From Haloimpatiens lingqiaonensis (GTDB taxonomy: Bacteria > Bacillota > Clostridia > Clostridiales > Clostridiaceae), in the NCBI RefSeq assembly GCF_901447495.1, contig NZ_CABDWS010000019.1, positions 1 to 45,287 of the forward strand: a stretch of DNA of 45,287 nt, read 5' to 3'. The position numbers and the translations under genes were made by a program. Under the pieces are notes generated by a model. The model searched no databases and was not told the origin of the DNA. It worked only from the letters and a program-made list of their open reading frames with translations. Each line of letters begins with the position of its first letter. Within the stretch, counting starts at the first letter, position 1. Below are positions 1 through 45,287 of this stretch, piece after piece.

Positions 1-286
1 ATACAAACACTATCACTAATTACCACATAACTAATCATCACATTTAGGCAATGGAGCTTTACTTGCCACACTTTAAGATATTTTTACAGAAATACTTTTA
101 ATTTTTAGTCATATATATTTTTACCGCTTAGATTTATGTTTAGACTTATTTTAAATAAAAATGTTTAGCTATAATATTTGAATTTACTTTAAATAAAATG
201 TTTAGATATAATGTTTGAATTTACTTTAAATAAAATGTTTAGATATAATGTTTAGACTTACTGTTTAGATCTACTATAAAAAAATA
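1..286. repeat. AT-rich intergenic region with 37-bp tandem repeat
   Basis: No gene is visible. From about 140 to 275 the sequence is built from imperfect direct repeats of about 37 bp containing TTTAAATAAAATGTTTAGAT, with two nearly full copies and degenerate flanking copies. There is no open frame of note on either strand. Confidence 0.6.
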
Positions 287-328
287 AAGATTGCCAATGA
301 ATAATTTCACTAGCAATCTTCAAATTTT
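287..328 (-). terminator. Bidirectional intrinsic terminator downstream of mscL
   Basis: An 8-bp perfect stem AAGATTGC/GCAATCTT (287-294 with 313-320) is followed by a T-run on both strands (TTTTTTT at 325-331 on plus, TATTTTTTT on minus). It lies about 50 bp past the mscL stop and is its likely terminator. Confidence 0.7.
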
Positions 329-369
329 TTTAGTAATGTAAACCGCCGCAGAAATAATCAGCAGAGATT

Positions 370-795
370 TTATAGTTCAGATGTACAATTTTGACACCTT
401 GTAGCTTCTATATCTATTTCAGTACAGCAGAATGGACATTTTTTTGTAGTTACTACTGGTGTTTCCTTTTTCTTAAATCTATCAAATTGACGAATAACTA
501 TGAATATGGAAAACGCTATTATTAGAAAATCTATTACATTATTTAGGAATAGTCCATAGTTTATAGTGGCAACTCCTGCCTTTTTAGCTTCTGCTAAGGA
601 ATTAAATTCTTTACCACTTAAATTTATGTATAAATTAGAAAAATCAACTTTGCCCACCAAATTACCTATTATAGGCATTATTATGTCATTCACTAAGGAT
701 GAAACTATTTTACCAAATGCTCCACCTATGATTACACCTACTGCTAAATCTACTACATTGCCTTTTAAAGCAAACTTTTTAAATTCTTTTAACAT
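370..795 (-). CDS. mscL: Large-conductance mechanosensitive channel MscL
   Basis: MscL is the homopentameric inner-membrane valve that opens under membrane tension to release solutes during hypo-osmotic shock. The N-terminus [20 protein letters not shown] is the family signature. Two membrane helices (about 12-45 and 80-103) flank the periplasmic loop, and the length (141 aa) is normal. I place the start at the ATG at 795, which matches family N-termini. An in-frame TTG at 807 would add four residues but lies inside a hairpin. The C-terminus carries two CxxC pairs (CPFC and CQNC, residues about 120-137), a likely zinc ribbon replacing the usual cytoplasmic helix end. A strong Shine-Dalgarno (827-835) is separated from the ATG by a hairpin (see 802-835). 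The gene is monocistronic. Confidence 0.95.
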
Positions 796-801
796 ACTAT
801 T

Positions 802-835
802 AGCCAACTTTAATTAAGTTGGCTCTCCCCTCCTT
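802..835 (-). promoter_or_regulatory. Hairpin between Shine-Dalgarno and start codon of mscL
   Basis: On the minus strand the SD AAGGAGGGG (835-827) lies 31 nt from the ATG at 795, too far for normal initiation. Between them is a 9-bp perfect stem AGCCAACTT/AAGTTGGCT with a 5-nt loop (802-824). If it folds, the unpaired spacing falls to about 8 nt (AG plus AATAGT), which is optimal. The SD-start distance may therefore be bridged by RNA structure. The functional reading is an inference. Confidence 0.55.
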
Positions 836-975
836 CCATGCAAAAATAAAATTTTATATATAGTTATTATTATTTAATTATAGTTATTATAATTGCTTTT
901 GTAAATAAGAAATGATAAAAAGATGATAGTAATTTAAGATATACTAAAATTTATTTTCAATATTAAATAACGTAA

Positions 976-1019
976 AGCCCGTAAAACCTCCACCACAAGT
1001 GTACAAAGTTTTACGGGCT
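976..1019 (-). terminator. Hairpin, probable terminator of the 160-aa gene
   Basis: A 12-bp perfect stem AGCCCGTAAAAC/GTTTTACGGGCT (976-987 with 1008-1019) has a 20-nt loop. It lies downstream of the minus-strand gene ending at 1175. The sequence after the stem on minus (TTACGTTATTT) is only moderately U-rich, so the terminator role is likely but not certain. Confidence 0.5.
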
Positions 1020-1065
1020 GAATTATAAAAGCAATTTTTTTTACATATTCATACTTTACTATTTT

Positions 1066-1172
1066 CTTATACTATTTTCTTATTTTCTCATTTTCTTATT
1101 TTCTCATTTTCTTATTTTCTCATTTTCTTATTTTCTTAGACTATCTTCTTATACTATTTTCTTGGACTATCT
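1066..1172. repeat. Period-8 pyrimidine tandem repeat
   Basis: TCTTATTT and TCTCATTT units alternate about seven times (period 8, pair period 16) around 1075-1138. A looser run of CTATTTTCTT follows up to the stop of the next gene. It is a simple-sequence repeat with no coding potential. Confidence 0.75.
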
Positions 1173-1174
1173 TG

Positions 1175-1657
1175 CTAGACTATTTTGTGCGAAGCGTAGT
1201 GTTCTTCAGCTTCCTTCTGCTTTTCCTCTAGATAAGCGCATATATCCTTAAAATCTTTAATCCATTTTATTTTGGCAAGTTCTCTTAAATCAATAACTAT
1301 ACCTGTGCTTTTTTGTTTTATAAATTCCATATTATATATTGGTGTTTCCACAAAACCTCTTTTGTAATTATATACGCATGGCACAAAGTCCTGCCAGTTG
1401 TTTTCAAAGTATTTTGTTTTAGCAAAGCATAATCTATATATGTGAAAAATCATCCCTAGTGGGGAGCTTTTCTTTGCAAATTTGTGACTGAAATATTCTT
1501 GGTCCGGATATTTTTCCTGTAATCTTACCCAGTAAAGTCTCTCATTTGGGTGAAGGTTGTATTTATCAAGTATTTTACACTTTTCATCGCCTAGTTCTTC
1601 CCTCATTATTCTTTCCCTTTCTTCTGCTTTTAAGGCCTTTAAAGTATCATTATCCAT
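1175..1657 (-). CDS. Conserved hypothetical cytoplasmic protein, 160 aa
   Basis: I do not recognise a family. The protein is soluble and charged, with no signal peptide or membrane segment. The N-terminal 30 residues are a highly charged helix (MDNDTLKALKAEERERIMRE). The central part is aromatic-rich (ERLYWVRLQ, about residues 40-48), followed by a basic helix with EKQKEAEEHYASH near the C-terminus (about 145-156). Codon use resembles the neighbours. A purine-rich SD (AAGGAGTTG) precedes the ATG at 1657. The gene is isolated, with long repeat-filled spacers on both sides, so context gives no function. Confidence is in the gene, not the role. Confidence 0.7.
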   Translation of the reverse strand: MDNDTLKALKAEERERIMREELGDEKCKILDKYNLHPNERLYWVRLQEKYPDQEYFSHKFAKKSSPLGMIFHIYRLCFAKTKYFENNWQDFVPCVYNYKRGFVETPIYNMEFIKQKSTGIVIDLRELAKIKWIKDFKDICAYLEEKQKEAEEHYASHKIV

Positions 1658-2090
1658 AACACTACAACTCCTTCTACATTTTTAAATATCTTTTCTTTTG
1701 TAAAAACCTCTACTAATTATATTTCACTGCCTCTTACTTATACTTTATTACTTATTACCTATTACTTTATTACTTTTTACTTTATTACTTTTTACTTTAT
1801 TACTTTATTACTTTTTACTTTATTACTTTTTACTTCTCACTTAATTGTCAATTGTCAATTGTCAATTTTCTCTTCTTACCTCTATTCTATTATCCCAATA
1901 CCTTTATTTCCAATATGGATTATTTATAAACAATATTTCATCTATAGATTATTTCTATTTAATTCATTATTTCTATTTAATTGAATATAAGCCAGTGGAA
2001 TTCACTAACCTTAAAGAATATTATCTTTTACTGATTCAAATAATACTATGGAAAGGTAATTTTAATTTTATTTGAAAGGTGGTTTGTAAA
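1658..2090. repeat. Intergenic region with mixed 7/8-bp tandem repeats
   Basis: From about 1735 to 1840 TTACTTT and ATTACTTT units alternate. At 1845-1866 there are three copies of the 7-mer TCAATTG. The remainder, up to the DUF1657 gene, is AT-rich with no convincing gene. A 76-codon frame at 1845-2075 starts inside the repeat and lacks an SD. Confidence 0.65.
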
Positions 2091-2369
2091 ATGACTGTTG
2101 TTAATAAATTAGGTCAAACATTGGAAATGATTAAAGCATCAGAATCTAGTTGTAAGACTTTCTCTATGGATACAGATGATCCTCAAGCAAAGAAGTTATT
2201 TAATCAAGTAGCTGAAAATTTAAAGATGTGCGAAGGTATGCTTCAAAGTAGAGTTAACTATATCATGAGTGAAGAACCTCAATATCAACCTCAAGAGCAA
2301 CAAAAACAAATTGAACAACAAATACAAGCGCAGCAACAAATGCAATCTCAACAACAACAACAACAATAG
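2091..2369 (+). CDS. DUF1657 domain protein with glutamine-rich tail
   Basis: Residues 1-66 match the DUF1657 family (start MTVVNKLGQTLEMIKASES, then a second helix around KKLFNQVAENLKMCEGML). These small helical proteins are found in spore-formers, often beside spoVA-type or DUF421 genes. No such neighbour is present here. The start is the ATG at 2091, 7 nt after AAAGGTGG; an upstream in-frame ATG at 2079 overlaps the SD and is rejected. The C-terminal 30 residues are an unusual Q-rich tail ending in six consecutive glutamines, encoded by CAA triplets. That is another case of repeat expansion in this window. Function is unknown; a sporulation role is inferred from the family only. Confidence 0.8.
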   Translation: MTVVNKLGQTLEMIKASESSCKTFSMDTDDPQAKKLFNQVAENLKMCEGMLQSRVNYIMSEEPQYQPQEQQKQIEQQIQAQQQMQSQQQQQQ

Positions 2370-2375
2370 AATAAA

Positions 2376-2618
2376 TTGAGGAGTAAGAAGTAAGAGTGAA
2401 AAGATTAGGTACTAGGTGCTGGGTGCTAGGTACTAGGAAAGGAGGATTTTCCTCCACTACGTTACGGAAAATCTTTAATTAAATAAATGGTATAGTGGGA
2501 AAAGGTATAACTGATTCATTAAATGAAGTGGTTATATCTTTTCTTTTTGAGAGCTTAAAAAATCTTTTATTGGCGATAGCCAGCGAAAATATAGAAATAT
2601 TAAATATCAAATATCAGT
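2376..2618 (-). repeat. Composite repeat module, copy A
   Basis: Read on the minus strand, the order is a GATATTT-type 7-bp tract (about 2600-2618), the core GGCTATCGCCAATAAAAGAT continuing into a T-run and GAGCTC-like end (2550-2584), a hairpin with loop TTCATTAAATGAA (about 2499-2543), and a GGTGCTAGGTACTAGG 7-bp tract (2406-2440). The hairpin has A/T-rich flanks and could terminate the DUF1657 gene. Its hairpin is homologous to that of copy D at 15799-15845. Confidence 0.7.
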
Positions 2619-2619
2619 T

Positions 2620-2711
2620 AAAGTGGGAGATAACGGTAGCTACGTCCCTGGAGAACGATCTCTAACCTTCAGATGAATAAAAACTCCATCTGAAGGTTAG
2701 AGATCTGTTTA
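2620..2711 (+). repeat. Structured repeat element, partial copy 1
   Basis: The sequence matches the 3' two-thirds of the 134-bp element found at 27341-27474 and 40676-40809, in reverse coordinates: AAGTGGGAGATAACGG, then TACGTCCCTGG, then an inverted CTTCAGATG/CATCTGAAG hairpin and a final CTGTTTA. The first hairpin arm is missing. The copy is more diverged than the other two. It points rightward, upstream of the candidate toxin gene at 2943. The layout resembles the non-coding right ends of IS200/IS605-type elements, but no transposase is adjacent. Confidence 0.65.
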
Positions 2712-2822
2712 TATCAATGCCTAAGGCTATAAACATCATTTATTTATGATGCGGTTCTGCGTATCACCTTCAAGTGAGGTTTTTCCATTTTATTCTTCTG
2801 TATAAATCCTACATAATTATGG

Positions 2823-2828
2823 TATAAT
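2823..2828 (+). promoter_or_regulatory. Candidate -10 box for the small toxin mRNA
   Basis: A perfect TATAAT lies 115 nt upstream of the toxin start and 50 nt upstream of the 5' fold-back arm. No good -35 is seen at 17 bp. The placement gives a long structured 5' leader typical of type I toxin mRNAs. Confidence 0.4.
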
Positions 2829-2848
2829 TCTAAAGTACAGTATAGAAA

Positions 2849-2874
2849 ATCCGTAGTAGGATGGCTACGGAGGT
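2849..2874 (-). terminator. Hairpin in toxin 5' region, possible antisense RNA terminator
   Basis: The stem CCGTAG/CTACGG (2851-2856 with 2865-2870) is followed on the minus strand by ATTTTCT. If an antisense antitoxin RNA is made from the minus strand across 2943-3168, this would be a plausible terminator. On the plus strand it is a 5' UTR stem. Confidence 0.3.
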
Positions 2875-2942
2875 TTTGAACATTTTATCCTCCTAGGCTA
2901 TTGGTGAATTATTTCACTTATAGTTAGGGGGTGGTATTGGAT

Positions 2943-3104
2943 ATGCTAGAGTTGATTATAAAAAGTTTTACTGCTATCTATATTATTAGATTAGTTTTAA
3001 AACATTGTCTTTTTATATCTAGGTTACTTATCAAGATTAAATTTCTTGGTATTCACATAGAACTTAACGGCAAAGAGAAAAAGCACCCATCCCACGAAGA
3101 TTAG
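2943..3104 (+). CDS. Candidate type I toxin: small hydrophobic peptide, 53 aa
   Basis: The ATG at 2943 follows a strong SD (GGGGGTGG, 2927-2934). The peptide begins MLELIIKSFTAIYIIRLVLK, has a hydrophobic stretch to about residue 38 broken by basic residues, and ends in a polar tail LNGKEKKHPSHED. Small hydrophobic peptides with basic tails are typical of type I toxins and holin-like membrane peptides. The mRNA 5' region 2878-2910 is complementary to the 3' region 3133-3168, and an intrinsic terminator follows at 3177. Such end-to-end fold-back is known from hok and aapA toxin mRNAs, where it blocks premature translation. I recognise no named family. The toxin identity is inferred from architecture. 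Confidence 0.55.
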   Translation: MLELIIKSFTAIYIIRLVLKHCLFISRLLIKIKFLGIHIELNGKEKKHPSHED

Positions 3105-3132
3105 TGCTTCACTCTCAATTAAATCTTTATTT

Positions 3133-3168
3133 AATTCAACCAATAGCCCTAAAACAAAATAAATGTTC
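3133..3168 (+). promoter_or_regulatory. 3' fold-back arm complementary to the toxin mRNA 5' end
   Basis: AATTCAACCAATAGCCCTA and AAATGTTC pair with TAGGCTATTGGTGAATT and GAACATTT at 2878-2910. About 24 base pairs form, with one bulge on each side. The arm lies just before the terminator, so the full-length transcript could circularise its ends and mask upstream leader sequence. Confidence 0.5.
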
Positions 3169-3176
3169 TAAGGATT

Positions 3177-3205
3177 GCTTAGTGTTAGCGCACTAAGCTT
3201 TTCTT
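3177..3205 (+). terminator. Intrinsic terminator of the small toxin transcript
   Basis: The stem GCTTAGTG/CACTAAGC (3177-3184 with 3191-3198), with loop TTAGCG, is followed by TTTTCTTATTT. Confidence 0.75.
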
Positions 3206-3359
3206 ATTTATATTATATCAAATTTTTATAAAAAATAAACCTATATAATTTTTTCTATTTAAAAATTTTAATCTCAATAATATAAATTGGAATTTGTGAT
3301 TGAGAAAATTTCAAAATCAATTTGCCTTTTCATCTCTAAATTGGAATTTGTAAACCACT

Positions 3360-3554
3360 TTATATTTTGTTATTACTATCCAAAATAGAACCAATGACGA
3401 TGCCAATAAGCATTCCTACTCCTGCTCCTAAAGGTATAGAAAATATAGAATTATCCCCATCTATGATAATACTAATAATAATTCCTATACCAGCACCAAA
3501 ACATAATCCAAGTGATATACCTATTGTTAAATACTTGTTTGCATCTTTTTTCAT
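3360..3554 (-). CDS. Small glycine-zipper membrane protein, 64 aa
   Basis: Two hydrophobic helices, about residues 9-31 (ending IGIIISIII) and 40-58 (beginning PLGAGVGMLIGIVIG), are connected by a short acidic loop DGDNS. The spaced glycines resemble glycine-zipper proteins. The start has a good SD (GAAAGAGGTG) 4-5 nt before the ATG. The basic N-terminus MKKDANK suggests the N-terminus is cytoplasmic. I do not recognise a named family. The gene stands alone between repeat-rich spacers. The glycine-rich composition can also occur in small stress or toxin peptides, but nothing here decides this. Confidence 0.65.
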   Translation of the reverse strand: MKKDANKYLTIGISLGLCFGAGIGIIISIIIDGDNSIFSIPLGAGVGMLIGIVIGSILDSNNKI

Positions 3555-4128
3555 ATCACACCTCTTTCAAATTACTATTTATTGAATCGCGTGTACTCTC
3601 TACATCACAATATCTTACTATTATGAATTAACTTATTTTTCAATTATATCATACTTTTAGAATTTACTTTTCACAAATTAATTATAAAAAACTCTTTGAG
3701 TTTTATCCTTAAATCTTACTTCTTACTTTTTACTTCTTACTTTTTTACCTCTTACTTATACACAAAACTAAGATTTATACAAACAATTGCCTTTCGGCAA
3801 AATAAATTGAATTGTAGTTACTGCTTTATTTTAACAAGTATACTATAACTTTTCGAAAGGCTCCGCCTAAAAAATATTATGAGCCCCTTATTTGATATTT
3901 ATTATTTGATATTTATTATTTGATATTTATTATTTATATATCTAGCCTGGCTACCGCCAATAAAAGATTTAAGTTAAGTCCTAAAAATAGCTAACACAAT
4001 TTCAAAACGTAAAATTATGTTAGCTATCTTTTACTAGCCCACTAGCCAACTAGTCCACTAATTTTGGCCCTCTAGCACACTAGCCAACTAGCACACTGAA
4101 ACATCCTTTAGTAGGCTGTCCTCTCCCC
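3555..4128. other. Gene-free interval carrying repeats
   Basis: It holds AT-rich sequence, a short 7-bp tract of TACTTTTTACTTCT type (3715-3750), a small CCTTTCGG-containing palindrome near 3790, and composite module copy B (3893-4105). No coding sequence is supported. Confidence 0.5.
3893..4105 (+). repeat. Composite repeat module, copy B
   Basis: In order: a GATATTTATTATTT tract (about 3893-3946); the core GGCTACCGCCAATAAAAGAT (3959-3971 and flanks); a hairpin with arms AGCTAACA and TGTTAGCT around AATTT...AAATT (3989-4025); and a CTAGCCCACTAGCC-type tract of about 9-10-bp units (4033-4097) ending ACTGAAA. The same order recurs in copy C at 10550-10817. Confidence 0.75.
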
Positions 4129-4400
4129 GTGACCATATACGCATGACCTGAAAAATCTGATTTTAATGGAGTGATAAATGTGAAATTTAGGACTATTGAA
4201 CTAGCCTTAGAACTTCTTTATTTGTCCATTTAAAGCACCGTTAAGAAGTTTTCATTGCTTGAGCGAGGCACGAGTGAGTTTGAAAACTTTAGGGGCTTTA
4301 AATGGACAAATATTAGAAGTTCTTGGCGTATTGTTCAAGTCCAAAATTTCACATTTATCACGGAATTAAAATCAGATTTTTCCTATGCCACTTCCGTCAC
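4129..4400. repeat. 272-bp long inverted repeat (MITE-like palindrome)
   Basis: Arms of about 100 nt (4129-4235 and 4295-4400) are imperfectly complementary. They start GTGAC and end GTCAC, and contain AAAAATCTGATTTTAAT, GATAAATGTGAAATTT and GTCCATTTAAAGC in inverted copies. The 60-nt centre folds again (AAGTTTTCA/TGAAAACTT) around a GC-richer loop GAGCGAGGCACGAGTGAG. It ends 8 bp from the stop of the next minus-strand gene, so it will act as part of that 3' UTR. There is no coding capacity beyond a spurious 62-codon frame. Confidence 0.7.
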
Positions 4401-4407
4401 AATTTTT

Positions 4408-5031
4408 CTATATTTCAAAGGTTATGTATTTTCCTATAATTGAGTCTATAGTTTTCTTATCTTCTCTGTCAGCGTATATGGTTAACATATAGTATCCCTT
4501 GGAGACTTCATATATAGGTTTAAATAACATTATTATAGCTGTACTCATAGATACAATTATAAAAAATATAGCTGAAAGCAAAATTGTAGATACCACTGTT
4601 CCTCCAGCAGAAACAGGATTTAAAATTGGCATGGGGATTACTGAGTTTCCTTGAAATAGTCCTATAATTGCACCTAATATAGCTCCACATAATCCGAATT
4701 TTAATGTAGTATTTATTTCTCTTTTTAATAAAATACAGGTACCCCATACTTCTTCTACATAGTTATCTGTAAGCTGTTTACTGTTTAAGTTGTAAATGCC
4801 ATTGTTATTGAAATCATCAATAGCTCCCTGCAGATCTTCCTTTTTTGAGAATATCTTTGTAACTCTGTAGGTGTATCTAGGCATGTTTTCTAATTTACTT
4901 TTCATATTTTCATGCAATGCGTTTTGGGTTTCTTCTTGCATTACCTTTTCATTAACTTTTCTATCTAATTCTTTCATTCTTTTTTCCTTTGCTAGTATTT
5001 GTTCTCTTTCCTTTTCATCTTCTCTAGACAT
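4408..5031 (-). CDS. Conserved hypothetical membrane protein, 207 aa
   Basis: Residues 1-45 form a highly charged coiled-coil-like region (EREQILAKEKRMKELDRKVN). Residues about 55-105 form a soluble segment with 'SKKEDLQGAIDDFNNNGIYN', resembling the start of general-stress-protein-like alpha/beta modules. Two hydrophobic segments follow at about 110-132 and 145-172, and a soluble tail repeats the modular pattern (YYMLTIYADREDKKTIDSII). The SD AAGGAAGTG precedes the ATG at 5031. I cannot name the family. The paired soluble halves around a glycine-rich membrane hairpin suggest an envelope stress-type protein. The gene lies downstream of the CWB2 pair on the same strand. Confidence 0.7.
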   Translation of the reverse strand: MSREDEKEREQILAKEKRMKELDRKVNEKVMQEETQNALHENMKSKLENMPRYTYRVTKIFSKKEDLQGAIDDFNNNGIYNLNSKQLTDNYVEEVWGTCILLKREINTTLKFGLCGAILGAIIGLFQGNSVIPMPILNPVSAGGTVVSTILLSAIFFIIVSMSTAIIMLFKPIYEVSKGYYMLTIYADREDKKTIDSIIGKYITFEI

Positions 5032-5059
5032 ACTACACTTCCTTTTTTGGTGAATTCCC

Positions 5060-5087
5060 CCACCACTTGCTCACACTGAAGTGGTGG
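5060..5087 (-). terminator. Hairpin between the CWB2 gene and the 207-aa gene
   Basis: A 9-bp perfect stem CCACCACTT/AAGTGGTGG (5060-5068 with 5079-5087) begins 12 bp after the CWB2 gene stop on minus. There is no clear U-run after it (GGGAATTC), so it may be a weak terminator or a processing/attenuation hairpin. Confidence 0.4.
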
Positions 5088-5098
5088 TTCTAGGAAAA

Positions 5099-6358
5099 TC
5101 ATTTATATTCTCTTGTATCCAACAATTCATCTATTTTAGCTTGAAGAAAATTACTTATGGAATCTTCACTGCCTATTATCCACCCATAGTTGTATAAATG
5201 TTCTTGGGATGAATTATAGCTAGGTTTTAAAGTTTGGAGATAATTTTTTACTGCATCGGGTATTTTATTTTCTTCCACTAAAAGCATTGGTCCATGCTTA
5301 CCCTTATGGGATAAAATAGATGAGGTAACTGCTATTTGCCACTGTTTTGGATTTACAAATGTGAAACTATGTCCTGGCTTTGAAATCCCCCAACCAAAAT
5401 CTCTAGGCCTTGTGCCCAGCCACCAGGAAAAATTTTTACCTACATCTTTATATCTTGCAAATCCCACTGCCATACTGTATGCATCTTCACCCATTGGAAT
5501 TCTTTGCACGTGTCCATATCGTGATAGCTGATCTTCTGTAGCTTTTGAGATAAGTCCTTCTCTTGCTAATATGTATATGTATGCATTACCATGTCTATTG
5601 TTTAAGGCCTTTTCTACTTCCATGGGGATCTTATCTTTTTCTATGAAAAAGAATCCATCTCCCGCATGAGCATTCCAGGCTAATTGTGGCAGGGCATATT
5701 CAGGCTCTTCTATTGGGGCTATTATTACTGCATCCTTATGATCTCCTTGAATTGCTGCTAAATAGTTATCTATATTTAAACTTAGAGAAAAGGTGTTTTC
5801 TCCATTTATATGTCTATACTTAAGCTTTTGGTCATTTAATTTTTTTAATACACCCACATCCACGTCACCTATAAGGATGATTTTAATATTTCCATCTAAA
5901 AATACTCCCCTAGGCTTAAGTCTTTCTATTTCCTTTAAAGTTTCTTCTGGTATATAATCTTTTTTAATATAAAGAATGGGAGCATTTATGGGTTCATGTG
6001 ATATTCTGCCAGCTAAAATTGCATCCTCTATTTTATCCTCTCTTACTAATATAACTGCATTGGGTCTATTATGTGCAAAATTACTTGGATAAGCTACTTG
6101 AGTTATGGCCACTGTAGTTTTATACATATTTTCACCCTGTATTCTAACGGTGTTGCTGGTGATCTTTTGCTCTGTAAAATTCTTATTCCCGATTTTATTA
6201 CTAGGGGATTTTTGTTCTAAAGTATTTTTGTTTAAAGTTACTCTATTTTTACCATAGTAGGGTTTATGAAAAAACAGTATATATATGAGCATGGCTAAAA
6301 TAATTATTGCACCTACTAATAGACTTCTATATATTTTTCTTAAAATTTCATTAGTCAT
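5099..6358 (-). CDS. Membrane-anchored CWB2-type cell-wall-binding protein, 419 aa
   Basis: An uncleaved N-terminal anchor (about residues 13-30, IILAMLIYILFF) is followed by a linker and then tandem modules of the CWB2 type (putative cell wall binding repeat 2, Pfam PF04122). Examples are VRIQGENMYKTTVAITQVAY, 'APILYIKKDYIPEETLKEIE', the strand IKIILIGDVDVG and 'PMLLVEENKIPDAVKNYLQ'. CWB2 domains bind anionic wall polymers in clostridia. Here the domain is tethered to the membrane rather than secreted. The SD GTGAGGTG is close to the ATG at 6358. It forms a pair with the next gene upstream, which carries similar modules; the 100-bp gap allows co-transcription. CWB2 assignment is by motif; the ligand is unknown. 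Confidence 0.75.
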   Translation of the reverse strand: MTNEILRKIYRSLLVGAIIILAMLIYILFFHKPYYGKNRVTLNKNTLEQKSPSNKIGNKNFTEQKITSNTVRIQGENMYKTTVAITQVAYPSNFAHNRPNAVILVREDKIEDAILAGRISHEPINAPILYIKKDYIPEETLKEIERLKPRGVFLDGNIKIILIGDVDVGVLKKLNDQKLKYRHINGENTFSLSLNIDNYLAAIQGDHKDAVIIAPIEEPEYALPQLAWNAHAGDGFFFIEKDKIPMEVEKALNNRHGNAYIYILAREGLISKATEDQLSRYGHVQRIPMGEDAYSMAVGFARYKDVGKNFSWWLGTRPRDFGWGISKPGHSFTFVNPKQWQIAVTSSILSHKGKHGPMLLVEENKIPDAVKNYLQTLKPSYNSSQEHLYNYGWIIGSEDSISNFLQAKIDELLDTREYK

Positions 6359-6458
6359 AACACCTCACGCCCTTCCCTGTTTATATTGTTATTATTCTCC
6401 ACGCCCTTGCTTACCGTAAAATCTTTTCATATTATTTCAATTCCTTAACTTATATATT

Positions 6459-8360
6459 CTACATTATGCCTATCTTTCTGCCACTTCTAACAAGTATCCA
6501 ATTTGGTATATAGGAAATTAAAAATCCCACAAAGGCTGAAAGCTGCATAAACCCAAACCAAGCTATATTGTCTTCTCTTAAAATTACTGGTGAATATACT
6601 CTTTGAAGCCACCAGATACTTAGGTACATGCCTAATGAAACTGCAGTTATACAAATAATTGTAAGAGGTAAACTTTCTTTCACTGCTTCTTTGTATACTA
6701 TGCCTTTCATTTTAGCTATGATGGTAGGCATGAATAGGAACCAGTTTAATAAAAAGGCAACTATATAGCTTATTATCATGTTTAAAATCATAGGATTTCC
6801 TAATAAAAAAGAGCCATATCTTCCGTAAAAACTTATCAGTGGATACCCTATGTAATTAGATATATAGTGAGTAACTATTATGCTAGATGCCCCAAAGGCT
6901 ACGCTCATTACTGTAGCAACAGCACTTTGCTTCCATAGTGGCCTTAGCCAAACCACATTTTCATTCATTTTCATCCATGGGGAATTTATGTAGCATATTA
7001 TGTAAAGCCATAAACCCACAGGCCCTAAAATAAGTACTACCAGTACCCACATTATTTTTGTAATAGAATTTAGCCCTTTCATTCTATAAAACGCATGCAA
7101 TCCAGTCCAAAGGGCTCCTAATAAAGAAATTAGGCTAAATATTATGGAAAGTACATCTATTCCACTTACTCCCTCAGTCCCTAGTGTTTTATAGGGCTCT
7201 ATTTCTTGTGAGTAGTCTCCTCTGGCTTGAACAGAAAAATCTATTATATCTTCATCACCTATTATCCATAAGTTGTTAAAAGGACCCTCTGCAGGTGTTA
7301 CCCAGTAATTAGGTTTATTTCTCCAAAGATAGTTTTCTGTTAAAGTGGATAATTTATTTTTATCAGTCCATAAAATAGGCCCTGCCTTCCCTTTAAGTGA
7401 AAGTTGGCTGCCCATTAAAGCCATAATAGGTTTCTCCTTAGAACAAAGTATAAAACTCTGGTCATTGTCACTTCTGCTCCTGTTTATATTCCATCCAACG
7501 CCCTCTTCTTCATCATAAAATCTTGAAAAGTTAATGGAAAAGCTTTCGTGATTGCGTGCAGAAATAACCTTAACAGGAATGTTCAAGTTTTCTAAGTCTT
7601 CTATGAATTTCTCCCCTGCATTATTTTTTTTGCCAAGTATGTATACCTTTTTGGGTTTTATATTATTTATTACATTTTTGGATGAGTTATAAAGCTTATT
7701 GTCTTGGTTTAAATATAGTATTAAGCCTCCATTTTTGACTATCCAGGGTGCCACTGGAATTGCCATTAAAGGCTCTTTGTCAGAAATTATAAATGCATAT
7801 TTTTCTTTGTCCTCTTTATATGCACTTTGAAAGTTTTGCATTTGGTATACTTTTTCTAAGAGTTCTTCTGTGTTTTCGTAGTTTATGGCTTTTGTGCTAA
7901 GACCTATATTTTCAAAATCTTTCTTTAGTCCATCTATATTTGAACCTAAAAGAAGTATCTGTGAATTTTCCAAAGACATTATTCCTTTTGGGAATATATT
8001 TTTTGCATAATTTAGGACAGTATCTTTGTTTTTATCATCTATTTGTATAATAGGGCTGTTGTACTGCTTCACCAGTGGCATCAGACTTAAAATATGCTGC
8101 CACTGTTGTGATTTGATTATTATGAGTCCATTGGGTTTGCTTTTATAATCCCCCACTGGAAACAAAATATCTGAAATCTTTATGCCCATATCCTCTTGAG
8201 ATTTTCCCATAACTCTTATGGTATTTCCCGTGTTTAGATGAATTCTTTCATTTTCTATATTTATTTTTTCTGGTATAATAGCGTTTTTTAAAATTCTCAT
8301 CTGTCCAAAAACTAATATAAAACATAGAAGCATAGCTACATATACAGATACTTTTTTCAT
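6459..8360 (-). CDS. CWB2-like extracytoplasmic domain fused to polytopic membrane domain, 633 aa
   Basis: The start is the ATG at 8360 (MKKVSVYVAML), 7 nt after GGAGAG; an ATG 21 nt upstream lacks an SD. An N-terminal signal or anchor helix is followed by about 370 extracytoplasmic residues with CWB2-like half-modules (for example SQILLLGSNIDGLKKDFE and PKKVYILGKKN). From about residue 395 there are six or so membrane helices, including 'LILGPVGLWLYIICY' and 'NMIISYIVAFLLNWFLFMP'. The membrane part resembles DUF4396-type domains, but I hold this loosely. The fusion suggests a membrane protein with a wall-facing sensor or anchor. It is probably co-transcribed with the 419-aa protein downstream. 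Confidence 0.7.
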   Translation of the reverse strand: MKKVSVYVAMLLCFILVFGQMRILKNAIIPEKINIENERIHLNTGNTIRVMGKSQEDMGIKISDILFPVGDYKSKPNGLIIIKSQQWQHILSLMPLVKQYNSPIIQIDDKNKDTVLNYAKNIFPKGIMSLENSQILLLGSNIDGLKKDFENIGLSTKAINYENTEELLEKVYQMQNFQSAYKEDKEKYAFIISDKEPLMAIPVAPWIVKNGGLILYLNQDNKLYNSSKNVINNIKPKKVYILGKKNNAGEKFIEDLENLNIPVKVISARNHESFSINFSRFYDEEEGVGWNINRSRSDNDQSFILCSKEKPIMALMGSQLSLKGKAGPILWTDKNKLSTLTENYLWRNKPNYWVTPAEGPFNNLWIIGDEDIIDFSVQARGDYSQEIEPYKTLGTEGVSGIDVLSIIFSLISLLGALWTGLHAFYRMKGLNSITKIMWVLVVLILGPVGLWLYIICYINSPWMKMNENVVWLRPLWKQSAVATVMSVAFGASSIIVTHYISNYIGYPLISFYGRYGSFLLGNPMILNMIISYIVAFLLNWFLFMPTIIAKMKGIVYKEAVKESLPLTIICITAVSLGMYLSIWWLQRVYSPVILREDNIAWFGFMQLSAFVGFLISYIPNWILVRSGRKIGIM

Positions 8361-8435
8361 GTATATCTCTCCAATCATCATATTGCACTTTTAGGTTTTC
8401 TATCATATATTAGTATTTGTTTTTCTCCCCAAAAA

Positions 8436-8476
8436 ATGCATAAAAGGTGGGATATTTTATCACACCTTTTATGCAT
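8436..8476 (-). terminator. Strong intrinsic terminator, orphaned from a decayed regulator gene
   Basis: A 14-bp perfect stem ATGCATAAAAGGTG/CACCTTTTATGCAT (8436-8449 with 8463-8476) is followed on the minus strand by TTTTTT. It lies downstream of the response-regulator remnant at 8589-8678 and was probably that gene's terminator. Confidence 0.75.
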
Positions 8477-8588
8477 ACATATATATTTTTTAAAAATTCA
8501 ATTCATACATTTATATTATTTTAATTTATTCATCGATTTATAATTCCAAATAAGAGTTTTTGATTTTTAAATTTGCATATCTTAATAA

Positions 8589-8678
8589 TTAGTCTACTAT
8601 CTTGTAACCTACGCCAAAAACTGTCTCTATTATGGAGTTCTTTAAGAATTTTTTTGTTTTCCATCTAATATCACCCAT
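8589..8678 (-). pseudogene. C-terminal remnant of an OmpR-family response regulator
   Basis: The minus strand encodes 29 residues and a stop, ending NSIIETVFGVGYKIVD. This is the hallmark winged-helix C-terminus (ET/VxGxGYK) of OmpR/PhoB regulators. Everything upstream is gone: the preceding sequence has no receiver domain in any frame. The intact regulator at 12713 ends with the related VVWGVGYKIEK, but the two sequences differ too much for a recent duplicate. The intact terminator downstream supports loss of a once-functional gene. Confidence 0.65.
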
Positions 8679-8960
8679 TTAAATTCTATTACAACACATA
8701 TATGTTAAAAGTTACAATCTAGATACAATTGGGCCTTAAATTGAAACATTTATAGAATATAATTAGGAGACTAAAAGTAAATTTCATTATTTGTAAAAAC
8801 AAGTTTATCCTACGTGCTAAATTAATCTAAATGCAAGTATATATTCTGTATTGAACTTTCGCAATTATAAAATAAAAATGTAAAAAGAACAAAACTCCTT
8901 AGGAGTTTTTGAAAATATGAATTTTATGTCAATAATCAAAAGAAAGCGAGGGAAAAAATT
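8679..8960. other. Interval upstream of the asnB pseudogene with terminator-like palindrome
   Basis: AT-rich, no gene. It contains AAAACTCC/GGAGTTTT followed by T (8891-8910), a good intrinsic terminator shape 50 nt before asnB that could be an attenuator. It also has the 20-bp sequence AACTTTCGCAATTATAAAAT (8854-8873), repeated with one change at 43182-43201. No T-box sequence is visible. Confidence 0.45.
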
Positions 8961-10381
8961 TTGTGCGGCTTTGTAGGTTATTTTACTGATAAAAAAGTCA
9001 ATCCAGTACATATTGAAACTTTAAAAAAAATGAGCTCTTTGATACAACATAGGGGACCTGATGACGAAGGTATACATGCGAGTGATAATATTTTGTTGGG
9101 TTTTAGAAGGCTTAGCATACTATCCTTAGATGCTGGTAAACAGCCATTTTCATATGATGATAATAAATATCACATTATTTTTAATGGAGAAATTTATAAT
9201 TATATTGAACTAAGGGAAAGTCTTATGAATGAAGGTATAGAATTTTGTACAGATACTGAGGCAGAGGTCATATTAGCCCTATATAAGAATAAGGGTAAGT
9301 CCTTTGTAAAAGACCTTAGGGGCATGTTTGCTTTTGCCATCTGGGATGAAGTTAATAAAAAACTCCTATGTGCTAGAGATCCTTTTGGCATTAAACCTTT
9401 TTATTATATGGGAAATGACCAAAGTTTTTATTTTGCGTCAGAGTTAAAGAGCTTTACATGCATACCTAATGGGTACTCCAATGAAATTTCTCAGGAATCA
9501 TTACATAATTATTTAACATTTCAATTTGTTCCTGAACCTAATACTATGCTTAAAAACATAAAGCTTTTAGAAGCAGGCTCTATTTTAGAAAAAAATCTAA
9601 ATGAAAATATTTCTATTGAAAAGTACTGGCATCCTAAGTTTAATCCTATGATTAAAAACGGAAACGAAAAGATTTGTGAAATTAAAAATGCCTTGGAGAA
9701 TTCAGTTAAGATTCATATGAGAAGTGATGTGCCTGTAGGTTGTTTCTTGTCTGGCGGTATAGACTCTACTATAATCGCCCTACTAGCTAAAAAATTTAAT
9801 CCTAATATTAAAACTTTCACTATAGGCTTTGATAGAAATGGATACAGCGAAGTGGATATGGCATATATCATGAACCGCAATCCCTAAAAATGTTTTCATA
9901 TATACCATCTTCCCTTAAACATGCTTTAAAACATATTGCTCATGTTTTTCCAGATGGAGTTAAGGGCAAAAGTTTTATAGAAAGGGGATGCTGTTCTCTA
10001 GAAGAAAGATATGTGGGAAATGCTAAGATATTTAAGGATTATGAAAAAATGGATTTTCTTAAAAATTACAATAAATCTTTAAGTTATACTTTGGTAACAA
10101 AACCCCTTTATGATGCTGCCACAAAATACGATGACATTACAAAAATGCAGTATGTGGATATAAATACGTGGCTAAAAAATGAATTGTACTCTTGGGCTGA
10201 ATCTACTATTAAAAATAGCATGGCCGATGAATATATAAATAAAGAAAATACATTAAAGATGCTGGAAGTTCATAGAACAGGACACATAGACTATAGCAGA
10301 AAGCTATGGACGATAATTACATTTATTTTATGGCATAAAGTTTTTGTTGAGGAAAATAAATTACAGGCTAAGGCTATTTAA
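8961..10381 (+). pseudogene. asnB: Asparagine synthetase (glutamine-hydrolysing), internally deleted
   Basis: AsnB makes asparagine from aspartate, glutamine and ATP. The TTG start at 8961 places the catalytic Cys at residue 2 (MCGFVGYF), and the glutaminase domain is complete (NGEIYNY; TDTEAEV). The synthetase domain keeps its PP-loop SGGIDST but stops at 9885. The next segment, from about 9868 in the +1 frame, resumes with EPQSLKMFSYIPSSLK, so about 60 codons and the frame were lost. A second, in-frame loss of about 85 codons occurs at DINTWL/KNELY: intact enzymes have WL at both ends of the missing stretch, suggesting microhomology deletion. The remaining 163-codon tail runs to 10381. Synthetase activity should be lost; an amidotransferase fragment could still be made. 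Confidence 0.85.
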
Positions 10382-10824
10382 AAGTAAGAAGAAAAAATAT
10401 AAATAAAATTGGAAATTATTTATTAAGGTTTTATGGTGTAAGTAAAAGTGTAGTTATTTTGCTACCTAACGGTCTGCGGGCTTACCAACCTTTTCTTTTT
10501 TTATAACTTAAAGATTTTCTGAATAAAATAAAGAAACTCCACATTAATTGATATCTGATATTTGATATTTGATATTTGATATTTGATATTTAGTCCAGCT
10601 ATCGCAAATAAAAGATTTAATTTAAGTCCAAAAGGATAAATAACATAATTTCACAACGTGAAATTATGTTATTTATTCTTTTTACATTCTAAAATTTTTC
10701 GTAATGCAATGAAGAAAAATTATCCTTCACTAGCCCACTAGCCCTCTAGCACACTAGCACACTAATTTTGGCCCTCTAGCCCACTAGCCCTCTAGCACAC
10801 TAATTTTGACCCACTGAAAAGTTT
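10382..10824. repeat. Gene-free interval with composite repeat module, copy C
   Basis: In order: a GATATTT 7-bp tract of about six units (10550-10591); the core GCTATCGCAAATAAAAGATT (10599-10618); a 17-bp perfect hairpin with loop AAC (10638-10674), followed by ATTCTTTTT; and a CTAGCCCACTAGCCCTCTAG tract (10733-10805) ending at ACTGAAA, 10 bp from the GNAT gene stop. Before it (10440-10500) I see nothing recognisable. The hairpin is homologous to that of copy B. Confidence 0.75.
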
Positions 10825-11331
10825 CTATGATGCTAGTTGTAAAAATTCATTCATGGATATGGAGTATTGAATTTCTTTGGCTAGCTCCTTGTCTTCTGTA
10901 AAACCTAGTCTTTTAAATGCTCTTTGAGAGCGCTTGTTTTTACAATGAATCTTAGCTACCACTTCATCTACTCTCCAGTTAAAAAAAGCATGTTTTAAGC
11001 CTTCAAAAATTGCATTGGTTCCCAGGCCTTTTCCCCATTTATCTTTGTCTCCAATCACTATCACCATCTCGGCGCCGGAGCTTTTAGGCACAAGTCTTAA
11101 AAAACCAACTGGCTCTTTTTCCTTGGTGGTTACAACAAAGAAACTTCCATCTTGATTGAATAAGTGAGTTAAAATTGGCATGTTAACTCTGTATATTACT
11201 TGTTCAATGCTCCTGCTGACATTTTGTCTTTCATTTAAATACTGTGTAACTTCATTATCCTTTAGCCAATCTGCTATCATACAAGCATCTGATTTGAATA
11301 CTTCTTGACGCAATTGAACCTTACTAACCAT
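10825..11331 (-). CDS. GNAT-family N-acetyltransferase, 168 aa
   Basis: This is a single-domain GCN5-related acetyltransferase using acetyl-CoA; the acceptor is unknown. The fold is readable: N-terminal 'KSDACMIADWLKDNEVTQYL', strand FFVVTTKEKEPVGFLRLVP, the core strand EMVIVIGDKDKWGKGLGTNA (acetyl-CoA-binding motif A, here GKGLGT), and motif B 'CKNKRSQRAFKRLGFTEDKE' near residue 145. Length is typical. SD GGGAG precedes the ATG at 11331. It resembles the RimJ/RimL-like small GNATs acting on small molecules or protein N-termini. It is isolated, with module copy C directly after its stop. Confidence 0.8.
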   Translation of the reverse strand: MVSKVQLRQEVFKSDACMIADWLKDNEVTQYLNERQNVSRSIEQVIYRVNMPILTHLFNQDGSFFVVTTKEKEPVGFLRLVPKSSGAEMVIVIGDKDKWGKGLGTNAIFEGLKHAFFNWRVDEVVAKIHCKNKRSQRAFKRLGFTEDKELAKEIQYSISMNEFLQLAS

Positions 11332-11900
11332 TTTACTCCCTGTTGTATAAAATCTACATGTGCATTTATATTAACTTCTATTATATTTTGGTAGAATTAA
11401 TACAACAGTTCACCTCCTCCACAAAATAATAAACCCTCTCTATATATAAATTTAATATTTGTATATTTCATTGACTACATGTATTTACTTAATTATAAGC
11501 CATTTACATTTATGTAATTATAAATCATTTGTGTAAATGATTTGTGCATTCCTCAATCATTTATATCAAATGCCCTATTGAACTGTCAACGGCTGGAATT
11601 TGACTCTAATTATGTTTACTGGAAAATGCCATCAGAAACTTGACTTTCCCTCCCCTTTACTGCTTAATCTACCCATACTCCATTTAATCCAAATTAATTG
11701 AAAAAAAAGTATATTAAAACCCAATATGAACTTTATAATTTCGTAAGAAAATCTTCATTTTTATGGTATGCATTTTGTAATATGTTTCCTTTATTATTAA
11801 CTTAATAACATAAAGGTGCTATTCTAAATTTTATTTGAATAGCTAACTTATAATCCCTATGTATTATTTATTAAAGAAATGGTATTGAGGAGGTTTTTTT
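11332..11900. other. Gene-free interval, no recognised element
   Basis: AT-rich. CATTTATGTAATTATAAATCATTT-type short repeats occur near 11500-11560. A slightly GC-richer stretch (11577-11680) shows no frame or known RNA motif. A plus-strand promoter for the 11901 gene is expected around 11800-11860 but is not clearly defined. Confidence 0.4.
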
Positions 11901-12551
11901 ATGGAAGGTTTAAGTTCTAATAATTCAATTTGTAAAGATAAAAATCACAAAAACTACAAAAGAAGAAAACGTAAAGTTCGAAAAGTTAAATATAGATTGA
12001 TATTCCTTACCCTGCTTGTAGTTGTGCCTTTGATCATTTTTTCTCGTAATTTGATGAATTACAATAAAAATTATAACTACCATTTAGGAGAAAAAATATA
12101 TAAGTCAATGAGTGATGAACAAAATAGAAAAAAAGCATATGTAAGTGCTATATATCTTAATGGAGGCTATTCTGAAAATACTTGCGTGCTATTTTTATCA
12201 GAAGTTTTAAGGATGAATGGAGAAAAAATAGATGTTAAAGTTTGTAATACCAATAGGCTTTTAGATATAATGAAAGCAGATGGTTGGAAAATTGAAAGAG
12301 ATTATAAAAAATTAAAGCCAGGGGATATTTGTTTTACTACAGATGAGTCTTTGAATAAAAAAGGTATTCCATCTCATACTTATATATTTATGGGATGGCA
12401 AAAGGAAGGCAGCTATGATTATGCCTACATTTGTGACAATCAAGCCAAGGATTACCAAGGCAAAATATATCATTTGAGGAATATAGCCAAAGTTGATAAG
12501 ATAGGCAAAAGTTCTAAGGAGCCCTTTAGCTTTTTTATGTATAAAAGATAA
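11901..12551 (+). CDS. Membrane-anchored NlpC/P60-like (CHAP-type) hydrolase candidate, 216 aa
   Basis: A basic N-terminus (YKRRKRKVRKVKYR) precedes one membrane helix (about 33-48, IFLTLLVVVPLIIF), so the domain faces outward. The soluble part has the ordering of NlpC/P60-fold cysteine peptidases: a Cys at the head of a helix (NTCVLFLSEVLRMNG, Cys about residue 95), the strand KPGDICFTTD, then a His in IPSHTYIFMGW and a polar YICDNQ. PGD.CF and SHTYIFMG are typical of this fold. It could cleave peptidoglycan peptides or be an inactive relative. SD GAGGAGG is 8 nt before the ATG. The two-component genes downstream on the same strand may control it. Confidence 0.6.
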   Translation: MEGLSSNNSICKDKNHKNYKRRKRKVRKVKYRLIFLTLLVVVPLIIFSRNLMNYNKNYNYHLGEKIYKSMSDEQNRKKAYVSAIYLNGGYSENTCVLFLSEVLRMNGEKIDVKVCNTNRLLDIMKADGWKIERDYKKLKPGDICFTTDESLNKKGIPSHTYIFMGWQKEGSYDYAYICDNQAKDYQGKIYHLRNIAKVDKIGKSSKEPFSFFMYKR

Positions 12552-12690
12552 GAGTAAGAGGTAGTAGGTAAAACTAAAAGTTAATAAGTAAGAAGTAAGA
12601 GTTTCTTAAAAGGCTTTATCCTTCATATATAAATTGTCAATTGTCAATTATCAATTATCAATCGTCAACTGTTACTTATTAATTAGAACT
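12552..12690. repeat. 7-bp tandem repeats between the hydrolase and the response regulator
   Basis: AGTAAGA-type units (12552-12600) and GTCAATT/ATCAATT units (12634-12668) fill the spacer. The same 7-mers appear at 1845-1866 and 2376-2400. Confidence 0.65.
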
Positions 12691-12712
12691 ATATATTTTG
12701 GGGGGATTATAG

Positions 12713-13414
12713 GTGAATACAATTCATAACGTGCTTGTGGTAGATGATGAAAAGGAAATTAGGGATGCTATTGAGATTTATTTGAGAAGTATTGAAAATA
12801 TAAAAATAATAAAGGCTGGGGATGGCTTGGAGGCCTTGGACGCTTTGGAGTGCAATGAAGTACACTTAATTCTTTTGGATATAATGATGCCAAATTTAGA
12901 TGGCATAAGGACTTGTATGAAGATAAGAGAAAAAAGAGATATTCCTATTATAATGTTATCGGCTAAAAGTGAAGATACGGATAAAATATTAGGACTAAAT
13001 ATAGGTGCTGACGACTATATAACTAAGCCTTTTAATCCACTGGAATTAGTGGCTAGGGTGAAATCTCAGCTTAGAAGATATATAAACTTTGGGAATTTTC
13101 CTAAAAGCTCTAGTGATCAAATAGTTATAGATGGGCTGGTTATAAATAAAGCTAGACATGAGGTTTCTGTGGACGGAAGCCCCGTAAAGCTTACCCCTAT
13201 AGAATACGATATACTTCTGCTTTTAGCAGAAAATCGTGGAAGAGTGTTCCCTTCTAATGAAATTTATGAAAGGGTTTGGAATGAACCTTCTTTTAAAACA
13301 GAAAATACTGTATCAGTTCACATAAGGAGGCTTAGAAAGAAAATCGAAATTAATCCTAAGGAACCTAGATATGTAAAGGTGGTGTGGGGCGTTGGATATA
13401 AAATTGAAAAATAA
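12713..13414 (+). CDS. OmpR-family response regulator, 233 aa
   Basis: Receiver domain (about 5-118): acidic pair VVDDE, phospho-acceptor Asp in LILLDIMMPNLDG (about residue 54), the Ser in IIMLSAKSED and Lys in DDYITKPF. The winged-helix DNA-binding domain (about 140-232) has LTPIEYDILLLLAENRGRVF and ends VVWGVGYKIEK. The start is a GTG at 12713, 7 nt after a G6 SD (12700-12705). The gene overlaps the following kinase start by 23 nt, so they are translationally coupled. It resembles VanR/YycF-like regulators; the target is not visible, though the NlpC/P60-like gene just upstream is a candidate. Confidence 0.92.
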   Translation: MNTIHNVLVVDDEKEIRDAIEIYLRSIENIKIIKAGDGLEALDALECNEVHLILLDIMMPNLDGIRTCMKIREKRDIPIIMLSAKSEDTDKILGLNIGADDYITKPFNPLELVARVKSQLRRYINFGNFPKSSSDQIVIDGLVINKARHEVSVDGSPVKLTPIEYDILLLLAENRGRVFPSNEIYERVWNEPSFKTENTVSVHIRRLRKKIEINPKEPRYVKVVWGVGYKIEK

Positions 13415-15578
13415 GCTCTTAGGCAATCACAAATTATGGAATTTATTAGAAAGATTTGTGTTTTTGTTGTTTATAGCTATTTTTGTTTTTTTTATTTTGA
13501 TAAATTCAGCTATATCTTCTATTCATTCAAAAAAACAATATATATATAATGCACAACATACATTAACAGAAACAAATTCAAAACTTGATATTATGAATAA
13601 TTTCCAAAATAACAAATCTGACACTAGTTGGATAGATTTTAATTCATGGATATCACTTTGTGCAAGACCTAGCAATTTATCTATTTACAAGAATACTAAT
13701 AAACTCAGCATATTGTCTGAAAAATCTCAAGAGGAACTTAATAAGTTTAGCAAAAATTTTAAGCTTACTAGTGATAATAAAGATTTTAGCAGGTTGGTTA
13801 AGTTTATAATAATTGATAAAAGCAAGCTTACATTCATTACCAACGACATTGATAATATGGATTTTATTTCAAAAAATATTAAGGCATTTTCTCAGGAGGA
13901 TGGCCAATTTTACACTTATGTTTCTAGTAAAGGTAAGTGGTACAATTTGTCCTATGATTCATCTTCAGCACCTGCTGGAAACTATGATAATTCAACTATT
14001 ATACACAATCCTGAAAATTTTGTAGAAGCCTATTGGTTTCCGCAAAACTATGTGTATTCTAGGGAAGATAATTTTGTTATAGAAGATTTATTTAACCAAG
14101 CAAATGATAATTTTATGTCTTATAAGAATTCTTTGACACAAGATATTGCAAATAGGAATAGAGAAATAACTATATATAAGGTATTCATAGTTCTATACGG
14201 CATTGGTATTTTTGTAATTTTACTTTCCCTTTATCATTTAGGAAGGAAGCGAATTCTTAATGGATTAAAAAATAACTTTATATGGAAGTTTTTTATATCC
14301 ATAGACAACAAATTTCAAAACAAAAGCTTTATTTTTAAAGTTATAAGCTATGTATTCCTAACTTTGTTAACCATATTTGTGGCGTTTATTAGCCTTTTTT
14401 CCTTTGGAATTCTATTTGTTGTCTTCATTCCTTGGGCATTTGTATATTTAGTATTTATATTCCCTAAAATAATTAAAGCTTTGAAGTATTTAGATGCTAT
14501 AATAAAGGGCGCAGATAAGATAACTAGCGGTGATTTGAATCATGTTATTCCTGAAAAAGGAGATAAGTCTTTGGTTTCTCTTGCGGAAAATATAAATAAA
14601 ATTAATAGAGGATTTAAGGTGTCCATTGAGGATCAAATAAAGAACGAGAAACTAAAAAGCCAGCTAGTGGCTAATGTATCCCACGATTTGAAAACTCCTC
14701 TTACTTCTATAATAAATTATACGGATATACTGCTTAGGGAGGATATTTCCCAGGAGGAAAGAGAAGAATATTTAAAGATTCTCTATAGAAAGGGTTTGAA
14801 GCTTAAAAAGCTTATAGATGATTTGTTTCAAATATCCAAAATAAATAGTGGCAAGGTGGATTTGAATAAGGAAAATGTGGATGTTATAGAGCTTTTAAAT
14901 CAGTCTATTGCAGAATACTCAGATACAGAAATTTATAATGACAAAAATTTGAATTTTATTATTAGACCTTTTAGGGATAGTATTGAGATGCCTTTGGATG
15001 GAAATAAAATGTCCAGAGTTTTCGAAAATATAATAAATAATGTTTTAAAATATTCTCTAAAGAACACTAGAGTTTATGTGGATATTGAACCTCTGGATGG
15101 TTATGGTACTATAAATTATAATAGTCCTCTAAATGCTAGAAATGTTGTAAGTGACAACAGCATCACTAATAATGAATGCATGTCTTCAGAAAATAATTCT
15201 ACTATAGTTACTAGAAATAACTCTAGTATAGTTAATGAAAATAATTCTAGTATGGTTAATGGAATTAATTCTAGTATGGTTAATGAAAATAATTCTAGTA
15301 TGGTTAATAGAAATAATTCTAGTATAGTTAATGAAAATAACTCTAGTATGGTTGCTGGAATTAGAATAATATTTAAGAATATATCTGCTGCTGCGTTGAA
15401 CTTTGACAGGAATGAAATTTTTGAGAGATTTACTCGTGGTGACGAATCTAGAAATTCACATATTGACGGCAACGGCTTAGGCCTCGCTATAGCTAAGAGT
15501 ATAGTTGAGCTGCATGGTGGAAAAATGTATGTGGATTTTGATGGTGATCTTTTTAAGTCTATTATTGAGTTGAAGTAA
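13392..15578 (+). CDS. Sensor histidine kinase with tandem-repeat insert in its ATPase domain, 728 aa
   Basis: The TTG start at 13392 lies within the regulator's last codons; a second TTG at 13404 is possible. Helix 1 (about 17-40) and helix 2 (about 257-280) bracket a 215-residue extracytoplasmic sensor; two more helices lie at 312-362. A HAMP-like linker leads to the HisKA box LVANVSHDLKTPLTSIINYT, with His about 431. The N box is NIINNVLKYS, and the G boxes lie in GNGLGLAIAKSIVELHGG near the C-terminus. Between the N and G boxes, residues about 600-655 are seven tandem 8-residue units of NENNSSMV type, encoded by a 24-bp repeat (15191-15358). Family members lack this insert. All catalytic boxes remain, so it may still function. 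Confidence 0.9.
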   Translation: MDIKLKNKLLGNHKLWNLLERFVFLLFIAIFVFFILINSAISSIHSKKQYIYNAQHTLTETNSKLDIMNNFQNNKSDTSWIDFNSWISLCARPSNLSIYKNTNKLSILSEKSQEELNKFSKNFKLTSDNKDFSRLVKFIIIDKSKLTFITNDIDNMDFISKNIKAFSQEDGQFYTYVSSKGKWYNLSYDSSSAPAGNYDNSTIIHNPENFVEAYWFPQNYVYSREDNFVIEDLFNQANDNFMSYKNSLTQDIANRNREITIYKVFIVLYGIGIFVILLSLYHLGRKRILNGLKNNFIWKFFISIDNKFQNKSFIFKVISYVFLTLLTIFVAFISLFSFGILFVVFIPWAFVYLVFIFPKIIKALKYLDAIIKGADKITSGDLNHVIPEKGDKSLVSLAENINKINRGFKVSIEDQIKNEKLKSQLVANVSHDLKTPLTSIINYTDILLREDISQEEREEYLKILYRKGLKLKKLIDDLFQISKINSGKVDLNKENVDVIELLNQSIAEYSDTEIYNDKNLNFIIRPFRDSIEMPLDGNKMSRVFENIINNVLKYSLKNTRVYVDIEPLDGYGTINYNSPLNARNVVSDNSITNNECMSSENNSTIVTRNNSSIVNENNSSMVNGINSSMVNENNSSMVNRNNSSIVNENNSSMVAGIRIIFKNISAAALNFDRNEIFERFTRGDESRNSHIDGNGLGLAIAKSIVELHGGKMYVDFDGDLFKSIIELK
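15191..15358 (+). repeat. 24-bp tandem repeat (7 units) inside the histidine kinase gene
   Basis: Unit AATTCTAGTATGGTTAATG plus 5 bases, with point variation between units. The period is a multiple of three, so the reading frame is kept. Confidence 0.9.
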
Positions 15579-16136
15579 GGTAAAAGGATAGGTGCTAGGT
15601 ACTAGGTGCTAGGTGCTAGGTTCTAGGTTCTAGGTGATAGGTGATAGATGATAGATGAGGTGGGAAAGATAAAACTGGTGAGGAGTTTTAAGAAAATATA
15701 AATTTAAGAAATTCCATAGGAATTTCAACATTAATTGATATTTGATATTTCTATATTTTTGCTGGCTATTGGCAATAAAAGATTTTTAAAGAGCTAAAAA
15801 AAAGGCTATAACTACTTCATTTAATGAAACAGTTATAGCCTTTTTATAGGATTTTTACCACAATTATTTATTTATAATTATTTATTTATAATTATTTATT
15901 TACAATTATTTATTTAATTTTATATTATAGAGTAAACATGGATTTTTTATAAACATATACCATTATCCATATATTCTTATCCTTATACATTCATATACAA
16001 TTATTATTCATATATATTATTATTCATATATACTATTATCCATATATACTATTATCCATATATACTATTATCCATATATATTATTATTCATATACACTCC
16101 TAAAACATATATCCGTGAATGAAATTTTACACTGTA
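15579..16136. repeat. Gene-free interval: composite repeat module copy D and AT-rich tandem repeats
   Basis: A GGTGCTA/GGTTCTA 7-bp tract (15590-15660) is followed by a short GATATTT tract (15736-15750), the core GGCTATTGGCAATAAAAGAT (15763-15782) and a 15-bp perfect hairpin AAAAAGGCTATAACT/AGTTATAGCCTTTTT (15799-15845) ending in T5. The hairpin is a good bidirectional terminator for the kinase gene. After it come a 14-bp repeat (TTTATAATTATTTA, 15860-15915) and a 16-bp repeat (CCATATATACTATTAT, about 15990-16095). Confidence 0.75.
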
Positions 16137-17639
16137 TTAGTAATAAAGGTTTTCTGTAGGGTATTCTGGGTCGCAGGTTACATCTATGCTTAGTCTGCCG
16201 AAGGTTTGCTCATCGTTAAGGCTTATGATTGTAGTAGAGTGAGCCTGGCATCCCTTTAACATAGGCAATTTTTCCATAGCTACTTGTGCAGTTGGATTTG
16301 TAGCTGCACATATGCTAAGAGCTATTAGAACTTCTTCGCAACTTAAAACAGGATTTTTGATTCCTAATGTTTTAGATTTTAAATTTATTATAGGTTCAAG
16401 TATTACTGGAGAAATAAGGTGAATTTCATCAGAAATATTTGCTAAATACTTAACTGCATTTAAAACTACGGCTGCAGTTCCATTCATTATATCAGTGCCT
16501 TTTCCAGTAAGTATTGTACCATCGTGAAGTTCTAGTGCCACTGCTGGGCAGATTTCGTTTTTGCATGCTTTTTCCTTTAATTCAGCAGAACGTTGTCTTG
16601 CAGGCATTACAACTTTTCTATCCTCTTGTTTTAAATTTAATTCATCCATAATAAGCTTAACTCTTTGTAAAGTTTCTTTGTCTGTATATCCTTTTTTATA
16701 TTCGCATTGAGTTTTGAAGTATCTTCTTATTATTTCTTGTCTAGAAGCTTCTTTTACCACTTCATCATCTGTAATTCCGAAACCAACTCTATTTACACCC
16801 ATGTCTGTTGGTGATTTGTATATGGATTCTTTTCCTGTTATCTTTTCTATAATTCTCTTAAGCACAGGGAATGTTTCAATATCTCTATTGTAATTTACTG
16901 CCACTTCATTGTAAGCATCGAAGTGGAATGAATCTATCATGTTTACGTCCTTAAGGTCTGCTGTTGCAGCTTCATAGGCAATGTTTAATGGGTGTTTTAG
17001 TGGCACATTCCAAACAGGGAAAGTTTCAAATTTTGAATACCCTGCAACTTTTCCTCTTTTGTATTCATGGTAAAGCTGACTTAAACATGTAGCTAATTTA
17101 CCGCTTCCTGGGCCTGGTGCTGTTACTACTACTATAGGTTTTGAAGTTTCAATATATGGATTTTTTCCATATCCTTCATCACTTACTATTGTATCTACAT
17201 CTGTTGGATATCCTTTAGTAGCTCTATGTTTATATACTTTTATTCCTCTACGCTCTAATTTATTTATAAATACAGTGGTAGCTGGCTGTCCATCGTATCT
17301 AGTTATTACAACGCTATTTACCGCTAATTCGTAAGCTCTTAAGTCGTCAATTAGTCTTAAAACGTCCATATCATAAGTGATACCAAAGTCGCCTCTTATC
17401 TTGTTCTTTTCTATATCACCAGCATATACACAAATTACTATCTCAACTTTTTCTTTTAATTTATGAAGAAGTTTTATTTTAGCATTTTCATCAAATCCAG
17501 GTAAAACCCTCTTTGCATGAAGGTCAAATAAAAGCTTTCCTCCAAATTCTATGTACAATTTGTCGTAATTATTAACTCTTTCCAAAATGTACTTTGACTG
17601 CTCTTCTAAATACTTTTTGTGATCAAATCCTATCTTCAT
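16137..17639 (-). CDS. DUF1846 family protein, 500 aa
   Basis: Full-length DUF1846 protein, a family widespread in Firmicutes whose biochemical role is not established. The start is the ATG at 17639 ([20 protein letters not shown]), preceded by AGGATGGTG; an upstream in-frame ATG at 17654 has no SD. Recognisable stretches are '[20 protein letters not shown]', '[19 protein letters not shown]' and a P-loop-like [13 protein letters not shown] near residue 175, suggesting nucleotide binding. The C-terminal half contains [20 protein letters not shown]. It is monocistronic, with a long repeat-filled leader. I make no functional claim beyond possible nucleotide binding. Confidence 0.88.
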
Positions 17640-17654
17640 TTTACGCTTCACCAT

Positions 17655-18344
17655 CCTAAAAATATTTTTACTTTATATAATTTTTCAATATATTTTTTGC
17701 ATATATTTTTTTCAATATATAACTTTACATATATCTTTTACAATATATATCTTTTACAATATATATCTTTTACAATATATATCTTTACATATATTTTTTT
17801 GCAATATATAACTTTGCATATATTTTTTGCAATATATAACTTTACATATATTTATATTTTTTGCAATATATAATATTTTATATATAATTTTTCAATAAAA
17901 ATAAATATATTTAAACTTATTGTAGTTTTATCCATACATTGTTAGTATGCACTATTTAATAAGATTAAATATATTTTTAATTGGCCAATTAGCTATATTC
18001 CTATGCTTTATAGGGACACTTAATAAGACTTCGGTATTTCCGAATAATCCATGGATTGTATCCTTCATATTAGGATACGTATATTAATGAGAATAAATGA
18101 ATTTTAATGAAGAATTTCTATAGAATTTCTAATAAAATTTAATAATAAAATTTAATAAAAATACAAAGAATAATTCGAGTAAATTTCTTTGACATTTTAT
18201 TATCGCATAGTTTTTTGAAATTGTAAATAGTATTTAAGCTTTAAAATTAAAATATAAATTTTCTTTATCTTTAAAATTTTATTATAGATGACATTTAGCA
18301 TGAACTATCATAATAAAGGAGCTGGTGCATTAAAGAATTTAGAT
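17655..18344. repeat. Gene-free interval upstream of the DUF1846 gene with CAATATATA tandem repeats
   Basis: From 17690 to 17880 the sequence consists of variable repeats of CAATATATAACTTTACATAT type. From 17935 to 18080 a less AT-rich stretch has several short hairpins (GTATCC/GGATAC at 18059-18079, CGG/CCG near 18035, TTCCTAT/ATAGGGA near 17998-18017). It could be a structured RNA in the leader, but it matches no riboswitch I know. Confidence 0.5.
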
Positions 18345-18388
18345 ACCATATATTGTTATGAAAATTTAATTCTAAAACAATATATGGT
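18345..18388 (-). terminator. Terminator-like hairpin after xpt
   Basis: A 13-bp perfect stem ACCATATATTGTT/AACAATATATGGT lies 46 bp past the xpt stop on the minus strand. The following AUCUAAAUUCUUU is moderately U-rich. Confidence 0.55.
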
Positions 18389-18433
18389 AGTATTTATTCT
18401 TAGTGCCACAGCCCCGTTTGTTTTTTATTTATT

Positions 18434-19009
18434 CTATTCAGAAACAAATTCTATTAAGTCTTTTCCCAGTTTGGCAATGCGTGCTAAAGAATATACATCA
18501 TATCCTTTTTCTGTTAATTTCTCGCGACCTGTCTGGAATGATTTTTCAATAACAATGCCTATGCCAGAAACCTTTGCACCTGCCGCTTCAACTAATCTTG
18601 CAGCACCTTGAGCCGCTTCACCATTAGCCAAAAAGTCATCTATAATTAATATTTTATCTTCTGAATTTATATATTTTTTTGATAAGGTTAGTTCGTAGTC
18701 TACTCCTTTAGTAAAAGAATGAATGGTGGTTTGATATACATCACCTTTTAAAATCTTTGAGGATTGTTTTTTTAGAGTTACCATAGGCAAATTCATCTGC
18801 ATGGCAGTCATAACTGCTGGTGCTATTCCCGAACTTTCTATGGTAAATACTTTTGTAATGCCCTTGTCTTTAAAATAATTTTTAAAGTAAGTTCCCATTT
18901 GGAACATTAACTCTGGATCCACTTGATGGTTTAAAAAAGAGTCAACCTTTAATACATTTTCGTTTAGCGCCTGTCCTTCTTTTAAAATTCTGTTATGTAA
19001 AATTTTCAT
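18434..19009 (-). CDS. xpt: Xanthine phosphoribosyltransferase
   Basis: Xpt converts xanthine and PRPP to XMP in purine salvage in the cytoplasm. Length (191 aa) and sequence are typical: N-terminus [20 protein letters not shown], the ligand loop [20 protein letters not shown], and the PRPP-binding motif [18 protein letters not shown] near residue 125. SD GGAAGGTG is 5 nt before the ATG. It follows pbuX on the same strand after a 367-bp spacer that contains no second purine riboswitch. Either read-through from the pbuX riboswitch promoter or a separate promoter drives it. The permease-transferase pairing fits joint import and salvage of xanthine/guanine. Confidence 0.95.
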
Positions 19010-19376
19010 TGTATTTCACCTTCCTATATAAACTTGGTATATGGTATATAAATTCACACAAAAATTTTTTGAATATATTATTTACGTAAATTTATCTTAT
19101 TATAATTAAACAATTATGCGGCTATTTAGTATATGGATACTGTCAAATTTCCTAAAATCACCAAAGGAATTTTGGGCTTAATTTATCATTGTTCATTTAT
19201 ATTGTTCATTTATACATTGCTCATTTGTATTGTTCATTTATACATTGCTCATTACTCATATCCCTTTTGTTATAATACTAAACAAAAAGATAATTGTGAT
19301 TTTATAACTGCAATAGTTGAATATTTAATATTTAACATTCAACTACTGCTATATTTATATACTTCTGTAAAATAAA
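19010..19376. repeat. pbuX-xpt spacer with TTCATTTATACATTGC repeats
   Basis: About 19185-19260 carries three to four imperfect copies of a TCATTTATATTGT/TTCATTTATACATTGC unit. An inverted repeat, GTTGAATAT with ATTCAAC (19316-19345), could weakly terminate pbuX transcripts. No riboswitch signature and no gene are seen. Confidence 0.5.
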
Positions 19377-20678
19377 CTAGTCCCTTTCCTTAAGTAGCAC
19401 ATTCAATATAAGTGCCACTATAGTTCCTGTGGAAATTCCTGAAGAAAAAATCATCTTTAAACCTTCTGGCAATTTAGCTATGAATTCTGGTCTAAAGGTA
19501 ACCCCCAAACCTAAACCAATGGCTGTGGCAATTATTAATAAATTACGATTGTTTATTTTTACTTTACTTAAGGTTTGAATTCCTGCAGCTGCTACTGTTC
19601 CAAACATAACAATTCCAACACCGCCAAGCACTGGCTGTGGCATTATGTTAATAAGTGCTGCAAATTTAGGAAATAATCCTAAAAGCATTAAAAGTATTCC
19701 CGCCATAATAGTTACGTGTCTGCTAGCTACTTTTGTCAGTGGAATTAATCCTATGTTTTGACTAAAAGATGTGTTAGGAAGTCCTCCAAAGAACCCTGCA
19801 AGCATGCTTCCTATTCCATCTGATAAAACTCCAGCTCCAACACGTTTTTCATCTTCTCCTAAACCTGAAACCTCCAGTATAGCTTTAAGGCATCCTACGG
19901 TTCCAATAATGGTTACAAAATATGCTGGAATAAATGGAAGAAGGCATTTTATGTTAAAGTTGATTCCATAAGCAAAAATATTAGGTATTGATATCCAGCT
20001 GGCTGAAGCTACTGATGAAAAGTCTACCATACCCATAGGTATACAAATAATATATCCTAAAACCATGCCAATTAGTATGGATGCACTGCTTAATAATCCC
20101 TTTCCATAATGATTTAAAAGTAGTGTAACGGTCATTATAAATAATGCTATAGAAATGTTTTTCAAGCTTCCATAATTAGGTGCTCCAACTCCTCCAGCGG
20201 CCCAATCTATTGACACCGGCAGCAAAGTCAGGCCAATTAAACATACCACAGTACCTGTTACTACTGGGGGAAATAATTTCATCAAAGGTTTAATAAAAAA
20301 ACTTAATATAATAACTATAATTGCTCCTAATATTGTGCCACCAAAAATACCAGCTAATCCATATTGAGAGCCTACAGCGATGGCTGGGGCCACAAAGGTA
20401 AAATCTGTCCCCATGATACAAGCAACACGCGCTCCCACTGGACCAATGCCCTTGGATTGAATAACTGTAGCTGCTCCAGCCATTAGTATTGCAGCGCTAA
20501 TTAAGGCAGTGGATATTTTAGCATCCAATCCTAAAGCTCCCGAGATAACTATTGGAACTACAATAATTCCTCCAAAAGCTGCAAATATGTGCTGGAATCC
20601 TAGCAAAATCTGTGTTGGAATTTTAGGTTTATCATCTACTCCATAGTTTAGCTGAACTTCTGCTTCATTGTTTTTCAT
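19377..20678 (-). CDS. pbuX: NCS2-family xanthine permease PbuX
   Basis: A nucleobase:cation symporter-2 (NAT) protein that imports xanthine with protons across the cell membrane. At 433 aa, with about 13-14 hydrophobic helices, it has family length. Hallmark stretches are LLGFQHIFAAFGGIIVVPIV at the N-terminus, FFGGLPNTSFSQNIGLIPLT (substrate-site region) and QPVLGGVGIVMFGTVAAAGI. The specific name rests on the guanine riboswitch upstream and xpt downstream; a uracil/xanthine or uric acid substrate is not excluded by sequence alone. ATG at 20678 follows GAAGGGAG. Confidence 0.92.
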   Translation of the reverse strand: MKNNEAEVQLNYGVDDKPKIPTQILLGFQHIFAAFGGIIVVPIVISGALGLDAKISTALISAAILMAGAATVIQSKGIGPVGARVACIMGTDFTFVAPAIAVGSQYGLAGIFGGTILGAIIVIILSFFIKPLMKLFPPVVTGTVVCLIGLTLLPVSIDWAAGGVGAPNYGSLKNISIALFIMTVTLLLNHYGKGLLSSASILIGMVLGYIICIPMGMVDFSSVASASWISIPNIFAYGINFNIKCLLPFIPAYFVTIIGTVGCLKAILEVSGLGEDEKRVGAGVLSDGIGSMLAGFFGGLPNTSFSQNIGLIPLTKVASRHVTIMAGILLMLLGLFPKFAALINIMPQPVLGGVGIVMFGTVAAAGIQTLSKVKINNRNLLIIATAIGLGLGVTFRPEFIAKLPEGLKMIFSSGISTGTIVALILNVLLKERD

Positions 20679-20810
20679 ATTCTTGTGCTACTCCCTTCGT
20701 TTAGAAATATTTTTTATTATGCTTTCTATTATATTTTCTATCATACAAGGAGCTTCGTAGGGGATGATAATGTGATGCCTATACTGCTTAAAATACTTAA
20801 AAAATTACTT

Positions 20811-20840
20811 AAAACAAAAAACACCTCACTTATGAGGTGT
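20811..20840 (-). terminator. Intrinsic terminator of the guanine riboswitch
   Basis: An 8-bp perfect stem ACACCTCA/TGAGGTGT is followed on minus by TTTTTTGTTTT. It lies 61 nt beyond the aptamer and 133 bp before pbuX, consistent with transcription attenuation when guanine is bound. Confidence 0.9.
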
Positions 20841-20900
20841 TGATTTTAAATAAACATATATAAATCCATCTAGCTATTTATAGTTATTTAAAATACAATA

Positions 20901-20970
20901 CCCCGTAGTCTGCTAATTTACGGCTAGCAGGTAGAAACTTTCGGTCCATATTACCGATGATATACGAGCT
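20901..20970 (-). promoter_or_regulatory. Guanine-sensing purine riboswitch
   Basis: The minus strand reads CTCGTATATC, GTAATATGG, AGTTTCTACC, CCGTAAA, then GCAGACTACGGG. These are the conserved joining regions and loops of the purine aptamer. P1 pairs CUCGUA with UACGGG. The discriminating base is C in GACUAC (position 74 in xpt numbering), which specifies guanine/hypoxanthine rather than adenine. It precedes a terminator and pbuX. Confidence 0.95.
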
Positions 20971-20990
20971 TTATGTATGATATACTGGAC

Positions 20991-20996
20991 ATTATA
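20991..20996 (-). promoter_or_regulatory. Candidate -10 box of the pbuX riboswitch transcript
   Basis: TATAAT on the minus strand lies about 21 nt upstream of the aptamer. The region where the -35 should be is next to the first GGGGACGGTTAA copy (21021), so the repeat array abuts this promoter. Confidence 0.5.
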
Positions 20997-21006
20997 ACAT
21001 ATTTCT

Positions 21007-21125
21007 TTTACGAGGAGAATGGGGACGGTTAATTTTTATTTAGGGAAAAAGAGGAGAAAGAATGGGGACGGTTAATTCTTATTTATTTAGAAAAGAGGAA
21101 AGAATGGGGGGACGGTTAATTTCTT
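21007..21125 (+). repeat. Left array of GGGGACGGTTAA motifs flanking the RAYT gene
   Basis: Three direct copies at 21021-21032, 21064-21075 and 21108-21119, each within a 43-45-bp unit that also contains GAGGA(G)AA(A)GAATG before the motif. The right-hand array (22870-22970) is in inverted orientation. Confidence 0.85.
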
Positions 21126-21461
21126 ATTATTTTTCTATCTGTTAAGATACTTGAACTTAATACTTAAACTTAATATAAACTTGTATAAATTTGTACATTA
21201 TTGAATGTCATGAGCTTGTACATTATTGAATATCAACTTACAATTTTTATTTCTAAATAAATTATTTATGAATTTAACTAGCTTGTACAAATTTAGCTAG
21301 TTTTTATATGTTTAATATATAAGTATAAATTATAAGTATAAATTATAAGTATAAGTTATAAGTATAAGTTAAATACTCATAAATTAAATACTCAACTTTA
21401 GAACATAAATTTCAATCATATATTAGATGATTGGCCATTTTAAATTTGAAATTTAAATTGT
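21126..21461. repeat. Gene-free interval downstream of the RAYT gene
   Basis: It contains TTGTACATTATTGAAT twice (about 21192-21235), a small hairpin AACTAGC/GCTAGTT with T5 on the plus strand (about 21279-21307), and four copies of a 13-bp unit ATAAGTATAAATT/ATAAGTATAAGTT (about 21319-21371). Confidence 0.6.
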
Positions 21462-22385
21462 TCATGCTATCTGCGGCTGGTGCTGCGAAATAAATTTCTC
21501 CATTATATTCCTATATTTATCATCAGTTGTTATAAGCTCCACTCCAATAGAACAAAGCTTTGACACTCTTGATTGAGTTATATTTCCAAATATCTTGCAT
21601 ATATCATTACATTTAAAATTGCAAAGACATCTCATTAAAAGTGCAGCTAGTGCCCTAGCAACCTTAGTATTTCTATTATTTTTAATGTATAACATCACTT
21701 TCTTTACACCAGTTTCTTTTGCTACAAAATCCATTATCTCATCTGGATCAAAATCTCTTATTAATAATGTTTTCTCACTTTTGTATTCTGTTTTCTCATT
21801 TTGAAATTCTATTTCCTCTTTTAATCTTTCATCATTACAGATGTATACAAACTTTATGTAATTTTCTCTTGCCGTTTGTACATCTGAACCAAAAAATTTC
21901 ATTACATAATCTTCATCTAAAATTCCCGTTTCATCCTTTTCAAGACCTAAATACACTTTTAAACTTGAATATTTATATTTTTCTGGTTGAAACTCATAGC
22001 CCTTTATTTTCAATGGATTATTATGAATGTAAGCGGATAGTACTGTTAAATATCTGTCTGTATCTACTATTTTACTCTTGAATCTATCTTGAAATAAATG
22101 CCCATGTCTTTTATGAATTTTATTAAATGTTATAGCATATTTAAAATTTAAACCATGCATAATTTCTGATATATCTGCACCATTAGGATAAATTATAAAA
22201 TGAGCATGATTAGTCATTAAACAATATGCATACACCTTAAATTTATACATTTCTTGTCTTTTTTTCATTTCATTTAAATACATATCCTTGTCTTTATCTC
22301 TTTTAAATAGAGGAACCTCTGTAATACTTCTTATCATCACATGGTATATAGCTCCATCTATCTTTATTCTTCCTCCTCTTGCCAT
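21462..22385 (-). mobile_element. REP-associated tyrosine transposase (RAYT, Y1/HUH type), 307 aa
   Basis: RAYTs are domesticated relatives of the IS200/IS605 TnpA that process single-stranded palindromic repeats. The Y1 domain is intact: start MARGGRIKIDGAIYHVMIRS, the HUH motif H60-A-H62 in CLMTNHAHFIIYP, the family motif HGHLFQDRFKSK, and the likely catalytic Tyr (about 119) in AYIHNNPLK. Residues 200-307 add a helical C-terminal domain with an HTH-like stretch (CNDICKIFGNITQSRVSKLC). SD GAGGAG precedes the ATG at 22385. It is solitary, with no terminal inverted repeats of its own, but is bracketed by GGGGACGGTTAA arrays in opposite orientation. These and the dispersed copies are candidate substrates. 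Confidence 0.88.
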
Positions 22386-22869
22386 AATATCTCCTCATTT
22401 CATAGTTATTTTTTATTTGATAGTTATTTTTTATTGCACAATTATTTTTATTGCAATTAATCTTTAATTGTTTTTATTAAATTACTTTTGTTTGAATTAT
22501 AGACATAAACCAGGATTAATATTCATATTTTACATATTTACTTTTGTATATTCATATCTATGATTTTGTGTCTATAATTTTGTATATTAAAATCTAAAGT
22601 TTTGTATACTAAAGTTTGTACTACCGTTTATGAAATTCTCCTTAAAAGAAAAAATGCAAAAATAATAAGGACTGTTAATACACTTTCTATCAAAAGGTTA
22701 TTAACAATCCTTACTTATTATACTTAATCTACTTATTATACTTATTATTATTCCCTTGTTAAAATTTTAATTCTCTGAAATTCTTATTTCATCCCTTAAT
22801 TAACTTTAATTTAACTAAGATATAATTGATCTTACCTAATTTTTCAACTGAAATTTGACTGAAAATTTG
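22386..22869. other. Spacer between RAYT and hydA with the hyd operon terminator
   Basis: AT-rich with weak repeats of TTTTGTATATTA type (22545-22620). The only strong structure is the hairpin at 22663-22720. No gene is seen. Confidence 0.5.
22663..22720 (-). terminator. Terminator hairpin downstream of the hydrogenase operon
   Basis: TAATAAGGACTGTTAATA pairs with TATTAACAATCCTTACTTATTA (22663-22680 with 22699-22720; small mismatches). On the minus strand the stem is followed by TTTTTGC and further U-rich sequence. It lies 250 bp past hydA. Confidence 0.6.
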
Positions 22870-22970
22870 TTAACCGTCCCCAAGTTTTTTCTTGAAACTA
22901 GCTAAAAATTTCTTAACCGTCCCCAAATTTCTTCCCCAAATTTCTAGCTGAAAGTTTCTTAACCGTCCCC
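22870..22970 (-). repeat. Right array of GGGGACGGTTAA motifs, abutting the hydA stop codon
   Basis: Three copies read TTAACCGTCCCC on plus (22870-22881, 22913-22924, 22959-22970), with spacing 43 and 46 bp. The last shares its final base with the hydA stop codon. The orientation is opposite to the left array at 21021-21119. Confidence 0.85.
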
Positions 22971-24691
22971 TACTTGGTATGCAGTAATTCATGGGCTACA
23001 TGGCTGTTTGGCTTCTCGAAAAACTCTTGGTAAGCCTGTTTTACCATTGGGTTTTCGTGGGATTTTCTTATAGTCTTGTGAGAGTCCACGGAATATATGC
23101 CTTCCATTCTCTTTTTAACTATTTCAGTGTCACATTTGCTGTATGGTTGGCCTGCTCCATTTATACATCCGCCGGGACATGCCATTATTTCTACAAAGTG
23201 ATATTTAGATTTTCCATCTTTGATTTCGTCCATGATTTTTCTAGCATTGCCCAGGGAGCTAGCCACTGCAATGTTTATATCTTTGCCATTTAAAGTTACA
23301 GTAGTTTCCTTTATGCCTTTAAGGCCTCTTACGTCCTTAACGTCTACATTTTCTAAGGTTTCACCAGTTACCCATTCATAAGCAGTTCTTAGGGCAGCTT
23401 CCATAACTCCACCGGTAGTACCAAATATGGAACCAGCACCTGTAGATTCGCCTAATGGATTATCAAAATCTGCATCTTTTAAATTTAATAAGTCTATGCC
23501 AGATTCCTTTAGCATTTTTGAGAATTCTCTTGTGGTAATTACTATATCCACATCTTTCATTCCATCTCTGCCCATTTCCTCTCTGTTTGCTTCATATTTT
23601 TTAGCGGTACATGGCATTATAGAAACTACAACTACATCTTTAGGATCTACGCCTAATTTTTTAGGTAGATATGTTTTTGCCATGGCACCAAAAATTTGTT
23701 GTGGTGATTTACAGCTGGATATGAATCTTGTATTTTCTGGATATTCTTTTTCCACAAAATTTACCCATGCTGGACAACAGCTAGTCATAAGTGGAAGATT
23801 TTCACCTTTTGTAAATCTTTCTATAAACTCAGTAGCTTCCTCCATGATTGTCATATCCGCTGCAAAGTTTGTATCATAAACTCCCTTAAAGCCTAGCTTT
23901 TTCAATGCTGCTACCATTTTTGCAGTTATATTAATTCCCGCCTCAATATTAAATTCCTCTCCTAGAGCAACTCTTACTGCTGGAGCCACTTGAACCACCA
24001 CATGTTTAGTTTTATCATCTAACAAAGGCCATATTCTATCGTAATCCCTTTTTTCTCTTAAAGCTCCTGTAGGACAAACTGCAACACATTGTCCACAATA
24101 AGTACAATTAGTTTCCACTAATGGTTTATTGAAGAATGTAGATATAACAGATTTAAATCCTCTGTCTACAGGGGTTAAAACATTGATTTTCTGAACCTCA
24201 TTGCAGGCAGTAACACATCTTCTGCATAGTATACACTTATCCATTTCTCTTACTATAACATTAGAAGAGTCATCTATTGGATATTCTGATATTTCCCCTT
24301 GGAATCTGTTTTTTCTTATACCTAAATCCTCTGCTATCTTTTGAAGTTCACATTGGCCATTTCTTTCACATTGTAGGCAATCATTTGGATGGTCTGATAA
24401 TAAAAGCTCCACAATAGTCCTTCTTGTTTTAATAACTCTTGGAGAGTGAGTTTTAATTACCATGCCATCTGTAGCTTCTACAGAACAAGATGGAATTAAT
24501 TTACCCCTTCCTTCCTGCTCAACTATGCAAACTCTACAAGTTCCCTTGCAATTTCTAACTTCTCCATTATTCATATACATATGACAAAGAGTAGGTATAT
24601 TTATGTTTAATTTCTTAGCCGCATCTAGTATGGAGGTGCCTTTTTCCACTTCTACTCTTTCACCATCTATAGTTAAGTTAATCATATTCAT
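22970..24691 (-). CDS. hydA: [FeFe] hydrogenase catalytic subunit of the bifurcating HydABC complex
   Basis: This subunit reduces protons to H2 using electrons from both NADH and reduced ferredoxin. Domains in order: N-terminal [2Fe-2S] ferredoxin fold (CHMYMNNGEVRNCKGTCRVC, about 35-55); the His-ligated [4Fe-4S] motif HPNDCLQCERNGQC; two [4Fe-4S] motifs CILCRRCVTAC and CTYCGQCVAVC; then the H-cluster domain with L1 TSCCPAWVNF, L2 MPCTAKKYEA and L3 ACPGGCINGAGQP. All cluster cysteines are present and 573 aa is normal. SD GGGAGGG precedes ATG 24691; the gene starts 18 nt after hydB. Its presence with NuoE/NuoF-like partners indicates an electron-bifurcating enzyme rather than a monomeric ferredoxin hydrogenase. 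Confidence 0.95.
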   Translation of the reverse strand: MNMINLTIDGERVEVEKGTSILDAAKKLNINIPTLCHMYMNNGEVRNCKGTCRVCIVEQEGRGKLIPSCSVEATDGMVIKTHSPRVIKTRRTIVELLLSDHPNDCLQCERNGQCELQKIAEDLGIRKNRFQGEISEYPIDDSSNVIVREMDKCILCRRCVTACNEVQKINVLTPVDRGFKSVISTFFNKPLVETNCTYCGQCVAVCPTGALREKRDYDRIWPLLDDKTKHVVVQVAPAVRVALGEEFNIEAGINITAKMVAALKKLGFKGVYDTNFAADMTIMEEATEFIERFTKGENLPLMTSCCPAWVNFVEKEYPENTRFISSCKSPQQIFGAMAKTYLPKKLGVDPKDVVVVSIMPCTAKKYEANREEMGRDGMKDVDIVITTREFSKMLKESGIDLLNLKDADFDNPLGESTGAGSIFGTTGGVMEAALRTAYEWVTGETLENVDVKDVRGLKGIKETTVTLNGKDINIAVASSLGNARKIMDEIKDGKSKYHFVEIMACPGGCINGAGQPYSKCDTEIVKKRMEGIYSVDSHKTIRKSHENPMVKQAYQEFFEKPNSHVAHELLHTK

Positions 24692-24709
24692 ATTTTCTTC
24701 CCTCCCTCG

Positions 24710-26599
24710 CTAATCAATTGTTATAGCCTTAACCGGACATGCCTTGTAGCAAGCTCCACATTTTATACATTTATCTATATCAATCACATGCTTTTCTTTA
24801 ACAGTGCCTTCTATAGCACCCACTGGACACCATCTAGCACATTTTGTACATCCTATACATTTATCTGTAATTTCATAATGTAAAAGAGTTTTACAAACTT
24901 TTGCTGGACATGTTTTCTCATTAACGTGTGCCTGGTATTCTTCTCTAAAATATTGAAGTGTGCTTAACACTGGATTTGGAGCAGATACCCCTAGTCCACA
25001 AAGGGATGTGTCTCTTATAGTGTGGCAAAGTTCTTCCATGTTAACCAAATCCTCTTCTGTAGCTTTACCTTCAGTTATTTTATTTAAAAGCTCTAAAAGT
25101 CTCTTATTTCCTACTCTACAAGGGGTACATTTTCCACAGGATTCATCCACAGTAAATTCTAAATAAAATTTAGCTACGTCAACCATGCAGTTATCTTCAT
25201 CCAATACGATCATTCCGCCAGAACCCATCATTGAACCTATTTCTGTTAAGGTATCATATTCTATAGGTATGTCTATAAATGAATTAGGTATGCATCCACC
25301 AGATGGTCCTCCAGTTTGCACAGCTTTTAACTCTTTTCCGTCTTTTATTCCTCCACCTATTTCATATATAATTTCCTTTAGAGATATTCCCATAGGCACT
25401 TCTACAAGTCCCACATTATTAATTTTACCTGCCAATGAGAACACTTTGGTTCCAGCAGATTTAGCAGTTCCTATAGAACTATACCAAGCTGCTCCATTAT
25501 TTATTATTGGTGCAATATTTGCAAAGGTTTCTACATTGTTTACGCAGGTTGGTCTTTGCCATAAGCCTTTTTCAGAGGTACGAGGTGGTTTCATTGTTGG
25601 CTCTCCTCTTTGTCCCTCTATTGAATGAATAAGCGCTGTAGCTTCTCCACAAACAAATGCTCCTGCTCCATATTTTATTTCTATGCTGAAATCAAATCCC
25701 GTACCTAATATATTTTTACCTAAAAGTCCTGCTTCTTCTGCATGGGCTATGGCTATTTTTAATCTCTGTACTGCTAAAGGATACTCAGCTCTTATATATA
25801 TAAATCCTTGGTTGGAGCCTGTGGCATATCCACAAATTGCCATAGCTTCTAAAACACTATGAGGGTCTCCTTCTAATATAGCTCTATCCATGAAGGCACC
25901 TGGGTCTCCTTCGTCAGCATTACATATAACATATTTAATGTCCCCTTTTGCTCTAAGGGCTGTTTGCCACTTTCTGCCTGTTGGGAAGCCTCCGCCTCCT
26001 CTGCCTCTTAGTCCTGAATCAGTTACTTCTTTTACAGTTTCCTCTGGCGTCATTTCAGTAAGCACTTTGCCTAGTGCTGTATAGGCTCCAGAACCTAATA
26101 CTTCTTCAAAATCTTCTGGATCTATTACTCCACAGTTTCTAAGTGCAATTTTAACTTGCTTTTTATAGAAAGGAATATCTTTTTTATTCTTTATCCTTTC
26201 CTTTGTTTCAGGTGCATCGTATAAAAGTCTATCTACTACTTTGCCTTCTACTATATGACTTTTAATGATTTCTTCTGCATCTTCTGGTGAAACCTTAACA
26301 TAAAATACATGTTCAGGAACTATTTCTATAACAGGGCCTTCTGAGCAGAATCCAAAACATCCAGTCATTACAACTTTAGTAGTTTCCTGCAAGCCTGCTT
26401 TTTTTATTTCTTCATTAAGCTTTTCCATTATTTTATATGAATTAGCTGATTTACATCCTGGCCCGCCGCATACTAATATCTGTCTTTCTTTAACTTCTGT
26501 ACTATTTCCCATGCTTTCAGTATTATATCTTAAATTAACTAATTTACTGTACTTTTCTTTTAGTTGTAGTAAATTATTATAATCTTTTATTCTTTCCAT
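24710..26599 (-). CDS. hydB: NADH-binding NuoF-like subunit of the bifurcating hydrogenase
   Basis: It carries the FMN and NAD(H) site and is the flavin subunit associated with bifurcation. Domains in order: thioredoxin-like [2Fe-2S] (C44, C49, C81, C85; CGGPGCK and GCFGFCSEGP); the Nqo1/NuoF FMN and NADH core (GLRGRGGGGFPTGRKW); an SLBB segment; the NuoF [4Fe-4S] motif ESCGKCTPCRVGNKRLLELL; and a C-terminal 2[4Fe-4S] ferredoxin (CIGCTKCARWCPVGAI, CIKCGACYKACPVKAI). The 629-aa length fits HydB/HndC. It starts 9 nt after hydC with SD GGAGTGATG and is followed by hydA, so the three are clearly one operon. Confidence 0.95.
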   Translation of the reverse strand: MERIKDYNNLLQLKEKYSKLVNLRYNTESMGNSTEVKERQILVCGGPGCKSANSYKIMEKLNEEIKKAGLQETTKVVMTGCFGFCSEGPVIEIVPEHVFYVKVSPEDAEEIIKSHIVEGKVVDRLLYDAPETKERIKNKKDIPFYKKQVKIALRNCGVIDPEDFEEVLGSGAYTALGKVLTEMTPEETVKEVTDSGLRGRGGGGFPTGRKWQTALRAKGDIKYVICNADEGDPGAFMDRAILEGDPHSVLEAMAICGYATGSNQGFIYIRAEYPLAVQRLKIAIAHAEEAGLLGKNILGTGFDFSIEIKYGAGAFVCGEATALIHSIEGQRGEPTMKPPRTSEKGLWQRPTCVNNVETFANIAPIINNGAAWYSSIGTAKSAGTKVFSLAGKINNVGLVEVPMGISLKEIIYEIGGGIKDGKELKAVQTGGPSGGCIPNSFIDIPIEYDTLTEIGSMMGSGGMIVLDEDNCMVDVAKFYLEFTVDESCGKCTPCRVGNKRLLELLNKITEGKATEEDLVNMEELCHTIRDTSLCGLGVSAPNPVLSTLQYFREEYQAHVNEKTCPAKVCKTLLHYEITDKCIGCTKCARWCPVGAIEGTVKEKHVIDIDKCIKCGACYKACPVKAITID

Positions 26600-26608
26600 G
26601 ATTTTTCA

Positions 26609-27088
26609 TCACTCCTTTAGCCCATCTAAAATAGATTCCACTTGTTCTTTTTTGAAATAACCGTGTACCTCATCATTTATAAGCACTACTGGAGCTATAG
26701 AGCATGCCCCTACACATCTCAATACATCTAAGGTGAAAAGTCCATCTTCAGTGGTTTCTCCCTCTTTTATGCCTAACTTTCTCTTGAATTCCTCTAGGAT
26801 ATCTCCAGCTCCTCTTACAAAGCAAGCAGTTCCTGTACAAACACTAATAACGTATTTTCCCTTTGGAACTGTAGTAAAGAATGAATAAAAGCTTACTACT
26901 CCATACACTTTAGAAACAGGTATTTCTAGCTTATGAGCAATAAACTCCTGAACCTCTTCACTTAAATATCCATAAAGCCCCTGTGCCTTGTGCAAAACAG
27001 CTATTAAAGCTGCTTCTTTGTTATCCTGCTTTTGAATAAATTCTTCTAGTTCTTTAAATTTTGAACAATTATTGCAGCCTGTACACAA
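26609..27088 (-). CDS. hydC: NuoE-like [2Fe-2S] subunit of the bifurcating hydrogenase
   Basis: The thioredoxin-like NuoE fold carries one [2Fe-2S] cluster, with cysteines in CTGTACFVRG and DVLRCVGACS, and the family stretch IPVSKVYGVVSFYSFFTTVP. The start is uncertain. A GTG at 27109 opens the frame but has no SD, whereas a TTG at 27088 follows GGAAGGAAGGG at good spacing and gives MCTGCNNCSKF. I chose the TTG. Either way the N-terminus carries an extra CxxC-type cluster (CTGCNNC), which may bind metal. It is the first gene of hydCBA; the leader upstream is unusually long and repeat-filled. Confidence 0.9.
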   Translation of the reverse strand: MCTGCNNCSKFKELEEFIQKQDNKEAALIAVLHKAQGLYGYLSEEVQEFIAHKLEIPVSKVYGVVSFYSFFTTVPKGKYVISVCTGTACFVRGAGDILEEFKRKLGIKEGETTEDGLFTLDVLRCVGACSIAPVVLINDEVHGYFKKEQVESILDGLKE

Positions 27089-27109
27089 CTTGTATCCCTT
27101 CCTTCCCAC

Positions 27110-27340
27110 ATCTTCAAATTTAAATTCTCTCTTTTAAATTCTCTTTATAAATTCTCTTTATAAATTGACTTTAATATTAATTAGCTTTAACCTTCATAAG
27201 ATTGGCTTTGCTCTTCATAAAATTAGCTTTACTCTTCATAAAATCAGATTTACTCTTATTAGGTTAGCTTTATTTTTAATAAGCGTGGCTACATTAGTAA
27301 TAGATTATAGCTTAGCTTTATAAATTAGCTTTAATAATAA
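27110..27340. repeat. Tandem repeats in the hyd leader: TTAGCTTTACTCTTCATAA units
   Basis: Three to five imperfect copies of a 22-bp unit (TTCATAAAATTAGCTTTACTC type) lie at 27190-27260. Degenerate AAATTAGCTTTAATA copies extend to 27330, with AATTCTCTTTATA repeats at 27125-27160. Confidence 0.65.
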
Positions 27341-27474
27341 TAAACAGAGCTCTTAGCTTCAGATGGAGTTTTTACTCCAACTGAATGTTAGAGATCGTTA
27401 TCCAGGGACGTAGCTGCCGTTATCTCCCACTTTGTTAGAAGTGGGAGTGTTACGGCAGGTAGTCATCGGATAAA
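27341..27474 (-). repeat. 134-bp structured repeat element, copy 2 (hyd leader)
   Basis: Nearly identical to 40676-40809 (I see two differences in 134 bp). On the minus strand it folds as CTGCCGT and CTCCCACTT pairing with AAGTGGGAG and ACGGCAG, then a linker TACGTCCCTGG, then a CTTCAG...GGAGT/ACTCC...CTGAAG hairpin and a final CTCTGTTTA. The element lies about 250 bp upstream of hydC, in the same orientation as the gene. It encodes no recognisable protein. Confidence 0.85.
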
Positions 27475-27512
27475 CTAAATATAATCTTTATTCAGTTAAT
27501 TCTTAGATTAAT

Positions 27513-27730
27513 TTTCTTTAGTTCGTTTTAAAATTTCTTTAGTTCATTTTGAATTTTGTTTATTTCATTTTAAAATTTCTTTACTTCGTTTTGAATTTTG
27601 TTTATTTCATTTTAAAATTTCTTTACTTCGTTTTGAATTTTGTTTATTTCATTTTAAAATTTCTTTACTTCGTTTTGAATTTTGTTTACTTAGTTTTCAA
27701 TTATATTTAGTTCGTTTTAAATTTTATTTA
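27513..27730. repeat. 42-bp tandem repeat in the hyd upstream region
   Basis: The unit TTTAAAATTTCTTTACTTCG plus TTTTGAATTTTGTTTATTTCA is repeated about four to five times. Each unit consists of two related halves of 21 bp (ATTTC...TTCG/ATTTTG...TTCA), so the underlying period is 21. Confidence 0.8.
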
Positions 27731-28242
27731 CTACTTTTAGACTAAAATTAAAGCTTTATACTAAACTTTATTAAACTTCAATTTAGAGTTTGATAAGTTA
27801 TTAACATTTTAAACATAATTCTTTTTTATTTCCAATATATTTTTTATATGTTTCTACAACTTTTTTAATTATATCATTTTTCTAAATTTTTGTTAATCTA
27901 ATTTTTTTCCTTCTAAAAAATTTATATTTTTCATATAATCGAATGAAAATTCATTTTTGGGTATTTATTACTAATAAGGCGATATTTAATTAACATTTTA
28001 TTTGAATATGTTAGTTAATATTACATTCATTTTGTCCTCACTGTGTTTTGAGCTGTTTAGTTCATATATGCAACTGTTATATAACTTTTATACTTATAAA
28101 AATAGCTTATACAATAATATCTATTTAATATCTTTGCTATTGTATTATATAAAAATTCATCCTGTAATTTTATTTGTTTTGCAATTTATAAATAAAATAA
28201 TTTCATAAAGTATCTATAAGTATCTATTTTTCATTATATTTA
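27731..28242. other. Gene-free AT-rich stretch, probable hyd promoter region
   Basis: No convincing gene. A 68-codon frame at 28002-28208 has poor SD and composition. An inverted repeat ATTAACAT...ATGTTAGTTAAT (27990-28020) and TTATTAACATTTTAAACATAA (27797-27817) only loosely resemble redox-regulator (Rex) operators. I do not call either. Confidence 0.35.
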
Positions 28243-28277
28243 AAAAACCACCATATAACCTTTTTATGGTGGTTTTT
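28243..28277. terminator. Bidirectional intrinsic terminator
   Basis: A 12-bp perfect stem AAAAACCACCAT/ATGGTGGTTTTT (28243-28254 with 28266-28277) has U-runs on both strands. It lies downstream of the HAD gene on minus. Confidence 0.8.
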
Positions 28278-28408
28278 CTAATACTATATATCATTTCGTT
28301 AATTTTTTATCATTTTCCTTCATATTACATTGTTACAATTCCATTTTTGAACTATTTCTTATTGTTATAGTTTTTTTCTATAGATTTTATTAAATTTTTT
28401 AATAAACT

Positions 28409-28482
28409 AATTTATTAAGTTTAGCTATTAATTTGTTAACTGTCCCCTATCTTTAAACCAATTCATTAAGTTTAGCTATTAA
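28409..28482. repeat. 23-bp direct duplication around a GGGGACAGTTAA copy at the HAD gene 3' end
   Basis: AATTTATTAAGTTTAGCTAT(TAA) at 28409-28431 repeats the last codons of the HAD gene (28460-28482) with one mismatch. Between the copies is one motif, TTAACTGTCCCC (28436-28447), 5 bp from the HAD stop codon. Confidence 0.8.
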
Positions 28483-29049
28483 GTCTTGTGAATTTTTAAA
28501 GTGTATTGTGTGAATTCCAACACTGGCTGCTCCTTGTATATTATCTAATGTATCATCAATAAAGATAGTTTCTTCTGTTTTTAAATTATATTCTTCTAGT
28601 AATCTCATGTATATTTCTTTTTCAGGCTTTAATAACTTTTCTTTATAAGAAACTATGCCGCCTTGAAATAATTTAAAAAATTCATTTTTCTCTGTTACAT
28701 ACTCAAAAGCTAAGTGATGAAAATTGGACAAATAATAATTATTAATCCCTTTTTCTTTTAATTGTTTTAAAATTTCTATAGTATCCTCCATTGGTGTTAA
28801 TAAATCATACCAACCATTAAAAGCATCTTTTATTGATTCACTGTAAAAGGCGTGTCTTTCACTAAGTATCTTTATTGCCTCAGTTTCAGTGATAGTTCCT
28901 CTATCTAGCATTAACCACTCATCACTTCTGAATACTAACTCTAGTATTTTTTCAACCTTTTCTTCATCATTAAATTTTTTAGTAAGATACGCTTTAGGAT
29001 CAAACTTTAACAAAACATTTCCTATATCAAATACAATATTTCTAATCAT
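28453..29049 (-). CDS. HAD-superfamily phosphatase (subfamily IA), 198 aa
   Basis: Haloacid-dehalogenase-type hydrolase, probably a small-molecule phosphatase. Motif I is NIVFDIGNVLLKFD (nucleophile Asp about 7, with Gly-Asn where many have DGT/DGV), motif II is the Ser/Asn in YYLSNFHH, motif III is the Lys in KLLKPEKEIYMRLLE, and motif IV is TIFIDDTLDNIQGA. The helical cap lies between I and II, defining subfamily IA (YihX/alpha-D-glucose-1-phosphatase-like). The start is the ATG at 29049, 4 nt after GGAGGG; four more residues from an upstream TTG would place the SD inside the gene. It is monocistronic. Confidence 0.85.
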   Translation of the reverse strand: MIRNIVFDIGNVLLKFDPKAYLTKKFNDEEKVEKILELVFRSDEWLMLDRGTITETEAIKILSERHAFYSESIKDAFNGWYDLLTPMEDTIEILKQLKEKGINNYYLSNFHHLAFEYVTEKNEFFKLFQGGIVSYKEKLLKPEKEIYMRLLEEYNLKTEETIFIDDTLDNIQGAASVGIHTIHFKNSQDLIAKLNELV

Positions 29050-29175
29050 TTTGCCCTCCAAATATAAAATAAAAATGGTATTTCACCCTCTTAAAACTCA
29101 GAACAGCCTAAAATTAAGAATATCCTAAAATTTTATATTTCTATAATATAATTATATCCTAAATACAAATAAATT
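29050..29175. other. Spacer before the ECF locus 3' end
   Basis: AT-rich leader of the HAD gene (minus strand); nothing else is recognisable. Confidence 0.4.
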
Positions 29176-29263
29176 GGGGACAGTTAAGCTATTTTTACAA
29201 ATAAATTGGGGACAGTTAAGCTATTTTCAGTATTTCTAAGCTGAAAATAGCTTAACCGTCCCC
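29176..29263. repeat. REP-like hairpin of GGGGACAGTTAA motifs after ecfS
   Basis: The motif occurs directly at 29176-29187 and 29208-29219 and inverted at 29252-29263. The inner pair forms a 23-bp stem (29208-29230 with 29241-29263; one A/C mismatch) with a 10-nt loop, beginning GGGGACAGTTAAGCTATTTT. It lies 6 bp from the ecfS stop codon and could terminate the corrinoid operon. Confidence 0.9.
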
Positions 29264-29269
29264 AAATTT

Positions 29270-30490
29270 TTAGAATAAGTCGTACTTTACTTTTATTCTT
29301 TCTAATTTCTCTATCATAGGATCTGAGATAAAAAATAAAAATACAACCGTTGCAAAAGCATGTACTAAGTCAAAGGGAATTCCTGTGGCATAGGTGGATA
29401 ATAATGCTTTTAGTGTAAATCTAGGCATTATCATGGTTATTGCACATATGTTCATTATTCCGCCATATATTAAAAATGTTGCTAATCCACCATAAATGCA
29501 TAATATGAAGCGGTTGCTTTTTAATCTTCCCTTTTTAAATATTATGCCTGCAATGAATCCTATTATGCCGAAGCTAAACATTTGCCAAGGAGTCCAAGGG
29601 CCTTGTCCAAAGAAGAAGTTGGATACAAGTCCAGCCATAGCCCCTGTTAAAAATGCCTCTTCCGGTCCAAAACACACACCCGTTATTATAATAATAGCTA
29701 CTACTGGCTTAAATTGAGGTAGCATAAAAAATGCCATTCTTCCCACAACGGCTATAGCAGCCATGGTAGCAATTAATATAAGTTCTCTAGCTTGAGGTTT
29801 TCTTTTTTCAAACTTCATAAAAAACGGTACCATGGTATAAATAACTATCATTATACTAATAAAAAAATATTTTCTATCATTTAATTTATATATACCAAAG
29901 GCAATAGTTAGTGGTATAAGTATTAGTATTATAAAAAATGTTATTAATTTTTGTATACTAAATTTACGCACCTTTTTATTTATACCATTTACACTGGTAC
30001 TGCTATTTGTGTTTCCGTAATCAGTATTTGTATAATTAGTTTTGGTATGGCTAGTACTATTTTCTGTATATCCAATACCGTTATTTCTATTACTATTATC
30101 ATCAGCATAACTATTATTACTTTTATAACTACTATTATCAGCAACATAGCTATTATTATTTTTATAACTACTATTATCATTTGCGTAACTACCATTATTT
30201 TTATAATTATCATCATTTTTATAATTATTATCATTTTTATAATTATCATCATTTTTATAATTATTATCATTATTATAACTAGCATCATTATTATAACTAT
30301 CATCATTATTATAACTATCATCATTATTATAACTATCATCATTATTATAACTATCATCATTATTGTAACTAGCATCATTATTGTAACTAGCATCATTATT
30401 GTAACTATCATCATTAATATAGCTACTGCCACTAGTATACCTGTTTCTTTTATTTGTGTTTGTATTATTATTTATACTCTCTTTCGGCAT
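29270..30490 (-). CDS. ECF transporter substrate-binding S component, predicted cobalamin/corrinoid (CbrT-like), 406 aa
   Basis: S components capture a vitamin in the membrane and deliver it to the ECF module. The membrane domain starts near residue 178. It has six or so helices, with LPQFKPVVAIIIITGVCFGP and FFFGQGPWTPWQMFSFGIIG, a pattern I associate with cobalamin-type S components of Firmicutes. Residues 1-175 are unlike the family: a low-complexity Asn/Asp/Tyr region with 6-residue units of DDSYNN type (residues 24-97) and looser repeats to about 135. SD AGAGGTG precedes ATG 30490, overlapping ecfA by 19 nt. Substrate is inferred from the cobalamin riboswitch and DUF4430 neighbours. Confidence 0.8.
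   Translation of the reverse strand: MPKESINNNTNTNKRNRYTSGSSYINDDSYNNDASYNNDASYNNDDSYNNDDSYNNDDSYNNDDSYNNDASYNNDNNYKNDDNYKNDNNYKNDDNYKNNGSYANDNSSYKNNNSYVADNSSYKSNNSYADDNSNRNNGIGYTENSTSHTKTNYTNTDYGNTNSSTSVNGINKKVRKFSIQKLITFFIILILIPLTIAFGIYKLNDRKYFFISIMIVIYTMVPFFMKFEKRKPQARELILIATMAAIAVVGRMAFFMLPQFKPVVAIIIITGVCFGPEEAFLTGAMAGLVSNFFFGQGPWTPWQMFSFGIIGFIAGIIFKKGRLKSNRFILCIYGGLATFLIYGGIMNICAITMIMPRFTLKALLSTYATGIPFDLVHAFATVVFLFFISDPMIEKLERIKVKYDLF
30176..30440 (-). repeat. 18-bp tandem repeat encoding the EcfS N-terminus
   Basis: The unit ATCATCATTATTATAACT (plus strand) is repeated about 12-14 times with variation. The period is a multiple of three and encodes hexapeptides. Long spurious open frames on both strands arise from it. 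Confidence 0.9.
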
Positions 30491-32619
30491 ATGGAAATCA
30501 CCTCTTTGTAGCTGGTAACATCGTTTAATATTCCCCTGGTTAGGCGGTTTAAGGAGGTGGTGTAAAAACTGTTGTCCTTAAAGAATTTGCCAGGTTCATC
30601 CGTGGAAACTATGGTTCCATTAAAAAACATAGAACATTTATCTGAGTACTCAGCACAAAAATCCAAGTCATGGGAAACTATTATAATAGTGACTCCATCC
30701 TGTTTCAATTTTTTAATTATTGCTCCTAGCTTATATTTAAAAAAGCTGTCTAAGGCTTTTGTAGGCTCATCTAGCAATAAAACCTTAGGGCTGAGCATTA
30801 AAATTTTTGCCATGGCAACTATTTGTTGTTCTCCTCCGCTTAGATCATAGGGATGCCTTTTTAGAAGCGATTCTATTCCAAAATACTTTATTATATCTTC
30901 TAATTTTTCATTTGCCTCAGCTTTTTTTATGCCTCTACCTTTTAATACTTCTTTTAAATCTAATTCTACAGTTTTCTTCACAAATAGTGCTTGTGGATTT
31001 TGAGGCATGAGAACTATTTTGTTGTTGCATAGTATGGTTTCTCTTTTTTTAAATACATCTACATCATTGTATTTCACAGTGCCTCTATAGGGCTGGCATA
31101 ATCCAGCTATTAGTCTTAGCATAGTGGTTTTCCCTGTACCATTTCCCCCTACTATGGAGTAAATCTCTCCTGCATCAACTTCTAGTGACAAGTCTTTGAT
31201 TATATCTTGACCATTCTTTTCATATCTAAACCAAACTTCATTTAATTCTATAATGGATTTATCTTTTTCTATTTTCTTTCCTTTTCCCATTATTCTATCT
31301 ATTATACTTACTTTTCTTATTCCTTTTGAATTCATTGAATTTACTTCTACACAAGATTTACCAAGACCTTCTGAATTCTTTGAATCTGCACCTACATAAG
31401 ATTTATCTGGACCTTCTGAATTCTTCGCACTTTCATATGGGTGAACTTTATCTAATACTTTTGAATTCTTTGCATCTATATCTGTATAAAATTTATCTAT
31501 GCCTTTTAACCCTTTTGTCTCTACATCTGAAGAAGATTCATCTATGCCTTTTGAATTTCTTTCATTTGTACCTTCTGTACCTTGGGACTCTACATGAAAA
31601 TTCACATTTGCAGATGTTAATTCGGCATTATTATCACATACAGCACAGGTAGAGTTTGTATCATAAGAAGCAGCTATCGAGGCACATATGGTGGCTGTCT
31701 CATCAGAAGCAGCTATTTCCGAATCACAGTTAGAGGTTAATGTATCACATGCTTCCACATCTAGCTTATGGTCCTTCACATTTGGATATTGGTCATTCAA
31801 ATAGGAGTTAAGCCATCTTCTACCTTCTTTTATGGTTACAGGATTTTCATGGCTGCCTAAAGTTACAGCTAATCTCATTGGTATTGGAAGGGCATTAAAC
31901 ATAGCTTCATTTTTACCATAAATAATTGAACCAATTTTGTTAGGTGTGGTATCTCCTACAATTTCTCCTTTGTCCATTACTATCACTCTATCAGACAAGG
32001 GCAATACATCATCTAAATGGTGCTCTACTATTATTATAGTAGTTCCCAGTTCTATATTAACCCTTTTAATGGTATTTAAAAAATCCACTGTGGCTATTGG
32101 GTCCAGCTGCGATGTAGGTTCATCCAATAGCAACATATCTGGCTGCATGACCATTATGGAAGCTAAGTTTAAAAGCTGTTTTTGACCCCCGGATAATTCT
32201 GTAACTGATTTTGTAAACCAAGTTTGTATTCCAAAAAATGATGCCATTTCGGCTACTCTTGAACGTATGGTGTTTCTGTCGTATCCAAGACTTTCTAGTC
32301 CAAAAGCTAATTCATGCCATACTTTGTCGGTAACCACTTGGTTATCTGGATTTTGAAGCACATATCCTATGCTACTGGCTTCACTGCGCAAATCTATTGA
32401 TTTTATATCTTTACCCTTGTATAATATATTTCCTTTTGTAGTACCTGCAGGAGTTAAAGCTGGCTTTAAATGCCTTAGAAGTGTTGATTTTCCACATCCT
32501 GATCTACCACATATGGTTATAAAATCACCACTTTCTACTGAAAAATTAATATCCCTTAATGCATTTTCAGTGCTGCCTGAATAAGCAAATGTTAAATTGT
32601 TGACCTTAAGCGTTTCCAT
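30472..32619 (-). CDS. ECF transporter fused double ATPase (EcfA-A'), 715 aa
   Basis: Two complete ABC ATPase domains power vitamin uptake together with EcfT and EcfS. Domain 1: Walker A GRSGCGKSTLL, signature LSGGQKQ, Walker B MLLLDEPTSQLD. Domain 2: GGNGTGKTTMLRL, LSGGEQQ, VLLLDEPTKALD. The start is the ATG at 32619 (METLKVNNLTF), preceded by GGGAGGAC; upstream in-frame codons overlap ecfT without an SD. The linker between the domains is unusual: residues about 353-433 are tandem 15-residue units such as NSEGPDKSYVGADSK. ecfA overlaps ecfT by 28 nt and ecfS by 19 nt, indicating tight coupling. Confidence 0.92.
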   Translation of the reverse strand: METLKVNNLTFAYSGSTENALRDINFSVESGDFITICGRSGCGKSTLLRHLKPALTPAGTTKGNILYKGKDIKSIDLRSEASSIGYVLQNPDNQVVTDKVWHELAFGLESLGYDRNTIRSRVAEMASFFGIQTWFTKSVTELSGGQKQLLNLASIMVMQPDMLLLDEPTSQLDPIATVDFLNTIKRVNIELGTTIIIVEHHLDDVLPLSDRVIVMDKGEIVGDTTPNKIGSIIYGKNEAMFNALPIPMRLAVTLGSHENPVTIKEGRRWLNSYLNDQYPNVKDHKLDVEACDTLTSNCDSEIAASDETATICASIAASYDTNSTCAVCDNNAELTSANVNFHVESQGTEGTNERNSKGIDESSSDVETKGLKGIDKFYTDIDAKNSKVLDKVHPYESAKNSEGPDKSYVGADSKNSEGLGKSCVEVNSMNSKGIRKVSIIDRIMGKGKKIEKDKSIIELNEVWFRYEKNGQDIIKDLSLEVDAGEIYSIVGGNGTGKTTMLRLIAGLCQPYRGTVKYNDVDVFKKRETILCNNKIVLMPQNPQALFVKKTVELDLKEVLKGRGIKKAEANEKLEDIIKYFGIESLLKRHPYDLSGGEQQIVAMAKILMLSPKVLLLDEPTKALDSFFKYKLGAIIKKLKQDGVTIIIVSHDLDFCAEYSDKCSMFFNGTIVSTDEPGKFFKDNSFYTTSLNRLTRGILNDVTSYKEVISICRKRV
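31325..31557 (-). repeat. 45-bp tandem repeat in the EcfA-A' linker
   Basis: About five degenerate units of 45 bp encode 15-residue repeats (NSKGIDESSSDVETK, GLKGIDKFYTDIDAK, NSKVLDKVHPYESAK, NSEGPDKSYVGADSK, NSEGLGKSCVEVNSM). Nucleotide divergence is higher than in the EcfS or kinase repeats, so this expansion is older. Confidence 0.85.
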
Positions 32620-33479
32620 ACCATGTCCTCCCTCACATTTACTATAACTGGAAAAATACACAATAAAGTATATGATATATAAAACAAAACACTTACTATA
32701 GATATGCTTTTATATCTTATAATAGGAAAAAACATTATTGTGTTAAATCCTAAATATGCTCCAATTAGTACAATTAATATATTTAAAGTTATGTAAATTA
32801 AACATTTCTTATCTCTAGAATCAAATCTGTATAAAGAAAAACTCGTTCTGCCTTTTAATCCATATCCCCTAGCTTTCATGGAGTCTGCTGTTTCAATACC
32901 ATTTTCAAGAGCCCAAGTTATCATTATGGATATTACTTTTACACCATTTCTTATCATACTAAAAATAGTACCTTGAGAGGCTCCCCTACCTATGGATTTT
33001 TGCCCTTCTTCAACTACCTTTAGTTGTGCTTTAAATTTAGGCACAAATCTTAATGTCATAGACAGCACTAGGGATAGTGCTGGTATAATGCTTCCAAATA
33101 AGTACATAAACTTATCTGAGGTCATAACTTTATGGTAACAAGAAAACCATATAAGTACTGATACAAACATTATACCCGCACCTACTCCGAATGCTATTGA
33201 TTCTAAAGTTATTCCATGATCATTTAAGAAAAACAGTGCTGTTTCTCCTTGGTGAACAAATAATGGATTTAGTATAGATATTGCTAATCCTATACACAAA
33301 GAAGAAAGCAAATTAAATTTTACTGCCTTACTGCCTCCCAAATACACAGAATATATAAAACTACATATTAATGATATTACAAGAAAAGCTGGATGCATAA
33401 AAAACATTGAAAATAAAATAACAGAAGTAAAATATGTGAAATTTATTATGGGGTGTAATCTTGAAAATGCATCACACAT
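32592..33479 (-). CDS. ECF transporter transmembrane coupling protein EcfT (CbiQ family), 295 aa
   Basis: EcfT couples ATP hydrolysis to S-component toppling. About five to six hydrophobic helices are seen (LVISLICSFIYSVYLGG near the N-terminus; IMFFPIIRYKSISIVSVLFY near the C-terminus). The family coupling motif Ala-Arg-Gly is in ETADSMKARGYGLKGRTSF (about residue 195). The N-terminus MCDAFSRLHPIINFTYF is typical of CbiQ proteins. The ATG at 33479 overlaps the stop of the preceding DUF4430 gene (TAATG), so translation is coupled. It is a dedicated T unit, suggesting a group I (single-substrate) ECF transporter. Confidence 0.9.
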   Translation of the reverse strand: MCDAFSRLHPIINFTYFTSVILFSMFFMHPAFLVISLICSFIYSVYLGGSKAVKFNLLSSLCIGLAISILNPLFVHQGETALFFLNDHGITLESIAFGVGAGIMFVSVLIWFSCYHKVMTSDKFMYLFGSIIPALSLVLSMTLRFVPKFKAQLKVVEEGQKSIGRGASQGTIFSMIRNGVKVISIMITWALENGIETADSMKARGYGLKGRTSFSLYRFDSRDKKCLIYITLNILIVLIGAYLGFNTIMFFPIIRYKSISIVSVLFYISYTLLCIFPVIVNVREDMVWKRLRSTI

Positions 33480-34450
33480 TATTTATCACCTATCCATTCA
33501 CACCCAACATCTCTTCCTAAGTCGCATGTGTATTCCCATTCTATATTATCTCCAGGTTTGAGAAGATATCTGCTACAGCCATAGTTTGGAAACCAACCAT
33601 TAACTTTGTACATCCATCCACTTAAAGCACCACAGTCAAATTCGTATAAGTTATGAATTCCTTTAATATAAACACTGTTATACATTGGGGTAAATTCGAA
33701 ATCCATGTGTATTCTGTTTCTGGCCATTTCTCTTGAAAGCACATTGTACACCGATTCTCCTTCGTAATATACGGCTCTTCTTCTTTTGTATATTACTCCA
33801 TCACTTGGAACCATGCATTCTTTTCCTTTACGCAAATCCCCCATATTGTTTAATATAGTGTTACATCTTACAGAGAGAATGCAATAATGGGCTCTACTAG
33901 GGTCTATCTTTACATCTTGAGGTTCAACCGGTGTTGGCATTCCCTCAGGAGTAGGGTCGGTCATATATTTATCTTTTTTAGTAGAGTCTGTATGCTTATT
34001 AGCCTTTGCAACTAATTCCGAATACTTACCATCGCTGGGATTTACTCCAGAAGTTGGCTTTTGAACTAAACTTCTATCTGCTTTATTTGGATCATCTTTT
34101 TTAAATTTGGGTCTTTCCTTGCTGTTCTTTGATGACTTGTTGCTTGAAGTTGATTTACTAGCTGCAGCTTCATTGGCCTTATTTACTACTTTACTAGCCT
34201 CGCTCTTAGCTTTCTCTTCAGCTTTTTCTTTCTCTTTATCAATTGGTTTTGATTTACTCTCCGAGTCCTGTTTACTTTCTTCAGGAACACTTGAAACTTC
34301 AGATTTTCCATTTTCCGCTATTTGAACGATTTTAGCAGCATTTTCAGCATGTTCATCTGGGGTTTCTATCTTAGCACGAACAACCATTAAACTTATACCC
34401 ATAAATATAGCTATTACAAAAGCTACTATAGATAATCGTTTTTTTAACAC
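33479..34450 (-). CDS. Membrane-anchored DUF4430 (transcobalamin beta-domain-like) protein, 323 aa
   Basis: One N-terminal anchor or signal helix (about 7-25) is followed by a 150-residue Lys/Glu/Ser-rich linker (for example DKEKEKAEEKAKSEASKVV) that can span the wall. A DUF4430 domain follows (about 190-320): CILSVRCNTILNNMGDL, YYEGESVYNVLSREM, and the hallmark ALSGWMYKVNGWFPNYGCS with LLKPGDNIEWEYT. DUF4430 (Pfam PF14478) is the beta domain that binds cobalamin in animal transcobalamin and intrinsic factor. It is coupled to ecfT by a 1-nt overlap, so it is likely the capture protein closest to the transporter. Ligand binding is inferred. Confidence 0.82.
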   Translation of the reverse strand: MLKKRLSIVAFVIAIFMGISLMVVRAKIETPDEHAENAAKIVQIAENGKSEVSSVPEESKQDSESKSKPIDKEKEKAEEKAKSEASKVVNKANEAAASKSTSSNKSSKNSKERPKFKKDDPNKADRSLVQKPTSGVNPSDGKYSELVAKANKHTDSTKKDKYMTDPTPEGMPTPVEPQDVKIDPSRAHYCILSVRCNTILNNMGDLRKGKECMVPSDGVIYKRRRAVYYEGESVYNVLSREMARNRIHMDFEFTPMYNSVYIKGIHNLYEFDCGALSGWMYKVNGWFPNYGCSRYLLKPGDNIEWEYTCDLGRDVGCEWIGDK

Positions 34451-34544
34451 TACACTACACCTACCTTACTAATTTAATATATTTCCAAATTTTTTAATTT
34501 AAAAATTATTAACCTTCTCTAAAACTTTTTTGCTTTTGTTTTAT

Positions 34545-34667
34545 CTAAAAGTTGTTAATAAAAGTTGTTAACCGTCCCCAAGTTTTTCTGTTTTTTGTTT
34601 TATCTAAAAGTTGTTAACTGTCCCCCAGTTTCTTCTCTTTCTTCTCTAAAAGTTGTTAACTGTCCCC
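34545..34667 (-). repeat. Array of three GGGGAC(A/G)GTTAA motifs between two operon genes
   Basis: TTAAC(C/T)GTCCCC at 34568-34579, 34614-34625 and 34656-34667, in units of 42-46 bp containing TTATCTAAAAGTTG. The array ends 11 bp from the stop of the surface-protein gene at 34679, inside the corrinoid operon. Confidence 0.85.
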
Positions 34668-34678
34668 CAGGTTTTTGT

Positions 34679-37261
34679 TTACCTTTTCTTTAAAACCAAC
34701 ACTAGTGCTCCACTGCAAATAAATAAAACAGTAACAAGTATAGGTTTTGAATTATCTCCTGTTTTAGGAGTTTCTATATTTGTATTGTCTGTATCTGAAG
34801 TTCCTTCTTTATCAGTTCCGTTTTGTGAATCATCTAATTGTGCTTTTGAATCTGTACCTGTTTTAAGCTTAGAATCTGCACTAATGAAATAATCTGAGCA
34901 ATGATCAATTTCAAATGTTGCTTTTCCATCTTTCACAGCTATTTCATTAACTAATTCAGCCTTTGCTGTTTTTTCATTGAAATAGTATAAATAATAATTT
35001 CCATCTTTCAAATCAACTTCGATAGTTATTTTTGCTTTTCCTGGCAACTTACCTTCATGTGAAAAGCTTAAAACAACAGCATCTTTTGCCATATCTTTAA
35101 TTTTTCCATAGTTTTCAGATGTAAATGAAATCTTTGTATTAAAACTAATTTCTGGGTCTGTAATTTCATTTCCCTTAAAGCTTATTGAATAACCTTTGCC
35201 CTCTACAGTTTTATCATTAAAGGTATAAACTTCATCAGAACCCATTATATTTTTAAATACATCGTTTACAATCGTCTTATTATTTTCAAGTTCACTTATT
35301 ACTTTTTCTGCAAATAAAACATCATTATAGTTTTTAACATGCTTTCTATCTTTTTCATTAAGTTTTTGGTATTCAGCCTTTAACTCCAAAACAGCCTTTT
35401 TATCCTTTAAAGTTACATTCATAGGATATATTTCACTAAAAATTCTATTATCAAGTTCTCTTACCTTAGCTTCAATTTCTTCTATCTTTTTCATTAATGA
35501 CTCTAATTTTTCACAGCCAGCTTTCTTATCTGGTAAATCTGGTAATGATTTTAGAGCAATTAAAAGTTGAGAAACATTATTTTTATCATCAAGTCCAATA
35601 TCACTTGGTAATCTGTCAATATTATCTAAAATTAATTTTAGTTTAGCGAGATTTTCTTTTTCTAATTCTTCTTTAAGTTCCTTAAGTTTCTTATTTGCAT
35701 TATTCAATTTTTCAATATTTGTTACCTTTTTCTTGTCAGTATCGCTTAGTTTATTAAACTTATCATTTATTTCTACTATTTTTTTCTCATCAGCTAATGT
35801 AATTTTTTCTGGAAGATTATTTATAGCATTTATTACATCATTTACCATAGCTTCATCTGATACCATAATATTAATTTCATATTTTTTTACTTCATTTTGT
35901 CTATTTTTTATTTCAATCTGTATTTTTTCTCCATCTACGGCCTTTATTTCAGAATTTACTGGTATACTGCTTGTATCATAAGGACCCATTGGTATATTTA
36001 CGAAGCTAAAACTCTTTACATTGGATGGAATTTCAAGAGAATAGCTTTGCTTATCTTTATCAAGGGCTATGTTGTAATTATTTCCATTGCCCTTTATAAT
36101 GAATTCCTTTTGATTGGTTTCTGAACGAAAATCATATAGGTTTCTCATATTATTTCTTAAACGCCAGTAAGATACCAAACCATAAAGTGTCTGTTCTGTT
36201 GCCATACTATTTGATGCATCAGGTTTAGAGCTTGGATTTTCAGGATCATATTTATATGAGTGTAAAAATCCTCCGTCTCTATCATTTCTATATTTCATTA
36301 TTCCATCAATTAATGTTTTTCCATTTTTTATAAATCTTGAATCTTTCTCGCAGTCAATTCCAACAGAACACAATGCAGTAAGAATTTGAACCGTACTTTC
36401 TACATTTTCAGTTCCCCAACTAAAATAATCACCATCATTATTTTGTCTTTTACCCATTAAGTCCAGACCTTCATCTATAATTTGCTTTATAGTTTTACTG
36501 CACTCTATATAATTTCCTTGTGCATCCTTAATGTGTTTTGATTTATATGTGTACACTTTATCACTGTTATAATATGGTGCTAAGGCTTGTATAGACATGC
36601 CTGTTATATCTATATCAGATACCTCTCCCCAAAGGGCAAATCCACCATCTGCTAATTGTTCCTCAAGTATTGCTTTTATGATATCATCTCTTGTATATTT
36701 AGCTCCATCTGGGACCTCGTATCTCATACTATCCATTGAAATAAGGGCCCAAATAGCTCCATTTATACCCTGTCCCTTAATTCCTCTTTTTGTAACACAA
36801 TTATAACTACCATCTGCAATTAAATTTATAGGCTTGCCATTTGGATCAGTTCCAATTTTTGTAGGATCTCCACCCATAGCAAGAACTGCCAAAGAAATTC
36901 TATGCCACTCAGTACCTTTCACAGGGTGTAATTTACCTCTATCCTTATATCTTTCAGTAATATTTTTTTCTATGGCAGAAAGATATGCAGCATAATCATC
37001 TTTATATCCATATCTTCCAATACCTATTGGAAACCAATCACCAGGTGTGGTTCCTGCCATCTTTAAGAATTCAGGATTTAATAGTTTTTCATTTCCTTGC
37101 TTTGCCCATTTTATTATTCCTTCAATAGTTTCTTCTAGCTTTGCATTAGAAATAGAATTAACTTTTGCTTCCTTTGCAAAAACATTAGTAGTCATTCCAA
37201 GTATCATAAATATTGAAAGCATAATACTTAGTAACCTTTGTTTAATTTTCAAAACATACAC
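34679..37261 (-). CDS. Sortase-anchored surface protein with terpenoid-cyclase-like alpha/alpha barrel, 860 aa
   Basis: Signal peptide 1-28 (cleavage near NVFA/KEA). Residues about 35-370 have prenyltransferase/squalene-oxidase-like repeats: EEQLADGGFALWGEVSD, GKRQNNDGDYFSWGTENVES and DRDGGFLHSY with NSMATEQTLYGLVSYWR. This is the fold of the alpha domain in transcobalamin and intrinsic factor. Residues about 465-670 hold three helical modules (INNLPEKITLADEKKIVEIN), a beta-rich region follows, and the C-terminus has a TPKTG sorting signal (831) plus membrane helix and KKR. The TPKTG motif matches the (S/P/T)PxTG type used by clostridial class B sortases. ATG 37261 follows AGAGGGG. Sortase gene directly upstream. 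A role in corrinoid capture is inferred from fold and riboswitch context. Confidence 0.82.
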   Translation of the reverse strand: MYVLKIKQRLLSIMLSIFMILGMTTNVFAKEAKVNSISNAKLEETIEGIIKWAKQGNEKLLNPEFLKMAGTTPGDWFPIGIGRYGYKDDYAAYLSAIEKNITERYKDRGKLHPVKGTEWHRISLAVLAMGGDPTKIGTDPNGKPINLIADGSYNCVTKRGIKGQGINGAIWALISMDSMRYEVPDGAKYTRDDIIKAILEEQLADGGFALWGEVSDIDITGMSIQALAPYYNSDKVYTYKSKHIKDAQGNYIECSKTIKQIIDEGLDLMGKRQNNDGDYFSWGTENVESTVQILTALCSVGIDCEKDSRFIKNGKTLIDGIMKYRNDRDGGFLHSYKYDPENPSSKPDASNSMATEQTLYGLVSYWRLRNNMRNLYDFRSETNQKEFIIKGNGNNYNIALDKDKQSYSLEIPSNVKSFSFVNIPMGPYDTSSIPVNSEIKAVDGEKIQIEIKNRQNEVKKYEINIMVSDEAMVNDVINAINNLPEKITLADEKKIVEINDKFNKLSDTDKKKVTNIEKLNNANKKLKELKEELEKENLAKLKLILDNIDRLPSDIGLDDKNNVSQLLIALKSLPDLPDKKAGCEKLESLMKKIEEIEAKVRELDNRIFSEIYPMNVTLKDKKAVLELKAEYQKLNEKDRKHVKNYNDVLFAEKVISELENNKTIVNDVFKNIMGSDEVYTFNDKTVEGKGYSISFKGNEITDPEISFNTKISFTSENYGKIKDMAKDAVVLSFSHEGKLPGKAKITIEVDLKDGNYYLYYFNEKTAKAELVNEIAVKDGKATFEIDHCSDYFISADSKLKTGTDSKAQLDDSQNGTDKEGTSDTDNTNIETPKTGDNSKPILVTVLFICSGALVLVLKKR

Positions 37262-37315
37262 TTCCCCTCTAATTTATTGCTATGTCAACACAAAAATGTA
37301 TTAATTATGCCCCTA

Positions 37316-38074
37316 TTATTCAGCTTTAATTAACTTTCCTTGAACTACAAGCCTAGCATTTTCCCACTCATATGCACAGGTAGACAAAGTAATCATTGTA
37401 TCCTTACAATTAAATTCAACATCTTTAAAATACAATGCTGAGCTTTTGATTAATTTTAAATAATTGCTCAATTCTTCATCATTATGAAAATAAATTTTTC
37501 TATAATCAAAGTCTGAATTTACAACAAAAACAGAGAAAATTTCAAATTTATATTCTTTAGGAAGAATAACTAAGTCTACCATTGGATTATTCTTACAGAA
37601 CTCTTCCTTTTTAAAAAGTTTTAAATCTGCAAACATGCTTCCATCCTTCATGTTATGTCCATATAAAATTATGTTCTGTCCAGCTAGGCTATTATTGTTC
37701 AATTTATTTCTGTAATCAATAAAAATAGTTCCATACTTACTTTTATTCTTTTTAATATCATGTTTAATATAGAATTCATTATTATCACATTGAACTATTG
37801 GATAGTTAATTTTACTGTTGTTAATCTTTATAATCCCTTTTATATCACTATTTATATGGGTTAAGCTTTGCATAACATCGCTGTTTTCACTCTTATTGTT
37901 TGAGCCATTTTTGATTATTTGAGAAAGTTTTTTAGATAAATCATCATTTAATTTTTTATTATAGTAATATTCATATCCCATATAAACAAGGCTTGCTGCC
38001 GAAAGGACAAAAGCTATTAGTGCAATTAAAAATACCAGCTTTCTACCTTTCTTAACCTCTCGCTCAAATATCAT
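37316..38074 (-). CDS. Class B sortase, 252 aa
   Basis: A membrane-bound transpeptidase that links surface proteins to peptidoglycan. One N-terminal membrane helix (about 12-33). The catalytic triad is visible: His140 in LYGHNMKDGSMF, Cys233 in TLSTC and Arg241 in ENARLVV. TLSTC and the 'YGHNMKDGSMFADL' pattern are class B features. The start is the ATG at 38074 (MIFEREVKKG), preceded by GAAAGGGG; a TTG 18 nt upstream lies before the SD. It sits between the two proteins carrying TPKTG signals, so it is probably dedicated to them, as SrtB is to iron-regulated haem uptake proteins in other Firmicutes. Confidence 0.93.
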   Translation of the reverse strand: MIFEREVKKGRKLVFLIALIAFVLSAASLVYMGYEYYYNKKLNDDLSKKLSQIIKNGSNNKSENSDVMQSLTHINSDIKGIIKINNSKINYPIVQCDNNEFYIKHDIKKNKSKYGTIFIDYRNKLNNNSLAGQNIILYGHNMKDGSMFADLKLFKKEEFCKNNPMVDLVILPKEYKFEIFSVFVVNSDFDYRKIYFHNDEELSNYLKLIKSSALYFKDVEFNCKDTMITLSTCAYEWENARLVVQGKLIKAE

Positions 38075-38175
38075 ATTTAACCCCTTTCTCAAAACTAATC
38101 AAAAATCTTTGCTCTATATTTCTTTTGTTCTATATTTCTTTAGGACACCAAAGTTTTTATTATAAATTTATATTT

Positions 38176-40644
38176 TTATTGTAATTTTTTCTTTTTTGAA
38201 ACACTCAAAACTACTAATGCTACTAAAGCTGTAGTAAACACAATGCTCATCATAAGAATAGGTGACTTATCACCAGTTTTAGGTGTTTCTGCAATTTCTT
38301 CTGATTTAGTTGTGTTTTCAGTTTCTGCAGTTTTATCTGTTTTAGGTGTCTCTAGCGTTTCACCTGGTTTTTGTGTTATATCTTTGCCCTGATTATCTAC
38401 TGGCTTAGTACTTAATTTAGGAACTGTAACTTTACATGTAGCAGTGAACTTGCCAACTTTTGCAGTAATAACTGCCTCCCCTGCTTTTAAAGCTGTTACC
38501 TTTCCATCTTTTACAGTTACAACCGTATCATCGGAACTTGTCCATTGTACAGTTTTATCATCTGTGGTATTTTCTTCTTTATAAATAACTATTAAATTTT
38601 CTTGTGCACTTTTATCTAATACTAAAGATGTAATGTTAAGTGATATACCAGTCAAAGGAATTTTTAAATCTTGAATTTTTTTAATTGCATTATTTAACTT
38701 TTCAGCATTTGTCACCTTTTTCTGATCACTAACACTTAATTCATCAAATTCTTTCTTTATTTCCATGACCTTTTCTTCATCTTTTAATGTAACCTCTTCT
38801 GGTAAACTATCTATATCTTTTATTATTTTTTGTAAATTTTTATTAAGCTCTTCAATCTTTTCTATTGCTTTGTTTAACTTTTCAGCATTTGTTACCTTTT
38901 TCTTATCAGCGCTGCTTAACATATCAAATTGCTTCTTTATTTCCATAACTTTTTCTTCATCATCTAATATAATATTTTCTGGTAAATTATCTATATCTTT
39001 TATTAACTTCTTTACAACTCCATTAAGTTCTTCAATCTTTTTAATTGCATTGTTTAGTTTTTCAACATTTGTTATACCTTTCTGCACATCACTACTTAAC
39101 TTATCAAAGTTTGCCTTTACTGCCATAACCTTTTCCTGGTCATCTAATGTGATGTTCTCTGGTAAATTATCTATCTCTTCTATTACAAGCTCTTGAATCT
39201 TTTTAATTGCATTGTTTAACTTTTCAGCATTTGTCACTTTTTTCTGATCACTAACACTTAATTTATCAAATGCTATCTTCACTTCCATAACTTTTTCTTC
39301 ATCTTTTAATGTAATATCTTCTGGTAAATTATCTATCTCTTTTATTACATTCTGTAAAATTTCTTTTAGTTCTTCAATTTTCTTAATGGCATTATTTAAC
39401 TTTTCAATATTTGTTATTTCCTTTTGAGCATCGGTAGTTAGTTTATCAAAATTCTCTTTTATTTTCATAACTTTTTCTTGGTCATCTAATGTAATGTTTT
39501 GTGGTAAATTTTCTATATCTTTGATAACAAGTTTTTGTAGTTCAAATTCTTTTATAACTTTATCTAATTTCATAGAAATTTCATCTACAGACTTTTGCGT
39601 AGCATCTAATTGAACAGCTATTTTATTTGCCTCGTCATATACTGACTTAACCCAAGCTTTTTTTAATATTTCTCCTTTATTCTTTGCAGAATTTATAGAA
39701 GAAATTACTGACATCAATCTATCTTTATTAGACACCTCGTAATAGTCAGTGTTTGAACCACCCATGGCATAGCCGCCACCTATATCTGCACCATAGCCAT
39801 ATAAAGTGAATTGTACACGAATTACATCTCCATCAACTGGATAAGAATCAGCAAAGCCTACATTTGGAAATACATTATTTAGAGCATACATCCAACCAGA
39901 CATATATGTGTAATCAAACTCCCCTAAGCATTTAGGATCATATAATTCATCTGTGGGCCAGTTTCCCTTATCTTCTAAAATTTTCTTTAGTCTTTCAGGC
40001 ACTTTATCCTCAATATTCACAGGAGGATTTAAAGGTTGTATTTTATCTTCATCTTTACATCCATAATCAAGTTCTCCCCCATCTCCTATTGTAGATAGAT
40101 AAAAACTGCTCTCTAATTTTCCAGTACGGTTATAGGAATAACCATGTTCAGTTAAAAGTCGATCTAATGCTTGCGCTGAATTCTCTCCTTCATAAATAGG
40201 AACCTTTGTAGGTTCAATTATAAAACCTCTGCCAATGGTCAATCCTTCCACTGTCCAAGTGGCGTAACCAATCAATTCTCCCTTAGCAGCTTTTTTATAT
40301 ATAATGTTATAGGTTTTAGTTGCTTCGATATCACCTGAAAAGGCTCTTACAACAACTGTATTTTTACCCTCTTGAGTAAATTTAAGCGTATAGCTTGTTT
40401 TATTTTGGTCATCCCAGTTTTGATTTACCTTTTCTCCATTTAGGGTAACTTCACTTGATATTTTTTGTCCATCTAATCTAGCAATAACATCAAAGGTTTT
40501 TTTACTACCTTTTAGTGTAACCCCATCAGTTAATGTGGTTTCTAAAGAAATCTGCCCTTTTTCAGCCGCATAGACTGATGGTGGAACTGCTATTATCATC
40601 ATGAACAATGATAGCAACAGCGCCACAACTTTCTTAAGTTTCAT
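38176..40644 (-). CDS. Sortase-anchored surface protein with DUF4430 and helical repeats, 822 aa
   Basis: Signal peptide 1-26 (cleavage after SVYA). Residues about 30-115 look like a beta-sandwich. A DUF4430 domain follows (about 120-285; NSAQALDRLLTEHGYSYN and YMSGWMYALNNVFPNVGFAD). Five helical repeats of about 58 residues (EIDNLPENITLDDQEKVMAV type, about 365-665) form a probable stalk. A Big2-type Ig domain (about 668-745; VQWTSSDDTVVTVKDGKVTA) precedes a TPKTG sorting signal (787), membrane helix and KKKK tail. The helical modules match those of the 860-aa partner. First gene after the cobalamin riboswitch; likely the outermost cobalamin-binding subunit. ATG 40644 follows a GGGGGG-type SD. 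Confidence 0.85.
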   Translation of the reverse strand: MKLKKVVALLLSLFMMIIAVPPSVYAAEKGQISLETTLTDGVTLKGSKKTFDVIARLDGQKISSEVTLNGEKVNQNWDDQNKTSYTLKFTQEGKNTVVVRAFSGDIEATKTYNIIYKKAAKGELIGYATWTVEGLTIGRGFIIEPTKVPIYEGENSAQALDRLLTEHGYSYNRTGKLESSFYLSTIGDGGELDYGCKDEDKIQPLNPPVNIEDKVPERLKKILEDKGNWPTDELYDPKCLGEFDYTYMSGWMYALNNVFPNVGFADSYPVDGDVIRVQFTLYGYGADIGGGYAMGGSNTDYYEVSNKDRLMSVISSINSAKNKGEILKKAWVKSVYDEANKIAVQLDATQKSVDEISMKLDKVIKEFELQKLVIKDIENLPQNITLDDQEKVMKIKENFDKLTTDAQKEITNIEKLNNAIKKIEELKEILQNVIKEIDNLPEDITLKDEEKVMEVKIAFDKLSVSDQKKVTNAEKLNNAIKKIQELVIEEIDNLPENITLDDQEKVMAVKANFDKLSSDVQKGITNVEKLNNAIKKIEELNGVVKKLIKDIDNLPENIILDDEEKVMEIKKQFDMLSSADKKKVTNAEKLNKAIEKIEELNKNLQKIIKDIDSLPEEVTLKDEEKVMEIKKEFDELSVSDQKKVTNAEKLNNAIKKIQDLKIPLTGISLNITSLVLDKSAQENLIVIYKEENTTDDKTVQWTSSDDTVVTVKDGKVTALKAGEAVITAKVGKFTATCKVTVPKLSTKPVDNQGKDITQKPGETLETPKTDKTAETENTTKSEEIAETPKTGDKSPILMMSIVFTTALVALVVLSVSKKKKLQ

Positions 40645-40675
40645 TTCATATTCCCCCCTATAAAAATCTAAATTA

Positions 40676-40809
40676 TAAACAGAGCTCTTAGCTTCAGATG
40701 GAGTTTTTACTCCAACTGAAGGTTAGAGATCGTTATCCAGGGACGTAGCTGCCGTTATCTCCCACTTTGTTAGAAGTGGGAGTGTTACGGCAGGTAGTCA
40801 TGGGATAAA
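40676..40809 (-). repeat. 134-bp structured repeat element, copy 3 (corrinoid operon leader)
   Basis: Second nearly identical copy of the element at 27341-27474, in the same orientation relative to the downstream gene. It lies between the riboswitch terminator (40811-40842) and the first coding sequence (start 40644), so it is transcribed as 5' UTR whenever the riboswitch permits read-through. Same two-hairpin fold. Confidence 0.88.
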
Positions 40810-40810
40810 T

Positions 40811-40842
40811 AAAAAAAAGAGAACCACAATTCGGTTCTCTTT
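40811..40842 (-). terminator. Intrinsic terminator of the cobalamin riboswitch
   Basis: AGAGAACC pairs with GGTTCTCT (40818-40825 with 40833-40840) and is followed on minus by T8 and TATTT. A second hairpin upstream in the transcript, AATAAGTATT/AATACTTATT (about 40877-40902), may be an antiterminator or spacer structure. Confidence 0.85.
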
Positions 40843-40954
40843 TAAACAGATTATTAAAAAATTAATTGTAAACAATAAGTATTCTCAATAATACTTATTA
40901 CTTGCACAAAAATAATCAAGCTAAAATCCCACCGATATTGCTTAATAAAAAAAC

Positions 40955-41115
40955 ATAAGGCAGGTCTCCTGACTTGAAATCATCCTACTAACTTAAAGTC
41001 TTCCCAGTTTTACCAGTGACTAAGAACATTAAAATATGTTCTTTTATAAGTTTTCGTCTTTCTCACAGTAGCGGGGGCTGTTATGGTCTTTCACCATATT
41101 CCCTTTTAATGTACG
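40955..41115 (-). promoter_or_regulatory. Cobalamin riboswitch (class with B12 box)
   Basis: On minus the conserved blocks occur in order: AAAAGGGAA, GGTGAAA, ACAGCCCCCGCTACTGTGA (B12 box), GTCACTG, GGGAAGACTTTAAG and GTCAGGAGACCTGCC. All are canonical for the adenosylcobalamin-type aptamer; the peripheral arm (AAGAACATATTTTAATGTTCTT) forms an extra stem. It precedes the terminator at 40811 and the seven-gene locus ending at 29270, which should be expressed when corrinoid is scarce. Confidence 0.97.
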
Positions 41116-41166
41116 TTTTAATGTACAACCCTACATTTGACTATTTAATTTTAATCATTCAAGTTC

Positions 41167-41195
41167 ATTATATATCTTATGTATCCATAATACAA
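41167..41195 (-). promoter_or_regulatory. Promoter of the cobalamin-riboswitch transcript
   Basis: On minus, TTGTAT (41195-41190) and TATAAT (41172-41167) are separated by 17 bp. Transcription would start about 45 nt before the aptamer. Confidence 0.7.
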
Positions 41196-41263
41196 TATAT
41201 TTTGAAATATTTATCTTTTATGTTTTTTCAATGACATTATTGGAAATTTAAATAGAGAAAACT

Positions 41264-41351
41264 GGGGACGGTTAAGTTTTTTATTGTTACTTTTACTTTT
41301 TTTAGTTATTTTATTACTCTTATTTAAGCTCAAAACTTCTTAACCGTCCCC
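41264..41351. repeat. Inverted pair of GGGGACGGTTAA motifs
   Basis: GGGGACGGTTAA at 41264-41275 and TTAACCGTCCCC at 41340-41351 enclose 64 bp of T-rich sequence. This is a REP-pair-like unit between the glnS terminator and the corrinoid-operon promoter. Confidence 0.85.
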
Positions 41352-41380
41352 TATCTTTTACCTATCTTTTTCCTATCTTT

Positions 41381-41413
41381 TAAAATAAAAAGTGCCGAGA
41401 AAAACTCGACACT
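41381..41413 (-). terminator. Intrinsic terminator of glnS
   Basis: AGTGCCGAG pairs with CTCGACACT (41391-41399 with 41405-41413; one mismatch/wobble). The minus-strand tail is TTTTTATTTT. Confidence 0.85.
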
Positions 41414-41420
41414 CTTATTT

Positions 41421-43079
41421 CTATAGCTTAAATGAACTTTTAAGTGATACTATTCTGTTGAATACTAATTTTTCATCAGTGGTATATTTTGAGTCTACTG
41501 TAAAGAATCCATTTCTAATAAGTTGGAACTTATCTAGTGGCTTGGCATTTTCTACAGCTGTTGGCTCAACAAATCCTTGTAATATTTCTAGTGAGTTTGG
41601 ATTTATTTGCTCTAGGAAATTCTTTCCTTCATTTTCTTCTGCATCATCTAATATTAAAGGCTCAAGCAATCTGAATTCTGCTGGTTTTGCATTTTGAGCA
41701 TCTACCCAGTGAATAGTTGCTTTAACTTTTCTTCCGGTAAAGCCTGAACCAGATTTTGTTTCTGGATCGTAGGTACAGTGCACCTCTACCACTTCACCAT
41801 TTTCATTTTTTATAACATCTGTACATTTAACAAAATATGCACCTTTTAATCTTACTTCGTTTCCAGGGAATAATCTAAAATATTTCTTTACTGGAACTTC
41901 CATGAAATCTTCTTGTTCTATATATAACTCTCTTGAAAATGGTACAAGTCTCTTTCCTTGAGTTTCATCTTTAGCGTTGTTTTCTATTTCTAACATTTCT
42001 GTTTGATCTTCTGGATAATTTGTAATAACTAATTTTAAAGGTCTCATAATAGCCATTGCTGATGGTGCCTTTAATTGTAGATCTTCTCTTATGAAGTATT
42101 CTAACATTTGAGAATCTACTGTTGAATTAGATTTAGATACACCTATTGCTATACAGAAGTTTCTTATAGCTTCTGATGTGTATCCTCTTCTTCTTAAGCC
42201 TGATATAGTAGGCATTCTTGGGTCATCCCATCCATCAACTATTCCTTCATCAACTAATTGCTTTAACTTTCTTTTACTCATAACTGTATTAGTCATGTTT
42301 AGTCTTGCAAATTCAATTTGTCTAGGAATGGATTCCATTTCACATTCTCTTACAACCCAGTCATATAAAGGTCTGTGGTCTTCAAATTCTAAAGTACATA
42401 TGGAGTGAGTTATTCCTTCTATAGCATCTTCTATTGGGTGAGCAAAATCATACATTGGATATATGCACCACTTATCCTTTGTGTTGTGATGTTCTGCATG
42501 GGCAATTCTGTAGATTATAGGATCTCTCATATTTATGTTTGGAGAAGCCATATCTATTTTAGCTCTTAAAACTTTTTCACCATCTTTAAATTCACCTTTT
42601 CTCATTCTTTCAAATAAGTCAAGATTTTCTTCTATAGTTCTATTTCTATAAGGGCTTTCTTTTCCAGGTTCAGTTAAAGTCCCTCTATATTTTCTCATTT
42701 CTTCTGCATTTAAATCACAAACATAAGCTAATCCCTTTTTTATTAAAAGAACTGCTTTTTCATACATTGTGTCAAAATAATTTGATGCAAAAAATATATC
42801 ATCCCAGTTACCACCAAGCCATTTTACATCTTCTTTAATTGATTCAACGTATTCAGTATCTTCTTTAGTAGGGTTTGTATCATCAAATCTTAAATTAAAT
42901 TTTCCATTAAATTCTCTTGCTAATCCTGAATTTAAAACTATTGATTTAGCATGGCCTACATGTAAATAACCATTTGGCTCTGGAGGAAAACGGGTTACTA
43001 TTTTATCATGTTTTCCAGTATTTAAATCTTCAATAATTATATTTCTTATGAAGTTAGATGAATTAATTTCATTAGACAT
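41421..43079 (-). CDS. glnS: Glutaminyl-tRNA synthetase
   Basis: It charges tRNA-Gln directly with glutamine. At 552 aa it matches the size of E. coli GlnRS. Class I signatures: HIGH-type [20 protein letters not shown] near residue 30 and KMSKS-type [14 protein letters not shown] near residue 268. The tRNA-binding features and C-terminal beta-barrels ('[20 protein letters not shown]') are present. SD GAGGAGAGG precedes ATG 43079. Many Firmicutes lack GlnRS and use Glu-tRNA amidotransferase; clostridial GlnRS is thought to derive from horizontal transfer. It lies next to gltX on the same strand, separated by 414 bp with its own spacer and terminator. Confidence 0.97.
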
Positions 43080-43493
43080 ATTTTTTCCTCTCCTCTTAAT
43101 TATTTTTACATATAAAATTCTTGTTATTAAATTATGTTCATTACCGCATATATAATGCTTATTGTTAAAGCTAACCTATTCAACTTTCGCAGTTATAAAA
43201 TATAAAATTTGCAGATAAGTAATGGGATTAGCTAAGAATATTCATGGTACTTATTATCAATTTTAATCTAATATATCTAAAAAATAAAGTTATTAACTGA
43301 CCTTTAACAAATAAATTTTAAAATATATATTATTTTTTAATGTAAAATTTTAAATTTAAAATGTAGTTGCATTTACAATGAAAATTAAAATTTCTAAAAA
43401 ATTCCTTAAATTTACATTTTATAAAAACCCCAAAGGAGTTTTTCCTTTATTGTAAATTTTTGATTTTAAATTCTACATTTTAATTATCTATAC
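43080..43493. other. glnS-gltX spacer with the gltX terminator
   Basis: AAAACCCC pairs with GGAGTTTT (43424-43442) to form the minus-strand terminator of gltX, with T5 after it on minus. AACTTTCGCAGTTATAAAAT (43182-43201) repeats 8854-8873. TAAAATTTTAAATTTAAAATG-type AT palindromes lie near 43340-43360. No T-box motif (GGUGGNACCGCG-like) is present. Confidence 0.55.
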
Positions 43494-45155
43494 TTATATT
43501 TCTAAAAATTTCTCAAATCTTTGTTTTACGTTATCTTTACCTAATATACTCATAATAGTATAAAGATCAGGTGTATTGCTTCTATGTGATAAAGCTGCTC
43601 TTACTGCACCTGCAACATCTGAAATCATACCTTTATATTGATCTGGATTTGCTTTATAGTCTTTTCTATTTGCGCAGTATCCTAATTCTAAACCAATTGC
43701 TTTTAAATCTTCAAACCACTCTTCTTGACTAGTAACATTAGTATTGTATTTATTCATGTATACTTTTATTACGTCCTTTGCTGCTTCTAATGTTAATGTC
43801 TTTGGTAATTCAACATCTTTAGCAGTTTCTTTATAGAATAATTCATCAAAGAAATAGAATATTTTTTCTTTTACTTCATCCCACTTAGCATAGTCTTTTC
43901 TTGGTTTTGGGCCTTCTTTATCTATATTAAATATTTCTTTAGACATTTTTTCATTAGCTGTAACCAATCCATACATTTCTGCATCAAATTCTTTTGCCCA
44001 AGCTACATAATTATCATAAACCACATCTGCCTTCATTTTGCAAATAACATTTTTACTTACATCATTTAATTTTACTATATCAAATAAGGCTCCTGATTTA
44101 CTCATTTTGTCTAAGCTTACTGTGAAGTCATGATAATCAGCTGTAGGATTTTCTTCTCTCCACTGTTCAAAAGTTGAATTTATGATATTTAATAAATATT
44201 CTATAACTGAAACTGATGGGTATCCAACTTCTTTATAATAAGAAACTGCAGCTTCTGCATCTTTTCTCTTTGATAATTTTCTCTTTGAACCATTATCATT
44301 TTTCATTATTGTTGGCACATGAGCATATAGTGGTAATTCTAAACCTAATACTTCAAATAATTGAATGTGTATAGGCAATGAAGATAGCCATTCTTCTCCT
44401 CTTATAACATGAGTAGTTCTCATTAAAGCATCATCTACAGCATGTGCAAAATGGTATGTTGGAAGTCCATCACCTTTTATTATAACAATATCTTGGTCAT
44501 TCTCTGGGAATGATATATCCCCTTTTATTAAATCATGAATTTCAACTCTATTTTCTATGTTTCCTGGTGATTTTAATCTTAATATATATTCTTCTCCTGC
44601 TTCTATTTTAGCTATAGCTTCTTCTGCACTTAAATTTCTACACTTAGCATATTCTCCGTAATATCCCGGTGTTATTTTTTCAGCTACCTGCTTTTCTCTT
44701 AAATCTGATAATTCCTCTGGAGTACAGAAGCATGGATAAACTAATCCTTTAGCAATTAAATCCTTTGCAAATGTCTTATATATTTCCGCTCTTTGACTTT
44801 GTCTGTATGGACCATATTCACCCTTAAAAGTTTCTTGTGCTGTCATACCTTCATTAAAATCCATGCCAAAATTGTGCATTGTTTCAATTGTGTCTTCAAT
44901 GGCACCTTGAACTTCTCTCTTTTGATCTGTGTCTTCTATTCTTAAATAGAAAACCCCTTCACTTTGGCTTGCTAGTCTTTCATTTATTAAAGCTGTGAAT
45001 ATTCCTCCAATATGTTGAAAACCTGTTGGTGATGGAGCATATCTAGTAACTTTAGCTCCTTCTTTTAAATTTCTCTTTGGATATTTTTTTATATAATATT
45101 CCGGTGTCTTGTCTACATCGGGGAATATTATATTAGATAATTTTTCTAAACTCAT
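43494..45155 (-). CDS. gltX: Glutamyl-tRNA synthetase
   Basis: Class I synthetase charging tRNA-Glu. HIGH-type motif [20 protein letters not shown] near residue 40-58 and KMSKS-type [14 protein letters not shown] near residue 298; 553 aa. The extended N-terminus ([20 protein letters not shown], about 35 residues before the Rossmann fold) is longer than in B. subtilis-type GltX and defines a clostridial variant. Start ATG 45155 follows GAGGAGG. With glnS next door, this enzyme probably charges only tRNA-Glu (discriminating), which is an inference from context. Confidence 0.95.
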
Positions 45156-45173
45156 TTTTATTCCTCCTCGTAT

Positions 45174-45214
45174 AATAAGTTTATAGCAGTCATTTAACTG
45201 ACTATAAACTTATT
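45174..45214 (-). promoter_or_regulatory. Leader hairpin immediately upstream of the gltX ribosome binding site
   Basis: A 13-bp perfect stem AATAAGTTTATAG/CTATAAACTTATT (45174-45186 with 45202-45214) extends inward with CAGT/ACTG. It ends 5 nt before the SD GAGGAGG. There is no U-run, so it is probably an mRNA-stability or translation-modulating stem rather than a terminator. Confidence 0.5.
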
Positions 45215-45287
45215 TATTTTTATATTTTAGTATAGATAAGAAAGTATCTATGTTTTTCTGTGGGGATTCTCCCAATTCCATAGTTGC
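45210..45287 (-). CDS. C-terminal end of an upstream gene (partial, unidentified)
   Basis: The last 25 codons before a TAA at 45210-45212 read ATMELGESPQKNIDTFLSIL and five more residues (KYKNK). Composition is natural for protein and the frame is open to the window edge, but 25 codons are too few to identify a family. The stop lies within the gltX leader hairpin, 54 bp before the gltX start, so the two would form an operon if this gene is real. Confidence 0.35.
   Translation of the reverse strand, partial: ATMELGESPQKNIDTFLSILKYKNK

What the first reader, a model, noticed from the sequence alone, without database searches (positions are those of the whole stretch)
29270..41195. Predicted wall-anchored, split-transcobalamin corrinoid uptake system under a cobalamin riboswitch
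One riboswitch-led minus-strand cluster encodes, in order, a sortase-anchored DUF4430 protein, a class B sortase, a sortase-anchored alpha/alpha-barrel protein, a membrane-anchored DUF4430 protein, EcfT, EcfA-A' and EcfS. Animal transcobalamin/intrinsic factor is an alpha6/alpha6 barrel joined to a DUF4430-type beta domain; here the two halves are on separate surface proteins with matching helical stalks. The simplest model is a relay from outer wall to membrane-tethered DUF4430 to ECF S component, like SrtB-linked haem relays. I know of no experimental description of such a corrinoid relay in Gram-positives.
Basis: partly seen in the sequence, partly recalled or inferred. Interest (0 to 1): 0.88.

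Follow-up and report, generated by a model that had tools for sequence, protein, structure and literature searches.

The report
Split-transcobalamin vitamin B12 uptake gene cluster
A Clostridium-like bacterium carries a B12-sensing gene cluster that appears to catch vitamin B12-like molecules with wall-attached relatives of the two halves of our own blood B12 carrier and to hand them to a membrane pump; the general idea was predicted in 2007, but this wall-anchored version with the halves on separate proteins can now be tested directly.

Summary
A cobalamin riboswitch (113.6 bits) with a terminator leads seven minus-strand genes: wall SLBB (DUF4430) protein, class B sortase, wall toroid protein, membrane SLBB protein, EcfT, EcfAA', EcfS. 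Tests favour corrinoid uptake. The modelled wall SLBB domain matches the human transcobalamin beta domain (Z up to 10.5, 103 residues). The toroid matches the transcobalamin alpha domain (Z 18.5), but many other toroids too, terpene cyclases best. The best solved match of EcfS is CbrT (6FNP), a proven B12 S-component. The P(K/Q)TGD(N/K) sorting pattern occurs exactly twice in each of four genomes, always at the ends of the two wall proteins. One toroid and two SLBB matches were found in this genome, unfused, so a transcobalamin-like clamp could only form in trans. Related clusters occur in many Clostridia and Paenibacillus; in 45 of 80 fetched loci a cobalamin riboswitch directly leads a cluster gene. 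Burroughs et al. (2007) predicted SLBB/toroid/CbiO/CbiQ operons for B12 scavenging, so this is a new variant of a predicted kind. Corrinoid binding, the clamp and the relay order are inferred, not shown.

The parts
40942..41148 (-). Cobalamin riboswitch aptamer (RF00174)
   Evidence: 113.6 bits, E 7.4e-28, full model 1-189/189
40815..40843 (-). Terminator-like hairpin between the aptamer and the first gene; likely OFF-switch expression platform
   Evidence: 12-pair stem and T tail; role inferred
38176..40644 (-). Wall-anchored SLBB (DUF4430) protein, 822 aa: signal-like N-terminus (by eye), Ig-like domain, transcobalamin-beta-type SLBB domain, helical stalk repeats, Big_2, TPKTGD sorting signal
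   Evidence: PF14478 and Big_2; model pLDDT 89.7; Ig-like matches at model residues 4-95; tandem stalk repeats of 162-180 nt
39799..40293 (-). SLBB domain of the wall protein (about aa 118-282)
   Evidence: matches human transcobalamin residues about 305-409, six entries, Z 10.1-10.5, 100-103 residues
38267..38283 (-). PKTGDK sorting signal of the wall SLBB protein
   Evidence: one of two genome-wide pattern matches
37316..38092 (-). Class B sortase, presumably dedicated to the two wall proteins
   Evidence: TIGR03064 199.8 bits, cut-off 153.75; of three sortase matches in the genome the only one that matches this model at E<=1e-5
34679..37261 (-). Wall-anchored alpha/alpha-toroid protein, 860 aa, helical stalk, TPKTGD sorting signal
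   Evidence: its G002 and G043 orthologues match the stalk of the wall SLBB protein (E 2e-12, 3e-12)
36131..37171 (-). Alpha/alpha toroid domain (about aa 31-377)
   Evidence: AlphaFold2 pLDDT 86.8, pTM 0.89; terpene cyclases Z about 22, transcobalamin 7qbg Z 18.5 over 258 residues
34752..34768 (-). PKTGDN sorting signal of the toroid protein
33479..34450 (-). Membrane-tethered SLBB (DUF4430) protein, 323 aa; SLBB core at 33527-33760
   Evidence: PF14478 59 bits, 61.8 bits; hydrophobic N-terminus by eye; the G043 orthologue has a lipobox-like FTGC there
32592..33479 (-). EcfT transmembrane coupling protein
   Evidence: PF02361, 27.5 bits, cut-off 25
30472..32661 (-). EcfA-EcfA' fusion, two ABC ATPase domains with a low-complexity linker
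   Evidence: TIGR04520 373.9 and TIGR04521 354.5 bits, both above cut-off
29270..30490 (-). EcfS substrate-binding component, CbrT-like core with a long N/D/Y/S repeat extension at the N-terminus
   Evidence: 6FNP_A the only PDB hit of the 176-aa core, E 3.3e-9; profile E 1.6e-22

Best explanation
This is a B12-repressed corrinoid capture-and-import system. When adenosylcobalamin is scarce the riboswitch lets transcription pass the terminator (inferred from the class). The class B sortase links two long-stalked proteins to peptidoglycan: a transcobalamin-beta-type SLBB protein and a transcobalamin-alpha-like toroid protein. They catch corrinoids (cobalamin, other cobamides or cobinamide) in the wall. 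A second SLBB protein tethered in the membrane receives the ligand, most likely by closing on the toroid as the beta domain does in transcobalamin, and passes it to the CbrT-like EcfS; EcfT and EcfAA' drive import. Shown here: gene content, riboswitch match, fold matches of toroid and wall SLBB, sorting signals, sortase class, homology of EcfS to CbrT, conservation of the cluster. Inferred: corrinoid binding, clamp in trans, order of hand-over. My probabilities: corrinoid uptake 0.88; toroid and an SLBB protein sharing one ligand (split clamp) about 0.45; ordered wall-to-membrane relay about 0.4.
For: Riboswitch directly upstream here and upstream of the homologous genes in G002, G043, G061, G051 and G009; directly leading an SLBB, toroid or Ecf gene in 45 of 80 loci (53 of 62 hits at E<=1e-5). 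EcfS core: sole PDB hit CbrT 6FNP; profile 1.6e-22 against 3.6e-5 for the next, RibU; CbrT transports cobalamin and cobinamide (PMC5997447, passages). Wall SLBB model matches the transcobalamin beta domain in six entries (4zrp, 7qbg, 2bb5, 5no0, 7qbf, 7qbe) at Z 10.1-10.5. Toroid model matches the transcobalamin alpha domain at Z 18.5, 258 residues. One toroid and two SLBB matches in the whole genome, on three chains. A toroid-bearing gene immediately upstream of the membrane SLBB gene in 56 of 80 loci (40 toroid only, 16 fused with SLBB). Sorting pattern exactly twice per genome in four of four genomes given, control 0.
Against: No ligand binding was tested. The toroid fold matches terpene cyclases and sugar-active enzymes as well or better (550 of 994 aligned chains have Z >= 8), so its transcobalamin match is not specific; the toroid profile finds squalene-hopene cyclases by sequence, not transcobalamin, and the SLBB profile finds no transcobalamin chain by sequence. 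27 of 80 loci gave no upstream riboswitch: 14 of these were also scanned with Rfam and stayed negative at gathering, 13 were not; in 18 of the 27 the gene run comes within 400 nt of the end of the held DNA. 24 of 80 distant relatives came without a toroid-bearing gene directly before the membrane SLBB gene. The genome has CbiD and two riboswitch-led FecCD/Peripla_BP_2 ABC transporters of BtuFCD type, so the need for a further route is unclear. The 228-nt gap before the membrane SLBB gene could break the operon.
Confidence: 0.8

Rival explanations
1. Cobalt or another B12 precursor (not a complete corrinoid) is the substrate; the ECF module is a CbiQ/CbiO-type importer and the surface proteins serve something else.
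For: EcfT falls in PF02361 CbiQ; cobalamin riboswitches also lead cobalt transporters, as in this genome.
Against: The genome has a separate riboswitch-led CbiM-CbiN-CbiQ-ATPase set. EcfS resembles CbrT and has no CbiM match. A cobalt importer would not need transcobalamin-type proteins (inference).
Confidence: 0.05
2. Corrinoid uptake is right, but there is no split clamp or relay: each wall protein acts alone, one as the corrinoid receptor and the toroid as a glycan binder, enzyme or structural partner.
For: The toroid's best structural matches are enzymes; 6 of 80 loci had no toroid match in the held DNA (some are short); ECF-CbrT works without surface proteins in E. coli and in liposomes (PMC5997447, passages).
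Against: A toroid-bearing gene sits directly before the membrane SLBB gene in 56 of 80 loci, and at least one protein with both domains is found in 37 of 80 loci; in transcobalamin the two domains sandwich one B12 (PMC1796856, passage).
Confidence: 0.4
3. The wall proteins mainly take B12 from other binders or bind surfaces (adhesins), and the ECF transporter works independently.
For: Long stalks, Ig-like and Big_2 domains as in many surface proteins.
Against: The riboswitch, the private sortase signals and the conserved neighbourhood tie them to corrinoid supply. No adhesin domain was among the Pfam matches of the two wall proteins at E<=0.1.
Confidence: 0.08

Closest known systems
Transcobalamin-like SLBB operons predicted by Burroughs et al. 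2007 (PMC1796856)
   Same: Secreted SLBB proteins, toroid domains, CbiO-like ATPase and CbiQ-like permease in one predicted operon, a second SLBB paralogue, Gram-positive anchors in some, proposed B12 scavenging (section 7 part 1 of 2).
   Different: The paper describes fused toroid-SLBB proteins and hosts that usually lack key B12 enzymes; the words sortase and riboswitch have no match in its text. Here the halves are on separate chains, there is a private class B sortase, a CbrT-like EcfS, and CbiD in the genome.
ECF-CbrT of Lactobacillus delbrueckii (PDB 6FNP, PMC5997447)
   Same: ECF transporter with a homologous S-component.
   Different: No surface capture proteins appear in the passages seen; [quoted passage not shown]
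Animal transcobalamin / intrinsic factor
   Same: Toroid and SLBB beta-domain folds.
   Different: One soluble chain in animals; three wall- or membrane-bound chains here.
SrtB-linked haem relays (Isd/NEAT type; recalled, no call)
   Same: Class B sortase beside its surface substrates and a membrane importer.
   Different: Different ligand-binding folds and importer class; no NEAT domain in the Pfam lists of the surface proteins.
Clostridioides difficile SrtB (PMC4155245, passages)
   Same: SrtB-type sortase with (S/P)PXTG signals cleaved between T and G.
   Different: There seven predicted, varied substrates; here TPKTGD signals (S, A or T before P in relatives) and two substrates in the same cluster.

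Membership tests
Cobalamin riboswitch (RF00174) | Match to the covariance model above gathering score | tested here: met
   113.6 vs 31.5 bits, full length
Cobalamin riboswitch (RF00174) | Ligand-dependent expression control | not testable with these tools
   A terminator-like hairpin downstream is consistent
Transcobalamin-like SLBB / DUF4430 domain | PF14478 match above cut-off | tested here: met
   membrane protein 59.0, wall protein 24.9, cut-off 23.8 bits
Transcobalamin-like SLBB / DUF4430 domain | Fold superposing on the transcobalamin beta domain | tested here: met
   wall SLBB: six transcobalamin entries, Z 10.1-10.5, 100-103 residues; the membrane SLBB protein was not modelled
Animal transcobalamin family proper | Toroid and SLBB domains on one chain | tested here: not met
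   one toroid and two SLBB matches in the genome, on three chains
Animal transcobalamin family proper | Alpha/alpha toroid fold | tested here: met
   Z 18.5 to 7qbg over 258 residues; not specific, terpene cyclases score higher
Animal transcobalamin family proper | Cobalamin binding | not testable with these tools
   needs a binding assay
CbrT-type B12 ECF transporter | S-component closest to CbrT among solved S-components | tested here: met
   E 1.6e-22 vs 3.6e-5 (RibU) and 5.9e-5 (4hzu_S)
CbrT-type B12 ECF transporter | EcfT plus two ATPase domains | tested here: met
CbrT-type B12 ECF transporter | ATP-driven cobalamin/cobinamide uptake | not testable with these tools
   needs a transport assay
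Class B sortase | TIGR03064 above cut-off | tested here: met
   199.8 vs 153.75 bits
Class B sortase | Recognises the TPKTG signal | not testable with these tools
   genome pattern count only
Isd/NEAT haem relay | NEAT haem-binding domains in the surface proteins | tested here: not met
   no NEAT model among the complete Pfam lists (E<=0.1) of the two wall proteins and the membrane SLBB protein

The most novel reading that the evidence does not exclude
A split transcobalamin works in trans on the Gram-positive surface: a wall-bound toroid and a membrane-bound SLBB protein close over one corrinoid and dock on a CbrT-like ECF S-component, so an ECF transporter is fed by extracellular capture proteins. 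The tether is exchangeable between lineages (SLH domains, a private class B sortase, perhaps dockerin-cohesin) while the capture core stays. Fused forms in relatives would be the bacterial counterpart from which the animal B12 carriers came.
Probability: 0.4. Interest if true: 0.78.

Novelty: new variant of a known kind. Interest (0 to 1): 0.62.

Why it matters
How Gram-positive bacteria bring corrinoids through a thick wall to an ECF transporter is not described in the papers my searches listed. If the reading is true, ECF transporters can have an extracellular capture stage, a 2007 prediction becomes a set of defined parts (three candidate binding proteins, a CbrT-like S-component, a riboswitch, a private sortase), and the idea that animal B12 carriers derive from such bacterial proteins (proposed in PMC1796856) can be tested on living examples.

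Tried and rejected
Sequence-only searches for transcobalamin failed: the toroid alone gave only weak squalene-hopene cyclase hits, its profile hits squalene-hopene cyclases, alpha-2-macroglobulin and prenyltransferases, the SLBB profile nothing significant, the membrane SLBB protein alone nothing significant. Foldseek with the wall SLBB model listed no transcobalamin in the 50 rows shown, since its N-terminal Ig-like domain fills the list; the VIA second look did. An HMM for the whole wall SLBB N-terminus drifted to the membrane SLBB family, so I rebuilt the row list with a single-sequence search. My regular expression for sorting signals missed the window's own signals, so the anchor marks of that table are not used. 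Cobalt import was rejected. Mapping of pocket residues was not done: I found no model coordinates among the files of the script box.

Literature: ten searches. One search (DUF4430) gave six papers, none on a bacterial corrinoid system by title and start of abstract. One search (cobalamin riboswitch + sortase) gave three; in PMC11477304 (passages) the three C. difficile cobalamin riboswitches lead other operons and sortase occurs only in a reference. One search gave PMC1796856 and a fish paper, none, four, none with this system by title and abstract start. Searches listed only 30 of 141, 20 of 23 and 20 of 155 papers; none of the listed ones describes it by title and abstract start. PMC2667541 (12 of 16 passages) does not mention it in those passages. 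Subscription journals and preprints are mostly not held, so absence in print is weakly supported.
Full report
OBSERVATION. The cluster is as described. The window is one whole contig (C19) of a 3.29-Mb genome in 184 contigs; the closest named record in the scan is Clostridium sp. KNHs214, 87% identical in the membrane DUF4430 protein. A cobalamin riboswitch at 41148-40942 (113.6 bits) is followed by a terminator-like hairpin and seven co-directional genes. Pfam and NCBIfam identify two DUF4430 proteins, a class B sortase, EcfT, EcfAA' and an ECF S-component. The toroid protein has no Pfam match above cut-off (best PF13243, 19.2 vs 26.1 bits). Gaps are 83, 54 and 228 nt, then overlaps.

STRUCTURE. 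AlphaFold2 models were made from alignments of window and locus proteins. The toroid (375 residues, 68 rows, pLDDT 86.8, pTM 0.89) is an alpha/alpha toroid: terpene cyclases Z about 22, transcobalamin 7qbg Z 18.5, rmsd 3.3, 258 residues; 550 of 994 aligned chains reach Z 8. Foldseek lists transcobalamin at ranks 37, 40, 41 and 49 of the 50 shown. Many families share this fold, so the match allows transcobalamin but does not single it out. The wall SLBB protein (281 residues, 44 rows, pLDDT 89.7) has an Ig-like domain and, at model residues 94-258, a domain matching human transcobalamin residues about 305-409: 4zrp Z 10.5 (103 residues, 2.7 A), 7qbg 10.5, 2bb5 10.4, 5no0 (isolated beta domain) 10.3, 7qbf 10.3, 7qbe 10.1. 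Among the 50 rows shown these six are the only ones whose match lies wholly in this domain; the Ig-like domain accounts for the others. The membrane SLBB protein was not modelled; it matches PF14478 at 59 bits, and weak sequence hits link the two SLBB types (for example 6e-5). DUF4430 is reported at the C-terminus of TCN proteins (PMC4350170, one passage).

TRANSPORTER. The EcfS core finds one PDB chain, 6FNP_A, at E 3.3e-9; a ten-row profile gives 1.6e-22, next RibU 3.6e-5 and 4hzu_S 5.9e-5. 6FNP is ECF-CbrT, shown to bind and transport cobalamin and cobinamide (PMC5997447, passages). This is homology, not proof of substrate.

ANCHORING. The DNA pattern for P-K-T-G-D-N/K occurs twice in the own genome, in the C-termini of the two wall proteins. 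With P-K/Q allowed it occurs exactly twice in each of the four genomes given (G000, G002, G043, G061), with 0 for the reversed control; the eight places, compared with the gene coordinates, are the C-terminal ends of the toroid and wall SLBB proteins. The four were chosen because their clusters hold the sortase. The window sortase passes the class B model; the other two sortases of the genome do not match it at E<=1e-5. C. [quoted passage not shown] The genome has no SLH match. Of six toroid-bearing proteins examined in relatives four carry SLH domains (L075, L125, L061, L091), one a borderline dockerin with a borderline cohesin gene next to it (L142), and one neither (L065), though it too has a borderline cohesin gene downstream. 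So the tether seems exchangeable.

DISTRIBUTION. Of the 80, 79 hold an SLBB match, 74 a toroid, 64 EcfT, 65 EcfS; 59 hold SLBB, EcfT, EcfA and EcfS together, 56 of them with a toroid; the sortase was found in 1 (L064, the G002 locus). Toroid is on chains without SLBB only in 37, on fused chains only in 24, both in 13, absent in 6; contig ends blur these counts. A profile of 23 riboswitches, with three matches added from Rfam, gave 62 hits at E<=1e-5 in 1.38 Mb, 57 on the strand of the cluster; 53 lie within 800 nt before an SLBB, toroid or Ecf gene, in 45 of 80 loci. An upstream same-strand hit at E<=1e-5 is present in 49 of 80, a weaker one in 4, none in 27. Of 17 profile-negative loci given to Rfam 3 turned positive. 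L123 is an undercount: L061, whose contig has the same length and which reaches further upstream, has a riboswitch beyond the end of L123. The profile was seeded with riboswitches of this family and of the own genome, so it favours them; the Rfam runs are the independent check: 11 of 14 relative loci hold at least one cobalamin riboswitch, not all of them leading the cluster.

GENOME CONTEXT. The genome has eight cobalamin riboswitches. By position they lead, besides this cluster, a CbiM-CbiN-CbiQ-ATPase set, two FecCD/Peripla_BP_2 ABC transporters, one followed by CobN, a chelatase-like AAA gene, probably a CobD_Cbib gene, an unidentified 254-aa ORF, and one at a contig end. CbiD is present (347.7 bits). 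The organism thus probably both makes and scavenges corrinoids, unlike the usual hosts described in 2007.

MECHANISM. The genome shows one toroid match and two SLBB matches on three chains. If a transcobalamin-type sandwich forms, it must form in trans. The gene directly before the membrane SLBB gene is most often a toroid gene (40 of 80, plus 16 fused; 15 other, 5 with a gap over 400 nt, 1 at an edge, 3 without a recognised membrane SLBB gene), which favours toroid plus membrane SLBB as the clamp and the other wall SLBB protein as outer receptor. This is inference. ATP-driven import through a CbrT-like EcfS follows from the ECF family.

COMPARISON AND NOVELTY. Burroughs et al. 2007 already linked SLBB, toroid, CbiO, CbiQ, paralogous SLBB proteins and Gram-positive anchors to B12 scavenging. 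Added here, as far as the listed searches show: the riboswitch link across loci, the CbrT-type S-component, the unfused arrangement in this genome, the private sortase with two substrates, and the exchangeable tether. I rate it a new variant of a predicted kind.

Noticed in passing
window 40690-40815 (-), also 27355-27479: A roughly 126-nt repeat lies between the riboswitch terminator and the first gene; at least 42 copies of 117 nt or more at 97-100% identity in the genome, this one included (only 40 of 168 first-look candidates were scored); no Rfam match at gathering. The 301-nt leader stretch that contains it folds strongly (z -6.85).
   Followed up: partly
window 29251-29263, 41264-41276, 41339-41351, 22912-22924, 22958-22970: The 13-mer GGGGACGGTTAAG occurs 10 times in the genome, five on this contig, with inverted copies or near-copies just outside both ends of the cluster; a repeat with a similar CTGTCCCC end lies in the 228-nt gap before the membrane SLBB gene.
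   Followed up: partly
window 30186-30425: EcfS has a long N-terminal extension of N/D/Y/S repeats encoded by an 18-nt tandem array (13.3 copies); EcfS is 406 aa here and 314 aa in G002.
   Followed up: no
window 31318-31562: The EcfA-EcfA' linker contains a 45-nt tandem repeat (5.4 copies); the protein is 729 aa here and 580 aa in G002.
   Followed up: no
L048 14831-18889: G002 has a second EcfS-EcfAA'-EcfT-SLBB set directly upstream of its copy of the cluster.
   Followed up: no
L142 108-2485, L065 8657-9289: In some relatives a small cohesin-like protein sits between the toroid-bearing and membrane SLBB genes, and the L142 toroid protein has a dockerin-like end (borderline scores): a possible third tether.
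   Followed up: partly
L054, L055, L057: Toroid/SLBB gene clusters without an ECF match in the held stretch of L054 and L055; L057 is similar but has a riboswitch-led set with an EcfA match downstream. In L054 a cobalamin riboswitch lies directly upstream of a toroid gene.
   Followed up: no
L042 8569-15621: A riboswitch-led FecCD/Peripla_BP_2 ABC transporter is followed by a CobN-type chelatase gene, in a genome that also has CbiD.
   Followed up: partly
L041 18226-18990: A 254-aa hydrophobic ORF follows one of the own genome's cobalamin riboswitches; it was not identified.
   Followed up: no
window 20886-20987 (-): Purine riboswitch, 84.6 bits.
   Followed up: no
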